From Thermosynechococcus sp. CL-1 (GTDB lineage: Bacteria; Cyanobacteriota; Cyanobacteriia; Thermosynechococcales; Thermosynechococcaceae): a DNA stretch of 64,000 nt. The position numbers and the translations under genes were made by a program. The notes under the pieces were generated by a model. It was given only the letters and a program-made list of their open reading frames with translations, was not told the origin of the DNA and did not search any database. Shown piece by piece: positions 1 to 64,000 of this stretch; the first letter of the stretch is position 1, and the number at the start of each line of letters is the position of its first letter. The stretch is taken from assembly GCF_008386235.1 (NCBI RefSeq), contig NZ_CP040671.1:372001-436000 (forward strand), read 5' to 3'.

Positions 1-122
1 GGCAACTTTCGGGGCACAATTTAAGTCTAAGTAGATTAGGATACAGGCCAACTCCCTCTCACCTGCTAGGCTAACGCTATACAAACCTCAGCTTCATCAG
101 TGCGAGTCGTCATCTTCATCGC

Positions 123-137
123 GATAAATCTTTTATC
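123..137. promoter_or_regulatory. Inverted repeat upstream of sigma factor gene
   Basis: A perfect 6-bp inverted repeat, GATAAA-TCT-TTTATC, lies about 45 bp before the sigma factor start. It could be an operator or a small leader hairpin. No regulator is assigned; a repeat this short can arise by chance in AT-rich leader DNA. Confidence 0.25.
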
Positions 138-179
138 TACATTCTTCCTTGCCAAATACTGTTTAGAATCTGAGCCGCT

Positions 180-1163
180 ATGATGAACTCCGCTTCCAAA
201 ACCCCATCCCCTACACCCACTGTTAGCACCGATATGGTGCGCACCTACCTACAGGAAATTGGGCGCGTGCCGCTGCTGACCCATGAGCAGGAAATTATTC
301 TGGGTAAACAGGTACAGCAAATGATGGCACTGCGGGAAAAACGCGAGGCTCTCACCAAAGAACTGGGACGTGAACCAACCTTTGAAGAATGGGCGGCGGC
401 CTCTCATCTCACGCCGACGGAATTGCGCAATCTCCTTAAGCGCGGCGAACGCGCCAAGCAAAAAATGATTGAAGCCAACCTACGGCTGGTGGTTTCGGTG
501 GCCAAGAAGTATCAAAAACGCAACCTTGAATTGCTGGACTTGGTGCAAGAGGGCACCCTTGGCCTTGAACGCGGTGTGGAAAAGTTTGATCCCACGCGGG
601 GCTATAAGTTCTCTACCTATGCCTACTGGTGGATTCGTCAGGCCATTACGCGGGCGATCGCCCAACAGGCGCGAACCATTCGGCTGCCCATCCACATTAC
701 CGAGAAGCTGAACAAGATCAAACGCACCCAACGCGAATTGGCGCAAAAATTGGGACGGAGTGCCACCCCTGCTGAGGTGGCAGCAGCCCTAGAACTCGAA
801 CCGGAGCAAATCCGTGAATACCTGACCCTTGCGCGCCAACCCGTTTCCCTTGATCTGCGCGTTGGGGACAATCAGGACACTGAACTCGGTGAACTGCTCG
901 AGGATGATAGTCTTTCGCCAGAGCAATTTACCACGGTGGAGTCCCTCCGCGATGATGTCAACCTGTGGCTGGCGGAACTCACCCCGCAACAACGGCAAGT
1001 CCTCACCCTGCGCTACGGCTTGGGGGATGGCCAAGAACTGTCCCTTGCCAAGGTGGGTGAGCAACTCAACCTCAGCCGTGAACGGGTGCGGCAACTGGAG
1101 CGGCAAGCCCTTGATCACCTGCGGCGGCGGCGGCAGCAAATGTATGAATACTTGGCCAGCTAA
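180..1163 (+). CDS. Group 2 RNA polymerase sigma factor (sigma-70 family)
   Basis: Directs RNA polymerase to promoters, probably for stress or nutrient adaptation. The 327-residue protein lacks the acidic region 1.1 of the housekeeping factor. Region 1.2 is near residues 18-40 ([14 protein letters not shown]). Region 2 is near 98-173 ([34 protein letters not shown], then TIRLPIHI). Region 3 follows, and region 4 has the helix-turn-helix [14 protein letters not shown] near the C-terminus. Two ATG codons sit in tandem (180 and 183), so the start may be one codon later. The length and missing region 1.1 fit cyanobacterial group 2 factors (SigB-E); which one cannot be told from sequence alone. 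The next gene starts inside its last codons. Confidence 0.93.
654..661. repeat. HIP1 octamer (GCGATCGC), representative copy
   Basis: The palindrome GCGATCGC recurs throughout the window, mostly as GGCGATCGCC. Examples are 654-661, 1586-1593, 14963-14970, 16671-16678, 16740-16747 and 21049-21056. HIP1 is abundant in most cyanobacterial genomes. Between 16747 and 21049 I found none, the longest gap I noticed. Confidence 0.85.
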
Positions 1164-1653
1164 GGCGTGGATTGAGGCACTGGCTCTGCAACCCCATCCA
1201 GAGGGGGGCTATTTCCGTGAGGTCTATCGCTCAGCAGGGAGGCTTCCCGCCGCGGTTTTGCCTTCAGGCTTTCAGGGGGGCGATCGCGCCTACTGTACGA
1301 GTATTTACTTTTTGCTCCCCTCCACGGCCTGTTCGCGACTGCACCGCATTGCCAGTGATGAACTGTGGCACTTTTACACGGGCAGTAGCCTAACGATTCA
1401 TGTGATTCTACCAACGGGCGAGTATCAGCCCCTGCGCTTGGGGATGAATATCGATCAGGGGGAGCAATGGCAACAGGTGGTACCAGCGGGGGCATGGTTT
1501 GGAGCAACGGTGGATGCGCTAGACAGTTTTAGTCTTGTGGGGTGTACGGTGGCGCCGGGATTTGACTTTCGCGATTTTGAATTGGGCGATCGCCAGCAAT
1601 TGCAGCAGCAGTTTCCTCAGCACCAGAGATTAATTGAACGCTTGACGCCCTAG
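1144..1653 (+). CDS. Cupin protein, DUF985 family
   Basis: A 169-residue single-domain cupin. Near the N-terminus it has the family signature [16 protein letters not shown], followed by the barrel segments [17 protein letters not shown] and AGAWFGATV, and the C-terminal [18 protein letters not shown]. The family resembles sugar-epimerase-like cupins, but its substrate is unknown. The ATG at 1144 lies inside the sigma factor gene, giving a 20-bp overlap, so the two are probably co-transcribed. The 3' end overlaps the convergent mscS gene by 4 bp. The family call is firm; the function is not known. Confidence 0.82.
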
Positions 1654-3434
1654 ACATTAAAGAGCGTTTGCAAACGGCGACGAATCCACTGCAAGGGGGG
1701 CAGGCTTTTGATTTCTTGGGAGTTCACGAGGCCGAGTTCTTGAAGAACCTGTTGTCGTGCCGCTAGCTCGTGGGCAATATCTTCCGCCAATTGGGGTTGG
1801 GCTTGCAGCAGTCGCTGTACGGCTGAACGATGCACCACAAATAGAACTGTTTCTTCCAAGGCTCGCACCGTGGCCGATCGCGGCATCCCCGTCAGCACGG
1901 CAATTTCACCAAAAAACTCCCCCTCATAGAGGGTGGCTAAAATCTGATTCAGGTGCTCGGAGCGGACTTCCACGGATCCCTCAAGGACAATGTAAAAGGC
2001 ATCCCCCGGATCGCCCTCAGAGCAGATAATTTCCCCGACACCATAAAATTGACGATTGCCCAACTCAATCAGCATTTGCAATTCCGCATTGGAGCAGCGA
2101 GAGAAACAACTGATATTGCGCAGTAAATCAGCAAGGGAGGGTTCGGTTTTGACCATTTCAGGAGCTACTGGCTCACTCACCGCTGCGGTTTCGGGCACAC
2201 TGGCCACAGAACGGTGGTAGTAATGAGCCAAGGAGCGCAGTTCCCCCAAGTCGCGCAACCGCAAATCCAACTGGGGAAAAGGCACTTCAATCTGCCGCTG
2301 CCGTAATTCCTGCTCAATGAGAAAATTGAGGGCGCTTTTAATGGGTTCAGAATCTTGGGGGCGGTTAATCCACACCAGCAATTCAAAGAGGTAGGCATTC
2401 TCGCCAAAACCGCGAAACCAAACGCTGGGGGGTGGGGTGAGCAGGACGCGCGGATCCTGACGGGCGGCACTGAGGAGTGCTTCGGTCACCAGAACTGTAT
2501 CACTGCCATAGGCGACACTCACAGGGATATGGATACGGCTATCGGGACTACCGTAACTCCAGTTAACGACGTTCTTTTCAATAAAGCGGTTGTTGGGGAC
2601 AATCACGTACTGGCTATCGTTGGTGCGGATAATCGTAGCGCGAATTGAAATTTTCTCCACCGTGCCCAGCAGGCCATCCACTTCAATAAAATCTCCGACT
2701 TTAATCGGATGTTCGAACAAAATCGCTAAACCGCTAATAAAGTTACTGGCGAGGGTTTGCAAACCAAAACCAAAACCGATCCCCAAGACCCCCGCCAACA
2801 CTGTGAGGGAACTGAGGTCAATGCCCGCGGTTTGCAGAACAACAATAAAGCCAATAAAGCTGAGGCTATAGCTAACCACACGGGTGATGGTTTCTTGGCT
2901 ACCGCGATCCACCCGCAACTGCATGAGAACCCGACTCTTGAGCCACTCGCTCACCCAGCGGGAGATAAAAATCACCGCGAGGGACAAAAAGAGAATTAGG
3001 AAGAGAAAGTTCAGCGTGACCTTGGTGCGCCCCAACTCCATAAAGGGGGTGTTAAACACCACGGCCACCCGTTCGAGGAGAAACTGAATTGTGCTATCGA
3101 TGCGCTCATGCCAAGGGGAAAGACTTTGAACCGATTGCAGAATCCAAGATAAAACGAGTGCCCAGAGTAAAATCCGCAGCGTCAGGCGCAATAGACTAGC
3201 GCCAAGGGAGAGCCAAGGCTGGGATTGTTGGCTGGCTTTTTGGTCAAGCCGCTGTTGCAGTTGATGAATCCCCAAGTTCAGCAGGAGCCAGTCCGTGAGA
3301 ATCGCAATGCCGACAATCCCCACAATTTGAGCCGCTTCAATGAACGCGACCCGCAGCCGTTGAGTTCGCGCCAGTTGAGCAATGAGAATACTTGAAGGGG
3401 CTGCTGCTAAAAATAAACTGAGGTACTTAATCAT
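1650..3434 (-). CDS. MscS-family mechanosensitive channel with cyclic-nucleotide-binding domain
   Basis: A 594-residue inner-membrane channel. Several hydrophobic segments fill residues 1-200. The MscS pore helix and beta domain follow at about 205-300 (GVLGIGFGFGLQTLASNF, PIKVGDFIEVDG, then IVPNNRF). A C-terminal cNMP-binding domain lies near 435-560, with GEIICSEGDPGDAFYIV and the phosphate-binding cassette FGEIAVLTGMPRSATVRA; its Arg normally contacts the cyclic phosphate. This is the bCNG architecture, in which cAMP or cGMP may gate a channel of MscS fold; true mechanosensitivity is often lost in such fusions. The start ATG overlaps the stop of the upstream ankyrin gene (ATGA), pointing to translational coupling. 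Confidence 0.9.
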   Translation of the reverse strand: MIKYLSLFLAAAPSSILIAQLARTQRLRVAFIEAAQIVGIVGIAILTDWLLLNLGIHQLQQRLDQKASQQSQPWLSLGASLLRLTLRILLWALVLSWILQSVQSLSPWHERIDSTIQFLLERVAVVFNTPFMELGRTKVTLNFLFLILFLSLAVIFISRWVSEWLKSRVLMQLRVDRGSQETITRVVSYSLSFIGFIVVLQTAGIDLSSLTVLAGVLGIGFGFGLQTLASNFISGLAILFEHPIKVGDFIEVDGLLGTVEKISIRATIIRTNDSQYVIVPNNRFIEKNVVNWSYGSPDSRIHIPVSVAYGSDTVLVTEALLSAARQDPRVLLTPPPSVWFRGFGENAYLFELLVWINRPQDSEPIKSALNFLIEQELRQRQIEVPFPQLDLRLRDLGELRSLAHYYHRSVASVPETAAVSEPVAPEMVKTEPSLADLLRNISCFSRCSNAELQMLIELGNRQFYGVGEIICSEGDPGDAFYIVLEGSVEVRSEHLNQILATLYEGEFFGEIAVLTGMPRSATVRALEETVLFVVHRSAVQRLLQAQPQLAEDIAHELAARQQVLQELGLVNSQEIKSLPPLQWIRRRLQTLFNV

Positions 3435-3910
3435 GGTCCTAAAGATTGTGCGCGAGCGGCTTTAATGACTGCCACCACGTCGGCATGTTTCCCATCCAGC
3501 GCCCACACCAAAGCTGTCCAAGAATTCTGATCCTTGGCGTTGAGATCTGCACCTGCTGCAATCAGTTGTTTGACCGTAGCTGTTTGTCCCTTAGCGGCTG
3601 CGGCCATTAATGGGGTCAGACCAAAGGCTGTTTGAGCATTGACATTGGCACCGGCGGCTAGCAGTTTCTCCACAATGGCGGTATGTCCACCGCCGGCAGC
3701 AGCCATCAATGGTGTCCACCCCTCGCTGTCCCCTTGGTTGACATCGACGCCTGCGGCAATCAAGGCATTGACAATTTCAGTGTGCCCCAGTTCTGCTGCC
3801 AGTGCCAGCGCTTCCGTTTTCATCTCGATACCGTTGGCGATCGCCTCCTGGACAGCGGTCAGGTCTCCTTGCTCAATGGCGGTTTCAATTGCTGTCATCC
3901 CCTGCGTCAT
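3431..3910 (-). CDS. Ankyrin-repeat protein
   Basis: A 159-residue protein made almost entirely of ankyrin repeats. Four clear repeats carry DSEGWTPLMAAAGGGHTAIVEKLLAAGANVN-type units, preceded by a degenerate first repeat. Such proteins bind other proteins; no enzymatic domain is seen. The start could be the ATG at 3910 (MTQG) or at 3898 (MTAIE); a longer open frame upstream runs antisense through petN and is not credible. Its stop codon overlaps the start of the cNMP-MscS gene, so the two proteins are probably made together, and the ankyrin protein may tether or modulate the channel's cytoplasmic domain (inference). Confidence 0.85.
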   Translation of the reverse strand: MTQGMTAIETAIEQGDLTAVQEAIANGIEMKTEALALAAELGHTEIVNALIAAGVDVNQGDSEGWTPLMAAAGGGHTAIVEKLLAAGANVNAQTAFGLTPLMAAAAKGQTATVKQLIAAGADLNAKDQNSWTALVWALDGKHADVVAVIKAARAQSLGP

Positions 3911-3992
3911 TGCCTGTAGCCTGCCTCTAATAAAGAAAAGATAATCTATCTGAGTTAAAATGAGGTCTGCATTGAGTTTAGGATCGCATGCA

Positions 3993-4082
3993 ATGGATAT
4001 TATCACGCTCGGTTGGGTGGGTGTTCTCAGTGTCTTTACGCTCTCGATCGCCTTTGTGGTGTGGGGTCGCCACGGCATGTAG
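3993..4082 (+). CDS. petN: Cytochrome b6f complex subunit PetN
   Basis: A 29-residue single-span membrane protein of the thylakoid cytochrome b6f complex. It reads [10 protein letters not shown], a hydrophobic helix, then the conserved tail VVWGRHGM, matching the PetN family (MDI-TLGW start, VVWGR end) at exactly the usual 29 residues. PetN is needed for stability of the dimeric b6f complex. It is divergent from the ankyrin-mscS pair, with promoters presumably sharing the 80-bp gap, and is followed closely by a small membrane ORF and argS. Confidence 0.95.
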
Positions 4083-4100
4083 CCACCTAGGACTGGGGCA

Positions 4101-4256
4101 ATGACGGTTTCATTGGCGGATCTTCTGGTTCTGGTGGCCTTGCTGCTGCTGATTGTCGTCACTGGTGGCATTGGCTATCTGACTTTTGCGGAGTGGCGCG
4201 ATCGCCGGCGGCTGCAAGCGGAGCAAAAAGAACAACGGCGGGGGCGCAAACGTTAA
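4101..4256 (+). CDS. Small membrane protein between petN and argS
   Basis: A 51-residue ORF with one long N-terminal hydrophobic helix (residues 5-29) and a strongly basic C-terminus ([21 protein letters not shown]). It begins with ATG 18 bp after petN, and its TAA overlaps the argS ATG (TAATG). The spacing and composition support a real gene. I do not recognise a family. The topology suggests one span with a positively charged cytoplasmic tail. Confidence 0.65.
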
Positions 4257-6010
4257 TGGTTGCTCCTCTAAGACTTTTGGGCGATCGCCTCTTCAGTGCT
4301 CTGCAAACCGCACTTCCTTTAGATACCTATCCCCAGCCGCTCCTGCTGCCGGCCAGTCAAGCCAAGTTTGGCGACTATCAATCCAATGTTTGCCTGAGCC
4401 TCGCCAAGCAGGTGGGCAAAGCACCCCGTGAGCTAGCCCAAGAGGTGGTGGCACATCTCAACGTTGAGGATCTCTGTCAACCCGTCGAAATTGCTGGCCC
4501 GGGCTTTCTCAATTTTCGTCTCAAGCCGGACTTTCTGGCGTGCAGCCTGCAAGCCGCTATTGGGAGCGATCGCTTGGGGATTCCGCCAGCACAAGAGCCA
4601 CGCCGGGTGGTGGTTGATTTTTCTAGCCCTAACATTGCCAAGGAAATGCACGTGGGTCACCTGCGCTCCACGATTATTGGTGACTGCATTGCCCGCATTC
4701 TTGAATTTCAAGGCCACGATGTCCTGCGGCTCAACCATGTGGGGGACTGGGGGACACAGTTTGGCATGCTCATTACCTACCTTGAGGAGGTTTATCCCGA
4801 CGCCCTCACGACTGCCAATGTCCTTGACTTGGGCGACTTGGTGACATTCTACAAAAAGGCCAAGCAACGCTTTGACAGCGATCCAAACTTCCAACAAAAG
4901 GCACGGCAGCAGGTGGTGGCGCTGCAGCAGGGGGAAGAACACAGTCGCCGCGCTTGGCAACTTCTGTGTGAGCAATCCCGCCGCGAGTTTCAAAAGATCT
5001 ACGATCTGCTAGATATTCAGCTTACGGAGCGGGGAGAGTCCTTCTACAATCCCTTTCTGCCCGCGGTGATTGAGGACTTAGCCGCATGCGGCCTCCTCGT
5101 GGAAGATCAGGGGGCAAAGGTCGTTTTCCTAGAGGGTTTTACAAACAAAGAGGGGCAACCCCAGCCCTTGATTATTCAAAAGTCCGATGGTGGCTACAAT
5201 TACGCAACCACGGATTTAGCTGCCCTGCGCTATCGCATTGAAAAGGATCAGGCGGACTGGATTATTTACGTCACCGATGTTGGGCAGTCCACCCACTTTG
5301 CCCAAGTCTTTCAAGTGGCGCAGCGCGCGGGTTGGGTGCCGCCCCATGTCACCCTCACCCATGTCCCCTTTGGCTTAGTGTTGGGGGAAGATGGCAAACG
5401 CTTGAAAACCCGTTCTGGGGAAACGATTCGCCTGATGGATTTGTTGACGGAGGCGATCGCCCGCAGTCGAGCGGATTTAGAACAGCGCCTTGCCAGTGAA
5501 GGCCGTAGTGAATCTCCAGAATTCATTGACACCGTGGCACGGGCGATCGGTATCGGTGCTGTCAAATACGCAGATCTTAGCCAAAACCGCAACAGTAACT
5601 ACGTCTTTAGCTACGACAAGATGCTCTCCCTACAGGGGAATACTGCTCCCTATTTGCTCTATGCCTATGTGCGTGTCCAAGGACTGACACGGCGCGGCGA
5701 CATTGATTGGCGCACCCTCTCACCAGATACCCCCCTCTTCCTAGAGGATGAGACCGAGCAAAACTTGGCCAAGCACCTTGTGCAACTGGAGGAAACCCTT
5801 GACCTTGTGAGCGCTGAGCTATTGCCCAACCGCCTCTGCCAATACCTCTTTGAACTGAGCCAGCTTTTTAACCAGTTCTACGATCGCTGTCCCATCCTTT
5901 CGGCAACTGAGCCAACGAAGCAATCCCGCTTGACCCTCGCCTATCTCACTGCTCAGACCCTGAAGCTAGGGCTATCCCTACTGGGGATTCGGGTTTTGGA
6001 TCGGATTTAG
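4256..6010 (+). CDS. argS: Arginyl-tRNA synthetase
   Basis: Class I aminoacyl-tRNA synthetase charging tRNA-Arg, 584 residues, cytoplasmic. It has the N-terminal Add-1 domain (about 1-110), then [17 protein letters not shown] with the HIGH-equivalent HVGH. The KMSKS-like region is [10 protein letters not shown], as is usual for ArgRS. A C-terminal DALR anticodon-binding domain includes [26 protein letters not shown]. The start chosen is the ATG at 4256 overlapping the TAA of the preceding small ORF; the frame is open 63 bp further up but that would overlap the small gene. Confidence 0.97.
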
Positions 6011-6067
6011 CGCCTTCTCGCTATACTGGGGCGCAGCACCACTGTTGTTTCTGGAATTTTCTAGAGT

Positions 6068-6400
6068 GTGGGAGGCCTATTCTCTAGTCTCTTACTGGCG
6101 GTTATCTTCCTGCTGACGTGGCCGCATCTCTACCTCATGCAGTTTTATTTTTGGCTATTTCGCCGCGAGTTGCCTAGCAAGCTAGAACTGGGGGGCTTGT
6201 TCATCATGCTTGTCATGGCAGGGGGAACAGGTCTTGGCTTCCTCATTGGTCTCGCCGCTGGATTTGTTCTGTTGCCGTGGCTTTGGCCTGAGTTGGGTCA
6301 ACTATGGCAAGGGTTAACGGTGGTCGCGATCTATTTTGTCAATTCGCTGATCTGGTTTGAACTCGGCTATCGCTGGGGTCAGTGGGAAGCAAAGCGTTAA
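6068..6400 (+). CDS. Hypothetical membrane protein (about three spans)
   Basis: A 110-residue protein starting at GTG 6068, 57 bp after argS. Hydrophobic segments lie at about 3-28, 43-72 and 78-98, and it ends with a charged tail (GYRWGQWEAKR). No recognisable enzymatic motif is present. Composition and codon use look like the neighbours, so it is likely a real conserved cyanobacterial membrane protein, but I cannot name the family. Confidence 0.6.
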   Translation: MGGLFSSLLLAVIFLLTWPHLYLMQFYFWLFRRELPSKLELGGLFIMLVMAGGTGLGFLIGLAAGFVLLPWLWPELGQLWQGLTVVAIYFVNSLIWFELGYRWGQWEAKR

Positions 6401-6484
6401 GTCTCTTCACAGTGTTGAGCGTGTTCTATTCATGGGAAAAGGGCTGTAAGATACATTGGTTGTTTGTGCGATCGCGACAGCACA

Positions 6485-7066
6485 ATGATTAAAAATGACA
6501 TTTGGATTCGGGCCATGGCGGCTCAGGGCATGATTCAGCCTTTTGAACCGACACTGGTGCGGCGGGTGGCTGAGCAGCCCGTGATTAGTTTTGGCCTTTC
6601 TTCCTACGGTTACGATATTCGCCTCAGCCCGAAGGAGTTTCGTATCTTTCGCCATGTGCCGGGGACGGTGGTGGATCCGAAGAACTTTAATCCTGCCAAT
6701 TTAGAATTTGCCCCCCTCCATGAAGATGCCAATGGTGCCTTCTTTATTTTGCCCGCCCATTCCTACGGTCTTGGGGTGGCGCTAGAACGCCTACAGGTTC
6801 CCGAAAATGTCACGGTTCTGTGTATTGGTAAAAGCTCCTATGCCCGTGCGGGGATTATTGCTAACCTGACACCGGCAGAGGCGGGCTGGCGAGGCCATCT
6901 GACCTTAGAATTCTCAAATTCTTCCAGTGCAGACTGTCGCATCTACGCCAATGAGGGAGTGGTGCAATTGCTCTTTTTTGAGGGTGAACCCTGCGATGTC
7001 AGTTATGAAACGCGGCGGGGCAAATACCAAGATCAGCCGGAGGCCGTCACATTGGCACGGGTTTGA
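6485..7066 (+). CDS. dcd: dCTP deaminase
   Basis: Converts dCTP to dUTP in the dTTP pathway, 193 residues, member of the trimeric dUTPase superfamily. The ATG at 6485 (MIKNDIWIRAMAAQGMIQPF) matches the family N-terminus. Conserved elements are SFGLSSYGYDIRLS, GKSSYARAGI and the catalytic-Glu segment GHLTLEFSN. Its last 34 bp overlap the convergent GTPase gene. Whether it is mono- or bifunctional (deaminase-dUTPase) was not resolved. Confidence 0.93.
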   Translation: MIKNDIWIRAMAAQGMIQPFEPTLVRRVAEQPVISFGLSSYGYDIRLSPKEFRIFRHVPGTVVDPKNFNPANLEFAPLHEDANGAFFILPAHSYGLGVALERLQVPENVTVLCIGKSSYARAGIIANLTPAEAGWRGHLTLEFSNSSSADCRIYANEGVVQLLFFEGEPCDVSYETRRGKYQDQPEAVTLARV

Positions 7067-8109
7067 GTGAGTTGCTGCAACAGCCGTTGGGGTCCATGGT
7101 GTCCCCATTGATAGCCCTGCTGAAGATAGGGGTCTAGGCGGCGGCGAATCTGTTGGTAGCCCCAGAAGATCACTCCCCCCTGGAGGACAACAGTCGTATT
7201 GACTCCCCAGAGTTCACTGCCGAAGGTCAAGCCTTGCCAACTAGAAAGATAAATCGCCGCATACCACAGTAAGACAAACTGACTCAGACTCCCAAAGGCC
7301 GGTAGGGGAAAGGGCACGGCATAGGCTTGGCACGCTTTGCGGATATAGGCAAGGGTACTGATTATCGCCAGCACGACATCGAAAAATCCCCCCGGCAGCA
7401 GCAGGCTACCCACCATCTGTGCGGTTAACCAAGACCATGCCGACGTGTCTTGCCTGCCAAGAGCTGCCCCGAGGTTCTGTTCAACTTGGCTGGCTTGGTG
7501 GAGAATTCGCAGGGCACGGGCTTGGGGAGCCTCCTGTTGTAACCACTGCTGAAGAAGCTGTCGCAGTTCTGGAATGCCCTGACCTGTTGTGCTGCTCACG
7601 GCAATACCTTCGGCCATTGGCGGGTAGAGATCCGCCTTGGTGAGAATCAGCTTGTGGGGAATCCTAAGGGTGTTTAGGCGATCGCGGGCTTGGTATTCGA
7701 CGGGGGTAAGGCTGTCTTGGGTCACAAAAAGGACAAGATCGGCAGTCTCAACGGCACTCCATGTCATGCTTTCGCGGTTACTACCCGCTACTTCATCCAG
7801 CCCAGGGGTATCAGTGAGATCGACGATTTGATCTTGACAGTGCCAGCGAACCGTTCGCGGCCATTGAGTCGTGCCATGAAGGGCGCCCACGGGAAAAATC
7901 GCTTCGCCATAGAGGGCATTCAAAAGGGCGGACTTGCCGCGGCTCACTTGACCCAAGACAACAATGTGCCATGCGCTCTGGTGGAGGCGATCGCGCAACT
8001 CATAGAGGGGCTGCCATTGGGCACTCAATTGCGGATGGTGCACCTGATGCCACGCGAGGAGTTCCTCTAGACATTTAGCCGTTATGTCTAGGATAGGGAG
8101 GCTACTCAC
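7033..8109 (-). CDS. Era/YihA-like GTPase with C-terminal membrane segments
   Basis: A 358-residue P-loop GTPase. G1 is GQVSRGKS (53-60), G3 is DTPG, G4 is TKAD and a G5-like SSTTG follows. After the G domain the C-terminal half has two or three hydrophobic stretches (from MVGSLLLPGGFFDVVLAII to FVLLWYAAIYLSS), so it is probably membrane-anchored. Comparable cyanobacterial GTPases are uncharacterised. It starts at GTG 8109, overlapping the 3' end of the small membrane ORF by 8 bp, and closes a three-gene overlapping set with the pentapeptide gene. Confidence 0.85.
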   Translation of the reverse strand: MSSLPILDITAKCLEELLAWHQVHHPQLSAQWQPLYELRDRLHQSAWHIVVLGQVSRGKSALLNALYGEAIFPVGALHGTTQWPRTVRWHCQDQIVDLTDTPGLDEVAGSNRESMTWSAVETADLVLFVTQDSLTPVEYQARDRLNTLRIPHKLILTKADLYPPMAEGIAVSSTTGQGIPELRQLLQQWLQQEAPQARALRILHQASQVEQNLGAALGRQDTSAWSWLTAQMVGSLLLPGGFFDVVLAIISTLAYIRKACQAYAVPFPLPAFGSLSQFVLLWYAAIYLSSWQGLTFGSELWGVNTTVVLQGGVIFWGYQQIRRRLDPYLQQGYQWGHHGPQRLLQQLTQTRANVTASG

Positions 8110-8254
8110 GGCGAAGGAGCGACCAATTGGAGGCCACCACTAAACCAACCGCAGCAATTAAGACGACAGGAAAGGGAATTACCCACTGCCGTAGGTGCAA
8201 TACGGCTTCGCTGAGCAGGAACAAAATAATAAAGCTGGCGATCGCAATCCCCAT
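8102..8254 (-). CDS. Small membrane protein (50 residues)
   Basis: A short ORF fitting exactly between the pentapeptide gene (its stop is 3 bp away) and the GTPase gene (8-bp overlap). It encodes MGIAIASFIILFLLSEAV, a turn containing HLRQW, then a second helix ending VVASNWSLLRRE. Two predicted transmembrane helices fill nearly the whole chain. Tight overlap on both sides is the main evidence that it is translated. No family recognised; it may work with the membrane-associated GTPase. Confidence 0.6.
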   Translation of the reverse strand: MGIAIASFIILFLLSEAVLHLRQWVIPFPVVLIAAVGLVVASNWSLLRRE

Positions 8255-8257
8255 AGG

Positions 8258-8716
8258 CTAGCGGCCAGTTGGTTCTTCGAGAAAGAGCGCCTTTTGACCA
8301 TTGAGCAAGGTGGCATCGCGGAATGTCCGTACCCGTGCTAGGCGATCGCGCCCCCCGAGAATCGCATCCACTAACTTCGCCCCCACGAGAATGGCTCGAT
8401 CCAAACGAGTGATGAGTAGGCTTGCCCCGCTGAGGTTGGCATTGGTGAGATTGGCCTTCGTTAAATCAGCATTATTGAGGACAGCCCCGCTGAGGTTGGC
8501 GCTGCTCAGGTTGGCACCGCGTAAATTGGCAGCATTGAGGTTTGCCCTCCGCAGATCCGCTCCCTGAAGATTCCGACCCCGCAAGCGGGCATAGCTGAGA
8601 TCACAGTTGGGGCAGTTGCCCGTGCGCCGCAGTTGTTCTAAATGGGCTGGATTGGCGGCCCAAGCAGGGGTACTGACTAGGAGCAGGCAAAGGGCAGGCG
8701 CAACCTTGACAATCAT
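8258..8716 (-). CDS. Exported pentapeptide-repeat protein
   Basis: A 152-residue protein with an N-terminal signal peptide (to about residue 20, ending PAWA). A Cys pair in [13 protein letters not shown] precedes about 15 tandem A(D/N)LxX pentapeptides (residues 40-115). These form a right-handed quadrilateral beta helix. A periplasmic or lumenal location is inferred. It is the first gene of the set that continues into the small membrane ORF and the GTPase. Confidence 0.85.
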
Positions 8717-8754
8717 CGCACTCTCTCAACGGTGTCTATACTGGACATCCTAAC

Positions 8755-9861
8755 CTACGCCGGTTGTATCAGATTTTCAAGGCCCTCCACCACCTTAGCC
8801 GAGAGAATTTTATCTCCTTGGCGCAATTGCCGCAGGGTTTCTTCTCCCTCTACGACATAGCCAAAGACGGCATAGCGACCATCCAAGAGATTTAGGCCGG
8901 CGGGCGTCAGTTCGGGTTCAAAGAGCAAAAAGAAAAATTGTGACGAGCCACCATTGGGATCATCGTTGGGACGCGCCAAGGCGACAGTGCCATAGGCGGA
9001 AAAGGGGAGCACGGGATGTTCTAAGTAACGCCCCGCATCCTCAAGGGTGATGCCATAGAGGGGATACTTGTCGCCCTCCACCAGAATTTCAAGGGGAATG
9101 GCACGGTACTGCTGGGTTTTGGGGTCAATGAAGCCCACCTCTGGCCCTGGGGGATCCCCTGCTTGCAGCACATAGGATTCCTCAGCACGGGTAAAGGGGA
9201 GGCCATCGTAGAAGTGGCGTTGTACTAAGTCCACAAAGTTGCCGGCGGTCAGGGGGGCACTGTAACCATCGACAACAATCGTCAGGTTCCCCTTAGTGGT
9301 TTCCATTTCCACGGTGGCACGGCCCAGCAATCGCGGCAGGTTCTCGTAGCCCTTGGGAGGCGTATAGCTCACGTTTTGTACCATCATGGCCTCCAAGTCC
9401 CCCACTTTGTCGAGGGCAGCGGCTTTAGCGGGTAAGAGTTGGCTGCGATCTTTGGCTTTGGCGGCTTCCTGAAGTGTATCGAGGGAGGTCTCTAACTCCG
9501 CCAAGAGGGTTTTGGCCGCCGCCTGTTTCTCGGCAGGGATACTTTTGAGCAGTTCATCGGCGCGATCGCGAACAATGGCTTTCGCCTTGCTGATGTTACT
9601 GGCAATTTTTGACCACTGTTTGCCCCGCACCCAAAAAGAGATTTGTTCCAGATCCTTTTGCAGTTCTCGTACCGTTGGATTGTCAATCGGTAAGGCCCAA
9701 CGGAGCAGCGCTTTGGGATCAGTAATGGCATTCCCTTGGGGCAGGGCAGCAATTAACGGATGTTCAACAGGCAGCGCGATCGCCAGCGGCGGCAGCAGGA
9801 AGGTTCCCAACCAGAGGAGCAGTATCACCAAAAGAGCGAGCCAGCGTTTGCGTCGTTTCAC
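8755..9861 (-). CDS. Cyclophilin-type peptidyl-prolyl isomerase, CYP38/TLP40-like
   Basis: A 368-residue exported protein. A hydrophobic leader (residues 7-29) is followed by a helical-bundle domain (about 50-160, HPLIAALPQGNAITDPKALLRWALP onward). A cyclophilin domain spans about 185-365 (TTKGNLTIVVDGYSAPLTAGNFVDL, then GGSSQFFFLL). This helical-plus-cyclophilin layout is that of thylakoid-lumen CYP38/TLP40, which in plants supports photosystem II assembly; the same role here is inferred. The start codon is GTG at 9861; an ATG 13 bp upstream is out of frame. Divergent from mntC. Confidence 0.87.
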   Translation of the reverse strand: MKRRKRWLALLVILLLWLGTFLLPPLAIALPVEHPLIAALPQGNAITDPKALLRWALPIDNPTVRELQKDLEQISFWVRGKQWSKIASNISKAKAIVRDRADELLKSIPAEKQAAAKTLLAELETSLDTLQEAAKAKDRSQLLPAKAAALDKVGDLEAMMVQNVSYTPPKGYENLPRLLGRATVEMETTKGNLTIVVDGYSAPLTAGNFVDLVQRHFYDGLPFTRAEESYVLQAGDPPGPEVGFIDPKTQQYRAIPLEILVEGDKYPLYGITLEDAGRYLEHPVLPFSAYGTVALARPNDDPNGGSSQFFFLLFEPELTPAGLNLLDGRYAVFGYVVEGEETLRQLRQGDKILSAKVVEGLENLIQPA

Positions 9862-10000
9862 CGTTTTTTCCCATGACTTCGTCTCCCCTCAGTGTATCGG
9901 ACGGGGCGATCGCCCTCCAAGGGGGAGCTTTTCATTTTTATTTCATTTTCTTGAAGCTTCTGTGTTAGCCTGAGAATTATGAAAGGATTATGAAAATGCA

Positions 10001-10939
10001 ATGCGGAAACTGAGTTGGTTATTGGTGGGAGTACTCGTAGTGGGGGGATGTGCCGCTCTTGCGCCTGAGCAGCGGGAAACAACTGGTCAAATGCAAACCG
10101 ACCGGGATGAACGCCCCTTGGTGCTGACCACGTTTACAGTCCTTGCGGATATGGCGCAGCAGGTGGCGGGCGATCGCCTGCGGGTGGAATCCCTCCTTAA
10201 ACCGGGAGCGGAAGTCCACAGCTATGAATTTACTCCCAGTGACTTGGTGCGGGGACAGGAAGCCGCCCTCATTTTAGAAAATGGCCTTGGCCTCGAACGC
10301 TGGGGCGATCGCTTCTACAGCAGCCTACCGAATGTGCCCCGCGTCACGCTCACAGAGGGGATTACCCCCATTCCCATTCAAGAGGATGCCTACCGCGGAC
10401 AACCCAACCCCCATGCTTGGATGTCACCCCAAAATGCCCTGATTTATGTTGACAACATTCGCAAAGCGCTCACAGAGCTCGATCCTGCTGGCGCGGAGAT
10501 CTATGCCGCCAACGCCGCAGCCTATAAAGCCCAAATTCGCGCCCTTGATCAAGAGCTACGTCAAGCCCTAGCAGCCCTCCCCGCCAACAAACGCTACATC
10601 GTCACCTGTGAAGGCGCTTTCTCCTATTTAGCACGGGACTACAACCTCACAGAAGTTTATCTCTGGCCTGTGAATGCCGATGAGGAAGGGACGCCGCGAC
10701 AAATGACACGGGTGATTGACATTGTGCGACGGCAACAGATTCCCGCTGTCTTTTGCGAAAGTACGGTTAATGCAGGTCCGCAACAACAGGTGGCACGGGA
10801 GTCTGGCGCTACCTTTGCCGGCATTTTCTATGTGGATTCCCTATCGCCCCCTGAGGGCAATGCACCCACCTATCTTGAACTCCTGCGCTACAACATCCAC
10901 ACCCTGATTCGCGGTCTTACCGGGAGGACAGCCTCATGA
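10001..10939 (+). CDS. mntC: Manganese ABC transporter substrate-binding lipoprotein MntC
   Basis: Periplasmic metal-binding lipoprotein of the cluster A-I family, 312 residues, with lipobox VVGGC (Cys17). The four metal ligands can be placed at His73 (VHSYEF), His138 (NPHAW), Glu204 (TCEGAF) and Asp279 (YVDSLS). Their spacing is identical to the Mn ligands of Synechocystis MntC as I recall them (89, 154, 220, 295). Cys203 and Cys252 likewise keep the spacing of the MntC regulatory disulfide. This supports Mn rather than Zn as cargo. The stop overlaps the start of mntA. Confidence 0.9.
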   Translation: MRKLSWLLVGVLVVGGCAALAPEQRETTGQMQTDRDERPLVLTTFTVLADMAQQVAGDRLRVESLLKPGAEVHSYEFTPSDLVRGQEAALILENGLGLERWGDRFYSSLPNVPRVTLTEGITPIPIQEDAYRGQPNPHAWMSPQNALIYVDNIRKALTELDPAGAEIYAANAAAYKAQIRALDQELRQALAALPANKRYIVTCEGAFSYLARDYNLTEVYLWPVNADEEGTPRQMTRVIDIVRRQQIPAVFCESTVNAGPQQQVARESGATFAGIFYVDSLSPPEGNAPTYLELLRYNIHTLIRGLTGRTAS

Positions 10940-11682
10940 TTTCTAGCCCTGCCATTGATTTACAAGATGTGACGGTGGCCTATCATCGCCATCTTGCCCT
11001 CCATGGGGCAACGCTGCAACTGCCCGCCGGCACGATCTGTGGGGTCGTGGGGATGAATGGGGCTGGTAAATCCACCCTTTTCAAGGCCATCATGGGGTTT
11101 GTCAAGCCGATCCGAGGTCAGGTACGCATTCATGGCTTACCCCGACAGCAGGTACAACGGCAGTCCCTTGTGGCCTATGTACCCCAAAGTGAAGATGTCG
11201 ATTGGCAGTTCCCGCTGCGGGTCTGGGATGTCGTGATGATGGGGCGCTATGGCAAAATGAACTGGCTGCGCCAACCAACCGCGCGCGATCGCCAGCGGGT
11301 AGGGGAAAGTCTAGAACAGGTGGAATTGTGGCCTCTGCGGCACCGCCAAATTGGCGAACTCTCCGGCGGACAAAAGAAACGCATGTTCCTTGCCCGCGCC
11401 TTTGCCCAAGAAGCACAGGTGTTGCTCTTGGATGAACCCTTTGCGGGTGTGGATGTAAAAACGGAGAAACTGATTATTGATCTCCTCATGGCGGAGCGGG
11501 AGAAGGGGCACACAATTCTCATCTCCACTCATGATCTCTCCTCGATTACCACCTTTTGTGATCAGGTGGTGCTGGTGAACCGCAGCATCCTAGCCTATGG
11601 CCGCACCAGTGAGGTCTTTACCCCTGAAAATCTCGCGCGAGCCTTCGAGGGATCCCTGCGGATCCCCCGCCGCTGTGACTAG
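10936..11682 (+). CDS. mntA: Manganese ABC transporter ATP-binding protein
   Basis: Cytoplasmic ATPase subunit, 248 residues. Walker A is GMNGAGKST, the Q-loop is [10 protein letters not shown], the signature LSGGQKKR, Walker B VLLLDEPF and the switch His is in ISTHD. ATGA overlap with mntC shows translational coupling. The usual membrane subunit (mntB) does not follow: the next gene is convergent and overlaps the mntA stop by 4 bp, so the permease must be encoded elsewhere or be shared. Confidence 0.9.
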
Positions 11683-12842
11683 CCCCGACGAATCGGTGTA
11701 CCACAGGGATAGGTGGCTACAGGTGCTGCAGGGGGCAGGTCTTTCACCTTGTGCTGAAGTTGCGCTTGCAGGTAGAGCTGTTGGAGGCGTTCGACCATTT
11801 CGCCGCGGCGATCGTAGAGGCGTTTGAGGGGACGGGGTTGACAGCGATTGAGGCAGTAGGCGGTAAGGATGGGAAGAGCGATCGTGCTATCGGTGTAGCA
11901 GACCACGGTATCCCGCAACCCTTGGGGATCCACCTTGCCCCAACTGACGGCTTCACTGGGCACAGCGCCCGAGAGGCCACCCGTATCCGGCCGCGCATCG
12001 GTAATCTGAATAAAGTAATCGTGCCCCCGTTCCTCTAATCCCAAAACCTCGTGGATCTGTGGCTGGGTTTGCAGCAGGAAGTTTTTCGGACTCCCGCCAC
12101 CAATAATGAGAGCGGCACTCTTACCATTTCCTTCAGCGGCTTCGCGGGCAAAGTAGGCAATCGCAGCGGTTTCATTGACATCAATGGCGGGGTCAATGAT
12201 CAGTTTCGACCCTTCGAGGGCGATCGCCGCCACATTCATACCAATGGAGCTATCACCGGGGGAGGAGGTGTAAATGGGCACCCCACACTCATAGGCCGTG
12301 GCCAAGAGACAGGAATGGGTTTGTCCCCGCTGCACTTCCAGTTCGCGGACATAGCGCCCTAGGTGATAGTGAAACTCGGCGGTGCCCATGCGGCGTTGGA
12401 AGGTTTCACTGCGCAGCACTTGCCGCAAAAAGGCGTCAGTTTCAAGGAGCACATCGTAGTCAAAGATAATGTCATAGATGCGGATTTTGCTTTCCTTGCG
12501 CAGTTGCACATCATCGACAAAAGGATGCGCCGCATAGAGATCCATGCCGAGGGCATAGTGAATATCGTGGTAGAGGTTTGCCCCAGTGCTAATAATGTAA
12601 TCAACAAATCCCGCCCGCACTAAAGGCGCTAAGGCAGAGATGCCCAATCCCGTGGGGGTCATCGCCCCTGAGAGGCTGAGGCCAACCGTCACTTCTGGCT
12701 GGAAGACCCGTTGGCTCAGAAGTTGGCAGATTTCCCGCAAGCGTGCCGAGTTGTAGGCGGTAAAGTATTTATCAATAAGTTCTGTTAAGGTGATATTGTC
12801 GGGAATGGGCGCAGGGGTAATGGGGGTAGCAAATGCAGACAT
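11679..12842 (-). CDS. speY: Deoxyhypusine synthase-like protein, probable homospermidine synthase
   Basis: A 387-residue member of the deoxyhypusine synthase fold, starting at ATG 12842. Visible motifs are [22 protein letters not shown] and the active-site segment SEAVSWGK (Lys303), equivalent to the lysine that carries the aminobutyl intermediate. Bacteria lack eIF5A, so true deoxyhypusine synthesis is unlikely. In Anabaena a homologue, SpeY, makes homospermidine from putrescine and spermidine-type donors in the pathway after SpeA and SpeB. The same role is inferred here. The gene stands alone, convergent with mntA. Confidence 0.8.
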
Positions 12843-13236
12843 TGGTCGTTCCTCGCAAGCTAATTCCACAGCAGGGGCAGCCGCCCAGTCAGGAACATTC
12901 CTAACCGCAACATGACTAGACCCGCTGAGGGATGTCTAATGGGTTGAAGTTGTTAAAAACTTGAAGTGCAGTAACAGTGATGAACACGCTCAACACTTCT
13001 GATCGACCCAGTTCACACAGGGGTGAACACTTGCAGGCCGATCAGCTCATACTCGGTCCTTCGCAATTATCCACAACCGAGAGTGCAGGGATGGCTGCTC
13101 GCCGTTGGCGCAACCCCATTTCGAGATACCAAGTGGTGATGTTGGGATAGCCCATCAACGTCAATTGTTTCACTGTTGACAAGTCCCATGCCCTTACATT
13201 ACGAGATCACTATAACACTTCATTACCTAATTTGCC
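12843..13236. other. Intergenic region between speY and small membrane gene
   Basis: About 390 bp separate speY from the next confident gene. It must contain the speY promoter on the minus strand. On the plus strand it holds one possible 56-codon ORF (listed separately) and a TTGACA hexamer at 13176-13181 that has no convincing -10 partner at 16-18 bp. No tRNA or riboswitch fold was recognised. Confidence 0.4.
12980..13150 (+). CDS. Possible small protein (56 residues), unrecognised
   Basis: ATG 12980 opens a 56-codon frame ending TAG 13150. The N-terminal part is polar (MNTLNTSDRPSSHRGEH); the C-terminal part is basic and aromatic (MAARRWRNPISRYQVVMLG), which looks more like protein than random translation. 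No family is recognised and no strong ribosome-binding site is seen. It could equally be leader DNA of the gene at 13237. Confidence 0.35.
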   Translation: MNTLNTSDRPSSHRGEHLQADQLILGPSQLSTTESAGMAARRWRNPISRYQVVMLG

Positions 13237-13413
13237 GTGCGCCGTGCCTATTATGCTTTTGGTACTTGTTTCACCGTCTTCCTCATTCTCTACCTCTTGC
13301 GAGGAACCGGTTGGCTGACGATGCTGCCGGGGGGAATTCTCTTAATCCTTGCGATTGCCAGTTGGTTTACAGGACTTTGGTCGCTGCTCACCTTCTTGAA
13401 GCAGCGCTATTGA
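13237..13413 (+). CDS. Small membrane protein (58 residues)
   Basis: GTG 13237 opens a 58-codon frame: MRRAYYAFGTCFTVFLILYL, then RGTGWLTMLPGG, then a second hydrophobic segment ending LTFLKQRY. Two transmembrane helices joined by a Gly/Pro turn, with positive ends, make a convincing membrane hairpin. A longer overlapping frame (13176-13421) is Cys/His/Leu-rich without sensible architecture and is rejected. Family unknown. Confidence 0.6.
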   Translation: MRRAYYAFGTCFTVFLILYLLRGTGWLTMLPGGILLILAIASWFTGLWSLLTFLKQRY

Positions 13414-13431
13414 CGCTTTGATAGCCTCGCT

Positions 13432-15249
13432 CTATAAGGCCACCGCTAGTTGCGGGGATTCTAGGGGCAGCGGTTGCAGGGGGACGGTCGTTGGTGTACT
13501 TGGCAATAGGGCGGTACGAAACTGGGGTGAGTTTCCCTGCCAAAACTCGGCCATAAAGGCAGTGGCGTTGTTGGTGACGACATTGACCACAGGATGCAAG
13601 CCCAAAAACATGCCGCCAAAGGTAACGGCTAAATTGGGGAGAGAAATCAAGGCGACATTTTGATAGGTGCGCTCTAGGGCATCGCGGGCAATGGCCATGC
13701 CACGGCCAAGGGCAGACCAGTCGCCATCCAAGAGAACGACCACTTTGGCATTGGGGGCAAAGGTAGGGGGCTGCCAGCGAATCGGTAGCCATGTGGATTC
13801 AGGACAGGAGCAGGTTTCACCAAAGCTAATCCAACCCACCCGCCGCCGCTTACCCACGAGGTAGGCCTGCAGATCGGTGAGGCGATCGCTCGTCAGATCG
13901 GTGGTGCCCTCAAGGGGCGAGCCTTGATCTTGCAGCAGATAGATATGAAGGCCAAGGTGTCGCAATTGCTGAATCAGGATTTGTGCCCGTTCGGGCTGGG
14001 GAAGACCTGCGCGAGCATCAATCACCAAGCTCTCTAGTTGTGCCAGTTGCTCTAAGGTACCAGCGGTGGGTAAATAGATCCCCTGTTGCACAGCAAATAC
14101 CTGCGCCGAGAGCATTACCGTCCGCAGCGACAGTTGCACACCACTGCCAAAGTCAAATTGTAGGGGGGCGATCGCTGGCCCATAGGCTCCCGTAGCCAAC
14201 CAGAGGGCACCACTGAGGGCAAGGGTTGGCAGCACCGCATGGCGGGCAAATTCCCCCTGTTGGTGGGCAAGGGCACTGTCATAGACCGGTTCAGTGTGTA
14301 GCAGATCCGTAATGAGACCAAGGCGCGTTTGCCAACCGGTGCGCATCACCCGCAGTTGAACCTGTCCCGTGAGAATTTGACAGCCGGCATAGAGAGCATC
14401 GCCGGGGCGACAAACCCGCACCTGTCGAGAGAATTCAAAATGGGCAGGCTCCACTTCCGCCAATCCAGCAACAACACTGCCATCTACGGGCACAACATCC
14501 CCCGGCCGCAGCCACAGGAGATCTCCCACTTGTAACTCCTGACTTTCAATCGTCAGGGAATGTCCTTGGCGTTCCACCGTCAGGTGTTCGTAGTGAGCCA
14601 TCAAGACACTGGGATATCGATGCAACTGTTGTCGTCGCTGGCGATCGCGCACGTCTGCCCGTACCCCCACTAGGGCAGTCTTCAAGGCAGGCGCTAAGAA
14701 CTGGCCATTGACGGTATGCAGTGCCATCCAGAGGCTATCGAGCAAATCCACATTGGGGGGATGTCCCTGATACATCTGATGCCCCACCCGCTGAAACCAC
14801 GGCCAAGCACTGGCCAAGACCGTAGCCCCAACCACCGCGAAGGGCAATTCCAAGGGCACACTGAGGAGCGAGACCCCCAAGGCCACCAAGGGCAGTCCCA
14901 AGCGTTCCCAATCGCTTTCAAGGCGAGCATCGGCCTCTACTTGTGCTTCGTAATCTTCAAGGGCGATCGCATCCGCAGGAGCCGCACTATCCGGCAAGGG
15001 CTGCGGCATGGCCACCATGGCTTGCTGAAAACAGTGATTCAAACTTTCATAGACCGCCGCTTCATGGAGCAAATGGGGTTGATACTCCACCACCACCGTT
15101 GCCGCTTGGGGATTGAGCCGTACCCGCTCGACAATGGCCAAAGACTCCAGCAACTGCACCAATAACTCTCCGTAGGCCGAATCTCGCTGCACACGCGGCA
15201 CGCGAAAGCGCACCCGTCCTGTTGTGGCATGGACAATTTGCTGCTCCAT
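13432..15249 (-). CDS. Degenerate heavy-metal P-type ATPase (probable pseudoenzyme)
   Basis: A 605-residue protein with the overall layout of a P1B ATPase but without its chemistry. The N-terminus (MEQQIVHATTGRVRFRVP) resembles the HMA-like domain found before such pumps. The actuator keeps LRPGDVVPVDG (about 249-257) but the TGES loop reads AHFE. Where the catalytic DKTGT should be, after TAGTLEQLAQLESLV, the sequence is IDARAGLP (Asp411 remains, KTGT is lost). The CPx ion motif is absent, the nucleotide-binding domain is largely missing, and the hinge motif is reduced to LLDGDWSALGRG. The frame is intact with no internal stop, so it is probably a maintained, non-transporting protein. The ATG at 15249 is preferred to an upstream TTG. 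Confidence 0.8.
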   Translation of the reverse strand: MEQQIVHATTGRVRFRVPRVQRDSAYGELLVQLLESLAIVERVRLNPQAATVVVEYQPHLLHEAAVYESLNHCFQQAMVAMPQPLPDSAAPADAIALEDYEAQVEADARLESDWERLGLPLVALGVSLLSVPLELPFAVVGATVLASAWPWFQRVGHQMYQGHPPNVDLLDSLWMALHTVNGQFLAPALKTALVGVRADVRDRQRRQQLHRYPSVLMAHYEHLTVERQGHSLTIESQELQVGDLLWLRPGDVVPVDGSVVAGLAEVEPAHFEFSRQVRVCRPGDALYAGCQILTGQVQLRVMRTGWQTRLGLITDLLHTEPVYDSALAHQQGEFARHAVLPTLALSGALWLATGAYGPAIAPLQFDFGSGVQLSLRTVMLSAQVFAVQQGIYLPTAGTLEQLAQLESLVIDARAGLPQPERAQILIQQLRHLGLHIYLLQDQGSPLEGTTDLTSDRLTDLQAYLVGKRRRVGWISFGETCSCPESTWLPIRWQPPTFAPNAKVVVLLDGDWSALGRGMAIARDALERTYQNVALISLPNLAVTFGGMFLGLHPVVNVVTNNATAFMAEFWQGNSPQFRTALLPSTPTTVPLQPLPLESPQLAVAL

Positions 15250-15270
15250 CAACGCTCCCGTGAAGTTCAA

Positions 15271-15591
15271 TCAAGACCGGTGACGCACCGTTTCTCGTGT
15301 GGCGTAATCCATAAAGCCATAGGCTAATGTTTCCAAAATCATTTCCCACCCTTCAGGTCTCGACAAATCAATACCTCTAACATCTACGATATAGATTGGA
15401 TTTCCCTCTCGATCAAAAGCAATTGTATTTTCTTTTTCTGCTAAAATTATTTTCGGTGTTAGGCATCCTGTTACTTTTAATTTGTAGCCCGCTTTTTCAC
15501 ATATTTCCTCAAGTGTATAAATCATTTCATAGGAGTAACACCTTTTCTCATATTTTGGCGGTGGTATAAAAACGCGATATAGTTTTCTCAT
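15271..15591 (-). CDS. Hypothetical protein, partner of nucleotidyltransferase-like gene
   Basis: A 106-residue protein, AT-rich codon use. It starts MRKLYRVFIPPPKYEKRC and ends ETLAYGFMDYATRETVRHRS; no catalytic motif is recognised and no membrane segment is seen. Its ATG overlaps the stop of the upstream nucleotidyltransferase-like gene (ATGA), so the two form a coupled pair. A toxin-antitoxin or abortive-infection partner role is possible but not shown. It ends just before the P-type-ATPase-like gene on the same strand, so read-through is possible. Confidence 0.6.
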   Translation of the reverse strand: MRKLYRVFIPPPKYEKRCYSYEMIYTLEEICEKAGYKLKVTGCLTPKIILAEKENTIAFDREGNPIYIVDVRGIDLSRPEGWEMILETLAYGFMDYATRETVRHRS

Positions 15592-16214
15592 ACTTCTAAA
15601 TCGAGCAAAATTTGACTATTTTTCTGTGTTGACTTACGTAATGCACTTGCTTGTTGAGAATTGTTTTTGCACATTTCTAGATACTTTGAATTATCACTAA
15701 TTGCCAATTTAATAAGTTTTATTTTTTCTTGATCTAAGTAGTTTTTCAAAATATCAATTCTTGGACTTTTCATCATGTTTAAGATGCGAATAATATCTCG
15801 CTTATCTTTATCGCCTTTTGATGAATGAAACCTGTCAGAATAAGCATCTAACTTAAGAATTAATAGATGCTCTAAGCACGCACAGGGCAAATTATCAATA
15901 ACTATTTTTTCTGCATTGACCTCACAAAAGGGTATAGCGAGATGATTATTTCTTTCAACATAGACATCAAATTCCCATCCATTCTTAATGAGCTGATACT
16001 TATTTAAGCGCCGGTTTGGTGTGATCTCTTCCAAATCTCGTAAATCTGCAAAATCAATAAGGGAGATGTAGAAGTCTCCATCATGACTGCTTTCAGCAAG
16101 ATGCAATAGACCTTGGGATTTGCTATGCAGATAAACTGCGATTCCGCCAATAAAAATCGCACCGTCAGGGAACAGTTCAGCTAATTCTTGGCTGGTTTTA
16201 AGCAGTTCTTCCAT
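15588..16214 (-). CDS. Nucleotidyltransferase-fold protein (AbiEii/MNT-like)
   Basis: A 208-residue protein from ATG 16214; the frame is open for 25 more codons upstream, so the start is uncertain. The fold is suggested by FIGGIAVYLH (Gly23-Gly24), an acidic pair in SHDGDFYIS (Asp45, Asp47) and a third Asp in EFDVYVERN (Asp83). This is the GG/DxD/D pattern of minimal nucleotidyltransferases, including toxins of the AbiEii and MenT groups. A helical C-terminal part follows (KLDAYSDRFHSSKGDKDKRDI). AT-rich and translationally coupled to the downstream 106-residue gene. The substrate is not known. Confidence 0.65.
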   Translation of the reverse strand: MEELLKTSQELAELFPDGAIFIGGIAVYLHSKSQGLLHLAESSHDGDFYISLIDFADLRDLEEITPNRRLNKYQLIKNGWEFDVYVERNNHLAIPFCEVNAEKIVIDNLPCACLEHLLILKLDAYSDRFHSSKGDKDKRDIIRILNMMKSPRIDILKNYLDQEKIKLIKLAISDNSKYLEMCKNNSQQASALRKSTQKNSQILLDLEV

Positions 16215-16399
16215 CAGAAGCTCGCCAAAGGTTGTGGTCGTAATCGTACGCTGAGTAAGTCTACCTGTACGATAGCAAACTTGAGTCAAACCACAAAGTT
16301 TTCCAAATAGCCTGTCAATCAGGAGACCCTATCAGAAGGCTGTAGATCACTTCCTAGGTTAGAGGGGAGCACCTGAGATCAAAAACTAGCCATTGTCGC

Positions 16400-16454
16400 T
16401 TGACAAATTAAAGTCATAACAACTACGCTTTAGAAAGCAACGTTATGTAGAGGA
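16400..16454 (+). promoter_or_regulatory. Relict promoter and Shine-Dalgarno of the peroxiredoxin stub
   Basis: A TTGACA box at 16400-16405 is followed 18 bp later by a weak -10 (TACGCT, 16424-16429), and a GAGGA ribosome-binding site lies at 16450-16454, 7 bp before ATG 16462. The signals look intact although the gene behind them is truncated. Confidence 0.4.
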
Positions 16455-16461
16455 CTCCCCC

Positions 16462-16530
16462 ATGCTACCCAACCGTGAAGGGCAACGGGTTCCCGACGTC
16501 ACCTTTCGCACCCGTGAAGGCGATCAATGA
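16462..16530 (+). pseudogene. 5' stub of a type-II peroxiredoxin gene
   Basis: ATG 16462 encodes MLPNREGQRVPDVTFRTREG then DQ and TGA at 16528. This is the N-terminal signature of the cyanobacterial Prx5-type peroxiredoxin (often fused to glutaredoxin), whose next residues should be a Trp-rich strand and then the PGAFTPTCS active site. All of that is missing. After residue 22 the DNA switches directly to MscS-like coding sequence in another frame, marking a deletion junction near 16523-16530. Confidence 0.65.
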
Positions 16531-17142
16531 TGGCGAAGTTTTGTTTGAGGTGCGTGAAGGCATTGGCTCCTTTACCCCCGAGGAACGGGCGGCAGCGATT
16601 CAACGCCGTATCCTGCAAGTGGCAGAGGATGAAGATATTCCCGTTGAGAGCATTACGATCAAAAGAGTGGGCGATCGCGACAATGTCAGCGTGGTTCAAG
16701 ACAACCGCCCGCTCGTCACCATTACAAAAGCCGATGTGGGCGATCGCCTAGAAACGCAAGAAGAAATAGCGATTGAACTCGCCCAGCCCATTCGTGAGGC
16801 CATTACCCGTTATCGCCAAGATCGCGTTCCCCAAAACCTGCTCAAAAATATTGCAAACTGCCCTCAATGACTACCACATCGCCTATGAGCTGAATGTTTA
16901 CACCCGTAACTGGAAGGGGCTGCGCTATACCATTTCTGAATTGCATCAAAACCTCCAAGACGCCTGCAACGAAGCGGGTATCGAAATCATGTCACCAAGC
17001 TACTTGGCACTGCGGGATGGCAACACCAGCACGATTCCCAGCAACTACTTAGGGGATGACTATCTCCCCCCCAGCTTCCGCATTACGCTACCGAAGTAGC
17101 CCAAGTCATTGAATCCGTTAACAAACTCTAAAACTGGACGGC
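16526..17142 (+). pseudogene. Remnant of an MscS-type mechanosensitive channel gene
   Basis: Three pieces of one channel gene lie in different frames. 16526-16845 encodes the extracytoplasmic N-terminal region (GEVLFEVREGIGSFTPEERA, later RPLVTITKADVGD and PIREAITRYRQDR). At about 16845 the frame changes to the cytoplasmic C-terminal region (LQTALNDYHIAYELNVYTRN, then SELHQNLQDACNEAGIEIMS), so all transmembrane helices and the pore are deleted. Near 17096 a second frameshift is needed to read the natural end (VAQVIESVNKL, stop 17142). Base composition and HIP1 sites at 16671 and 16740 show it is native DNA. A functional channel is impossible. Confidence 0.8.
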
Positions 17143-17158
17143 AACCCCAAAAATCCTG

Positions 17159-17167
17159 TGCTATAAT
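17159..17167 (+). promoter_or_regulatory. Extended -10 promoter of dynamin-like gene
   Basis: TGCTATAAT at 17159-17167 is a perfect extended -10 element; no good -35 box is present at the right distance. Transcription would begin near 17174, which excludes the upstream TTG (17177) as a practical start and favours ATG 17201. Confidence 0.5.
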
Positions 17168-17200
17168 CAAGCAAAATTGCTATTTTACTTCACTGCTACC

Positions 17201-19675
17201 ATGGAAATCTCTAGACTTTTGGAGGCTGCTCTCGAACACCTCAAGGCTGTAGATACTGCTGTTAACCAGATTACTAAACGCGATCCACAAATTCTTAACC
17301 AGCCTCACTTACAGGAAATACTCCAACAGTTTTACGATACCTACACCGAAGCCAAAGAACGGCTAGAACATCCTACCTTTCGCATTGCTACTATTGGCAC
17401 TACATCTTCAGGTAAATCTACCCTTGTTAATGCCCTTATTGGTCGTAGAATTGCGCCAATTGAAGCACAGCAAATGAGTGCAGGAATTTTACGCATTCAT
17501 CACAGCCTTCAAAATAGATTAGTCATTCATCCCACGATTGGTTGGCAAAACCTCACTGATGAGGATATCTACAGTAAGATTAGGGAGTGCATGACTCGTT
17601 ACCATGAAAGAAAAAAAGTAGAGTCCGACCTTCCCTTACCTGAAATTGAGGTCTATTGCCCAATTTTGCCAGTCATAGATCGCTCAAAAATTGGACTACC
17701 AGAGAGCGTGAACATCGAAATTCTTGACCTACCTGGCTTGAAATCAATTAACGATCAAAAACACTTAAAGCTTATTCAGGATACCATCAAAGGCTGCTTT
17801 AGTATCGTTACAATTAATTATCAAGAAACAGATAGTGATAAACAGGAAACGCTTCTTAAAGAATTAAAAGACATTGTAGAGTGGTTTGGGGGAGACCCCA
17901 AAATGATGATTTTCATTCTAAATAAGATAGATAGCCGTACGAGTGAAGACGACTCAATAGAAAACCGCATTCAGAACTTGAAGGCACAAATACAAACAAC
18001 CCTAGGGCTAGGCACACCACCTGAAATCATTCCAATGACAGCACTATTCCTCTACTATGCACAGCTAATTCATGCTTACTCAGAATCAGCCTATCAATTG
18101 GATATTCTAGAAAACCTGCTGCATGATTGTGCAAATATTTTTACAAGAGAAGAAAAAGAAAATGAAGAAATAGCTAATTTCTATGATGATCTAAGACGGA
18201 AATCTCGTCGTAAAACAGCACTTACATCAGAAGAATCTAAAAAACTTTTAGACTATGCCTTGAATATAAGTGGTGGCAGGATATTTTGGCAAACTTTAGG
18301 TAAATGCTGTCATTTGCAATTTCGGCAAAGTGTTCTTGCACCCATTTTATTAGATTTCATTAACAAATCTAAAAAACTTAAAGCAGAGATAGGTACTGCT
18401 CTTGAAATTAAACGTAAAATCTTAATTGAGCAAATTGAAGAAGAAAAGCAAGAAATCAAAATCAAACAGGAAGAAATTCAAAAAAAGATAGAAGAAACTT
18501 TTGAAGAATTTAGTAACAAACTAAATCAGTTAAGTAATGTAATGATATCTGAAAGTACTGAAACTGAAAAAAGAAGCAAGATAAAAGAGTTAGGACTTCC
18601 TGAGCAGTGTGAAGGAAGTATTACTAAAATAATTGACTTTCCAAGTGAAGTCAAAAGAGCTCTATCAATTGAAATTTTAAGTCCTGTAAATCAATACTTG
18701 AGAGGTTCTAGAAATTACGATAATTTAGGGCAAATTCTTCAACCCCATCTGTTCGATCGTGTTCTTCAAAATTGCCAAAACCTTAGTGAAGTTATTGACA
18801 AAAGCATCGACATTCTAATTAATGTTTTAGATGCGGATGACAACATAAAAAGTCAAACAATTAACCAAGTAAGGAAGGCAATTGAGGGAGCCATTATTGT
18901 ACTTAGTTCTGATATAGAAGAAGCTTGTCAAGAACGAACTAGGTTTCTCATTCAAGCCCATCGCTCCACTCTCGAAAACTTTGCTAACTCCTACAGCCAA
19001 ATTACTCTTGATAACTTGATCCATAAAATAGATGAAATTTTACCTCAATTGAGTATTGCAGAACGTATTAAGACTAGCATTGAAGCTGCTCGATCTTATC
19101 CTAATGTAGATGATCTCTTGAGAAACTTGTCAATAGCCAAAAGAATATCTATCTCTATTCCCAATCTTAAAGACACGGGGGAAGCTGCTGCAGGCGGTGC
19201 ATTCTTGGGAGGAATAGCTGGGGCTTTACTAGGTCTAGCCTTTGGCCTTGCAACTGCAGGGGTTGGTGCAGCTGCAGCTATTGGGTTTGGCTTAGGTGCA
19301 GCACTTGGCTCTAGTACTGATCATGACACTAGAATAAAAAGAATAAAAGAAATCAAAGATTTAAAACTAACAATTATTGACGCGCTTTATGTAAGTTGGG
19401 AATCATCATTAGGGGCGTCTCAATTTAACAACAAAGTTGTTGAAGCGATCACAAGATGGGTTACAGCAATAATAGATGACTCAAGAGAAAGGATTCAAGA
19501 AACAGTAAAACAAGTTTCCGAAACATCAATAGAATACTTAGATAGCCAACGTTATGAAATAGAGCAAAAAAGACAAGGAAATGAAGATGATTTAGATTAC
19601 TTAAATCAGCAGAATAATTTGATAATTGATAATCTGACTGAATTAAAGAAAATAGCTGGGGTTGAATCTGTATAA
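17201..19675 (+). CDS. Bacterial dynamin-like GTPase
   Basis: An 824-residue large GTPase. G1 is GTTSSGKS (66-73), with the adjacent dynamin-type LVNALIGRRIAP; G3 is DLPGL and G4 NKID. A long helical, coiled-coil-rich middle follows (for example KIGTALEIK-like stretches and EEEKQEIKIKQEEIQKKIEE). A Gly/Ala-rich hydrophobic hairpin (about 662-705, AAAGGAFLGGIAGALLGLAF onward) is the likely membrane paddle, then a basic helical end. Bacterial dynamins remodel membranes in stress, division or phage defence; which applies here is unknown. Strongly AT-rich and free of HIP1 sites, unlike flanking genes. The single-gene arrangement differs from the paired DynA/LeoABC types. Confidence 0.85.
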   Translation: MEISRLLEAALEHLKAVDTAVNQITKRDPQILNQPHLQEILQQFYDTYTEAKERLEHPTFRIATIGTTSSGKSTLVNALIGRRIAPIEAQQMSAGILRIHHSLQNRLVIHPTIGWQNLTDEDIYSKIRECMTRYHERKKVESDLPLPEIEVYCPILPVIDRSKIGLPESVNIEILDLPGLKSINDQKHLKLIQDTIKGCFSIVTINYQETDSDKQETLLKELKDIVEWFGGDPKMMIFILNKIDSRTSEDDSIENRIQNLKAQIQTTLGLGTPPEIIPMTALFLYYAQLIHAYSESAYQLDILENLLHDCANIFTREEKENEEIANFYDDLRRKSRRKTALTSEESKKLLDYALNISGGRIFWQTLGKCCHLQFRQSVLAPILLDFINKSKKLKAEIGTALEIKRKILIEQIEEEKQEIKIKQEEIQKKIEETFEEFSNKLNQLSNVMISESTETEKRSKIKELGLPEQCEGSITKIIDFPSEVKRALSIEILSPVNQYLRGSRNYDNLGQILQPHLFDRVLQNCQNLSEVIDKSIDILINVLDADDNIKSQTINQVRKAIEGAIIVLSSDIEEACQERTRFLIQAHRSTLENFANSYSQITLDNLIHKIDEILPQLSIAERIKTSIEAARSYPNVDDLLRNLSIAKRISISIPNLKDTGEAAAGGAFLGGIAGALLGLAFGLATAGVGAAAAIGFGLGAALGSSTDHDTRIKRIKEIKDLKLTIIDALYVSWESSLGASQFNNKVVEAITRWVTAIIDDSRERIQETVKQVSETSIEYLDSQRYEIEQKRQGNEDDLDYLNQQNNLIIDNLTELKKIAGVESV

Positions 19676-19678
19676 TAG

Positions 19679-19909
19679 GAAACTCCAGCGGAGAGGGTGC
19701 AGCGACTCCTGCGCCTTTCCCCCCAAGATAATGCACTTACACCCCAACAGCGCTACAACCGTGAACGAGATGTGAGAGTTGAGTTTGCGATGACCTATTT
19801 TGGACAACTGCCACCGTCATGGTTCCAGACTCAGATTGCCTATGCAGAATTCCTCGACTGGCTACTTGCTAGGCTAGGCTTAGGTAATGTTTGGAGCAGC
19901 GGATCATGA
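19679..19909 (+). pseudogene. C-terminal fragment of a native gene cut at the island edge
   Basis: The frame is open from codon 19679 directly after a TAG at 19676 and reads ETPAERVQRLLRLSPQD, later REFAMTYFGQLPPS-like text and DWLLARLGLGNVW. The possible start GTG 19697 would leave 70 residues, but protein-like sequence continues upstream of it to the very end of the AT-rich block. I read this as the tail of a larger gene whose 5' part was replaced by the island; a genuine 70-residue protein is the alternative. The TGA overlaps the ATG of the yccF gene. Family not recognised. Confidence 0.45.
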
Positions 19910-20274
19910 GTCTTCTGGGCAATATCATTTGGCTAATCTTTGGCGGCTTCCTGACGGGCATTGGCTATATGCTGGGCGGTGTGACGCTGTGCCTGACGAT
20001 CATTGGCATTCCCTTTGGGATTAAAGCCATTCAACTGGGCTGGAGTGCTCTATTGCCCTTTGGGAAGCAAGTTGTTGAAGCGCCCGATGCCAACAGCACC
20101 CTAACGATGATCTTTAATATCCTGTGGCTTTTGGTCGTGGGCTGGGGTATTGCCCTCAATCACCTCTTTTGGGGGTTGCTCTTGGCGGTGACGATTATTG
20201 GCCTGCCCTTTGCACAGCAGCATTTCAAGCTGATGATTTTAGGATTACTGCCCTTTGGCCGTGAGTTGAAGTGA
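19906..20274 (+). CDS. yccF: YccF-domain membrane protein
   Basis: A 122-residue inner-membrane protein with two YccF repeats, each built as a hydrophobic helix followed by a conserved loop: TIIGIPFGIKAIQLGWSALLPFG in the first half and TIIGLPFAQQHFKLMILGLLPFG in the second (each read in pieces). ATG 19906 overlaps the stop of the upstream fragment (ATGA). The function of YccF proteins is unknown. Confidence 0.88.
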   Translation: MSLLGNIIWLIFGGFLTGIGYMLGGVTLCLTIIGIPFGIKAIQLGWSALLPFGKQVVEAPDANSTLTMIFNILWLLVVGWGIALNHLFWGLLLAVTIIGLPFAQQHFKLMILGLLPFGRELK

Positions 20275-20286
20275 TTACCAGTAATG

Positions 20287-20304
20287 GGGGGCTAGGGTGC
20301 CCCC
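20287..20304. terminator. Hairpin between convergent yccF and psaX
   Basis: GGGGGC-TAGGGT-GCCCCC forms a strong 6-bp GC stem between the two convergent genes. No T-run follows on either strand, so it may act as an RNA-stabilising 3' hairpin rather than a classic intrinsic terminator. Confidence 0.4.
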
Positions 20305-20325
20305 TCCATCCCTTCCTCTGAAGTC

Positions 20326-20436
20326 CTACTTGAGGATGCCAAAGTAGTAGGCGGCAACCAAGAAGTTAATGGCCAACAGCAGCACAGCCCAAAAGGTACG
20401 GAAAGCGTAGGTGGGTTTTGCAGATTTTGTTGCCAT
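20326..20436 (-). CDS. psaX: Photosystem I subunit PsaX
   Basis: A 36-residue single-span thylakoid protein: MATKSAKPTYAFRTFWAV, one hydrophobic helix, and the tail AAYYFGILK. It agrees over the full length with Thermosynechococcus PsaX as I remember it. PsaX sits at the periphery of trimeric photosystem I and contacts an antenna chlorophyll; it occurs only in some cyanobacteria. A GAGGA ribosome-binding site precedes the ATG. It is the strongest taxonomic marker in the window. Confidence 0.96.
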   Translation of the reverse strand: MATKSAKPTYAFRTFWAVLLLAINFLVAAYYFGILK

Positions 20437-20644
20437 AGTTGACATCCTCTGGATAGGAAACGGTAACTTTATTATACGCCGATAGCCCCTCGGATGCTTG
20501 GGACAGCATGATATACTTCAAATGAATTCTAGCTGCAACTGCCTAGGGTCTGGAACACCAAAAAATAATCCGAAGCCCAAGGGTGGCCTAAAGGTTGCTA
20601 GAGTATATTTTTAAGGCTGCTGATTCGTTATAAGGGTTCTGTTT

Positions 20645-20968
20645 ATGTCCAGTGCATTGTCCGTCACGGATGCCACCTTTGAAGAAGAAGTATTAAATAG
20701 TGATATTCCTGTACTGGTGGACTTTTGGGCGCCTTGGTGTGGACCGTGTCGCATGGTGGCTCCCGTTGTTGACGAAATTGCCAATGAGTATCAGGGCAGG
20801 GTCAAGGTTGTCAAGGTGAATACCGATGAAAACTCTAAAGTGGCCACCGACTACGGTATTCGCAGCATCCCAACACTGATGATTTTCAAGGGCGGTCAAA
20901 AGGTGGATATTTTGGTGGGTGCAGTACCCAAAACCAAAATTGAAGCAACCCTTGCCCAGTTCCTCTAG
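20645..20968 (+). CDS. trxA: Thioredoxin
   Basis: A 107-residue m-type-like thioredoxin with active site WCGPC at residues 31-35, the cis-Pro region RSIPTLMIF and the usual length. It reduces disulfides in cytoplasmic target enzymes using electrons from ferredoxin- or NADPH-thioredoxin reductase. A 208-bp gap, shared with the psaX promoter, lies upstream. I looked there for the Yfr1 small RNA core often found near trxA in cyanobacteria and did not see it. Confidence 0.97.
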
Positions 20969-20989
20969 GTTGGATATGCCCTTGTCACT

Positions 20990-21211
20990 ATGGTTCCTGT
21001 TGAGCCAGCGATCGTCATCCATGTCAATGGCACTCCTCACACCTTGAGGCGATCGCTCTCAATTCCAGAACTCTGTGACCTGCTCAACATTCACCCCCGC
21101 CTTGTTGCCATTGAATACAATGGTGAGATTCTGCATCGGCAGTTTTGGGACACCACCTATGTGCAGGCGGGCGATCGCTTGGAAATTGTCACGATTGTCG
21201 GTGGCGGCTGA
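20990..21211 (+). CDS. thiS: Sulfur carrier protein ThiS
   Basis: A 73-residue ubiquitin-fold protein ending in the diagnostic Gly-Gly (IVTIVGGG; here three Gly), whose C-terminus is adenylated and thiocarboxylated to donate sulfur in thiamine thiazole synthesis. It starts 21 bp after trxA, suggesting co-transcription, and its TGA overlaps the ATG of the next gene (TGATG). Other thiamine genes are not nearby. Confidence 0.9.
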   Translation: MVPVEPAIVIHVNGTPHTLRRSLSIPELCDLLNIHPRLVAIEYNGEILHRQFWDTTYVQAGDRLEIVTIVGGG

Positions 21212-22959
21212 TGCGCGGGTGGCGATGGCCTCTAATTGCGCTACTGGTTTGTCTATGCACCCTCAGCCTCGGAAGCTGTGCTGGCCTAATTACGCCGCGT
21301 GGCAACCAATTGGTGACCGCCGTCACCTCAGACCCAAAAACCTTTAACTATGCCCTGAGCCAAGAATCTCCCAATGTCTTTGGCTACCTTTACACAGGGT
21401 TAATTCAAGAAAATGGCCTTACAGGTGAGCTAGAGCCAGCCCTTGCTGAGTCTTGGCAAATTAAGCCTGAAACCCTCGAGATTGTCTTTCAACTCAAGCC
21501 GAATCTGAAATGGTCGGATGGGATGCCCCTCACCAGTGAGGACGTGGTCTTTACCTACAACGAGATCTATTTCAATCCGGAAATTCCCACCAGTAGCCGC
21601 GATATTCTGCGCATTGGCCAGAAGGGGTTGCTCCCTGAAGTGACGGCCCAAGGCGATCGCCAAGTAACCTTTAAGCTCCCCGAACCCTTTGCCCCTTTTT
21701 TACGAAACACGGGTCTGCCGATTTTGCCCGCCCATCTGCTGCGGGAGGCCGTACGAGAACGGGATAGTCAAGGGCGGTTGAAGTTTTTGTCAATGTGGGG
21801 AACTGATACGGATCCACGGCAGATTGTGGGGAATGGTCCCTTTGTCATGGATCGCTATGTGAATAGCCAGCGGCTGATTTTTCGGCGCAATCCCTTTTAC
21901 TGGCGATCGCCCCTACCCCATCTTGAACGGTTTATTTGGCAAATTGTGGAATCCACCGACACCGCCATGCTGCAATTTCGCTCAGGCGGTCTGGATTTAT
22001 TTGCCGTTACCCCTGAGATGTTTTCCCTCCTCAAGCGGGAAGAAAAGCGCGGCCAGTTTCGCATCTACAACAGTGGACCGAGTCCCAACACCCTCTTCTT
22101 GTGTTTTAATCTGAATCGTGGGCGGCGCAATGGCAAGCCCCTCGTAGATCCGGTGAAATCGGCGTGGTTTAACGATGTCCGCTTCCGGCAGGCAGTGGCC
22201 TATGCCCTCGATCGCCAGCGGATGATTAACAATATCTACCAAGGCCTAGGGGCGCCCCAACACTCAACGATTCCCGTACAAAGCCCCTTTTACTTCTCCC
22301 CAGAGCAGGGACTGCCCACCTACCGTTACGATGTGGCCAAAGCCAAGGCATTACTGCAAGAGGCAGGCTTCCGCTACGACAATCAAGGTCGCCTCTTTGA
22401 TGCTCAAGGGAACCGCGTCCGCTTTTCACTGATTACCAATGCGGGCAACAAAATCCGTGAGGCGATAGCGACACAAATTCAGCAGGACTTGGGGGCGATC
22501 GGGATGCAGGTGGATCTGCAATTTTTGGCTTTTAGTACCCTAGTAGATCGCCTGTCCAATTCCCTAGAGTGGGAAGCCCACATCCTTGGTTTTACAGGGG
22601 GTGGCAATGAACCCAATAGCGGTGCCAATATCTGGCGCGTGGATGGCCTTTTGCATACGTTCAATCAGCAACCGGCCCCCAACCAACCTCCGATTACGGG
22701 TCGAGTCGTGGCTGACTGGGAGCAGCGCATTAGTGATCTCTATGTACAGGGGGCACAGGAACTCAATCTAGAACAGCGCAAGCAAATCTATGCTGAAGCC
22801 CAGCGGCTGGCTCAGGAATATCTCCCCTTTATCTACTTGGTGAATCCCCTCTCCCTCACGGCTTTTCGCAATCATGTGGTGGGCGCGAATCCCACCGCTT
22901 TAGGGGGAGCGCTGTGGAACCTCGATGAACTGAAAGTGGAAATGGCAGCCATGGATTAG
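21211..22959 (+). CDS. Peptide/nickel-type ABC transporter substrate-binding lipoprotein
   Basis: A 582-residue SBP_bac_5 family protein starting at ATG 21211. The lipoprotein signal ends LGSC (lipobox Cys about residue 23). The family signature follows: SDPKTFNYALSQES, LKPNLKWSDGMPLTSEDVVFTYN, NGPFVMDRYV and VRFRQAVAYALDR (here DVRFRQAVAYALDRQRMI). It should bind oligopeptides, nickel chelates or similar solutes in the periplasm. No permease or ATPase genes adjoin, so it is an orphan binding protein. Its end overlaps the convergent mazG by 4 bp. Confidence 0.88.
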   Translation: MRGWRWPLIALLVCLCTLSLGSCAGLITPRGNQLVTAVTSDPKTFNYALSQESPNVFGYLYTGLIQENGLTGELEPALAESWQIKPETLEIVFQLKPNLKWSDGMPLTSEDVVFTYNEIYFNPEIPTSSRDILRIGQKGLLPEVTAQGDRQVTFKLPEPFAPFLRNTGLPILPAHLLREAVRERDSQGRLKFLSMWGTDTDPRQIVGNGPFVMDRYVNSQRLIFRRNPFYWRSPLPHLERFIWQIVESTDTAMLQFRSGGLDLFAVTPEMFSLLKREEKRGQFRIYNSGPSPNTLFLCFNLNRGRRNGKPLVDPVKSAWFNDVRFRQAVAYALDRQRMINNIYQGLGAPQHSTIPVQSPFYFSPEQGLPTYRYDVAKAKALLQEAGFRYDNQGRLFDAQGNRVRFSLITNAGNKIREAIATQIQQDLGAIGMQVDLQFLAFSTLVDRLSNSLEWEAHILGFTGGGNEPNSGANIWRVDGLLHTFNQQPAPNQPPITGRVVADWEQRISDLYVQGAQELNLEQRKQIYAEAQRLAQEYLPFIYLVNPLSLTAFRNHVVGANPTALGGALWNLDELKVEMAAMD

Positions 22960-24077
22960 CCCTCTTCGGGTTTGGTCTCCGGTGGCACTTCGGTTCGGTT
23001 GTCTGCGGCTAACTGTACCTTGGCCTGTTGCCATAGGGCTTCCAGTTCTTCTAGGGTGTAAGTTTCAAGGGGGCGATCGATGGCAGCCTCAATGCGTTCG
23101 AGGCGTTGGATAAAGCGTTGGTAGGTTTGTTGCAGGGCATGCACGGGGTCAAGTTGGCACCAGCGGGCGAGGTTAATCACACTAAAGAGCAGGTCTCCCA
23201 ATTCCGCAGCCTGTTGCTCGGCATTCCCTTGCAGAAGCGCCTCTTGAAATTCCGCCAGTTCCTCGTAAAATTTCTCCCACGCACCGCTAATGGTCGGCCA
23301 ATCTAGGCCAGCGCGACTAGCTCGCTCACCAATTTTCATCCCCGCCATCAGGGGGGGCAGGGTACGGGCATAGCGTTGCAGCTTTTGACTCAGGGGGAGA
23401 GGTTCTTCTGTCCCTTTTTCAGCTGCTTTGATTTGCTCCCATTGGTCGCGCACCTCTTGCGCAGTGGTGAGAGCCACTTCACCAAAGACATGGGGATGGC
23501 GACGGATCAGTTTATCGGTAATTCCTTGAATGACCTGGGCAACGGTAAATTGGTTGGCTTCTTGGGCCAGTTGACTCTGGAGCACGACCTGAAGCAACAG
23601 ATCCCCTAATTCTTCGGCGATCGCCCCCGTATCACCCTCCTGCAGGGCATGGACGACTTCATAGGCCTCCTCAAGAACGTAGGGAATGAGGGTGGTGGGT
23701 GTTTGCTGCAAATCCCAAGGGCAGCCTCGCTCAGGATGGCGCAGTTCTCGAACCACGTCAATCAAGCGTTGAAACTGAATCAGTGCCTCTGGTAGGGGGG
23801 GTGGCACATACAGTTGTAGCGGGCAGGTGGCCTCCGTTAGTTCTGCTAATTCGCCAAGGGTGAGGAGTGTGCTCTGGTGTTGGGCGTCAATGAGCGTCAA
23901 GGGTGTCTCTAAAGGCCAGTGGTGGCGGAGGTGGTGTGCCAAGCGGTGGGCGATCGCCAGCGTCGGAATCTCCGTAATCAGACCCCCTTCAGGCAATTCT
24001 GTTGCTTCTGCCAAGACAGTTGCCGCCGACAAAACAGTTAAGGACATGGCCATAGGCGCAATCACTGGACGCTGCAT
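22956..24077 (-). CDS. mazG: Nucleoside triphosphate pyrophosphohydrolase MazG
   Basis: Hydrolyses (d)NTPs to NMP and PPi, including ppGpp-related roles in some bacteria. The 373-residue protein has a MazG domain (about 105-200) with HPERGCPWD, EEAYEVVHAL and EELGDLLLQVV (metal-binding E-x2-E-x12-E-x2-D), and a second MazG-like half with AAELGDLLFSVINLARW. The first 100 residues are an extension resembling the degenerate end of the tetrapyrrole-methylase domain seen in longer homologues. ATG 24077 is preferred; a GTG lies one codon upstream. Confidence 0.9.
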   Translation of the reverse strand: MQRPVIAPMAMSLTVLSAATVLAEATELPEGGLITEIPTLAIAHRLAHHLRHHWPLETPLTLIDAQHQSTLLTLGELAELTEATCPLQLYVPPPLPEALIQFQRLIDVVRELRHPERGCPWDLQQTPTTLIPYVLEEAYEVVHALQEGDTGAIAEELGDLLLQVVLQSQLAQEANQFTVAQVIQGITDKLIRRHPHVFGEVALTTAQEVRDQWEQIKAAEKGTEEPLPLSQKLQRYARTLPPLMAGMKIGERASRAGLDWPTISGAWEKFYEELAEFQEALLQGNAEQQAAELGDLLFSVINLARWCQLDPVHALQQTYQRFIQRLERIEAAIDRPLETYTLEELEALWQQAKVQLAADNRTEVPPETKPEEG

Positions 24078-24216
24078 CACGATTGTTTGCCTATCATCGC
24101 CAATTTCCTGAGGTTCTTGCTAGGGGTCTCCCAAATGTTGCCCGTCAGGTGGCTGCCCTTAGGGTCAATTGAAAGGAGATAAACTAAGTGTAACGAAACA
24201 TTTCTTTAGGCTAATC

Positions 24217-25116
24217 ATGGCAGATTTTCTGTTGCGAGCAACGGCTGCGGCTGAAGGCATCCGTGCAGTGGGCGTCATTACCACTCAACTCACCGATGAA
24301 GCCCGCCAACGCCACCAACTCTCCTACGTGGCCACGGCTGCTTTGGGACGAACCATGGCCGCTGGCTTAATTCTCGCCTCTAGTTTCAAACAGCCCCAAG
24401 CGCGGGTGAATGTGCGCATTCAAGGCAATGGCCCCCTAGGAACGGTTTTCGCGGATGCGGGTGCCGATGGCACGGTTCGCGGCTATGTGCAGTATCCCAG
24501 TGTTGAACTGCCCCCCAATGCCAAGGGCAAACTGGACGTGGGTGCGGCAGTGGGTCATCAGGGGTATCTCTACGTCATCCACGATCTTGGCTACGGCTAT
24601 CCCTATTCCAGCACGGTAGAGCTTGTCTCCGGGGAAATTGCCGAAGATGTCACCTACTACCTCGCCACTTCAGAGCAAACCCCCTCAGCCCTCATGTTGG
24701 GTGTTTTTGTTGAAGAGGCGGGGGTGACTGCCGCCGGTGGGTTGATGTTACAGGTGCTACCCAAAGCTGCCAATGATGAACACCTGATCGCCACCCTTGA
24801 ACAACGGGTGGCCAATCTCAAGGGCTTTACACCCCTGCTACAGGCGGGGCGGACACTGCCAGATATCTTTCAGGAACTCCTTGGGGATATGGACTTGCAA
24901 ATCTTGCCCCAACGGCAAATGGTGCGCTTCCACTGTGGCTGTTCCCATGAACGGATGCTAGCGGCACTCAAGCTCCTAGGGGAGGCAGAATTAAAGGATA
25001 TTCTAGCCACAGAGGCGAAGGCGGAAGCCACCTGTCAGTTCTGTAATGCTGTCTATTGGGCGGATCAGCCGATGTTGGAACAGTTGATTGCGGAGTTGGC
25101 CACTGCCTCAGTCTAA
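24217..25116 (+). CDS. hslO: Redox-regulated chaperone Hsp33
   Basis: A 299-residue cytoplasmic holdase activated by oxidation. The zinc centre is complete at the C-terminus: CGC in FHCGCSHERM and CQFC in ATCQFCNAVY, the CxC/CxxC pattern that releases zinc when oxidised. ATG 24217 matches the family N-terminus (MADFLLRATAA). The frame is open upstream but without a better start. It is followed 26 bp later by an acyltransferase gene on the same strand. Confidence 0.95.
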   Translation: MADFLLRATAAAEGIRAVGVITTQLTDEARQRHQLSYVATAALGRTMAAGLILASSFKQPQARVNVRIQGNGPLGTVFADAGADGTVRGYVQYPSVELPPNAKGKLDVGAAVGHQGYLYVIHDLGYGYPYSSTVELVSGEIAEDVTYYLATSEQTPSALMLGVFVEEAGVTAAGGLMLQVLPKAANDEHLIATLEQRVANLKGFTPLLQAGRTLPDIFQELLGDMDLQILPQRQMVRFHCGCSHERMLAALKLLGEAELKDILATEAKAEATCQFCNAVYWADQPMLEQLIAELATASV

Positions 25117-25142
25117 ACTCTTGTTTCTGAGGAGTTTGTGTC

Positions 25143-26516
25143 ATGTCCAGTGTGGTTGCGACTGCCCAACCCCCGTTGGATTTTCTCCCCCAGCGGTTTA
25201 GCTATCCAGTTTGGTGGACGGCGGCACGGCTCCTGCCCTTTTACATCCGCTACGGCCTTGGTCTCAATCGGGTGGAAGGGGTGAATGTCGAGACCCTTGC
25301 CCGTTATTACGAACAGTTTCAACGGGGGCAGGTACGGCTGCTGATTGCCTTTCGCCATCCTTGTACGGATGATCCTTTGGTGATGGGCTACCTGATGTGG
25401 CATCTGTTGCCCCAGACCGCTCAGCGACTGGGGATTCGGCTGCAACCACCGACAAATGGTTATTTTCTCTACGATCGCGGAATTCCCCTCTGGGCAGGGG
25501 AGCAAATTGGTTGGCTCTTTTCACGGTTGGGGGGGATTTCCATCATGCGCGGCAAGCTCGATAGCCAAGCCCTGCGATCGGCACGGGAGTTACTCTTGGA
25601 GGGACGATTTCCCCTAGCAGCAGCGCCGGAGGGGGCAACGAATGAACACAATGAACTGGTCGCACCTTTAGAGCCGGGCGTGGCACAACTGGGATTTTGG
25701 TGTCTGGAAGATTTAACTAAGGCGGGGCGATCGCTCCCTGTGGTCATTCTCCCCGTTGGCATTCAGTACAGCCTCAGTCAGCCCTCTTGGGAACGCATGG
25801 GTTGGCTGATGACTCAACTGGAAAACCGCCTCGGCTGCCCCACCAATAGCGACAGTACCCAGCCAGAGGAACTCTACCGCCGCCTGCTCAATTTGGCGAT
25901 GCACCTACTGGATCGCCTAGAGACCTTTTATGCCACGTCCTACCGCCAAGTCTTTCCAGAGCTGCCCCCCTTTGACTCCCCCAATGCGGAATTGGCGGCA
26001 CGAATTCAGCGACTCCTCAACAGTGCCCTTGTAGTGGCAGAGTCCTACTTTGGTCTTAAGGCCAGTGAAGATTTTGTGAGTCGCTGCCGACGGATTGAAC
26101 AGGCCGCTTGGGAACGGATGTTTCGCGGTGATTTGGCACAACTGTCTGCCGTAGAGCGCTGTCTAGCCGATTGGTTGGCCGAGGAAGCCAATGTGCGATT
26201 ACGTCATATGCGTCTTGCGGAGCGATTTACCTCGATTACGGGTAGCTATATCCGTGAGAAATTCACGATTGATCGCTTTGCCGATGTGGCACTGATTCTC
26301 TGGCGGACGTTTGATTGGCTCGAGGGAAAAAGCCCAAATGTGAATCGCTTGGTGGGCTTGCGGCAGGTGCGCCTCAGTGTCGGAGACCCGCTCAATTTAG
26401 AGAGCTATTGGCCGCTGTATCGGCGCGATCGCCAAGGGGCACGTCAGGCCGTCAAGGAAGTCACTGATCAGATTCGCCAACAATTTGAAGCCTTGATTGT
26501 GCCTACGGATTCTTAG
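25143..26516 (+). CDS. PlsC-type glycerolipid acyltransferase (long form)
   Basis: A 457-residue protein with the acyltransferase block I motif in FRHPCTDDPLVM (HxxxxD) and block III in PEGATNEHN. The second half (about 240-457) is helical with conserved basic segments and is not part of a short PlsC enzyme. This long form is common in cyanobacteria and its acceptor lipid is unknown. It follows hslO by 26 bp. A shorter PlsC homologue lies convergent just downstream. Confidence 0.8.
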   Translation: MSSVVATAQPPLDFLPQRFSYPVWWTAARLLPFYIRYGLGLNRVEGVNVETLARYYEQFQRGQVRLLIAFRHPCTDDPLVMGYLMWHLLPQTAQRLGIRLQPPTNGYFLYDRGIPLWAGEQIGWLFSRLGGISIMRGKLDSQALRSARELLLEGRFPLAAAPEGATNEHNELVAPLEPGVAQLGFWCLEDLTKAGRSLPVVILPVGIQYSLSQPSWERMGWLMTQLENRLGCPTNSDSTQPEELYRRLLNLAMHLLDRLETFYATSYRQVFPELPPFDSPNAELAARIQRLLNSALVVAESYFGLKASEDFVSRCRRIEQAAWERMFRGDLAQLSAVERCLADWLAEEANVRLRHMRLAERFTSITGSYIREKFTIDRFADVALILWRTFDWLEGKSPNVNRLVGLRQVRLSVGDPLNLESYWPLYRRDRQGARQAVKEVTDQIRQQFEALIVPTDS

Positions 26517-26522
26517 AGGGAT

Positions 26523-27209
26523 TCAAGCCAAGCACAGGAGCGATCGCCCCTCTTGAAGCTGCTGCAGTGCCCTCAAAAGATCACTCGTCAGTTCTTGGGC
26601 AGCACTTTTTGGGTGGGTGACATCGTAATTGCCCGTACTCAAGGGGGCACCAATGATCACCTTGACCTCGCTTCCCCACTGCGGATAGGGCTGAGCATAA
26701 TCGAGTAAAATCGGCAGAATCTGGATCGCTTCTTGACAGCGCTGAGCTGCCTGAAGGGCTAAACGCGCCAAGCCCGGCTTTAGGGGATGAATCTGGCGAT
26801 CGCGAAAGATATTGCCCTCAGGAAAGACTACCAACGCCTGTCCCTGCCGCAGAAGGTCCACACCTGTCCGCAAGGCACTCACCGAAGGCGCTTGGGTATT
26901 GACGGGAAAACCACCACACTGACCAATCACCCAGCCTTGCAGTCCCAGCATTTCATCGTGGGAGACCATGTAATAGAGGTCGCGGCCACTCACCCGCCGT
27001 CCCGTCACATAGGGAATAATGAGCGCATCCCAACGGGAACGATGGGTGGGTGCCAAGATCACAGGCCCCCTTTTGGGTATCTGCTCCTGCCCTTGCACCT
27101 CAAGGGTACGAAAATAGCGCCGCAGGACAATATCCCCCACCAGACGGTACATCAGGGGAGTGAGGAGAGGCGAAATGTGGGGGAATGAGGACTTGGCAGA
27201 ATCAAGCAT
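26523..27209 (-). CDS. plsC: 1-acyl-sn-glycerol-3-phosphate acyltransferase family protein
   Basis: A 228-residue membrane-associated acyltransferase, probably making phosphatidic acid. Block I is THRSRWDALII (HxxxxD), block III FPEGNIFR and block IV VILAP-like and PVNTQAPS segments. ATG 27209 (MLDSAKSSF) is chosen; GTG 27251 would add 14 residues and cannot be excluded. It ends 6 bp from the convergent long-form acyltransferase gene. Substrate specificity is inferred from the family. Confidence 0.82.
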   Translation of the reverse strand: MLDSAKSSFPHISPLLTPLMYRLVGDIVLRRYFRTLEVQGQEQIPKRGPVILAPTHRSRWDALIIPYVTGRRVSGRDLYYMVSHDEMLGLQGWVIGQCGGFPVNTQAPSVSALRTGVDLLRQGQALVVFPEGNIFRDRQIHPLKPGLARLALQAAQRCQEAIQILPILLDYAQPYPQWGSEVKVIIGAPLSTGNYDVTHPKSAAQELTSDLLRALQQLQEGRSLLCLA

Positions 27210-27331
27210 CTGGCGTGAAGAGTGAACCGGCTGTGACACACAAGGACTCACCTAGGGCGATCGCCCGAATCTGGCTAGGGATGGCGAACCAGTTCGCAAA
27301 TTGGCAAATTGAGTTCCAGTGAGTTATTGGC

Positions 27332-27898
27332 TTAGTTATTGGCAATACTCAGAATCCAAGTCCCGATATAACGCATCAGGGGAATATCGCCGGGGGAGCC
27401 AATGCGCGCATTGAAGTAGTACATCCCGCCATGATTGGGATTGCGGACATTGTTCAAGACAACTTGTACTGGCGTACCTGCGGGAATGACCTCTGCGGGC
27501 ACAATGTCAATGACGCGGTTATCGCGGTCAAGGGACACCTCCGCCAATTCAATTTTTTGGCCAAGATTACGGCGGAATTGAAAAAAGCGATTCCCGCGAT
27601 CGCCCCCTACCCGCACCTCGATACCCCTAGGATCAATAATGCCATTGTAGTAATCGGGATAAGTAATGTTAATGCGATTAATCGCGACTTTTTGTTCACC
27701 CAAGCGCAGCCAGTAGCGATCGCCCATAAAACCGGGGGTGCCGTTTTCTAGATGGTATTGGAGTTGCTGCCGTCCACTAGGGCCATCTCCCCAAGTAAAC
27801 GTAAAGCCCTGATTGGCTTGGGCTCGCACAAGGGCAGGGGTCACAAGACCAAGACTACACCCCAACAGAATCAGAACCGGTAGGAAACGCTTCACCAT
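27332..27898 (-). CDS. Exported DUF2808 protein
   Basis: A 188-residue secreted protein. ATG 27898 precedes a clear signal peptide (MVKRFLPVLILLGCSLGLVT to about residue 26). The mature part has the family features FTWGDGPSGRQQLQYHLENG, YPDYYNGIIDPRGIEVR and PVQVVLNNVRNPNHGGMYYF (seen in pieces). DUF2808 proteins are almost confined to cyanobacteria and have no known function; a cell-envelope location is inferred. Confidence 0.82.
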   Translation of the reverse strand: MVKRFLPVLILLGCSLGLVTPALVRAQANQGFTFTWGDGPSGRQQLQYHLENGTPGFMGDRYWLRLGEQKVAINRINITYPDYYNGIIDPRGIEVRVGGDRGNRFFQFRRNLGQKIELAEVSLDRDNRVIDIVPAEVIPAGTPVQVVLNNVRNPNHGGMYYFNARIGSPGDIPLMRYIGTWILSIANN

Positions 27899-28048
27899 AG
27901 ACAACCCTATTACGACACACCACAGATACCTGACTTTCAGACGGGGAGGATTCGCTAGACGTTCCCCTACGGATCAGTCTGCTTAGTATCCTAACGGCAA
28001 AGAATCACCATTGCGAAGAAAAATTAAACTTTGTTGAGAGATTTTTCC

Positions 28049-28330
28049 TTAGTTGCTGGTTTGCTGTACGAGCTGGGCAAAGAATCCCCCACGACTAGTC
28101 ACACTGGAGGGAGCATCCTTATCAGCCATTTGCACAGCCACAATTTCTGAGGTGAGGACAGTTAACTTCTTGCCCACTTGGCGATCGCACGTCAGTTCGA
28201 GGACAGTCGGGGTGCCACTGGCCATCGCCTGCTGAATTTGCTGATAGGCTGCTGTCGCTGCGGCACTTTCCTTGCGTTCAATGCTCACGGGCATGGGGAC
28301 ATGACGCAGAATTAAATCAATCGTGTACAT
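28049..28330 (-). CDS. UPF0367 family protein
   Basis: A 93-residue soluble protein starting MYTIDLILRHVPMPVSIERK, as in the cyanobacterial and plastid-related UPF0367 family, with LELTCDRQVGKKL and IVAVQMADK further on. No catalytic motif is known. It is a single gene with its own 5' region of about 65 bp after the CbbY-like gene. Confidence 0.75.
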   Translation of the reverse strand: MYTIDLILRHVPMPVSIERKESAAATAAYQQIQQAMASGTPTVLELTCDRQVGKKLTVLTSEIVAVQMADKDAPSSVTSRGGFFAQLVQQTSN

Positions 28331-28395
28331 TGCGTTCTTTAATCACTCAGGCTAGGTTCGTATATTCTTCACTGTAAAACGCTGTGGCCAGAAAA

Positions 28396-29181
28396 TCATC
28401 GGTGACTCAATGTACTTGTCCACTGTTGGTGGAGCGATCGCAATAGGGGCACATCGACATAGGTCGTCCAACCCACCTCACCGTGAATCACTTGAAAGGG
28501 GTAGTCGGGTTCCCCTAAGCAATCCAAGACAAGCGCTGCATCCCGAAAATCATGATCCTTGGTGTAGTCGGTGATCGTGATAATGGTCGCTAGGCGACTG
28601 GCGGTGGCTGCCTGAATCCCATTGGCGGAATCCTCAAAGGCAAGGCACTCTTGGGGCGAGAGGCGCATTCTTTCAAGGGTGTAGAAGTAAATATCGGGCG
28701 CAGGTTTCTTGGCGGGCACCACATCCCCAGCGGCAATCACCTCAAACCAACTGACGCCATCAGCAGCAAGGGCATTTTCAAGGAGTGCGGTGACATTGGC
28801 AGGGGTGGTTGTGGTGGCGATCGCTAAACGTAATCCTGCTTCACGGGCTTCAGTGAGCAGCCGTTTCACCCCCGGCCGCAGGGGAATCGCCCCTTCTGCC
28901 AATAGCTCCGTATAGTAGCGGGTCTTCGCCTTGTGCAGGTCGGCAATCAGGGCATCCAAATTTTGGGGACGTAGCCAATCGGGACGAAAGCGATCAAGGT
29001 AATACTTCATCCGCTCCTTACCCCCCGCCACCGCCAGCAGTTGACCATAGAGGGGAATATCCCACTCCCAATCTAGGCCTGCCGCAGCAAAGGCTTTATT
29101 GAAGGCAATGCGATGGCCGTCCCGCTCAGTGTCCGCTAAGGTGCCATCCACGTCAAAAATCAGGGCTTTGAGGTGAGCCAT
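28396..29181 (-). CDS. cbbY: HAD-superfamily sugar phosphatase, CbbY-like
   Basis: A 261-residue haloacid dehalogenase hydrolase. Motif I is DVDGTLAD (catalytic Asp pair), motif II ATTTTP, motif III Lys in PAKKPAPD, and motif IV FEDSANGI. CbbY proteins dephosphorylate xylulose-1,5-bisphosphate, a misfire inhibitor of Rubisco; the length and cap sequence (HKAKTRYYTELLAEG) fit that group. Rubisco genes are not in the window, so the substrate is inferred. Confidence 0.83.
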   Translation of the reverse strand: MAHLKALIFDVDGTLADTERDGHRIAFNKAFAAAGLDWEWDIPLYGQLLAVAGGKERMKYYLDRFRPDWLRPQNLDALIADLHKAKTRYYTELLAEGAIPLRPGVKRLLTEAREAGLRLAIATTTTPANVTALLENALAADGVSWFEVIAAGDVVPAKKPAPDIYFYTLERMRLSPQECLAFEDSANGIQAATASRLATIITITDYTKDHDFRDAALVLDCLGEPDYPFQVIHGEVGWTTYVDVPLLRSLHQQWTSTLSHR

Positions 29182-29216
29182 AGAGGGTTTTTACTCTACC
29201 CCTTTTAGGGGAAAAC

Positions 29217-29915
29217 TTAATGGAATGACTGTAATTTTACCAGTCGTGCTCGCACTGCCTGATGATTGCCCACGGGTTCACGGAAGTGCCAAGTTTCCTC
29301 AGGACCAAGGCCATAAACCTGTACCGAAACGGCACCGACCCGCTGCCCGGCCTTGTCAAAGAGTTCAAAATCCGCCTGAATCATGCGAAAGTGCTCTTCA
29401 CTGTAGTTTTTCAGAACGCCCACAATAAACGGTGCACCGCCCTCGAGGTGCCACTTAAAATCGGCCATGGTGACGCCTTGTTGCGCAAGGGTACCGCCAA
29501 TCAACTGCTGCATGCGTTGCTGTTGCTGCCACTGACCGAGATGATAGCCAAAGATCACTAGTAAACTCACAACCCCAGCGGCGATCGCCACCACCCACGG
29601 AGCTGAGGAAGCATACACAGGGGCAGCTAGGGCTGGGTTGGGGGGGCGTAGATCAATCACCTCTTCCCAATCGGGTTTAGGCGACCCTTGAATGCGGCCA
29701 ATAATTTTAATGCGGGCAATATCGTCGAGGTGAAACTGTCCCAAGCGGGATTTGAGGAGATCCACCAAGGCAGAATAGTGGGCAACGGTGCCGGGGGGCT
29801 TATTCAAAACAATGTTTAATTGGTTGCGAAACTGATTGACTTGAACCACAACGGCATGTTCTGAAAGAACGTCCTGAAGGATTTCGCGAATTTGCTCAAC
29901 TTGTAGTAGCCCCAT
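29217..29915 (-). CDS. Membrane-anchored FxLYD-like hypothetical protein
   Basis: A 232-residue protein with a cytoplasmic N-terminal alpha/beta part (1-90, EQIREILQDVLSEHAVVVQVNQ in pieces), one transmembrane helix (about 107-124, VVAIAAGVVSLLVIFGY) and a C-terminal beta-rich domain (GVLKNYSEEHFRMIQADFEL in pieces), like domains that follow gene-product-specific anchors. Family name uncertain; no enzymatic motif. Single gene. Confidence 0.6.
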   Translation of the reverse strand: MGLLQVEQIREILQDVLSEHAVVVQVNQFRNQLNIVLNKPPGTVAHYSALVDLLKSRLGQFHLDDIARIKIIGRIQGSPKPDWEEVIDLRPPNPALAAPVYASSAPWVVAIAAGVVSLLVIFGYHLGQWQQQQRMQQLIGGTLAQQGVTMADFKWHLEGGAPFIVGVLKNYSEEHFRMIQADFELFDKAGQRVGAVSVQVYGLGPEETWHFREPVGNHQAVRARLVKLQSFH

Positions 29916-30035
29916 GCCCGCAACCCCTACCTTGTGGCAACAGAATGACTGTTGGGCAACCTTTGCTTACTGATGGTAAATCTGCCATTCTATGTGCCAG
30001 TGTACACAAAGTCCCAGTGATACAAATCTGTGAAT

Positions 30036-31487
30036 TTACGGTATTTTACAGGTGCGGTTCGCAGGCCGACAGCGATCGCAATGGCCACAACGCAATCCCC
30101 TTGCCTCAGTGGCAAAACCAAAGGCTTGGAGGAGAAACTGCCAGCGGCAGCCGCGGTGATAGAGAAACTCTTGCATCAACTGTTCTTGAGTGTCTTTGGG
30201 CGGCGGTGGCACCTGTGCTAAGGGTTGACGGCAATAGTGAAAAGGGTCTTGCCAGCGGAGTGCCCCCTGTTGATGCAGTAATGCTAGGGTCAATTCCACC
30301 TCAGGAAAGTGTTGTCGCAGTTGCGGAAGATTACCCCTGAGGGGCAGATGCGTCTGAAGTGCCATGGCGCGATTGTAGGTATCTTGACTTTGGCGCTGAA
30401 AAAAGTGCCAACGCTGTTGGTCTTCGCGATCTAAACCCCAGCGATCGCTCACCAAGGCCAGTGCCTGTGCTGGTTGGCCATCTCGCCCAGCGCGTCCCAC
30501 CTCTTGGAGGTATTCACTGAGTTGCAGGGGTGGCTGATAGTGGCAAATCCAACGCACATTGGGTTTATTCACCCCCATACCAAAGGCATTGGTACAGACC
30601 ACAAAGGGCAGCTTATCCTGCAACCAATCGCTCTCGATTTGGCGTCGCTGTGCTGCCGGCAGTCCGCCATGGTAAGCGGTGGTGCGGTGCCCCTGCTCCT
30701 GAAGCCAAGTGGCAAGGGTTTCACAGTCGCGGCGGGTGCGGGCATAGATCAAGCCTGAGGTTCTGCCCTGCTGCTTGAGAAATTGCTGGAGGCAATGGCG
30801 GCGATACCCCCGACTCCACACAGAGCGTACGGCTAAATGGAGATTGGCACGATAGGGGCTGTGAATGATCTGCACAGGCTGCTCTAGACCTAAAACCTCA
30901 ATGAGGGTGCGCTGGGTCTTGGGATCGGCAGTGGCAGTAAAGGTAGCGATCGCCAGCCGCGGGTGCAGTGGTTTACATTGGCGCAGGGCAGGCCGCACGG
31001 TTCCCAAGCGACGATAAACAGGTCGAAAGCGATCGCCCCACTGTACAAGGCAATGGGCTTCATCCACAATCAAGCCATTGAGTTGAATCGGTGCTGCACA
31101 GAGGTGCTGCCAAAGGGGGGTGGAAAATAGGGACTCCGGCGAAAGATACAGCAAACGGTAGTCCCTTAGGTGCGAGAGAATCTGGCGGCGTTGGCGGCTG
31201 GGCAGTTCACTATGATAGGCTGCGGCCGCCAGACCCCGCTGCTGCAATTCAGTGATCTGATTTTCCATGAGGGCAAGCAGCGGCGAGATCACTAGCGTCA
31301 ATCCGCCCTGCAGCACTGCTGGCAACTGAAAACAGAGACTTTTGCCCGCTCCAGTAGGGAGGACAATTAAGGCATCCCGCCGTTGTAAGAGTGCCGTCAT
31401 CACCTCTGCTTGAGGCGATCGCAACTCAGAATAGCCCCAGTATTGTTGTAGGGCGGCCTGTATGAGATCTATATCGGCATCCGGCAT
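30036..31487 (-). CDS. recQ: RecQ-like ATP-dependent DNA helicase (short form)
   Basis: A 3'-5' superfamily 2 helicase of 483 residues. Walker A is LPTGAGKS (43-50), motif II DEAH in IVDEAHCLVQWG, motif III TATADPKT, and motif VI QEVGRAGRDGQP. The zinc-binding end has four Cys (RGCRW, then CGHCDRC). Unlike full-length RecQ (about 600 or more), the winged-helix and HRDC domains are missing, as in many cyanobacterial RecQ proteins. Role in recombination repair is inferred. Confidence 0.9.
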   Translation of the reverse strand: MPDADIDLIQAALQQYWGYSELRSPQAEVMTALLQRRDALIVLPTGAGKSLCFQLPAVLQGGLTLVISPLLALMENQITELQQRGLAAAAYHSELPSRQRRQILSHLRDYRLLYLSPESLFSTPLWQHLCAAPIQLNGLIVDEAHCLVQWGDRFRPVYRRLGTVRPALRQCKPLHPRLAIATFTATADPKTQRTLIEVLGLEQPVQIIHSPYRANLHLAVRSVWSRGYRRHCLQQFLKQQGRTSGLIYARTRRDCETLATWLQEQGHRTTAYHGGLPAAQRRQIESDWLQDKLPFVVCTNAFGMGVNKPNVRWICHYQPPLQLSEYLQEVGRAGRDGQPAQALALVSDRWGLDREDQQRWHFFQRQSQDTYNRAMALQTHLPLRGNLPQLRQHFPEVELTLALLHQQGALRWQDPFHYCRQPLAQVPPPPKDTQEQLMQEFLYHRGCRWQFLLQAFGFATEARGLRCGHCDRCRPANRTCKIP

Positions 31488-31662
31488 TGCACTGGCTTAA
31501 GCCTTGATGAGAAGTCTCAGCGTTGCAAAAAGCGGCACAGTCTTCTGGGAACAGCAAGAGGAGTGAATTTAGAATAATTTTAAGCAAGAAATCCTAGGAT
31601 GCCTAAGACCCTTTAGGCCTATCACTGTTGCCGAAGTGTAAAACGCTTATGGAGATGAACCT

Positions 31663-32136
31663 ATGGGCATGAAATTTGTGCCGCTGGTGTGCGTGGCAAT
31701 GTTGGCAGCGGTGGTCGCTCCGGCAACTGCCCAAAGCCGCCGCCAACCCATCAATCCCCAACAATTTCCCATTAGCCAACCTACCCTACCCCAAGCTTTT
31801 GAGCGTATTGATGGCAGTCAGGGGTACTGGCAAGATGATTCGATCGCAGGAGATGCTGCTTTTACATTTGGCGCTCCCACTTTTCGCGATAATGATATCG
31901 TGAATCGAGGACGGCGGATCAACTACCTTTCCACCGATGCTTGGTACCAGCAAAGCAACCAACCACCGATTCGCACCCGCGATCTCGATAGCCCCTTCTG
32001 CACTTCAATGTATGGTACTCCCTTCCCCTGTAACTTGATGGTGGAGTCTCCCTTACCACCACCGCAACCGCCCTTCTTGACCCCCCCACCCCCCCCAGCG
32101 GTGATGCCAGCTCCGCCGGTACGTGCCCTGTATTAA
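31663..32136 (+). CDS. Exported proline-rich hypothetical protein
   Basis: A 157-residue protein. A signal peptide (MGMKFVPLVCVAMLAAVV, cleavage after PATA) precedes a mature part with a polar middle and a Pro-rich end (SPLPPPQPPFLTPPPPPAVM). Two Cys (FCTSMYGTPFPC) could form a disulfide. Family not recognised. ATG 31663 or 31669 may start it. It is followed by a strong terminator. Confidence 0.6.
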   Translation: MGMKFVPLVCVAMLAAVVAPATAQSRRQPINPQQFPISQPTLPQAFERIDGSQGYWQDDSIAGDAAFTFGAPTFRDNDIVNRGRRINYLSTDAWYQQSNQPPIRTRDLDSPFCTSMYGTPFPCNLMVESPLPPPQPPFLTPPPPPAVMPAPPVRALY

Positions 32137-32533
32137 ACGCAGTGAAAAACATGAAGGATTGGGGGCACTGCCCCCTTTTTTGGTGTTTAAGGGGCGATCG
32201 CCAAGGAAAAAACTATAGCATCCGCTATGCAGTTCTATTAAAATAGATTGCAGTGGTTAAAAAGCATTAATAAATGTTTTCTTTTTCTTAAAAGTGTTCC
32301 CACTGAACCATTAGCGAACTTTTATTTTTCTGATTACGAGCGATCGCAAAACTTATCGTATATTTCCTTTTACCTTCTTTTTATCTTGTTACCTGTTGAA
32401 GGACTAGCTCTTGCTCTCTTGAATCCTGTCAAATTCTCTCCTATAGAATGTATAAAACCCATCGCCTATTCAAGCTGCTATCAACGGTTCTTCTATTACA
32501 CATACATCACTGATCTATAGGTTCTCCCTAATT
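32137..32533. other. AT-rich intergenic region
   Basis: About 400 bp without a convincing gene. It contains the terminator at 32161-32181, a HIP1-like site near 32196, and then AT-rich DNA up to the LabA-like gene. A 90-codon frame (32248-32520) lacks a usual start and has low-complexity, Phe/Tyr-rich translation; I treat it as chance. No RNA gene recognised. Confidence 0.45.
32161..32181 (+). terminator. Intrinsic terminator after the proline-rich protein gene
   Basis: GGGGGC-ACT-GCCCCC stem (6 bp, 3-nt loop) followed directly by TTTTTT. Classic rho-independent terminator, 25 bp after the stop codon. Confidence 0.85.
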
Positions 32534-33064
32534 ATGCTTACCCATCAAGAACGGCTCTCAATTTTTATCGATGGGAATAATATGTTCTATGCCCAGCAGA
32601 AAAATGGCTGGTTTTTTGATCCCCGTCGTGTTCTCGAATTCTTCACCCGTGATCCCAACATTGTATTGGTGAATGCCTTTTGGTACACCGGCCTCAAGGA
32701 CATGCAAGATCAGCGTTCGTTTCGCGATGCCCTCATTAACCTTGGCTATACCGTACGCACAAAACTGTTGAAGGAATATTACGACGAGACCCTAGGCAAG
32801 TATTACCAAAAGGCCAATTTAGACATTGAAATTGTGATTGATATGTTCAACACCGTCGGTCAGTACGATCGCGTGGTTCTCTTTAGTGGCGATGGCGATT
32901 TTGAGCGGGCGATCGAACTCCTGCGCTCCAAAAACACCCACATTACGGTTGTCTCCACCGAAGGCATGATTGCCCGTGAGCTGCGCAATGCCACCGATCG
33001 CTACATTGATTTGAACGAAATTCGGCCTTTTATTGAAAAAACTGACTCGCAAAATCCCAACTAA
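32534..33064 (+). CDS. LabA-like NYN-domain protein
   Basis: A 176-residue NYN/PIN-like domain protein. LSIFIDGNNMFYAQQ carries the first acidic residue, and VDIEIVIDMF- and FSGDGDFERAIELL-type segments carry the others expected for a metal-dependent RNase fold. LabA and its relatives in Synechococcus act in circadian negative feedback on kaiBC expression; whether this is LabA or a paralogue is not resolved. It is transcribed toward the petBD terminator. Confidence 0.83.
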   Translation: MLTHQERLSIFIDGNNMFYAQQKNGWFFDPRRVLEFFTRDPNIVLVNAFWYTGLKDMQDQRSFRDALINLGYTVRTKLLKEYYDETLGKYYQKANLDIEIVIDMFNTVGQYDRVVLFSGDGDFERAIELLRSKNTHITVVSTEGMIARELRNATDRYIDLNEIRPFIEKTDSQNPN

Positions 33065-33093
33065 AAAGCGCATCCAGCGATCGCCAGATGCGC
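33063..33093 (-). terminator. Terminator of the petB-petD operon
   Basis: On the minus strand GCGCATC and GATGCGC form a 7-bp stem around a 12-nt loop that contains GCGATCGC, followed by TTTTTAG. It lies 29 bp past the petD stop. On the plus strand the same hairpin has no T-run, so it mainly serves petBD. Confidence 0.75.
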
Positions 33094-33121
33094 AAGCAAA
33101 TGAAGTGTTTTCTTAAGATGC

Positions 33122-33607
33122 CTAGAACAGGCCGAGAGTCAGCGACTTATCCAAGGGGAAAGCAGCACCAATCCCCAGCCATAGCGTCACCAATGTGCCA
33201 AAGAGGAAGACCGTCATGGCCACAGGACGACGGAAAGGATTCTGGAACTTGTTGACACTTTCAATGAAAGGAATCAGCATCAAGCCCAAGGGAATGGAGG
33301 CATTCATGAGCACCCCCAGCAGCTTGTTGGGCACCACCCGGAAAATCTGGAAGGTGGGATAGAGGTACCACTCCGGCAAAATTTCCAAGGGGGTGGCAAA
33401 GGGATCCGCTGGCTCACCGACCATGGCAGGATCCATCACCGCTAGACCGATCACAAGGGCGATCGTGCCCATAATCACCACGGGGAAGATATAGAGCAGG
33501 TCATTGGGCCAAGCGGGTTCGCCATAGTAGTTGTGGCCCATGCCTTTTTTCAGTTTTGCCCGCAGCGCCGGATTCGTTAAATCAGGCTTTTTCAAAACTT
33601 TTGCCAT
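33122..33607 (-). CDS. petD: Cytochrome b6f subunit IV
   Basis: A 161-residue thylakoid membrane protein with three helices. It starts [19 protein letters not shown] and has the Qo-site PEWY motif in [14 protein letters not shown]. It pairs with cytochrome b6 to make the quinol-oxidising core of b6f. It follows petB by 106 bp, the standard cyanobacterial order. Confidence 0.98.
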
Positions 33608-33713
33608 AAATCAATCGTTCTCCTAGAGGGTCAGCAAGGGGGGAGATTACTTGGAGCATAACAAGGGAAACCGCCGAGAATAGCAGGCCCTGTTACATTT
33701 CTTGATGCTTGGC

Positions 33714-34361
33714 TTACAGGGGACCCGAAATGCCCTGCTTACGAATCATCAGGAAGTGCATCAGCATAAAGACGGCGATCGACCAAGGCAGCACAAAGGT
33801 GTGCAAGCTATAGAAGCGAGTGAGGGTCGCTTGACCGACACTTTCACCACCACGCATCAGTTCCACCAGTTGATCACCCACCACGGGAATTGCCGCAGGG
33901 ATACCAGAAACGATTTTGACCGCCCAGTAGCCCACTTGATCCCAAGGCAGGGAGTAGCCCGTGACACCAAAGCTGACGGTAATCACCGCCAAGACCACAC
34001 CCGTCACCCAAGTGAGTTCGCGGGGTTTCTTGAAGCCACCGGTAAGATAGACGCGGAAGACATGCAGAATCATCATCAAGACCATCATGCTGGCGGACCA
34101 CTTGTGAATGGAGCGGATCAACCAGCCAAAGTTGACCTCATTCATGATGTACTGCACAGAGGCAAAGGCTTCAGCCACCGTCGGTTTGTAGTAAAACGTC
34201 ATGGCAAAGCCCGTGGCAAATTGGATTAAAAAACAGGTGAGGGTAATGCCACCCAGACAGTAAAAAATGTTTACGTGGGGCGGTACATACTTGCTGGTGA
34301 TGTCGTCAGCGATCGCCTGAATTTCGAGGCGTTCCTCAAACCAGTCGTAAACTTTGTTCAT
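33714..34361 (-). CDS. petB: Cytochrome b6
   Basis: A 215-residue thylakoid protein with four transmembrane helices binding two b hemes plus heme cn. His ligands are in [18 protein letters not shown] (second helix) and in [22 protein letters not shown] (fourth; both read in pieces). Cys35 in NIFYCLGG is the covalent attachment site for heme cn. Start ATG 34361. First gene of petBD. Confidence 0.98.
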
Positions 34362-34551
34362 AACAGTGATTAGTCCTGCGAAACCGCTGCTTTACTTTGA
34401 AAAATGTAACATATGCCCTCTCAGACTTTCCATATTCAGTTGATTGCTGCCACCCACCGTCCGATAATAAAGTCTCAACAGCTTCAGGATGCTGACTTGG
34501 GGCTGTCTCCTCTGCTACCTTACTCACAACGACCGCTTGGGAGGCTTTGAG

Positions 34552-34893
34552 ATGAATCTGTTGAAGAAACTCTTTGGTGCGATTTTTGGCCTATTGGGGG
34601 CGATCGCGAAACTCTTTGGTTTGGGCAAAAAGGGCGAGTTTTACATTGAATTAGATAAGAGCACGGCGGCCCCTGCCGCACCGCCAACCCCTACTAAAGT
34701 GGTAGAACCTGCCCCGACCCCTGAACCTGCTACTGCCCCTCAACCCGCTCAACCCGTTGCCACAGCTCCCGCAGCACCCACACCGACCCCTGTCACCCCC
34801 AGTGTTCCCTACACCCGGTTTGCGCGGCGTCGTCCCGGAGCCAATATGGCTGCCTTCTTGAATATGGCGCGGCAAGTTCGTCCCTCTACCTAG
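34552..34893 (+). CDS. Small hypothetical protein with hydrophobic N-terminus and Pro/Ala-rich linker
   Basis: A 113-residue protein from ATG 34552. The first 27 residues are hydrophobic and Gly-rich (MNLLKKLFGAIFGLLGAIAK), like an amphipathic membrane-binding helix. A Pro/Ala/Thr-rich linker fills residues 40-90, and a short basic end has RRRPGANMAAFLNMARQV. No known family. Divergent from petB; a strong terminator follows. Confidence 0.6.
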   Translation: MNLLKKLFGAIFGLLGAIAKLFGLGKKGEFYIELDKSTAAPAAPPTPTKVVEPAPTPEPATAPQPAQPVATAPAAPTPTPVTPSVPYTRFARRRPGANMAAFLNMARQVRPST

Positions 34894-34921
34894 GACACCT
34901 CATCCACAGAGCATTGGATGC

Positions 34922-34956
34922 AAAGGGGCTGTTGATGTGGGAATGCCCCTTTTTTT
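34922..34956 (+). terminator. Intrinsic terminator
   Basis: AAAGGGGC pairs with GCCCCTTT around a 15-nt loop, and the right arm runs into a seven-T tract. It terminates the 34552-34893 gene. A second small inverted repeat (CATCCA at 34901, TGGATG at 34915) sits just before it. Confidence 0.8.
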
Positions 34957-35035
34957 GTGCAAGGTATCCTCTCTGCGCATTGCAAGATGCCCCCAGTTGC
35001 AGTAGGATGCTGGCAAATTACGAGGGTGTACAACT

Positions 35036-36322
35036 ATGGGTCAAAAACCGTCAAGCGGATGGGCAGCCGCCAAGGTTTTTGCAGGCTTACTTCTCCTCTT
35101 TACCATTGGCGCCTGCGAGGCGGACACCACCACCACAACCCCAACGGGTGAGGGGCTGCGCATTGGCTCATTATTGCCCTCAACCGGTGACTTAGCCTCC
35201 GTGGGAACCCCTATAGCTGAAGTTGTCCCCCTGCTGGTGGAAACGGTGAATGCCTGTGGTGGTGTTAATGGCCAGCCCGTTACGCTTATTGCTGCTGATG
35301 ATCAATCCAATCCTGCCTCTGGGGCAGAAGCGATGACGAAGTTGGTGGAGATTGACCGAGTTGCCGGAGTCGTTGGTTCCTTTGGCAGTAGTGTCTCCAA
35401 TGCCGCCGCCGATATTGCCACCCGCGGTCAAGTGATGCTAATTTCCCCCGGCAGTACGAGTACACTCCTGACTGAACGCGCCAAAAAAGGAGACTTTAAC
35501 GGCTATTGGGCACGCACTGCTCCCCCCGACAATTACCAAGCCCAAGCCCTTGCCCAACTGGCCAAAGAACAGGGGTATCAACGAGTCGCCACTGTGGTGA
35601 TCAACAATGACTATGGCCGCAGCTTTGAGCAGGAATTTACCCGCGCCTTCAAAGCCCTAGGGGGCACAGTGATCAATGAAGACCGCCCGACCCGTTATGA
35701 TGAGCGGGCAACCACCTTCACGACAGAAGCTGCTGCTGCCTTTGGCGGCAAGCCCGATGCGGTAGTGGCGATTTTGTATCCCGAAACAGGGAGCTTGCTT
35801 TTGAAATCCGCCTTTGAGCAAGGTCTCACCCAAAACGTGGCCATTCTCCTCACCGATGGCGTCAAGTCCGAAAGTTTCCCTGAGCAAGTGGGCCGTACTC
35901 CCGATGGCAAATACATTATTGCCGGTGCCAAGGGAACCGTTCCTGGCGCCGATGGTCAAGCCCTGCGTCGCCTGCGAGAACTGTGGCGTGCTAAAAAAGG
36001 GAGCGATCTGCCGGCCTTTGGTGCTCAGACTTGGGATGCCGCCGCGCTCCTTGTACTAGCTGCACAGGCCGCAGGACAAAATACGGGTGAAGGGATTCGC
36101 AGCAAATTGCGAGAGGTGGCTAACCCTCCGGGCGAAGCAGTGGATGATGTGTGCGCCGCCCTAGCGCTGCTGCGGGAAGGCAAAGAAATTAACTACCAAG
36201 GCGCTAGTGGCAATGTCGATATTGATGAAAATGGCGATGTTGTGGGGGTGTACGACATTTGGCAGGTCACGGATGACGGTAAATTAAAGGTAATTGGTCA
36301 AGTGAATCCCCAAAAACCCTAG
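35036..36322 (+). CDS. Branched-chain amino-acid-type ABC transporter substrate-binding lipoprotein
   Basis: A 428-residue periplasmic binding protein (type 1 fold). The leader ends FTIGAC (lipobox Cys at 27) and a Thr-rich tether follows. The ligand domain has [29 protein letters not shown] and [15 protein letters not shown]. It should bind amino acids, amides or urea-like solutes. Permease and ATPase genes do not adjoin it. The next gene (yajQ) begins 3 bp after its stop. Confidence 0.88.
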
Positions 36323-36324
36323 GC

Positions 36325-36816
36325 ATGGCAAGCACCTTTTCCTTTGATATTGTGAGTGACTTTGACTGGCAGGAGCTGGTCAATGCAGTGGATCAAACGG
36401 AGCGAGAGATCAAAGCCCGCTATGACCTCAAGGATACCCAGACCACCCTTGAATTAACCAAAGAGGGACTGACGATTCACACCAATAGTGAATTTACGCT
36501 CAATTCAGTGCAAACGATTCTGCAACAGAAGGCGGCGAAGCGGCAGTTGTCTCTGAAAATTTTTGACTATGGGCCTGTGGAAGCAGCGGGTGGTCAACGG
36601 GTGAAACAACTGATCAAGTTGCGCCGTGGCATCCCTTCAGAACTGGCCAAGGAAATTAGCAAACTCATCCGCAATGAATTTAAGAAGGTGCAGGTCTCGA
36701 TCCAAGGGGATGTGGTACGGGTCAGTGCCAAATCAAAGGATGATCTACAAGCGGTGATCCAACGCCTGAAAACTGAGGATTACCCCGTGCCATTACAATT
36801 TACAAATTACCGTTAG
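36325..36816 (+). CDS. yajQ: YajQ family nucleotide-binding protein
   Basis: A 163-residue cytoplasmic protein starting [20 protein letters not shown], with [14 protein letters not shown] and the end [12 protein letters not shown], all typical of the family. Homologues bind nucleotides, and one in Xanthomonas is a cyclic-di-GMP effector. Starts 3 bp after the preceding gene, so probably cotranscribed. Confidence 0.95.
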
Positions 36817-36829
36817 TGGTTCAAGGGTC

Positions 36830-37369
36830 ATGTTGGGGTCTGTATCGCTGGGAACGTTGGGGTTAATTGTCGGTTCACTGCTGACGGTGGTGGGAGTGGT
36901 GGCCTATGCCACGGGGAATGCCACCTTGAATCTAGCGGGCTTTTTCTACGGTGTGCCCCTACTCTTGGGCGGCTTGGCACTCAAAGCGGCGGAACTCAAG
37001 CCGGTGCCCTATCGTGAAGCCCCGACCCCAGAGGCGATCGCTGGCCGTGCCCAAGCAACCCCCACCCAAACCCAAATCCGTAAGGATGTCACCCGCTATC
37101 GTTATGGCCAAGAAGCACACCTAGATAGCACATTGGCCACTTTAGGCTTGAGTCCCTCGGATGCTGAGCGTCCTGTCTTAGTGGCGATCGCCGAGACCTT
37201 AACGGACGGTGCCTATACATTAATTTTAGAATTTGACTCCCCGGCGGTTCCCCTTGAGGTGTGGCAATCGAAGCAAGCCAAGATGCAGACATTCTTTGGC
37301 CCCAATATTCGGGTAAGTATTATGGATCAGGGAAACAACCGTGTGGCGGTGGCACTCATGCGCGAGTAA
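36830..37369 (+). CDS. DUF2854 membrane protein
   Basis: A 179-residue protein with two N-terminal helices (about 6-25 and 33-52, LNLAGFFYGVPLLLGGLALK) and a cytoplasmic alpha/beta domain (about 75-179). The family is conserved in cyanobacteria and plastids (where homologues are called DUF2854) and its role is unknown. It starts 13 bp after yajQ on the same strand. Confidence 0.8.
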   Translation: MLGSVSLGTLGLIVGSLLTVVGVVAYATGNATLNLAGFFYGVPLLLGGLALKAAELKPVPYREAPTPEAIAGRAQATPTQTQIRKDVTRYRYGQEAHLDSTLATLGLSPSDAERPVLVAIAETLTDGAYTLILEFDSPAVPLEVWQSKQAKMQTFFGPNIRVSIMDQGNNRVAVALMRE

Positions 37370-37538
37370 GGCTGTGGTCAACCCTGTTCCAGTTGACTAA
37401 GATGATTGGTAAACCGTTTTGCCTTGAATTCAGGTGTTACGATAGCATCATCATTGCGGCATTCTAGCCTAAAGAGTAAGACTTTTTTGCAAGCAGTCTC
37501 CTCCTAACAACGCATTTTTGGAAACGGCGATTACGGCT

Positions 37539-39494
37539 ATGGGTAAAGTCATTGGCATTGACCTTGGAACCACCAATAGTTGTGTGGCAGTCTTAGAAGG
37601 GGGGAATCCCGTCGTAATTCCCAGTGCAGAGGGCGGGCGCACCACCCCTAGTATTGTTGCCTTTGGCAAATCGGGCGAACGGTTGGTGGGTCAACTGGCG
37701 AAACGGCAAGCGGTCACCAATGCCGAGAACACGATTTTCAGTATCAAACGGTTTATTGGTCGCCGCTGGGAGGAAACCGCTGAAGAACGGGCGCGCGTGC
37801 CCTATACCTGTGTGCCGGGTCGCGATGGCATGGTGGATGTGCAGATTCGCGATCGCACCTATACCCCCCAAGAAATTTCCGCCATGATCCTGCAAAAGCT
37901 GAAGCAGGATGCGGAAGCCTATCTGGGGGAACCCGTGACCCAAGCCGTCATTACTGTGCCAGCCTATTTTAGTGATGCGCAACGCCAAGCCACCAAAGAT
38001 GCGGGGGCGATCGCCGGCCTTGAGGTAATGCGCATTATCAACGAGCCAACGGCAGCCTCCTTGGCCTACGGCATCGACAAGCAGGATCAAGATCAAACCA
38101 TTTTGGTTTTTGACTTGGGCGGGGGCACCTTTGATGTCTCGATTCTGCAACTAGGGGATGGCGTCTTTGAGGTGCGCTCCACAGCGGGGAATAACCACCT
38201 AGGGGGCGATAATTTTGACGAATGTATTCTTGATTGGCTCTTGGCCTGTTTTAAGGAGCAGGAGGGGATCGATCTCTCGAAAGATAAAATGGCACTGCAA
38301 CGCCTGCGGGAAGCTGCCGAAAAAGCCAAGGTTGAGCTGTCGGGAACCCTGAGCACTTCCATTAACCTGCCCTTCATTACGGCTGATGAAACGGGGCCTA
38401 AGCACCTTGAAATGGAACTCACCCGCAGTAAGTTTGAGGAACTCTGCGCCCACTTGGTTCAGGCCACCCTCGAACCCATGCAGCAGGCGATCGCCGATGC
38501 GGGTCTGACTGTTCAGGATATTGACCGCGTCTTACTCGTCGGTGGGTCTACTCGTATTCCTGCGATTCAGGAGTTAGTGAAACAATTCTGTGGCAAAACT
38601 CCCGATCGCTCCGTTAATCCTGATGAAGCCGTTGCCGTAGGGGCAGCCATTCAAGGCGGCATTCTGGGCAAGGAAACAACGGTCAAAGATCTCCTGCTCC
38701 TAGATGTCACCCCGCTGTCTCTGGGGTTGGAAACCCTGGGCGGTGTCTTTACCAAAATCATCGAACGTAATACCACCCTCCCCACCAGTAAGACGCAGAC
38801 CTTTTCCACCGCTACCGATGGCCAAACGGTCGTGGAAATTGCTGTCTATCAAGGGGAGCGCCCGATGGCAAAAGACAATAAACAACTGGCCTGCTTTGAA
38901 CTCACCGGCATTACTCCCGCCCCTCGGGGTGTGCCGCAAATTGATGTCACATTTGATATTGATGCCAACGGTATCCTGAGTGTGTCTGCCGTCGATCGCG
39001 CCACCGGTCGCCAACAAAGTGTGCGCATTACCAATCGCGGTGGCCTCAGCACTATGGAAATCGAGCGCATGCGCCAAGAGGCAACGATTTATGCCCAAGC
39101 CGACCAAATCAAGAAAGAGATTGCCGAATTGCGCAACCAAGCCGATGCCCTGCTGTACAGCTATGAATCAACCATCAAAAACCATGGCATCACATTAACT
39201 CCCGATCTACGGGCACGGATTGAGCCGGTGGTTCAGAGTATGCAGGCAGCAATGGTGGATGACAATATTACTCCCGATGAAATTCGCAAGCGGATGGAAG
39301 CCCTGCAGCAGGCCTTGGTGACCTTGGGAACGGTGGTGTATCAACAAACCGCAGGCGGTTCCATGATGACCTCAACCCCGACAATGGGGGGTGCTACGAT
39401 TAGTTCCCAAGCCACTCAAGTTTTAGATAGTGAGGCCACAATAATCAGCGATAATGAAGAAACAGTTGTTTCAGATTATGAAGCGGTTGATTAA
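37539..39494 (+). CDS. dnaK: Chaperone DnaK (Hsp70)
   Basis: A 651-residue Hsp70. The ATPase domain starts [20 protein letters not shown] and has [13 protein letters not shown] and [14 protein letters not shown]. The substrate-binding domain follows from about 390, then a helical lid. The end (SDYEAVD) lacks the EEVD of eukaryotic forms. ATG 37539 is the standard start. Cyanobacteria have several dnaK genes; the adjacent dnaJ makes this the probable housekeeping or heat-shock copy. The 170-bp upstream region shows no CIRCE element, so HrcA control is not supported. Confidence 0.96.
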
Positions 39495-39511
39495 TTTAGG
39501 TAACGGTGGCT

Positions 39512-40645
39512 ATGGCTCGTGATTTCTATGAGATCTTAGGTGTCTCACGCTCTGCGGATGCTGAAGAATTAAAACGAGCCTATCGGCGCTTGGCTCGCAA
39601 GTATCACCCCGATGTCAATAAAGAACCGGGCGCTGAAGAAAAGTTCAAGGAAATCAACCGCGCCTACGAGGTGCTCTCGGATCCCCAAGCGCGAGCCAAC
39701 TACGATCGCTTTGGTGAAGCCGGGGTCAGTGGCGTCGGGGCTGCTGGCTTCAGTGACTTTGGCATTGGTGACATGGGCGGCTTCGCCGATATTTTTGAAA
39801 CCTTCTTTGGGGGTGGATTTGGTGGATTTACCAGCAGTGGGCGGCGGTCACAGGGGCCAACCCGCGGTGAAGATCTGCGCTATGACCTCAAACTAGAATT
39901 TCGCGAAGCTGTTTTTGGCGGTGAGAAGGAAATTCGCATTAATCATTTGGAAACCTGTAAAACCTGTCAAGGCACAGGGGCCAAACCCGGCACACGGCCA
40001 GTCACTTGTAGTACCTGTGGTGGCATCGGTCAAGTGCGGCGATCGGCACGCACTCCCTTCGGCAGTTTTACCCAATTGACCACCTGTCCGACCTGTGGCG
40101 GTTCGGGGGAAGTGATTGAATCTCGCTGTGAGTCCTGTGGCGGCCAAGGCCACATCCAAGTCAGCAAAAAATTGAAAATTACGATTCCTGCGGGGGTGGA
40201 TAATGGCACCCGGCTGCGGGTCTCAGGGGAAGGAGATGCCGGTCTGCGCGGAGGCCCTCCCGGCGATCTCTACGTCTATCTTTTTGTCGAACCCGATCCC
40301 GAGTTTCAGCGCGAAGGCAACAACATCCTATCGCGGATTAAAATTAGCTACCTGCAAGCGATTCTGGGCTGTCGGATTCCCGTGAGTACCGTGGATGGCG
40401 AAGCAGAACTGAAGATTCCCGCAGGCACCCAACCCGGTACGGTGTTCATCCTAGAAGGCCGAGGCGTCCCCCGTGTGGGCAATCCTGTGGCGCGGGGCGA
40501 TCACCTCATTACCGTTGATGTCGAAATTCCCACCCATATCACCCATGAAGAGCGAGAACTGCTGGAGAAATTGGCCAAGATTCGCGGCGAGCGTATGGGC
40601 AAAGGCGGTCTAGAGGGCTTCCTCGGCAGCTTGTTTGGTGGTTAG
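39512..40645 (+). CDS. dnaJ: Co-chaperone DnaJ (type I Hsp40)
   Basis: A 377-residue type I DnaJ. J-domain with YHPDVNK (HPD), a Gly/Phe-rich linker ([19 protein letters not shown]), four zinc-finger repeats ([32 protein letters not shown]), and the C-terminal substrate-binding domain. ATG 39512 (MARDFYEIL) is chosen over the GTG two codons upstream. It is 17 bp behind dnaK, so the pair forms an operon; grpE is not adjacent. Confidence 0.96.
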
Positions 40646-40688
40646 GGCGTGTTGCCTAAAATAGAAAAAACCGTTGGGGGCGCCGGCC

Positions 40689-41798
40689 ATGCTGACTGAG
40701 GTTTTGACAGCACTGGATCAAGGAAATTTTCAACAGGCAGAAAAATTGCTGGCCACCTTGCCTCCTGAGGATCCCCGTGTCCTCCTGTGCCGAGGTCAAC
40801 TCTATCTCAAGACAGAGCGGCTAGAGGAGGCGGAGTCAGACTTTCGCCAATTACTGCGGCTGAACTGTGGCCCCAAGCTGACGCAAATGGCTCGGCGTGG
40901 CCTCGAAAAAATTGAGCAAATTCGCCAACAGCAGCGGCAACAGGCCATTTTAGCAACCCATGCCGTGGTGGGAGTCGAGCAGCAGGGCGTTCTGGTCTTG
41001 GAGGGGGTGGCTGCCTCTGAGCAGCGGACGATCCTCGCCCGTCTTTTGGCCACCATGTTTAAGATTGACCCCTACACGGCGCGACTGTTGATTCCGTCGC
41101 GGGGCTGGCGTTTGATCCGCACGGGCAATTTTGCGGAACTCAGGGTCTATTGCCAAGAACTGAAACAGCAGGGGTTTACCCTCTTTTGTGTCCCCTTTGA
41201 GGCACTGACAGCCACACCCGTCTTGCAGGTGCGTTATTTTGTGGCCTTGGAGCCACAGCCGCGTGTGGTGTGTACCACTTCGCTCTCGCCAGAGCCAGTG
41301 GCGTTAACGTTTACTTGGTCGCAGGTGAGCCAGCGGGTAGAGGGGTTGCTGCCGATTTTTGAGCAGGTGTTCGATCGCGATCGCCAAGGAAAAGTCACCC
41401 GTAAAGAACAAATTCAGGATCATGCCCAGTGCTGTGATCTCCACCTCTTTCAGCAAAATCAAATCCTGCGCTTTTATCGCGGCGGTTACCAGTTTCACCA
41501 AGGGATTCCCCTCAATCAAGTGGCAGAGGTGATCCAGAGTGATTTGGATTTGGATCAAAATACCTCATGGGTGAAGTGGCGGCAGTTATCGAGTCTGTGG
41601 CAGCAGCACTGTGGCGATCGCCCCGTGTGGCAAGACTTTACCAGTTTTGCCGAAACCGCCTTGGACTTTACGGAACTCCTGAGTAAAATTCCCCCCCACA
41701 TTAACCTCTTTCGCCGTGAGGAAAGTCCTTGGGATGCCGCCTTCATGCTCTACAGCAGTTTGGCCTTTCACCGTGACCGCAGTGGCAGCAACCGCTAA
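40689..41798 (+). CDS. Hypothetical protein with N-terminal TPR-like repeats
   Basis: A 369-residue protein starting at ATG 40689. The first 80 residues look like two tetratricopeptide units (LTALDQGNFQQAEKLLATLP, then YLKTERLEEAESDFRQLLRL). The rest is an alpha/beta region with no recognised motif, including YCQELKQQGFTLFCVPFEAL. It follows dnaJ by 43 bp. A link to the chaperone pair is possible but unsupported. Probably a cyanobacterial family. Confidence 0.65.
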   Translation: MLTEVLTALDQGNFQQAEKLLATLPPEDPRVLLCRGQLYLKTERLEEAESDFRQLLRLNCGPKLTQMARRGLEKIEQIRQQQRQQAILATHAVVGVEQQGVLVLEGVAASEQRTILARLLATMFKIDPYTARLLIPSRGWRLIRTGNFAELRVYCQELKQQGFTLFCVPFEALTATPVLQVRYFVALEPQPRVVCTTSLSPEPVALTFTWSQVSQRVEGLLPIFEQVFDRDRQGKVTRKEQIQDHAQCCDLHLFQQNQILRFYRGGYQFHQGIPLNQVAEVIQSDLDLDQNTSWVKWRQLSSLWQQHCGDRPVWQDFTSFAETALDFTELLSKIPPHINLFRREESPWDAAFMLYSSLAFHRDRSGSNR

Positions 41799-41819
41799 GC
41801 TAGAAACAGAAGTCTGCTC

Positions 41820-42503
41820 GTGCGAGTATCTGTGCTGCACCGACTCCAACAAGCAATTAAAAATGATCTCATTGCTGGTCTGCTGGTGGTGATCCCGCTG
41901 GCAACAACGATTTGGCTATCGATTTCTGTTTCCAGTTGGGTCTTGGATCTCCTCACCCGTATTCCTAAGCAGGTGAACCCCTTCAAAACATGGCACCCCC
42001 TGTTGGTGGATCTGCTCAATGTGGCGGTGGGGATTGTTGTGCCCTTAACAGGGATCTTGCTCATTGGCTTGATGGCACGCAATATCTTTGGCCAGTGGCT
42101 GTTGAACACAGGTGAGAGCATTCTCAAGCGCATCCCCTTGGCGGGCACTATTTATAAAGTGCTGCAACAACTCCTAGAGACGATTCTGCGGGACTCGCGC
42201 GATCGCTTTCGCCGAGTAGTGCTCGTAGAATACCCGCGGCCGGGTCTGTGGGCCGTGGCCTTTGTCACTGGCACGATTAATGGTTCATTGCAAACGGTTT
42301 TTTCCGAGCCAATGTTGAGTCTATTTATCCCCTCATCGCCTAACCCCACCACCGGTTGGTATGTGATTGCCAGTGAGCGGGATGTGCGAGATTTGGATAT
42401 TTCGATCGAGGATGCCTTTAAGCTGATTATTTCCGGGGGGATTGTCACACCGGGATCAGTTCCGACCTCGACCCTGCCCCCCGCCCCTGCGTCGTTGCGT
42501 TAA
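41820..42503 (+). CDS. DUF502 family membrane protein
   Basis: A 227-residue protein with two N-terminal helices (about 16-40 and 58-82), followed by the family block GTIYKVLQQLLETILRDSRD and FRRVVLVEYPRPGLWAVAFVTG (in pieces). Start codon GTG 41820, 21 bp after the preceding gene. Plant relatives are the COV (continuous vascular ring) proteins; the bacterial role is unknown. Confidence 0.87.
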   Translation: MRVSVLHRLQQAIKNDLIAGLLVVIPLATTIWLSISVSSWVLDLLTRIPKQVNPFKTWHPLLVDLLNVAVGIVVPLTGILLIGLMARNIFGQWLLNTGESILKRIPLAGTIYKVLQQLLETILRDSRDRFRRVVLVEYPRPGLWAVAFVTGTINGSLQTVFSEPMLSLFIPSSPNPTTGWYVIASERDVRDLDISIEDAFKLIISGGIVTPGSVPTSTLPPAPASLR

Positions 42504-42527
42504 GAACTCGTTTTTGAGGATTTACCC

Positions 42528-43166
42528 ATGATTACTGCTCGTCGTGTTGCCCGTGAATTGGCGTTGCTCAGTGCCGCTCAAGTGTTACGCCAACCGAAAC
42601 TGCTCGATGAAAGTGACTGCCGCAGCTTGATCCTGATGGCGGTACGGACGCTGGCGAGTGATGTGCGCGATACCCTCGAACAGGCCGGCACTGAACTCAG
42701 TGAAAGTCAGCGACTGCTCAACCATAGCGAGTTTCAGTTGCCCCACCTCAAAAAGGCACAGATGGTGCTTCAAGATGCCCTCAATCGGGCGGAAAAGGGC
42801 TTGAACAAAATAGGTGCTGCCCTCGATTTACCCGAAATTCTCTACTTTGCCCATCAAGAGGAAGTTCAAGCCTACGCGATCGCCCTACTGCGCTGTTTGC
42901 AGCGACACCAAACGGAGATTCAAGAACTGGTGAATCGCTCAATGGTGGATTGGCAACTGGAGCGACTGACACACTTAGATCGCGCCATTATTGAAATGGC
43001 CGTCGCAGAGATGCGCTATCTTGACGTGGCCAAGCCAGTGGCCATCAACGAAGCGATCGAACTGGCCAAACGCTACAGCGACCAAGGTAGTCATCGCTTT
43101 ATCAATGGTGTGCTGCGGCGGATCAGTGAAGCCCTTGACACGGCTCAGGCGGCCACTGGTAACTGA
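42528..43166 (+). CDS. nusB: Transcription antitermination factor NusB
   Basis: A 212-residue helical RNA-binding protein with NusE, needed for rRNA antitermination. It carries the long insertion normal in cyanobacteria between N- and C-terminal halves. Signature regions are [18 protein letters not shown] and [24 protein letters not shown] (in pieces). Its 3' end overlaps the convergent hypothetical gene by 22 bp. Confidence 0.92.
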
Positions 43167-43579
43167 AACGACTGCCACAATTGCTGCCGCCCCAACTCCA
43201 CATCCTCAGGCCGACATTGCCAGTGGGGATGGGCACTCATCACTAAACTTTCGAGGGTTTCGCGATCAAAAAGATGCCAAACAGGGGCACCGTCAACATG
43301 GTGGGCGATCGCCAGCAGATTTTCAGCCACGCAGTGAATTTCTAAACAGGTGGCTGCTCGCTGAATTTGCAACTGCTGCCCCGGTAGGAGCGATCGCACC
43401 GCGTCCATAATCTCCCGTAGTTCCGAGATGCTCTGGACACAGACCCCCGGAATGGCCACCCGCTGCTGGGGATCCCCATTGACTTGCAGCCAATAATGAC
43501 GGCTGGGATCAATTCCCAGAAGCCAAGGATCAACATCATCTAAGCGATAACGGGGAGCCAAGGAGAGTCCGTGCATCAT
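43145..43579 (-). CDS. Hypothetical protein (144 residues)
   Basis: A soluble protein of 144 residues with Trp/His-rich segments ([20 protein letters not shown], ending [11 protein letters not shown]). No recognised domain. Two tandem ATG codons (43579, 43576) can start it. It is a single gene overlapping nusB by 22 bp; the length and codon use match the neighbours. Confidence 0.55.
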
Positions 43580-43706
43580 TTATCCATTTCCTAAATCACA
43601 GCATTGATATCTAGCGATCGCAAGGGATCACTCTCGTATATGTAGTGTGATAAGTCTCCTTTATTTGATCAATCAAAGTTAATAATGCTTAATTTTTTGC
43701 CCATAG

Positions 43707-43785
43707 TTGTTAACAAAGCGCCGTTTTGCCACCAGCGAGATCACCGTTTTGTTACGGCAGCTACGGTTATCCGAGAGAAAACGGT
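43707..43785 (+). promoter_or_regulatory. Palindrome and inverted repeats in leader of the 43838 gene
   Basis: TTGTTAACAA (43707-43716) is a perfect 10-bp palindrome. Downstream, ACCGTTTT (43743-43750) pairs with AAAACGGT (43778-43785) across 27 nt. They sit 50-130 bp before the 43838 start and could be operator sites or a leader hairpin. No regulator is assigned. Confidence 0.35.
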
Positions 43786-43837
43786 TAAAATGAAGTTAAG
43801 AATAGGTTAACCCCTGAGAAAAAAGGATAGGTAAGCA

Positions 43838-44071
43838 ATGAATAAATACGAATTTTTACATCCCCACAGCCGTTACCACGGTGAGTTTACACCCGAAAAC
43901 TTTTTATTTGATGCCAACTTACAGGAGTTTGCGACCCAAGTGAGCTACATTTCCGGTCTGGAAAACAGTGGCAAGCTTTCCCCTCAGGAAGCCTATGAGC
44001 AAATTAAACGCCTTTGGAAAGAACTGAAAGCAACCAAAAAAGCGCTGCTAGATACTGCGCCCCCTAGCTAG
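43838..44071 (+). CDS. Conserved small hypothetical protein (77 residues)
   Basis: A 77-residue soluble protein beginning [20 protein letters not shown] and ending in a helical, Lys-rich part ([18 protein letters not shown]). I recognise it as a cyanobacterial family of unknown function but cannot name it. An AGGA-like ribosome-binding site precedes the ATG. It ends overlapping the convergent aroB stop by 4 bp. Confidence 0.7.
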
Positions 44072-45174
44072 GCTTGGAGGCGATGAAGCGTCTCCCGAAT
44101 CAGTTCGGTCGGCACCTGATCAAAAATGTCCACATGGCCAATGGCAGTGGGGAGAATAAACCGCACCTGTTGTGCCTGAACCTTCTTGTCATGCTGGAGG
44201 AGTGCCAGCAGTCCCTCGACATCAAAGTGAGGCGGGATCGTTGTCGGTAGTTTTGCTTTGAGAATCAATGCCCGTTGGGCGGCGGCGGCTTCTACTGACC
44301 AATACCCCAAGGCCACCGCCAGTTCTCCAGCGGCAATCATGCCAATGGCCACAGCCTCGCCGTGGTTCAAAAGACGATAGTTGCCCATACTTTCAAGGGC
44401 ATGGCCAATGGTGTGCCCGTAATTCAAAATGGCCCGCAGTCCGGCTTCGCGCTCATCCTTGCTGACCACATCCACCTTCACTTGGCAGGAACGCTGCAGA
44501 ATTTGGAGCAACTGCTCAGTAGGCAAAGCAGCCATGCGATCCAAGCGCGGCAGCTGACTCAACAAATCAAACAGCTCAGTATCCCAAATCACACCATACT
44601 TAATCACCTCTGCCATACCAGCCCGGAATTCTCTGGGGGGCAGGGTTGCCAAAACATCGGGATCAATGACCACAAGACGGGGTTGATGAAAGGCACCGAT
44701 GAGATTTTTGCCCTGGGGATGGTTCACCCCTGTTTTCCCGCCAATCGCCGCATCCACCATCGCCAAGAGACTGGTGGGAATCTGAACCACGGCAATCCCC
44801 CGCAGCCAAGTGGCCGCTGCAAAGCCAGTCATGTCGCCAATGACGCCACCGCCAAGGGCAAAGAGGGTGGAACCCCGCTCTAAACGCTGACTCAGGGCCG
44901 CATCATAGATCTTTTCGACGGTTCTGAGGGTTTTGTAGCGTTCCCCTGCTGGCAGAATACAGGGGGTGACCTGCCAGCCTGCTTGCGTTAATGCCTCTTG
45001 CACATCCGTGCCGTAGTGCTGCCAAATTTGCGGATTGGAAACGATGAGGGCGGGTGCTTTCGGCGTCAACGGCGTATATTCGGCCAACAGTGCAGGCAAC
45101 TGCCGCCGTGTGTTGACACCAATGGCAATGCGGTAGGCGTGCTCACCAAGGGGAACGGGAATCAGCGTCGTCAT
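44068..45174 (-). CDS. aroB: 3-dehydroquinate synthase
   Basis: Second step of the shikimate pathway, converting DAHP to 3-dehydroquinate with NAD+ and a divalent metal; 368 residues. Key segments are [16 protein letters not shown] (NAD contact), [10 protein letters not shown], and the metal-binding [12 protein letters not shown] with its His residues. ATG 45174 ([10 protein letters not shown]) is preferred to a TTG further up. It follows the transporter gene by 46 bp. Confidence 0.96.
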
Positions 45175-45220
45175 TGTTGGATTTGCTGGGGACAACTACA
45201 TTAAGTATCTTTAAGTATTT

Positions 45221-46486
45221 TCAGTCATCACTGCCGGGGCGGGGAAAGGCTGGCTTCGCTTGCCAAGGGGCAAAAAACGGCAGGAGGAGAAGTGCCGGTA
45301 GGGCAGCACCAATCGTAAAGAGAAAAAAGAGCGGCCAGCCCATGATCTCTGCCGCTTTACCCGCGGGCGCTGCCAACACATCCCGACTAAAGGCAAACAA
45401 ACTGGAGAGCAGGGCATACTGTGTTGCACTAAATTGAGGGTTGCACAGGCTCATTAAGAGTGCCGTTAGAGCCGCGATCGCCAGTCCGGCACAGAAGTTA
45501 TCAATACTAATGGCGGCCACCATCACCGTTGGATTGGCACCCACATTGGCCAAAACAAAATAGGAGACATTGCTAGAAGCTTGCAATCCCCCCATGATCC
45601 AAAGAGCACGGTGAATACCGATTTGACTGATGGCCGCCCCGCCGGCAAGGGCACCAACAATGGTGGCAATCAGCCCGACACCCCCTTGCACCGCACCAAT
45701 TTGGGTTTGGCTAAAGCCCTGCTGCAACAGGAAAGGGGTCATCATGTTCCCTGTGAGGGCATCCCCCAAGCGGTAGAGGCAGATAAAGAGCAGAATAATC
45801 AGCCCCGTTCCCCAGCCGTAGCGCTGGAAAAAATCAAGGAAGGGGCGAATCACTGCTTGCGCCAATGAAGGAGGAGCCGGGGGATGGACTTCGGGTTCCG
45901 GTGCCCAAAGGGTCGTGACCATGCCCACGAGCATCAGCAGCGCCATCAGGACGTAAACCACGGGCCAAGGCAGTTGATCGGCAAGAATCAGGGCTAGGGA
46001 ACCCGTGACCAAGAGCGCAATGCGATAGCCAAGGACGTAAATACCCGCACCCGCCCCCATTTCAAGGGGTTCTAGGACATCGGCACGGTAGGCATCCACC
46101 GCAATATCTTGGCTGGCGCTCAAAAAAGCAATGGCGAAGGCATTCACTGCCAACAGCCGCAGGCTCGTACTGGGATCCTGTACCGCCATTAGGGCGATCG
46201 CCCCCAAGAGGAGCACCTGAATGAGCAGTAACCAGCCCCGCCGCCGTCCCAAAAAGGGAATTGTATAGCGATCTAGCAAGGGTGACCAGAGAAACTTCAG
46301 TGAGTAGGGCAACCCCACGAGGCTAAAAAGGCCAATGGCGGTCAAGTCAATGCCCTCAACGGTCATCCATGCCTGCAGTGTTCGGCTGGTGAGAAACAGG
46401 GGTAACCCTGAGGAAAAGCCCAACAAGAGCAGGGCCGCCATTTTGCGACTTTGAAACACCCGTAGAGCTGCGCCGATTCCCGCCAT
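45221..46486 (-). CDS. AmpG-like MFS permease
   Basis: A 421-residue inner-membrane transporter with about 12 hydrophobic segments, matching the AT-1/AmpG branch of the major facilitator superfamily: SSGLPLFLTSRTLQAWMTVE, LGRRRGWLLLIQ and the SASQDIAVDAYR motif near 135. AmpG imports GlcNAc-anhydromuropeptides during cell-wall recycling; that cargo is inferred. It precedes aroB on the same strand. Confidence 0.85.
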   Translation of the reverse strand: MAGIGAALRVFQSRKMAALLLLGFSSGLPLFLTSRTLQAWMTVEGIDLTAIGLFSLVGLPYSLKFLWSPLLDRYTIPFLGRRRGWLLLIQVLLLGAIALMAVQDPSTSLRLLAVNAFAIAFLSASQDIAVDAYRADVLEPLEMGAGAGIYVLGYRIALLVTGSLALILADQLPWPVVYVLMALLMLVGMVTTLWAPEPEVHPPAPPSLAQAVIRPFLDFFQRYGWGTGLIILLFICLYRLGDALTGNMMTPFLLQQGFSQTQIGAVQGGVGLIATIVGALAGGAAISQIGIHRALWIMGGLQASSNVSYFVLANVGANPTVMVAAISIDNFCAGLAIAALTALLMSLCNPQFSATQYALLSSLFAFSRDVLAAPAGKAAEIMGWPLFFLFTIGAALPALLLLPFFAPWQAKPAFPRPGSDD

Positions 46487-46542
46487 TCATGTCGTTCCCC
46501 TGCTTGAGACTTGCCCTAGTGTAGAGCAAAAGGGGCAGTCAC

Positions 46543-49143
46543 CTAAAGACTACTGGCTTGATTGATGCGACTGGGGCGAAAAGCGGGCCGACAGGTATCT
46601 AGGGAAACGGGGACGGGTTTGACGTGCCAGATGTCTTTGCAGTACTCCGCAATCGTGCGATCGCTAGAGAATTTGCCCATGCGCGCCACATTGAGAATAG
46701 ACATCTGTGTCCAGTGGCTCTTCTCGCGGAAGGCTTGGGCAACCCGTTGCTGACAGTCCACATAGGATTGGTAGTCCGCCAACAGCATATAGGGATCTTC
46801 GTTGAGCAGGGAACTGACAATCGGTTCAAATAGCCCCGGCTCACGCGGATTGAAGTAGTCGGAAATCAGGCTGTCAATCACTTTCTTGAGCATTGGGTTG
46901 CTGTTGTAGTACTCGCGGGGATTGTAGCCCTCAGCTTTCAGGCTCATTACCCCTTGCGCCGTCAAACCAAAGAGGAAGAAGTTCTCTGCCCCCACCTCTT
47001 GGCGAATTTCCACATTTGCCCCATCCAGAGTACCAATCGTCAGGGCGCCATTGAGGGCAAATTTCATATTGCCGGTGCCGGAGGCCTCCTTACCAGCGGT
47101 GGAGATCTGCTCTGAAAGATCAGCCGCAGGATAGGTCATTTCCCCAAGGGAAACGGAATAGTTACTGAGGAACACGACCCGCAGACGGCCATTGACATCC
47201 CGATCATGGTTGACCATATCCCCCACCGCATTGATCAGCTTAATGATCATCTTGGCCATGAAGTAGCCGGGGGCTGCCTTGCCACCAAAAATAAATGTGC
47301 GCGGCTGAATGTCAATGTTGGGGTTGGCCTTGATTTGTTCGTAGAGGGTAATAATGTGGAGCACCGCCAAGTGCTGCCGCTTGTACTCATGGATCCGCTT
47401 CACTTGAATGTCAAACAGGGAATAGGGATCCACCTCAATCTGGTTGTGGCGCCAAATGTACTCCGCTAGGCGTTCTTTGTTGGCTTGCTTGATTTGCTGC
47501 CACTTGGCCTGAAAGGCAGGATCCGTGGCGTAGGGTTCTAGGCCGCGCAGGTCTTCAAGGTGGGTAATCCAGCGATCGCTCTTCAGTGTTTCGGTAATCA
47601 GGCTGGCCAAGCGGGGATTACTCATCAATAGCCAACGGCGGGGGGTAATGCCATTGGTTTTGTTCTGGAACTTGTTGGGGTACATCTCGTAGAAGTCCCG
47701 CATCAGCTCCTGCTTGATCAGCTCTGTGTGCAGTTCGGCGACCCCGTTGACCGTATGGCTGCCGACACAGGCCAAATGCGCCATGCGCACCTGCTTGGGA
47801 TGACCTTCCTCAATCAAGGACATGCGTGCTAAGCGGGCAATGTTGCCGGGATAGCGTTGGCGAATCTCGTTGAGGAAGCGGTAGTTAATCTCGTAAATAA
47901 TTTCAAGGTGGCGCGGCAGTAGTTGCGCAAAAAGTTCCACCGACCAGCGTTCAAGGGCTTCCGCCAGCAGGGTATGGTTGGTGTAGGCAAAAGTGCGCTG
48001 GGTAATGTCCCACGCTTTTTCCCACGGGAGTTGGTACTCATCCACCAGCAATCGCATCAGTTCAGCCACACCAATGGCAGGGTGGGTATCGTTGAGCTGA
48101 ATGGCTACTTTGTCGGGGAAGGCATCAAAGCTGGTGTGCCGCCGCAGGTAAAGGCGAATAATGTCCTGCAACGAACAGGAGACAAAGAAATACTGTTGCC
48201 GCAGGCGCAGCTCCTTGCCTTGGGGAGTGTTGTCGTTGGGGTAAAGAACCTTCGAGATATTCTCACTAAAGGTTTTTTCCGAGACCGCTTGGGTGTAGTC
48301 ACCGGCGTTGAACACCTGAAGGTTAAAGTCCTGCGCTGCACGAGCACTCCACAGACGGAGCGTATTCACCGTATTTTTGCCATAGCCTGGAATTGGCGTA
48401 TCGTAGGGCGTGCCAAAAACGGTAGTGCTAGGAACCCACCGCACCCGGTAGTGCCCTTGGACATCGGTGTAGGCTTCGGTGTGGCCGCCAAACTTAACTT
48501 CGACATTGTAGTCGGGCCGGGCAATCTCCCAAGGGTTACCAAAGCGCAGCCAGTTGTCGGGGACTTCGTGCTGCCAGCCATTGGTGATGATTTGCTCGAA
48601 AATCCCATACTCGTAGCGAATGCCGTAGCCAACGGCGGGAATTTCGAGGGTGGCTAAGGAGTCGAGGAAACAAGCCGCCAACCGTCCTAGGCCGCCATTT
48701 CCTAAGCCTGGTTCAGGTTCGCGATCCATGAGTTCATTGAGATCTAAGCCAAAGTCGGTCATGGCCTGTTTGGTTTGCTCATAGAGGCCGACGTTAATCA
48801 GGTTATTCAGGAGCAAGCGACCAATGAGAAACTCTGCCGACAGGTAATAGACCACCTTCGCATCCTGCTCAAAATAGGTTTGGGCAGTTTTAATCCGTCG
48901 ATGCAGCAGGCGATCGCGCACCGTGTAGGCCAGTGCCATGAAGTAATCGTAGGGCGTGGCAAACATGGCATCCTTGCCTTGGATGTAGTGCAGGTTATCC
49001 ACAAAGGCGCGCTTCAGGGTTTGCACTGTCATCCCTGTGCGATCGCTCTCGATATACAAATCGCAGTGTTCGTCGTTGGCAGCAGGGTTGGTGTGGGAAA
49101 CTGAATAAACAGGATGACCGTTAGGAGTGGAGGAACTATTCAT
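46543..49143 (-). CDS. glgP: Glycogen phosphorylase
   Basis: An 866-residue GT35 enzyme releasing glucose-1-phosphate from glycogen. The PLP lysine is in GTGNMKFALNGALTIGTLDG (read in pieces: GTGNMKFALN, then GALTIGTLDGANVEI). Other signatures are NGGLGRLAACFLDSLAT, IHEYKRQHLAVLHI and KAAPGYFMAK. Start ATG 49143. A single gene preceded by a 160-bp AT-rich upstream region. Confidence 0.97.
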   Translation of the reverse strand: MNSSSTPNGHPVYSVSHTNPAANDEHCDLYIESDRTGMTVQTLKRAFVDNLHYIQGKDAMFATPYDYFMALAYTVRDRLLHRRIKTAQTYFEQDAKVVYYLSAEFLIGRLLLNNLINVGLYEQTKQAMTDFGLDLNELMDREPEPGLGNGGLGRLAACFLDSLATLEIPAVGYGIRYEYGIFEQIITNGWQHEVPDNWLRFGNPWEIARPDYNVEVKFGGHTEAYTDVQGHYRVRWVPSTTVFGTPYDTPIPGYGKNTVNTLRLWSARAAQDFNLQVFNAGDYTQAVSEKTFSENISKVLYPNDNTPQGKELRLRQQYFFVSCSLQDIIRLYLRRHTSFDAFPDKVAIQLNDTHPAIGVAELMRLLVDEYQLPWEKAWDITQRTFAYTNHTLLAEALERWSVELFAQLLPRHLEIIYEINYRFLNEIRQRYPGNIARLARMSLIEEGHPKQVRMAHLACVGSHTVNGVAELHTELIKQELMRDFYEMYPNKFQNKTNGITPRRWLLMSNPRLASLITETLKSDRWITHLEDLRGLEPYATDPAFQAKWQQIKQANKERLAEYIWRHNQIEVDPYSLFDIQVKRIHEYKRQHLAVLHIITLYEQIKANPNIDIQPRTFIFGGKAAPGYFMAKMIIKLINAVGDMVNHDRDVNGRLRVVFLSNYSVSLGEMTYPAADLSEQISTAGKEASGTGNMKFALNGALTIGTLDGANVEIRQEVGAENFFLFGLTAQGVMSLKAEGYNPREYYNSNPMLKKVIDSLISDYFNPREPGLFEPIVSSLLNEDPYMLLADYQSYVDCQQRVAQAFREKSHWTQMSILNVARMGKFSSDRTIAEYCKDIWHVKPVPVSLDTCRPAFRPSRINQASSL

Positions 49144-49306
49144 GCAACCTGTGGCTCTGAAGGAATCGGAAATAACTTAACTTAAGGCTAATACAGATTT
49201 GTGAAATGTACATTAGATTACCGCTGCGGGAATTTTAATAATTGATTTATCTGCCTTTACATTTTTTTAATCTTCTCAAAGAGTGATCCAATCCCTTGGA
49301 CAATCC

Positions 49307-49738
49307 CTAATCAAACCAACCAATTTCTGCATCGCCAAGGTGAGAGGCATTGGGATTGGGGATGGGAATTTCATTGACAAGGGGCTTAAATCCCACATCC
49401 TCAAAGCGGTAGGGCTGAGGCACCGTGAGTTGGCGAATGACTTCTTTGGCCTCTTCAAATTCGGCTTCTAGAGCCTGATGGCGGGTTTGGAGGTCCTGAA
49501 GCTCAGTTTCGAGGGCTTGGGCGCGATCGCGCCACGTTTGCACTTCCTGTTGCAGTTGCTCTATCTGGGTGCTGTGAGCGGTTTTCTCAGCTTCTGCCGC
49601 TGCTAACGCTGCTTTGAGGGTGGCCAGTTCTTGCTCTAGTTCTGCCTTGGTGGGCTGGTGTCGACTCCGCTTGCTGGGCGCTTGACTTTGTTTGGCTGCC
49701 TCTTGCCGCAGTAGATCGCTGAGGTTTTGGTGTTCCAT
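49307..49738 (-). CDS. Coiled-coil hypothetical protein
   Basis: A 143-residue protein from ATG 49738. After a basic N-terminus (QAPSKRSRHQPTKAELEQEL) a heptad-patterned coiled coil runs from about 30 to 100 (LKAALAAAEAEKTAHSTQIE). A conserved tail follows (PQPYRFEDVGFKPLVNEIPI, then GDAEIGWFD). The tail is distinctive, so it is a real family, but unnamed to me. Divergent from murA. Confidence 0.6.
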   Translation of the reverse strand: MEHQNLSDLLRQEAAKQSQAPSKRSRHQPTKAELEQELATLKAALAAAEAEKTAHSTQIEQLQQEVQTWRDRAQALETELQDLQTRHQALEAEFEEAKEVIRQLTVPQPYRFEDVGFKPLVNEIPIPNPNASHLGDAEIGWFD

Positions 49739-49854
49739 CAAATGAATGATTAAATTACTTGCACAATCACAGTCTTTCTCTTGTTGATCTTTGCATAAAA
49801 TTCGCACTGATAGGATATAATCGCTTGGAATTCTTTTGGCTGTGAGAGTGAAAT

Positions 49855-51174
49855 ATGCTAACCTCGACCGCAACGCCGCTGACCACAGAGCAGGCACATC
49901 TCAAGATTCAGGGGGGCTATCGGTTATCGGGGGAGGTGAGGATTAGCGGAGCCAAGAATTCAGCATTAGTCTTGATGGCGGGGGCACTCTTAGCAGCGGA
50001 TACAACAATTCTCCATGCAGTGCCTGACTTGGCGGATATTCGTCGCCTTGGGGAAATTTTACAGGCATTGGGGGTCAAGGTACAACGCCTCGGTAGTGAA
50101 GCGATCGCCATTGATGCCACGGAATTAAATACCAATGATCCCCCCTATCGCTTGGTCAGCCAACTGCGGGCGAGTTTCTTTGCCATTGGTCCATTGGTGG
50201 CACGGTTGGGGATTGCTCGTGTTCCCTTGCCTGGCGGCTGCGCTATTGGCGCTCGTCCGGTGGAACTGCATGTGCGCGGTCTGCAAGCGATGGGAGCCGA
50301 AGTCACGATTGACCACGGTGTTGTTACCGCCAGTGCCCCCAAACTGAAGGGAACCCGCATCTATTTGGACTATCCCAGCGTTGGTGCAACGGAAACCCTG
50401 ATGATGGCCGCCACCCTTGCCGAGGGGGAAACCACGATTGAAAATGCCGCTCAAGAACCGGAAGTGGTGGATTTGGCCAACTTCTGTATCGCCATGGGGG
50501 CAAAAATCTATGGCGCAGGCACCAATTCGATCACCATTGTCGGGGTCGATCGCCTCCACGGCACTGAATACGAAATTATCCCCGATCGCATCGAAGCGGG
50601 CACATTTCTCTTGGCGGCTGCTGTCACTCGCTCGGCCATTACCCTCGCACCCGTGATTCCTAGCCACCTGACTCCCGTTATCGCCAAACTTGCAGAAATG
50701 GGAGCAACGGTTGAATTTCCCGATCCCACCCGTGTCCGCTTTACCCCTGCGCAGCGCTATCGTGCCACCGACATTGAAACGCTCCCCTACCCTGGCTTTC
50801 CCACGGATATGCAGGCCCTGATGATGACGTTGCTGGCCATCAGTGAGGGGAATAGTTTAGTCAGCGAAACGGTGTTTGAAAATCGCTTTGGCCATGTGGC
50901 TGAACTCAATCGCATGGGCGCCGACATTCGCGTCAAGGGAAATCACGCCGCCATCCGAGGGGTGCCCTATCTTTCGGGTGCACCGGTAACAGGTACGGAT
51001 TTGCGTGCCACAGCGGCTTTAGTCGTTGCTGGACTGGCTGCCCACGGCGAAACCCACGTCTATGGCTTGCAGCACTTAGATCGGGGCTACTGGCAAATTG
51101 AAGCCAAGCTGCGGGGTTTGGGTGCACAGCTAGAGCGCTATATTCCGAATGCAGCGCCTTCTCCAGTTTTTTAG
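49855..51174 (+). CDS. murA: UDP-N-acetylglucosamine 1-carboxyvinyltransferase
   Basis: First committed step of peptidoglycan synthesis, 439 residues. It keeps the catalytic Lys34 ([10 protein letters not shown]) and the phosphoenolpyruvate-binding Cys129 in [15 protein letters not shown], so it should be fosfomycin-sensitive. Two inside-out alpha/beta domains fill the rest. Its last 45 bp overlap the convergent gene at 51130. Confidence 0.97.
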
Positions 51175-51702
51175 GCCGGCCTTGGGGGCAAGTGCCATCT
51201 CCGTTCCTATCCCCCCTGTCCATTGCACCATCACATTTGCCAGCACTTCAGCTACGGTGGGCGTCCAATGTTCCCATGCGCTAAGGGGCAAGGCCAATGC
51301 CCCCCAATAGGCACCAAAAAGACAGCTTAAGAGAAAACCAGCGCTGGGTTGCTGCTTGATAACAATTTCATGGGCTAATTCTAAGTCCCAAAGGGCGATC
51401 GCCAAGGCATAGCGGATCACCTCTCCTCTCTCTAGAGGTACGGCCAAAGGCTCAGGTGCCCAAGCCGCCGCGAGGTATTCATGGAGTAGGGTCTGAATCT
51501 CCTGCAACGCCGCGGGGACTGAGATCAAAGGTTGATCCCATGATGCCAACAACTGCGGCAGCTGAACGGGCCACTCCCCTTGGTTGGGGGTTAACCATTG
51601 GTGGGGTAGTGTCTGGGCTAGATAGATATCCTCTTTAGCGATGCCCCACAGAAGTCCAAGGAGGGCACCGCGAAACTGCTCATAGACGCCTCCTCTGACC
51701 AT
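51130..51702 (-). CDS. ADP-ribosylglycohydrolase-like hypothetical protein
   Basis: A 190-residue helical protein. From ATG 51702 it starts [20 protein letters not shown], resembling the first helix of ADP-ribosylglycohydrolases (GALLG), and has [20 protein letters not shown] and [11 protein letters not shown]. The metal-binding acidic motifs of the active family are not visible, so catalysis is doubtful. It is the last gene of the proS operon: its ATG overlaps the methyltransferase stop (TGATG). It overlaps the convergent murA by 45 bp. Confidence 0.5.
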
Positions 51703-52331
51703 CACGCCGACTGCTTTTGACCCACGACAGCATAGAAGGGATCGGTGAATCCCAGCCAAGGCCAGCGACGGGGCAGCTGGGTTTTTACCACCTTGAGGGA
51801 GGGAATGCTATCAATGTAGGTTTGCACCAAGCGCACGCGATCGCCCTCGGTACCCTCGCGCCACGCCTGAATCGCCTTCTCAAAAAACATGCGATTCGAG
51901 AAGCTGACAATGACCACCCCTTGGGGTTTGAGGATACGGGCAATTTCTGTAAAAGTGGCCTCAGGATACTGGAGGTACTGCACCGACACCGCCATCAGCA
52001 CGGCATCAAAACTGGCCTCCTCTAGGGGCAAGGCCAACGCTTCATTGAGGTTCTGGACAAAGTAGCGATCCAGCCGAGGGTTGCGGGCTAGCTCCGCCGC
52101 ATTCATCCCATGACCCACCACCTCCGCAAAGGATAGCTCTGGTGGTAGATGGGACACCCAACTACTCATTAAGTCCAAAACCCGCATTTGTGGCTGCAGG
52201 TATTCGCGGTAGAGATTTGTGAGGCGCGCCAGAAAGAAATCATCCACGTGGGTAACAAAGCGCGGCGCCGCGTAAAAGAGAGCATCGCTGCGGCTATCCA
52301 GTTTCGTGCGCTGGTAGGGATTGAGAATCAT
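51702..52331 (-). CDS. SAM-dependent methyltransferase (class I)
   Basis: A 209-residue protein with a Rossmann SAM domain. Motif I is [14 protein letters not shown], motif II falls near [17 protein letters not shown], and a later segment is [20 protein letters not shown]. The N-terminal part ([20 protein letters not shown]) is typical of a cyanobacterial family. The substrate is unknown. It overlaps proS (ATGA) upstream and the 51130 gene downstream. Confidence 0.82.
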
Positions 52332-54136
52332 CGACCTAACTGCTGAGCAATCTCCTTTTGAAGATAACGAACAACTTCGCTGATAGGGAGGGTGGATTTG
52401 GCACCGCTTGCGCGGATCACGAGTTCCACTTCACCATTGGCGATCGCCCGCCCCGTCACTAGGCGATAGGGAATGCCAATGAGATCCGCATCTTTGAATT
52501 TCACCCCTGCCCGCTCATCGCGATCGTCGAGGAGCACCTCAATTCCTGCCGCCTGAAGTTGATCGTAGAGGTCAGTAGCCACCTGCATTTGCTGCCCATC
52601 CTCGATGTTGGGAACGACAATGATCACCTGATAGGGGGCGATCGCCAGCGGCCAAATGATCCCCTGAGCATCGTGGTGCTGCTCCACTGCCGCCTGAGCC
52701 AAGCGGGAAACCCCAATGCCATAGCAGCCCATCACCAGCGGCACCTCTTCCCCCTGTTCATTGGTGTAGGTGGCCTTCATTGCCTCAGAGTACTTTGTCC
52801 CCAACTGGAAAATATGGCCAATTTCAATGCCACGGGCGGTCTCTAGGTGCTGTGTTGGATCGTGGCAGGCGCGATCGCCGGCTTGGGCTTTGCGCACATC
52901 GGCGACAATGGCCGGTAATGAACAGGATTTGCCCCAATTGACACCGACACGGTGCTGTTGATCGCGATTGGCGCCGGTAATAAACCGCTTTAACTCCGTT
53001 ACGGTGTGATCGGCAATGCGAATCCAGTGGGGAATGATCTGGGGATCGGCTTTAATAACGCCGTCCTCTATGTCAGGGCCAATGTAACCAAAGGGAATGG
53101 GGGTGGCTGCCCACTCTTGGGCGGTATTGGCATCCGCCACCCGCAGATCCAGCAATTTCGTTGCCCCGTAGTTGGGCGCAAGGGAAGTGAGGGTGTTGTG
53201 CAGCTTGACGCTATTCACCTCTTGATCGCCGCGAATACTCACCAACACCAGACCCACCCGCCCATTATCGAAAACCGTTCGATAGAGGACATTTTTGACA
53301 ATTTGCGTCGGATGGCACTGCAAGTGCTCAACAAGGGCATCAATGGTTGCTGTATTGGGGGTATCTAGTGTCGCCACCTTTTTGTAGGTTGTGGGCACCG
53401 CGTCAGGGGGCAGCGAAACGGCCTTTTCCACATTGGCGGCATATTGGCCGTCAGCCGTATAGAGCACTTCATCTTCGCCGGCGGCAGCCAGCACCATAAA
53501 CTCATGGGATCCCGATCCGCCAATGGCACCCGAATCCGCCTCTACAGCTCGAAACGTCAGGCCACAGCGCTGAAGAATACGGCTATAGGTGTCGTACATC
53601 ACCTGATAGGTTTCTTTGAGGCTGGCCACATCGGCATGGAAGGAGTAGCCGTCCTTCATAATGAATTCTCGTCCCCGCATCAGACCAAAGCGGGGGCGAA
53701 TCTCATCGCGGAATTTGGTTTGAATTTGGTACAGGTGAACGGGCAACTGACGATAGGAGCGAATCAAGTCCTTAGCGAGGGCGGTGATGACCTCTTCATG
53801 GGTCGGCCCTAGTCCCAACTGCCGCTCAGCGCGATCGGTGAGGGAAAACATGATCCCTTCGGCCTTGGTATAGGTGTCCCAGCGTCCCGACTCTTGCCAC
53901 AGTTCAGCGGGTTGCAATTGCGGCAGCAAACATTCCAAGGCACCACTGCGGTTCATTTCCTCACGGACAATGGCGCTCACTTTTTGCAGCACTCGCCACA
54001 TCAAGGGCAGATAGCTATAGATGCCACTGGCAATCCGCCGAATATATCCCGCCCGCAGCAATAATTTGTGGCTGGGAATTTCCGCTTCCGCTGGATCCTC
54101 GCGAAGCGTGACAAAAAGCATTTGCGAGAGGCGCAT
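52328..54136 (-). CDS. proS: Prolyl-tRNA synthetase (bacterial type)
   Basis: Class II synthetase charging tRNA-Pro, 602 residues. Motif 2 is [21 protein letters not shown] (read in two pieces) and motif 3 [14 protein letters not shown]. An editing (INS) domain lies at about 220-400, and a C-terminal anticodon-binding domain ends the chain. The first gene of a three-gene overlapping operon. Confidence 0.97.
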
Positions 54137-54189
54137 AGCTGGGCTACCGATACTGCACAGAGCCTCTATTTTACGATGACCAGCGATCG

Positions 54190-56070
54190 CTAGGGGGTAG
54201 CCGTTGGTTCGGGGTCTACTGCTGGCGGTTGAACAGGTGTCGGCATCGGGGCAACCGTGGCCTCAGGTGTCGGTGCAGGACTGGCAGGGGTAGGAGCAAC
54301 GGTGGTTTCAGGGGTGGGCGTAGGCGTTGGAGATGTCTCAGGTGTCGGCTTAGGAGCAGCAGTGGCTTCAGGGGTGGGTGTGGCCGGCGGCACTGATTCT
54401 GGTTCGGTTACTGGTTCAGAAGTCCTTTCAGGGGGACTGGGGGGGCTTTCCCACCAAGCGGGCGTGGGTGCTGCCTGTTGACGTTGGCGCACGCTGAGTT
54501 CATAGTCCCACTGCCAGATGCGATTGAGGGCTTCACGGTAGAGGGCGCGCCCAGAACCAATTTGCTCAGCGGTTTGAATGGCTTCCTCTAGTTTGCCTTC
54601 CCGTGCCAAGCGAATGGCTCGATCCAGAATCGGACGATCCTCAATTTCTTCCAGTTTTTCCTGCCACTCGTTGCGGTAGTTGGCCACTACAGAAGCAAGC
54701 ACAGCATTGCTGGGGAAGTATTGCAGAACCCCTAGGGCGGCCTGATACTGTTTCTGTTCTGCGAGGGCGATCGCCGCATGGAGCAAGGGCTGCTCATCAA
54801 TCGTACGCAGATCCCGCTGCCAAAGGGCAATCAAACCTTGGGCTTGACCCCGTTCCGGCTGACCAAGGGGCACCTGCCGAGCTTGAGCAATGGCCAAGGC
54901 ATACCCCCAGCGCAGATGAGAATTGGCGAGCCACGATGCCCACTGAAGATGCTGCTGGTTGCGCAACTGCTGCTGCCATGTCTTGAGGTAGGCCTGAGCC
55001 GATGCATAGAAGGGATCCGTGGTGGGAATCTGCTGCACGCGAGCGATCGCTTCCCAGTAGCCCAAAACCGTTCCCTTGGCCGCAAGGGCTTTGGCCTGCC
55101 CCAAGATGACAATCGGGCGATCGTGGTAGGACACATCGAGAGCGGGGGCAATTTTTTCAATGAGGGCTAGGGCACCCTCGCGATCGCCGGCCGCTAGGCG
55201 TTCTTCAGCGTACACAAACACTTCGGGAATCCAACGGCGAATATCCGCTTGGGCTTGGGAATAAACAACCGCCTCGGGGGGAATTTGCAGAGCCAGCATG
55301 ACCGCCTCGGCCAGTTCATTGGCTGTTAACCAAGCCGCCAAATCCCGTGCCTGTACCAATTGCACCCACGCATCCTGTTCTTGGGAGATACGCACCGAGA
55401 GCTTTTGGGCCTGTTCGCGCCAGTAGTCGGTGCCCAACTGGTTCATCAGTTTCACTTGCAGTAATGCCAGCCCCCAATCCTGCTGGCGCAGTGCCGCCTC
55501 CGCCGTGGCCAACAAGTTTCCCCCTTCTCCCACATTGGTTGCGCTCAGTAGCTCTTGGGCTTGGGAGTAGCTGGCTGCAGTGGTGGGGATTTTTTTCAGC
55601 AGCAGCGTTGCCAGTTCGATGTTGCCTTGGCTCAACTGTTGGCGGGCAATCACGAGTAGGGCGGCTGACCATTCATCCACGCGCCGCTTCGCTTGGGGAA
55701 AAAGGGGGTGATCTTCGGGCCACTGACCGACGGTTTCAATGGCTTGAGCAACAGAGGGTAAGTTGCCGTGGAGGGCGGCTTGATCGGCACAGTAGAGGCG
55801 ATCGCCATCGCTCATGACGAGGCCGGGGCGACGACAATCGGGCAAGGGGGGTAAAACCAATAGCCAAGCACTGGCGGTCATCAGGGTTGCGCCGGAGATT
55901 AAAAAGGGGATGAGCCAAGGCCACCCCTCATAGGCCATGAGTCGTTGGCGGTAGGTTTGCCAGCGGGAGGGCAGAGATGCAGTGACTGTTGTCCCCACAG
56001 GGGCGATCGCTAGCTCCGCTGACTTAGGAACCCGCCGCAACCACCGTTGCCAAACCTCTAGTGCTTTCAT
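54190..56070 (-). CDS. Membrane-anchored helical-repeat protein with Pro/Thr-rich tail
   Basis: About 626 residues from ATG 56070. An N-terminal cytoplasmic part (1-50) precedes one transmembrane helix (about 51-73, [20 protein letters not shown]). A long array of alpha-helical, TPR-like repeats follows to about 540 (for example [20 protein letters not shown]). The final 85 residues are degenerate Pro/Thr repeats ([18 protein letters not shown] and similar). No family or enzyme motif recognised. A scaffolding role is a guess. The repeats may tolerate length variation. Confidence 0.65.
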
Positions 56071-56254
56071 TTCCTGCTGCGGCTCCTCACCCACTGCCTC
56101 AAATTTCCCTAGGATACTAGGGAGGTCGTTAGAACTTTTATAGCAAATCAACTTGGCAATTCCCTCCTGAAGTTGCCGTTTCCCACGGCAGGATTATAAT
56201 TTAAGGATACGAATCGCAATAATCCTTAACATTTCTCCTGATTTTGCAACGCCT

Positions 56255-57253
56255 GTGACCGCACTCTGGCAACGCTTGATTTTAATCTCCCCCTTTTTCT
56301 TTTGGGGAACTGCCATGGTGGCCATGAAAGAGGTGATGCCCCATACCTCGCCGCTGTGGGTTGCCGGTGTGCGCCTTGTGCCCGCAGGCCTTCTGGTGTT
56401 AGCGGTGGCGATCGCCCTCGGTAAGCCCCAACCCAATAGCTTACGGGCGTGGGGATGGATTAGTCTTTTTGCCCTTGTGGATGGCTTTTTATTTCAGGGG
56501 TTTCTGGCCACTGGCTTAGCAAAAACGGGAGCCGGGCTGGGTTCTGTCATGATTGACTCCCAACCCCTTGCGGTGGCATTGCTGTCCCGCTGGCTATATC
56601 AAGAGCGCGTTGGCGGCTGGGGCTGGCTGGGGCTATTTCTTGGCTTAGTGGGCATTAGCGGTATTGGTCTAGGCGATGATCTCTTGACGTTGCTCCATCA
56701 ACCCAGCGCATGGCAAGGTATTCCTTGGGGACAGTGGTGGCAGCGAGGTGAACTGTGGATGCTGTTGGCTGCCCTCTCAATGGCCGTGGGAACCATTCTC
56801 ATGCGTCCCTTGGCACGCTATGCGGATCCCGTTGTGGCTACCGGCTGGCACATGGTCTTGGGCGGGTTGCCCCTCTTGCTCTTGCCGAGCCTGAATACCC
56901 CAGCACCTTGGGCGGCTCTACAGTGGCCAGATGTCTTTAATTTGGGCTATGCCACCCTCTTCGGTAGTGCCCTGTCCTACGGTGTCTTTTTTTATTTCGC
57001 TGCCAAGGGGAATCTGACTAGTCTCAGTGCTCTAACCTTCCTCACCCCAGTATTTGCCCTCACCTTTGGGCATTGGTTCTTGGGGGAAACCCTGAGTCAA
57101 GTTCAGTTGCTAGGAGTGGGTCTGACGCTGGTTAGCATTTACATCATCAATCAGCGCCAAGTGCTGGGGCGGTGGTGGCAACAACTCCCCTTACCCACCC
57201 GCTTGCGGGAATCGGCAACTTCGGTCAGCGTTAAAGTAGTCGATCAAAAGTAG
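56255..57253 (+). CDS. EamA/DMT-family transporter
   Basis: A 332-residue inner-membrane protein of 10 hydrophobic segments in two EamA halves, starting at GTG 56255 (MTALWQRLILISPFFFWGTA). The second half has LMRPLARYADPVV and the WFLGETLSQVQLLGVGLT pattern. The family exports metabolites or amino acids; cargo unknown. It is followed 62 bp later by the phosphodiesterase gene. Confidence 0.87.
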   Translation: MTALWQRLILISPFFFWGTAMVAMKEVMPHTSPLWVAGVRLVPAGLLVLAVAIALGKPQPNSLRAWGWISLFALVDGFLFQGFLATGLAKTGAGLGSVMIDSQPLAVALLSRWLYQERVGGWGWLGLFLGLVGISGIGLGDDLLTLLHQPSAWQGIPWGQWWQRGELWMLLAALSMAVGTILMRPLARYADPVVATGWHMVLGGLPLLLLPSLNTPAPWAALQWPDVFNLGYATLFGSALSYGVFFYFAAKGNLTSLSALTFLTPVFALTFGHWFLGETLSQVQLLGVGLTLVSIYIINQRQVLGRWWQQLPLPTRLRESATSVSVKVVDQK

Positions 57254-57315
57254 TCGATTAACCTCAGTCAAATAGGTCAGTTTCCTGCCCAGCGTCCCCA
57301 CACCCCAGCAAGTCT

Positions 57316-58101
57316 ATGAATGATCCCTTTCACCTGATCCAGTTATCAGATCTGCATCTATTTGCCACAGATGAAGGCAGACTCCTTGGCCTGCCCACGG
57401 CTCAATCCCTAGCTGCTGTTTTAGGGGTAATTCACCGTCATGCCCCTGCTGCCCTGCTGTTGACGGGAGACTTGGCACAGGAACCCGTTGCCACCACCTA
57501 CGACCGTTTGGCCACTGCTTTCAGGGACTTTACCTGTCCCGTATATTGGATTCCCGGTAACCATGATGAACCAAGGGTAATGCTGCCGGCGCTGGAACGT
57601 CCGCCGCTGAGGGGCGATCGCCAGATCAATCTTGGGACTTGGCAAGGCCTGCTCCTCAGTTCCCAAGCGGATGGCAAAGTCCATGGTGAATTGCGTCCTG
57701 AAACCTTAAGCTGGCTAGAGGCAACCTTGAGTCGCGCGGGCGATCGCCCCACATTCATTGCCCTGCACCATCCCCCCTTTGAGACCGGTGCCCCTTGGCT
57801 CGACAGTAGCCGCCTACAAAACCCTGAGCACCTTTTTGCTGTCTTGGATCGCCATCCGCAGGTGAAGCTTGTCCTCTTTGGTCATATCCATCAGGAATTT
57901 GCCACCGAGCGGCAAGGGGTGACGTATCTCGGCTGCCCCTCCACCTGTATCCAGTTTTTGCCTCGCGCCCCTGAATTTTCCCTTGAACCCATTGGTCCCG
58001 GTTTTCGTCATCTGTTGTTATACCCCGATGGCACCTTTAGAACCCACATTGAACGGGTCGAGATTCCCCTCACCTTGGACTTTAGTGCCAAAGGGTACTA
58101 A
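57316..58101 (+). CDS. cpdA: CpdA-like 3',5'-cyclic-AMP phosphodiesterase (metallophosphoesterase)
   Basis: A 261-residue class III phosphodiesterase. The dinuclear metal motifs are all present: QLSDLHLF (DxH), LTGDLAQ (GD), PGNHDEP (GNHD) and FGHIHQE (GHxH). CpdA hydrolyses cAMP; related phosphoesterases use other phosphodiesters, so cAMP is inferred. A cNMP-gated MscS-type channel is encoded elsewhere in the window, so cyclic-nucleotide signalling is likely used by this organism. Confidence 0.8.
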   Translation: MNDPFHLIQLSDLHLFATDEGRLLGLPTAQSLAAVLGVIHRHAPAALLLTGDLAQEPVATTYDRLATAFRDFTCPVYWIPGNHDEPRVMLPALERPPLRGDRQINLGTWQGLLLSSQADGKVHGELRPETLSWLEATLSRAGDRPTFIALHHPPFETGAPWLDSSRLQNPEHLFAVLDRHPQVKLVLFGHIHQEFATERQGVTYLGCPSTCIQFLPRAPEFSLEPIGPGFRHLLLYPDGTFRTHIERVEIPLTLDFSAKGY

Positions 58102-58170
58102 AACCTAGGCGATAGCCGCATTTGTAGGCTATACCTATTGAAAAGTGCGTGTAGGTAGGAGTGGTGGGCT

Positions 58171-59856
58171 ATGAACCTCAGTCGGAACACCGATGAGATT
58201 AAACTGGTTCCCGAGATGACCGGTGGTCGAGTCCCCTATACCCCCCGCAACCATCGCCGTATTCTCTGCATTTTCCCCCGCTATAGCCGCTCCTTTGGTA
58301 CGTTTCACCACGCCTACCCCCTCATGGGCACGGTACGCGCCTTTATGCCACCCCAAGGGATTTTGTTGGTGGCCGCCTATCTTCCAGACTCTTGGGAAGT
58401 GCGCCTGATTGATGAAAATGTACGGCCAGCAACCGATGCTGACTATGCTTGGGCTGATATTGTCATTACTAGCGGCATGCACATTCAGCGGCCACAAATT
58501 TTAGAAATCAACGACATTGCCCATCGTCACGGTAAACTCACTGCCCTCGGCGGGCCTTCGGTCTCCAGTTGTCCGGAGTACTATCCCGATGTGGATATTC
58601 TCCACCTAGGGGAACTGGGGGATGCCACCGATAAAATGATTGCTTACTTTGACGAGTACGGCAGCCAGCGCCCGCCCCAACAACTGATCTTTGAAACCAC
58701 GGCACGGTTACCCTTGAGTGAATTTCCTGTGCCTGCCTACCAGCACGTGCGCATGGAAAATTACTTCCTCGGCAGTGTGCAGTTTTCCAGTGGCTGTCCC
58801 TTTCGCTGTGAGTTTTGTGATATTCCCGAACTCTATGGCCGCAATCCGCGCCTGAAAACGCCGCAGCAAATCCTCAAGGAACTGGATACAATGCTGGCTT
58901 CAGGAAATCCGGGGGCGGTCTATTTCGTTGACGATAACTTTATTGGCAATCGCCGCGCGGTGACCGAATTGCTGCCGCACCTCATTGACTGGCAAAGGGC
59001 CAATGGCTACCCGCTGCAATTTGCCTGTGAAGCGACCCTGAACATTGCCCAAAGCCCAAAACTTCTAGAAATGATGCGGGAAGCCTATTTCTGTACGATT
59101 TTCTGTGGCATTGAAACCCCGGAACCTGAAGCGCTCCACGCCATCCACAAGGATCAAAACCTAAGTATGCCGATTTTGCAGGCGGTGCAAACCCTCAATC
59201 GTTACGGCATGGAAGTGGTTTCTGGGATCATTATTGGCTTTGATACCGATACACCCCAAACGGGCGATCGCATTCTTGAATTTATTCGCGCTTCCCACAT
59301 TCCCACTCTGACGATTAACCTGCTGCACGCCCTACCCCGTACCCCCCTCTGGCGTCGGCTGGAAGCAGAAGGCCGCCTCAACCATGACGAAAACCGCGAA
59401 TCCAATGTTGAGTTCCTGATGCCCTACGAAGAAGTAGTGGAAATGTGGCGCCGCACCATCACCACCGCCTATGAACCGGAGTTTCTCTACGAGCGGTTTG
59501 CCTATCAAATGGAACACACGTATCCCAACCGCATTGCAGTGCCGAATAGCCCAGCTCGCCTCAGCCGCGAAAATATCCTGCGGGGACTGCGGATCATGAA
59601 AAATCTCCTCTGGCACGTGGGGCTTTGGGGGAGCTACCGCAAGACGTTCTGGAAGCTGGCAGGGCCTGCCCTGAAAAAAGGCCAAATTGAACAAGTGATC
59701 CACGTGGGTGTGGTGGGGCATCATCTGATTAACTTTGCCCAAGAATGTGCCCGTGGTGATGAGGCGGCGTCCTTCTATGCCCAACGGCTACGGCAAAAAA
59801 ACACAACGGCCACCTCGCCCAAATCGGCCATCAAGTTGCCAGTGAAGCTGCGCTAA
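58171..59856 (+). CDS. B12-binding radical SAM protein, DUF4070 (HpnP-like) group
   Basis: A 561-residue enzyme. An N-terminal B12-binding domain (about 25-175, VRPATDADYAWADIVITSGM) precedes the radical SAM barrel with CxxxCxxC at Cys209, Cys213, Cys216 (CPFRCEFCDIPEL). A DUF4070 domain fills the C-terminal third. This is the group that contains hopanoid C-2 methylase HpnP, but many of its members have unknown substrates; methylation of hopanoids here is not proven. No hopanoid gene lies in the window. A strong terminator follows. Confidence 0.83.
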   Translation: MNLSRNTDEIKLVPEMTGGRVPYTPRNHRRILCIFPRYSRSFGTFHHAYPLMGTVRAFMPPQGILLVAAYLPDSWEVRLIDENVRPATDADYAWADIVITSGMHIQRPQILEINDIAHRHGKLTALGGPSVSSCPEYYPDVDILHLGELGDATDKMIAYFDEYGSQRPPQQLIFETTARLPLSEFPVPAYQHVRMENYFLGSVQFSSGCPFRCEFCDIPELYGRNPRLKTPQQILKELDTMLASGNPGAVYFVDDNFIGNRRAVTELLPHLIDWQRANGYPLQFACEATLNIAQSPKLLEMMREAYFCTIFCGIETPEPEALHAIHKDQNLSMPILQAVQTLNRYGMEVVSGIIIGFDTDTPQTGDRILEFIRASHIPTLTINLLHALPRTPLWRRLEAEGRLNHDENRESNVEFLMPYEEVVEMWRRTITTAYEPEFLYERFAYQMEHTYPNRIAVPNSPARLSRENILRGLRIMKNLLWHVGLWGSYRKTFWKLAGPALKKGQIEQVIHVGVVGHHLINFAQECARGDEAASFYAQRLRQKNTTATSPKSAIKLPVKLR

Positions 59857-59865
59857 CGCTCCTCG

Positions 59866-59900
59866 CAGCATTCCCCATCCCTAGGATGGGCTGCTTTATT
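59866..59900 (+). terminator. Terminator after radical SAM gene
   Basis: CCCATCC and GGATGGG make a 7-bp stem with loop CTA, extended by outer GCAG/CTGC pairing, followed by a T-rich stretch (TTTATTT). It lies 10 bp past the stop codon and separates the gene from the ArsR regulator. Confidence 0.8.
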
Positions 59901-59973
59901 TACTGTACAGTCATATAATAGAGTTATTAAGCTAAGTTATCTTGATCTGTGTCTCTAGTGTGCGATATCCCCT

Positions 59974-60318
59974 ATGGTTGACCTCCCCTCCCCTGACTTG
60001 CTCACCCACGTTGCCGAGTATTTCAAAGTGCTGTCGGAACCGAGTCGCCTGCAAGTGCTCTGTGCCCTAAAACAGGGACGGCGCAATGTCTCGGAGATTA
60101 TTCAGGAAACGGGGTTGGGGCAGGCCAATGTCTCAAAGCACTTGAAAACCCTTGCTCAGGCGGGTCTGGTGCGGCGACAACCCCAAGGGGTTACCGTCTA
60201 TTACGAAATTGCTGACCCGACGATCTTTCCGCTGTGTGATCTGGTGTGCCAGCGGCTGAGGCAGCGCATTGAGGAGCAATCCCAAGTCGTCAAGGAATTG
60301 GTGCACAATTTCTCCTAG
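59974..60318 (+). CDS. ArsR-family winged-helix transcriptional regulator
   Basis: A 114-residue repressor of the ArsR fold. The recognition region is QANVSKHLKTLAQAGLV and the wing QPQGVTVYYEI. The usual ELCVC metal site is not present in alpha-3; the only cysteines are in VLCALKQG and PLCDLVC, so metal sensing by the canonical site is unlikely, and redox or other sensing is possible. Its targets are unknown; it is probably a single gene, with pyrG 80 bp downstream. Confidence 0.85.
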   Translation: MVDLPSPDLLTHVAEYFKVLSEPSRLQVLCALKQGRRNVSEIIQETGLGQANVSKHLKTLAQAGLVRRQPQGVTVYYEIADPTIFPLCDLVCQRLRQRIEEQSQVVKELVHNFS

Positions 60319-60389
60319 GCGCCATGCCCCAATATGCGAGAATAGTTGCGTAGGTTTTGATGAGTATGGCCTCTGCGGCTTAGCACTAG

Positions 60390-62269
<1,880 letters not shown>

Positions 62270-62273
<4 letters not shown>

Positions 62274-64000
62274 GAAACCGATGCAGCAGGAGTTCCCAAG
62301 CGCCGCACGTCCTGAAGGGCTTCCTTGGCGGAGGGGTAGCGATCGCTAAAGTTAAATTTCACCATCTTATTGAGCACTGCCGCTAGACCTTCACTCACTG
62401 TGACACACTGCTGCCAATCCACTTCACCCGTGCGCGGATCTCGCGGTAGATCGCGGGGTTTAATACCCGTTAAAGCCTGCAGCACAATCATGCCGACAGC
62501 GTAAATATCACTGCTGAGGGTGGGCTGACCGGAGAGCTGCTCTGGCGGAGCATAACCCATCGTACCAATGACCACGGTGCTCCCTTGAGTTTTCTCCACT
62601 TCTTGGGGTTGAATTTGCTTCACTGCCCCAAAGTCAATCAGCACCAGCTTGCGATCGCTGGCACGGCGAATAATATTATCGGGCTTAATATCGCGGTGAA
62701 TCACATAGTGACTGTGGACAAAACTCAGCACTTCCAAGATTTCCCGTAGGAGTTGAATGGCCTCAGCTTCCGTGTGTTTGCGTTGCAGTTCCTCACTTAG
62801 GGAAGCACCATCAATAAACTCCTGCACCAGATAGAATTCCTGATTTTCCTCAACATAGGCCAGCAAGAGGGGAATTTGATCGTGGCGTCCTAGCTTTTCA
62901 AGGATTTCTGCTTCGGTATGAAAGAGCCGTCGCGCCACCTGCATAAAGCGCTCATCGGTGCGTCCCGGTCGCAAATGCTTGACCACACAGAGGGGGTTCC
63001 CCGGTCGCTGGGTATCCTGAGCCAAATAGGTGCGGCCAAAGCCCCCTGACCCCAAGACTTTTTGGATTTTGTAGCGACCACTGAGGAGAGAACGGGGTTT
63101 GCCGGTAATTTCTGTGGGTTCTCGCAGGGCTGCATTGAGGGCTGCCGTATCCTCGGCCATCAGCGATCGCAACAGTGCCAAGGCTTTTTCCTGTTCCTGT
63201 ACTTTTTCTTGGAAAGATTTTTGCTCCTGCTGCGCCTGATAGCTAACGTAGCCAACCATGCCGACACTGCTGAGCACTAGGGCGATCGCCGGCGGCACCA
63301 CGGGAATCCAGCCACTCCCCATGACAAAAATGCCAAAGCCACCACCAAAAAGGACAATTAGCCCCCCCACTACCGCGCCCCCCAACCCCAGGGGTTGCCG
63401 CAACCACCAGCCAAGGACACTGCCCACCCCAGCCCACAGCAGAATCCAGCCGAGCACCACTGGCAGCGGCCAATACCAAATGGGACTTTCGCCGTCGAGG
63501 GCCGCACTCAGGAATTGACTCACCATCTGGCCATGAACAACCACCCCCGGCATTTGCTGCGTCACGGCATCACTACCGCTATAGGGGGTGAGGAAAATAT
63601 CCTTGATGCTCGGCGCAGACACCCCAATCAAAACGACGCGATCGCGAATCAGGTCTTCGCTCACCCGTCCGGTCAGTACATCCGTTAGGGAAACCGTTGG
63701 CCCCACTGCGTTGCGTGAGCGGTACTTCAGCAGGGTTTGCATGCCGCGATCGTCCACCCCCACATAGCCACCGGCATCGCTGCTGAGGAGGGGAAAATGC
63801 ACATCATTGAGGGTCAAACCCTTGTCATCGAGTTTGATAGTCTGAGCGGGGTCTTGTTCTAGGTAGCGCAGTGCCAGCATCAGGGCAAAGGAAAAGGGCG
63901 TTGTACACCGCTGTGCTTTAGGATTGCTGATCACAAATAGATTGCGGCGAATGACACCATCGTTATCGAGGGGGATATCGGCAAAGCCCACTCGCTCTGG
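62270..64000 (-). CDS. CHASE2-domain serine/threonine protein kinase (5' end outside window)
   Basis: The 5' part lies beyond position 64000; the visible piece covers at least 575 residues. An extracellular CHASE2 sensor fills the N-terminal half (GFADIPLDNDGVIRR, VLIGVSAPSIKDIF), followed by two or three transmembrane helices (about 170-240), a coiled linker, and a eukaryotic-like kinase domain: VLGSGGFGRTYLAQD (P-loop), VIHRDIKPDNII, IDFGAVKQ and YAPPEQ. Probably senses an extracytoplasmic signal and phosphorylates cytoplasmic proteins. feoA overlaps its stop codon. Confidence 0.9.

Follow-up and report, generated by a model that had tools for sequence, protein, structure and literature searches.

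A conserved dead relative of P1B-type ATPases in cyanobacteria, a candidate partner of working pumps in calcium handling

Is a P-type ATPase gene whose product has lost its catalytic motifs a relic, or does the product still serve the cell in some other way? The question is raised by an open reading frame on the minus strand, at 13432..15249, of a 64,000-nucleotide stretch of the genome of Thermosynechococcus sp. CL-1, a hot-spring cyanobacterium (NZ_CP040671.1, positions 372,001 to 436,000), referred to below as the window. An earlier note on this DNA had described the product as a P-type ATPase pseudoenzyme, seemingly maintained by selection in an intact frame and perhaps acting as a scaffold, metal sensor, or assembly partner. 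The frame is indeed intact, running from an ATG at 15249, a start common to the orthologues, through 605 amino acids to a stop. Among kinases and proteases, pseudoenzymes are familiar; for P-type ATPases, the literature that we searched, mostly without subscription papers, contained no description of a conserved dead clade. These proteins may already figure in the CoBaHMA paper (Gaschignard 2024).

By its fold and its place in the tree, the window protein is a P1B-type ATPase relative by descent. Its N-terminal region, called HMA-like in the earlier note, is a PF19991 (HMA_2) domain (residues 4 to 78, 15016..15240), the domain common to calcyanin, which passes the Pfam cutoff narrowly (30.3 bits against 30) and scores 33.4 bits in a genome-wide search. 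Within the clade of pseudo-ATPases, residues H7, G11, R12, R14, R44, and N46 of this domain are invariant. We take PF19991 to be the CoBaHMA family, for which Gaschignard 2024 reportedly described an HMA fold bearing conserved basic residues; basic residues H, R, and R of the domain are invariant in the pseudo clade, the equation with CoBaHMA being assumed. The domain is followed by helices MA, MB, M1, and M2 (residues 113 to 200, 14650..14913, placed by the AlphaFold model), the actuator region already recognized earlier, now a remnant with a clear PF00122 match in Pfam (residues 201 to 322, 14284..14649; 70.8 bits, E 1.4e-19), helices M3 and M4 (residues 323 to 408, 14026..14283, from the model), a minimal P-domain remnant without the N-domain insert (residues 409 to 512, 13714..14025, from alignment and model), and helices M5 and M6 (residues 513 to 571, 13537..13713, from the alignment), all on the minus strand. 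No N-domain or hydrolase family was matched by Pfam in the protein, its P-type ATPase matches in NCBIfam all stayed below cutoff, and it carries no signaling domain.

The AlphaFold model, built from 13 orthologues (pLDDT 73, pTM 0.59), predicts a ferredoxin-like order of strands and helices for the N-terminal domain, helices compatible with the eight membrane spans of P1B ATPases, an actuator remnant, and a small Rossmann-like P-domain. The comparison with a P1B ATPase proposed in the earlier note placed the predicted fold among these pumps, which were its best structural matches (CopA 7r0g, Z 23.9, rmsd 5.5 over 464; ZntA 4umv, Z 21.6); modeled residues 388 to 526 matched the CopA P/N construct 3a1d over 138 residues (rmsd 3.0, Z 13.8). 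The window protein thus resembles CopA and ZntA in its membrane core, actuator, and P-domain fold, but it has no CPx motif, catalytic motifs, or N-domain, and its N-terminal domain is different.

The state of the catalytic motifs was read from an alignment of 17 pseudo-ATPases, 28 PF19991-bearing ATPases with DKTGT, and three CPx pumps. At the DKTGT position (residues 411 to 415, 14005..14019) the window protein has DARAG, as had been read before, with the Asp position kept and K, T, G, and T lost. The TGES position (residues 272 to 275, 14425..14436) is occupied by EFSR; the loss of this motif stands, while the replacement AHFE previously given for it lies three residues off. TGD and GDGxND are missing too, so that TGES, KTGT, TGD, and GDGxND are all absent and the description as a pseudoenzyme holds. 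The N-domain, with its HP motif, had been thought mostly deleted; its deletion is complete, both in the window protein and in every relative within the pseudo clade. No hidden intact catalytic motif, including the phosphorylation motif, emerged from the alignment with the 28 DKTGT-bearing relatives. Since the motifs are lost and the ATP-binding domain is absent, we strongly infer that the protein should be incapable of a phosphorylation cycle. The decay of the motifs is uneven among the dead members: in the G135 member TGEN and DQTG remain, a sign that the loss of the N-domain would have preceded the decay of the other motifs.

The absence of CPx, listed earlier among the losses, was rejected as a mark of decay, because CPx is missing from all 28 DKTGT-bearing PF19991 relatives as well. 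At this site most of them read D-[FL]-G-T-G-I-R-x-S-x-P-T and the window protein D-F-G-S-G-V-Q-L-S-L-R-T, so that its D-F-G-S-G matches their D-F-G-T-G. This M4 motif, D366-F-G-S-G370 (14140..14154), which occupies the CPx position of Cu/Zn pumps, is invariant in the pseudo clade, as are N531, P538, N539, N560, N561, and E568 of M5 and M6. The arginine and the proline found in M4 of working pumps, a term that here denotes no more than the presence of the catalytic motifs, are retained in 0 of 13 and 1 of 13 pseudo members, respectively; the membrane site is therefore kept only in an altered form and, given these two losses, may bind no ion. Columns invariant in working pumps and retained in at least 90% of the pseudo members, which we define as kept, made up 5/7 in the PF19991 domain, 7/10 in MA to M2, 10/28 in M3 and M4, and 6/13 in M5 and M6, dropping to 3/28 for the actuator and 1/64 for the P and N domains. 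The two PF19991-bearing P1B ATPases that are paralogues in the same genome (G000:C1:2083.8 kb and 900.5 kb) are like the window protein in their domain order, their N-terminal domain, D-F/L-G in M4, and N..PN in M5, with 31 to 34% identity over residues 3 to 419. Unlike the window protein, which has none of these features, they keep TGE, DKTGT, T/SGD, G[DE]GxND, and the N-domain.

Pairwise dN/dS values, calculated with our own NG86 script, had a median of 0.141 and a range of 0.105 to 0.211 for the pseudo-ATPase, and were 0.069 and 0.107 for the two working paralogues. The lineage of dead pumps is under purifying selection, as the earlier note had surmised. By region, dN/dS was lowest in M3 and M4 (0.05), the most constrained part of the protein, followed by the PF19991 domain (0.08) and M5 and M6 (0.094); higher values were obtained for MA to M2 (0.12), the actuator (0.15), and the P-domain remnant (0.22). 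Nine full-length intact copies, including that of the window, occur in Thermosynechococcus and show 76 to 95% identity to the window protein. A tenth copy in the genus (G009) is split by a frameshift on a metagenome-assembled genome (MAG) contig with ~2.7x coverage, and the gene is absent from one MAG (G006, 90% complete).

Homologues with the same losses were sought in 388 class genomes and 386 phylum genomes, two overlapping draws, by profile searches, which found the dead form in six cyanobacterial families (f1, f8, f15, f16, f25, and f32); a scan of contigs added a Phormidium member (LEGE 05292). The pseudo members form a single clade, with an SH-aLRT of 100 in a quick tree and 100/100 in a careful tree limited to well-filled columns, and the dead form would have arisen once. 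With 605 aligned residues, nine intact full-length copies in the genus, and members in five more families, the resemblance is no accident. Its sister is most likely working pump A of the genomic island described below (support 90/85). The actuator has been deleted outright twice, once in the Leptolyngbyaceae (L094) and once, on a separate branch, in Phormidium (L181). An internal TAA considered in the G626 copy was rejected, as the frame is intact there and the TAA is its end. A relative of the PF19991-type ATPases also lies on a 4980-base MAG contig binned as Clostridia (L180); it may be real, transferred, or misbinned. The selection and distribution data bear directly on the idea that the gene is a decaying pseudogene, to which the frameshifted G009 copy, on its thinly covered contig, and the faster evolution of the actuator and P-domain than of other parts could be attributed. 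The copies found are not merely scattered and frameshifted ones, since the one split relative stands beside full-length members that are otherwise intact, evolve at a dN/dS of 0.14, and make up one clade over six families. On the strength of dN/dS and breadth of distribution, decay was rejected and is hardly credible.

All 20 of the pseudo-ATPase-bearing genomes among the 388 class genomes also carry at least one working PF19991 ATPase; a match to the family of any kind is found in just 70 of the 388. In four families the dead pump lies within a conserved island of ~20 to 30 kb (G016 [Aphanocapsa, f1], G135 and G218 [both f16], G197 [f25], and G626 [f32]), and matching contig pieces occur in G221 (f25) and G287 (f16), where fragmentation leaves the linkage partial and some genes beyond the pieces. 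The island gene set given here is a composite of which individual genomes show subsets. It includes working pumps A (~770 aa) and B (~930 aa), NosAFP, DUF5132, MntP-like, and ParB-like genes, an FGE-domain protein, a Nif11-like peptide, and a PF19991 protein, the Nif11 and ParB labels being assigned by eye. It further includes a Ca/H exchanger (TIGR00378, 398 bits against a cutoff of 211) and/or a Ca-ATPase-like pump, whose best NCBIfam match, TIGR01522, is below cutoff (680 bits against 798). In G197, G218, G287, and G626 the dead pump has the exchanger close by, as does pump B in G016, G135, G197, and G626; the Ca-ATPase-like pump was found in G016, G135, and G197. The PF19991 protein near the pseudo-ATPase in G016 was considered as a calcyanin and rejected, being a relative with one clear glycine zipper. 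Two details of the island genes may be added: NosAFP is a Get3/ArsA-like ATPase, and pump A (L051, L072, L084, L086, L087, and L090) has GEGIND for GDGxND, an Asp-to-Glu change within the hinge motif.

In Phormidium LEGE 05292, the ORF of a working pump (5288-7810) overlaps by 38 bases the ORF of the 524-aa dead pump, which starts at 7773; this overlap suggests that their production may be coupled. A tail module of ~50 residues, with the consensus xLAxRLxVxxQALxxxRxKPxFxxWxxxxDPExxAWxYD, is common to several pseudo-ATPases, one working pump, and PF19991 proteins. In Thermosynechococcus the pseudo-ATPase gene is solitary, away from calcyanin and the working pumps, and no constant neighbors of it were found between the two subclades of the genus; the linkage is therefore borrowed from other genera.

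The genome that contains the window also encodes, at G000:C1 ~1200.2-1201.2 kb, a protein with a PF19991 N terminus and then three glycine zippers, presumably the architecture of calcyanin, so that we take this protein to be calcyanin, the founding paper on which is said to be Benzerara 2022. Calcyanin shares with the window protein the N-terminal PF19991 domain, the genome, and a tendency to co-occur, but it has three glycine zippers after that domain and no pump, and the two are not homologous over its length. Calcyanin is the marker of intracellular amorphous calcium carbonate (ACC). The role of its gene, ccyA, has been described (PMC11773610, PMC12836880). In T. elongatus BP-1, ACC forms inside the cell, at septa and at poles (PMC6087745).

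Calcyanin-like glycine-zipper proteins were matched in 26 of the 388 class genomes, and 17 of the 20 dead-pump genomes carry one. The co-occurrence amounted to 8/9 genera with the pseudo-ATPase against 5/151 others (Fisher p 1e-9), to 5/5 against 3/38 families (p 6e-5; the total of 43 families is approximate), and, for strict calcyanins with three glycine zippers, a class assigned by eye, to 6/9 against 3/151 genera (p 3e-7), all p-values that overstate the case because the sampled genomes are related. Neither protein requires the other, because each occurs alone: Gloeomargarita-type and other calcyanin genomes are devoid of the pseudo-ATPase, and three pseudo-ATPase genera are devoid of a three-zipper calcyanin. 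Another type of PF19991 protein, in which the glycine zippers number about two, is found at L148 (G117), L149 (G281), L156 (G042), and L212 (G626); in G117 and G281 it comes directly after a working PF19991 ATPase. At L142 (G271), a three-zipper calcyanin gene sits between two PF19991 ATPase matches, a physical linkage in that genome.

We propose, giving the idea about an even chance of being right, that the window protein is a conserved pseudoenzyme and a partner of working PF19991-type P-ATPases, with a part in regulating or assembling them, in the handling of calcium or, more broadly, alkaline-earth ions. Its history would probably have begun with a single duplication of a PF19991-type (CoBaHMA-type) P1B ATPase, after which the N-domain would have been deleted and the catalytic motifs would have decayed, the PF19991 domain being retained along with a diverged membrane core that keeps polar residues of the site typical of the family. 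The dead pump would then regulate or assemble the working PF19991-type P-ATPases of the same cell, as part of a calcium-handling system that in many members would be tied to calcyanin and intracellular ACC; perhaps it keeps the working pumps together with calcyanin at a membrane site. We favor a partner in assembly or regulation because, in our sample, the dead form is always accompanied by working PF19991 pumps, shares the island with them, and overlaps one in Phormidium. Calcium is the presumable substrate because of the island genes and the oxygen-bearing membrane residues, and its link to the dead pump is one of association; the partnership would be a physical one, and the dead pump may affect mineral formation. 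A functional analogy might be seen in mycobacterial efflux platforms, in which PacL scaffolds hold P-ATPases (PMC9374683): PacL, too, is a noncatalytic membrane protein working with P-ATPases, the role proposed here for the window protein. However, PacL (DUF1490) is small and unrelated, and the window protein has no DUF1490 match in Pfam, which makes the precedent a functional one only; in the present case a dead P-ATPase would take the part of the partner. A bolder version, which we find doubtful, would make this ancient dead P-type ATPase a dedicated subunit of a cyanobacterial calcium-transport and biomineralization machine, pairing with working PF19991 pumps and helping to load the calcyanin-linked ACC compartment.

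Three other roles were considered. As a membrane anchor or scaffold, the protein could recruit calcyanin, acidic lipids, or further PF19991 proteins through its own PF19991 domain to the place where the mineral forms, taking no part in pump regulation or ion binding. The invariant basic residues of the domain, its presence together with the C-terminal module in glycine-zipper proteins, and an actuator dispensable twice all agree with this role; however, the strongest constraint lies beyond the PF19991 domain, in M3 and M4, and the invariant polar residues of M4, M5, and M6 exceed the needs of a mere anchor, and we consider the explanation rather unlikely. The same polar residues (D366, N531, N539, N560, N561, and E568), along with the weaker constraint on actuator and P-domain, could instead point to a channel or carrier for passive cation movement, in which the membrane domain of a P-ATPase, freed from its engine, lets ions run down their gradient. 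The loss of the M4 proline and arginine speaks against such a function, as does the lack of a precedent for a dead P-type ATPase in our literature search, conducted mostly without subscription papers, and it appears improbable. A cation sensor, in which an ion or anion bound at the membrane site or by the PF19991 domain triggers a signal to other proteins, would draw on the same conserved sites and on the transporters of the island context, but it would have to signal without a signaling domain, and the sole constant candidate regulator, the ParB-like gene, is several kilobases off; this role strikes us as distinctly improbable. The dead clade and the island together make a short, testable list of candidate genes for intracellular calcium carbonate. 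To our knowledge, such genes of cyanobacteria are largely undescribed apart from calcyanin. The candidates are found in Thermosynechococcus, a genus with a strain already known to form the mineral.

Two further features of the window deserve mention. At 15250-16289, two ORFs on the minus strand (106 and 233 aa), neither of which matches Pfam or NCBIfam, have taken the place of the upstream DNA common to most orthologues, the replacement reaching to ~20 bases from the ATG; the pseudo-ATPase gene here may have lost its native promoter and may be transcribed from these two ORFs. At 11679-12869, the window encodes a protein resembling deoxyhypusine synthase (PF01916, 237 bits), here in a cyanobacterium.
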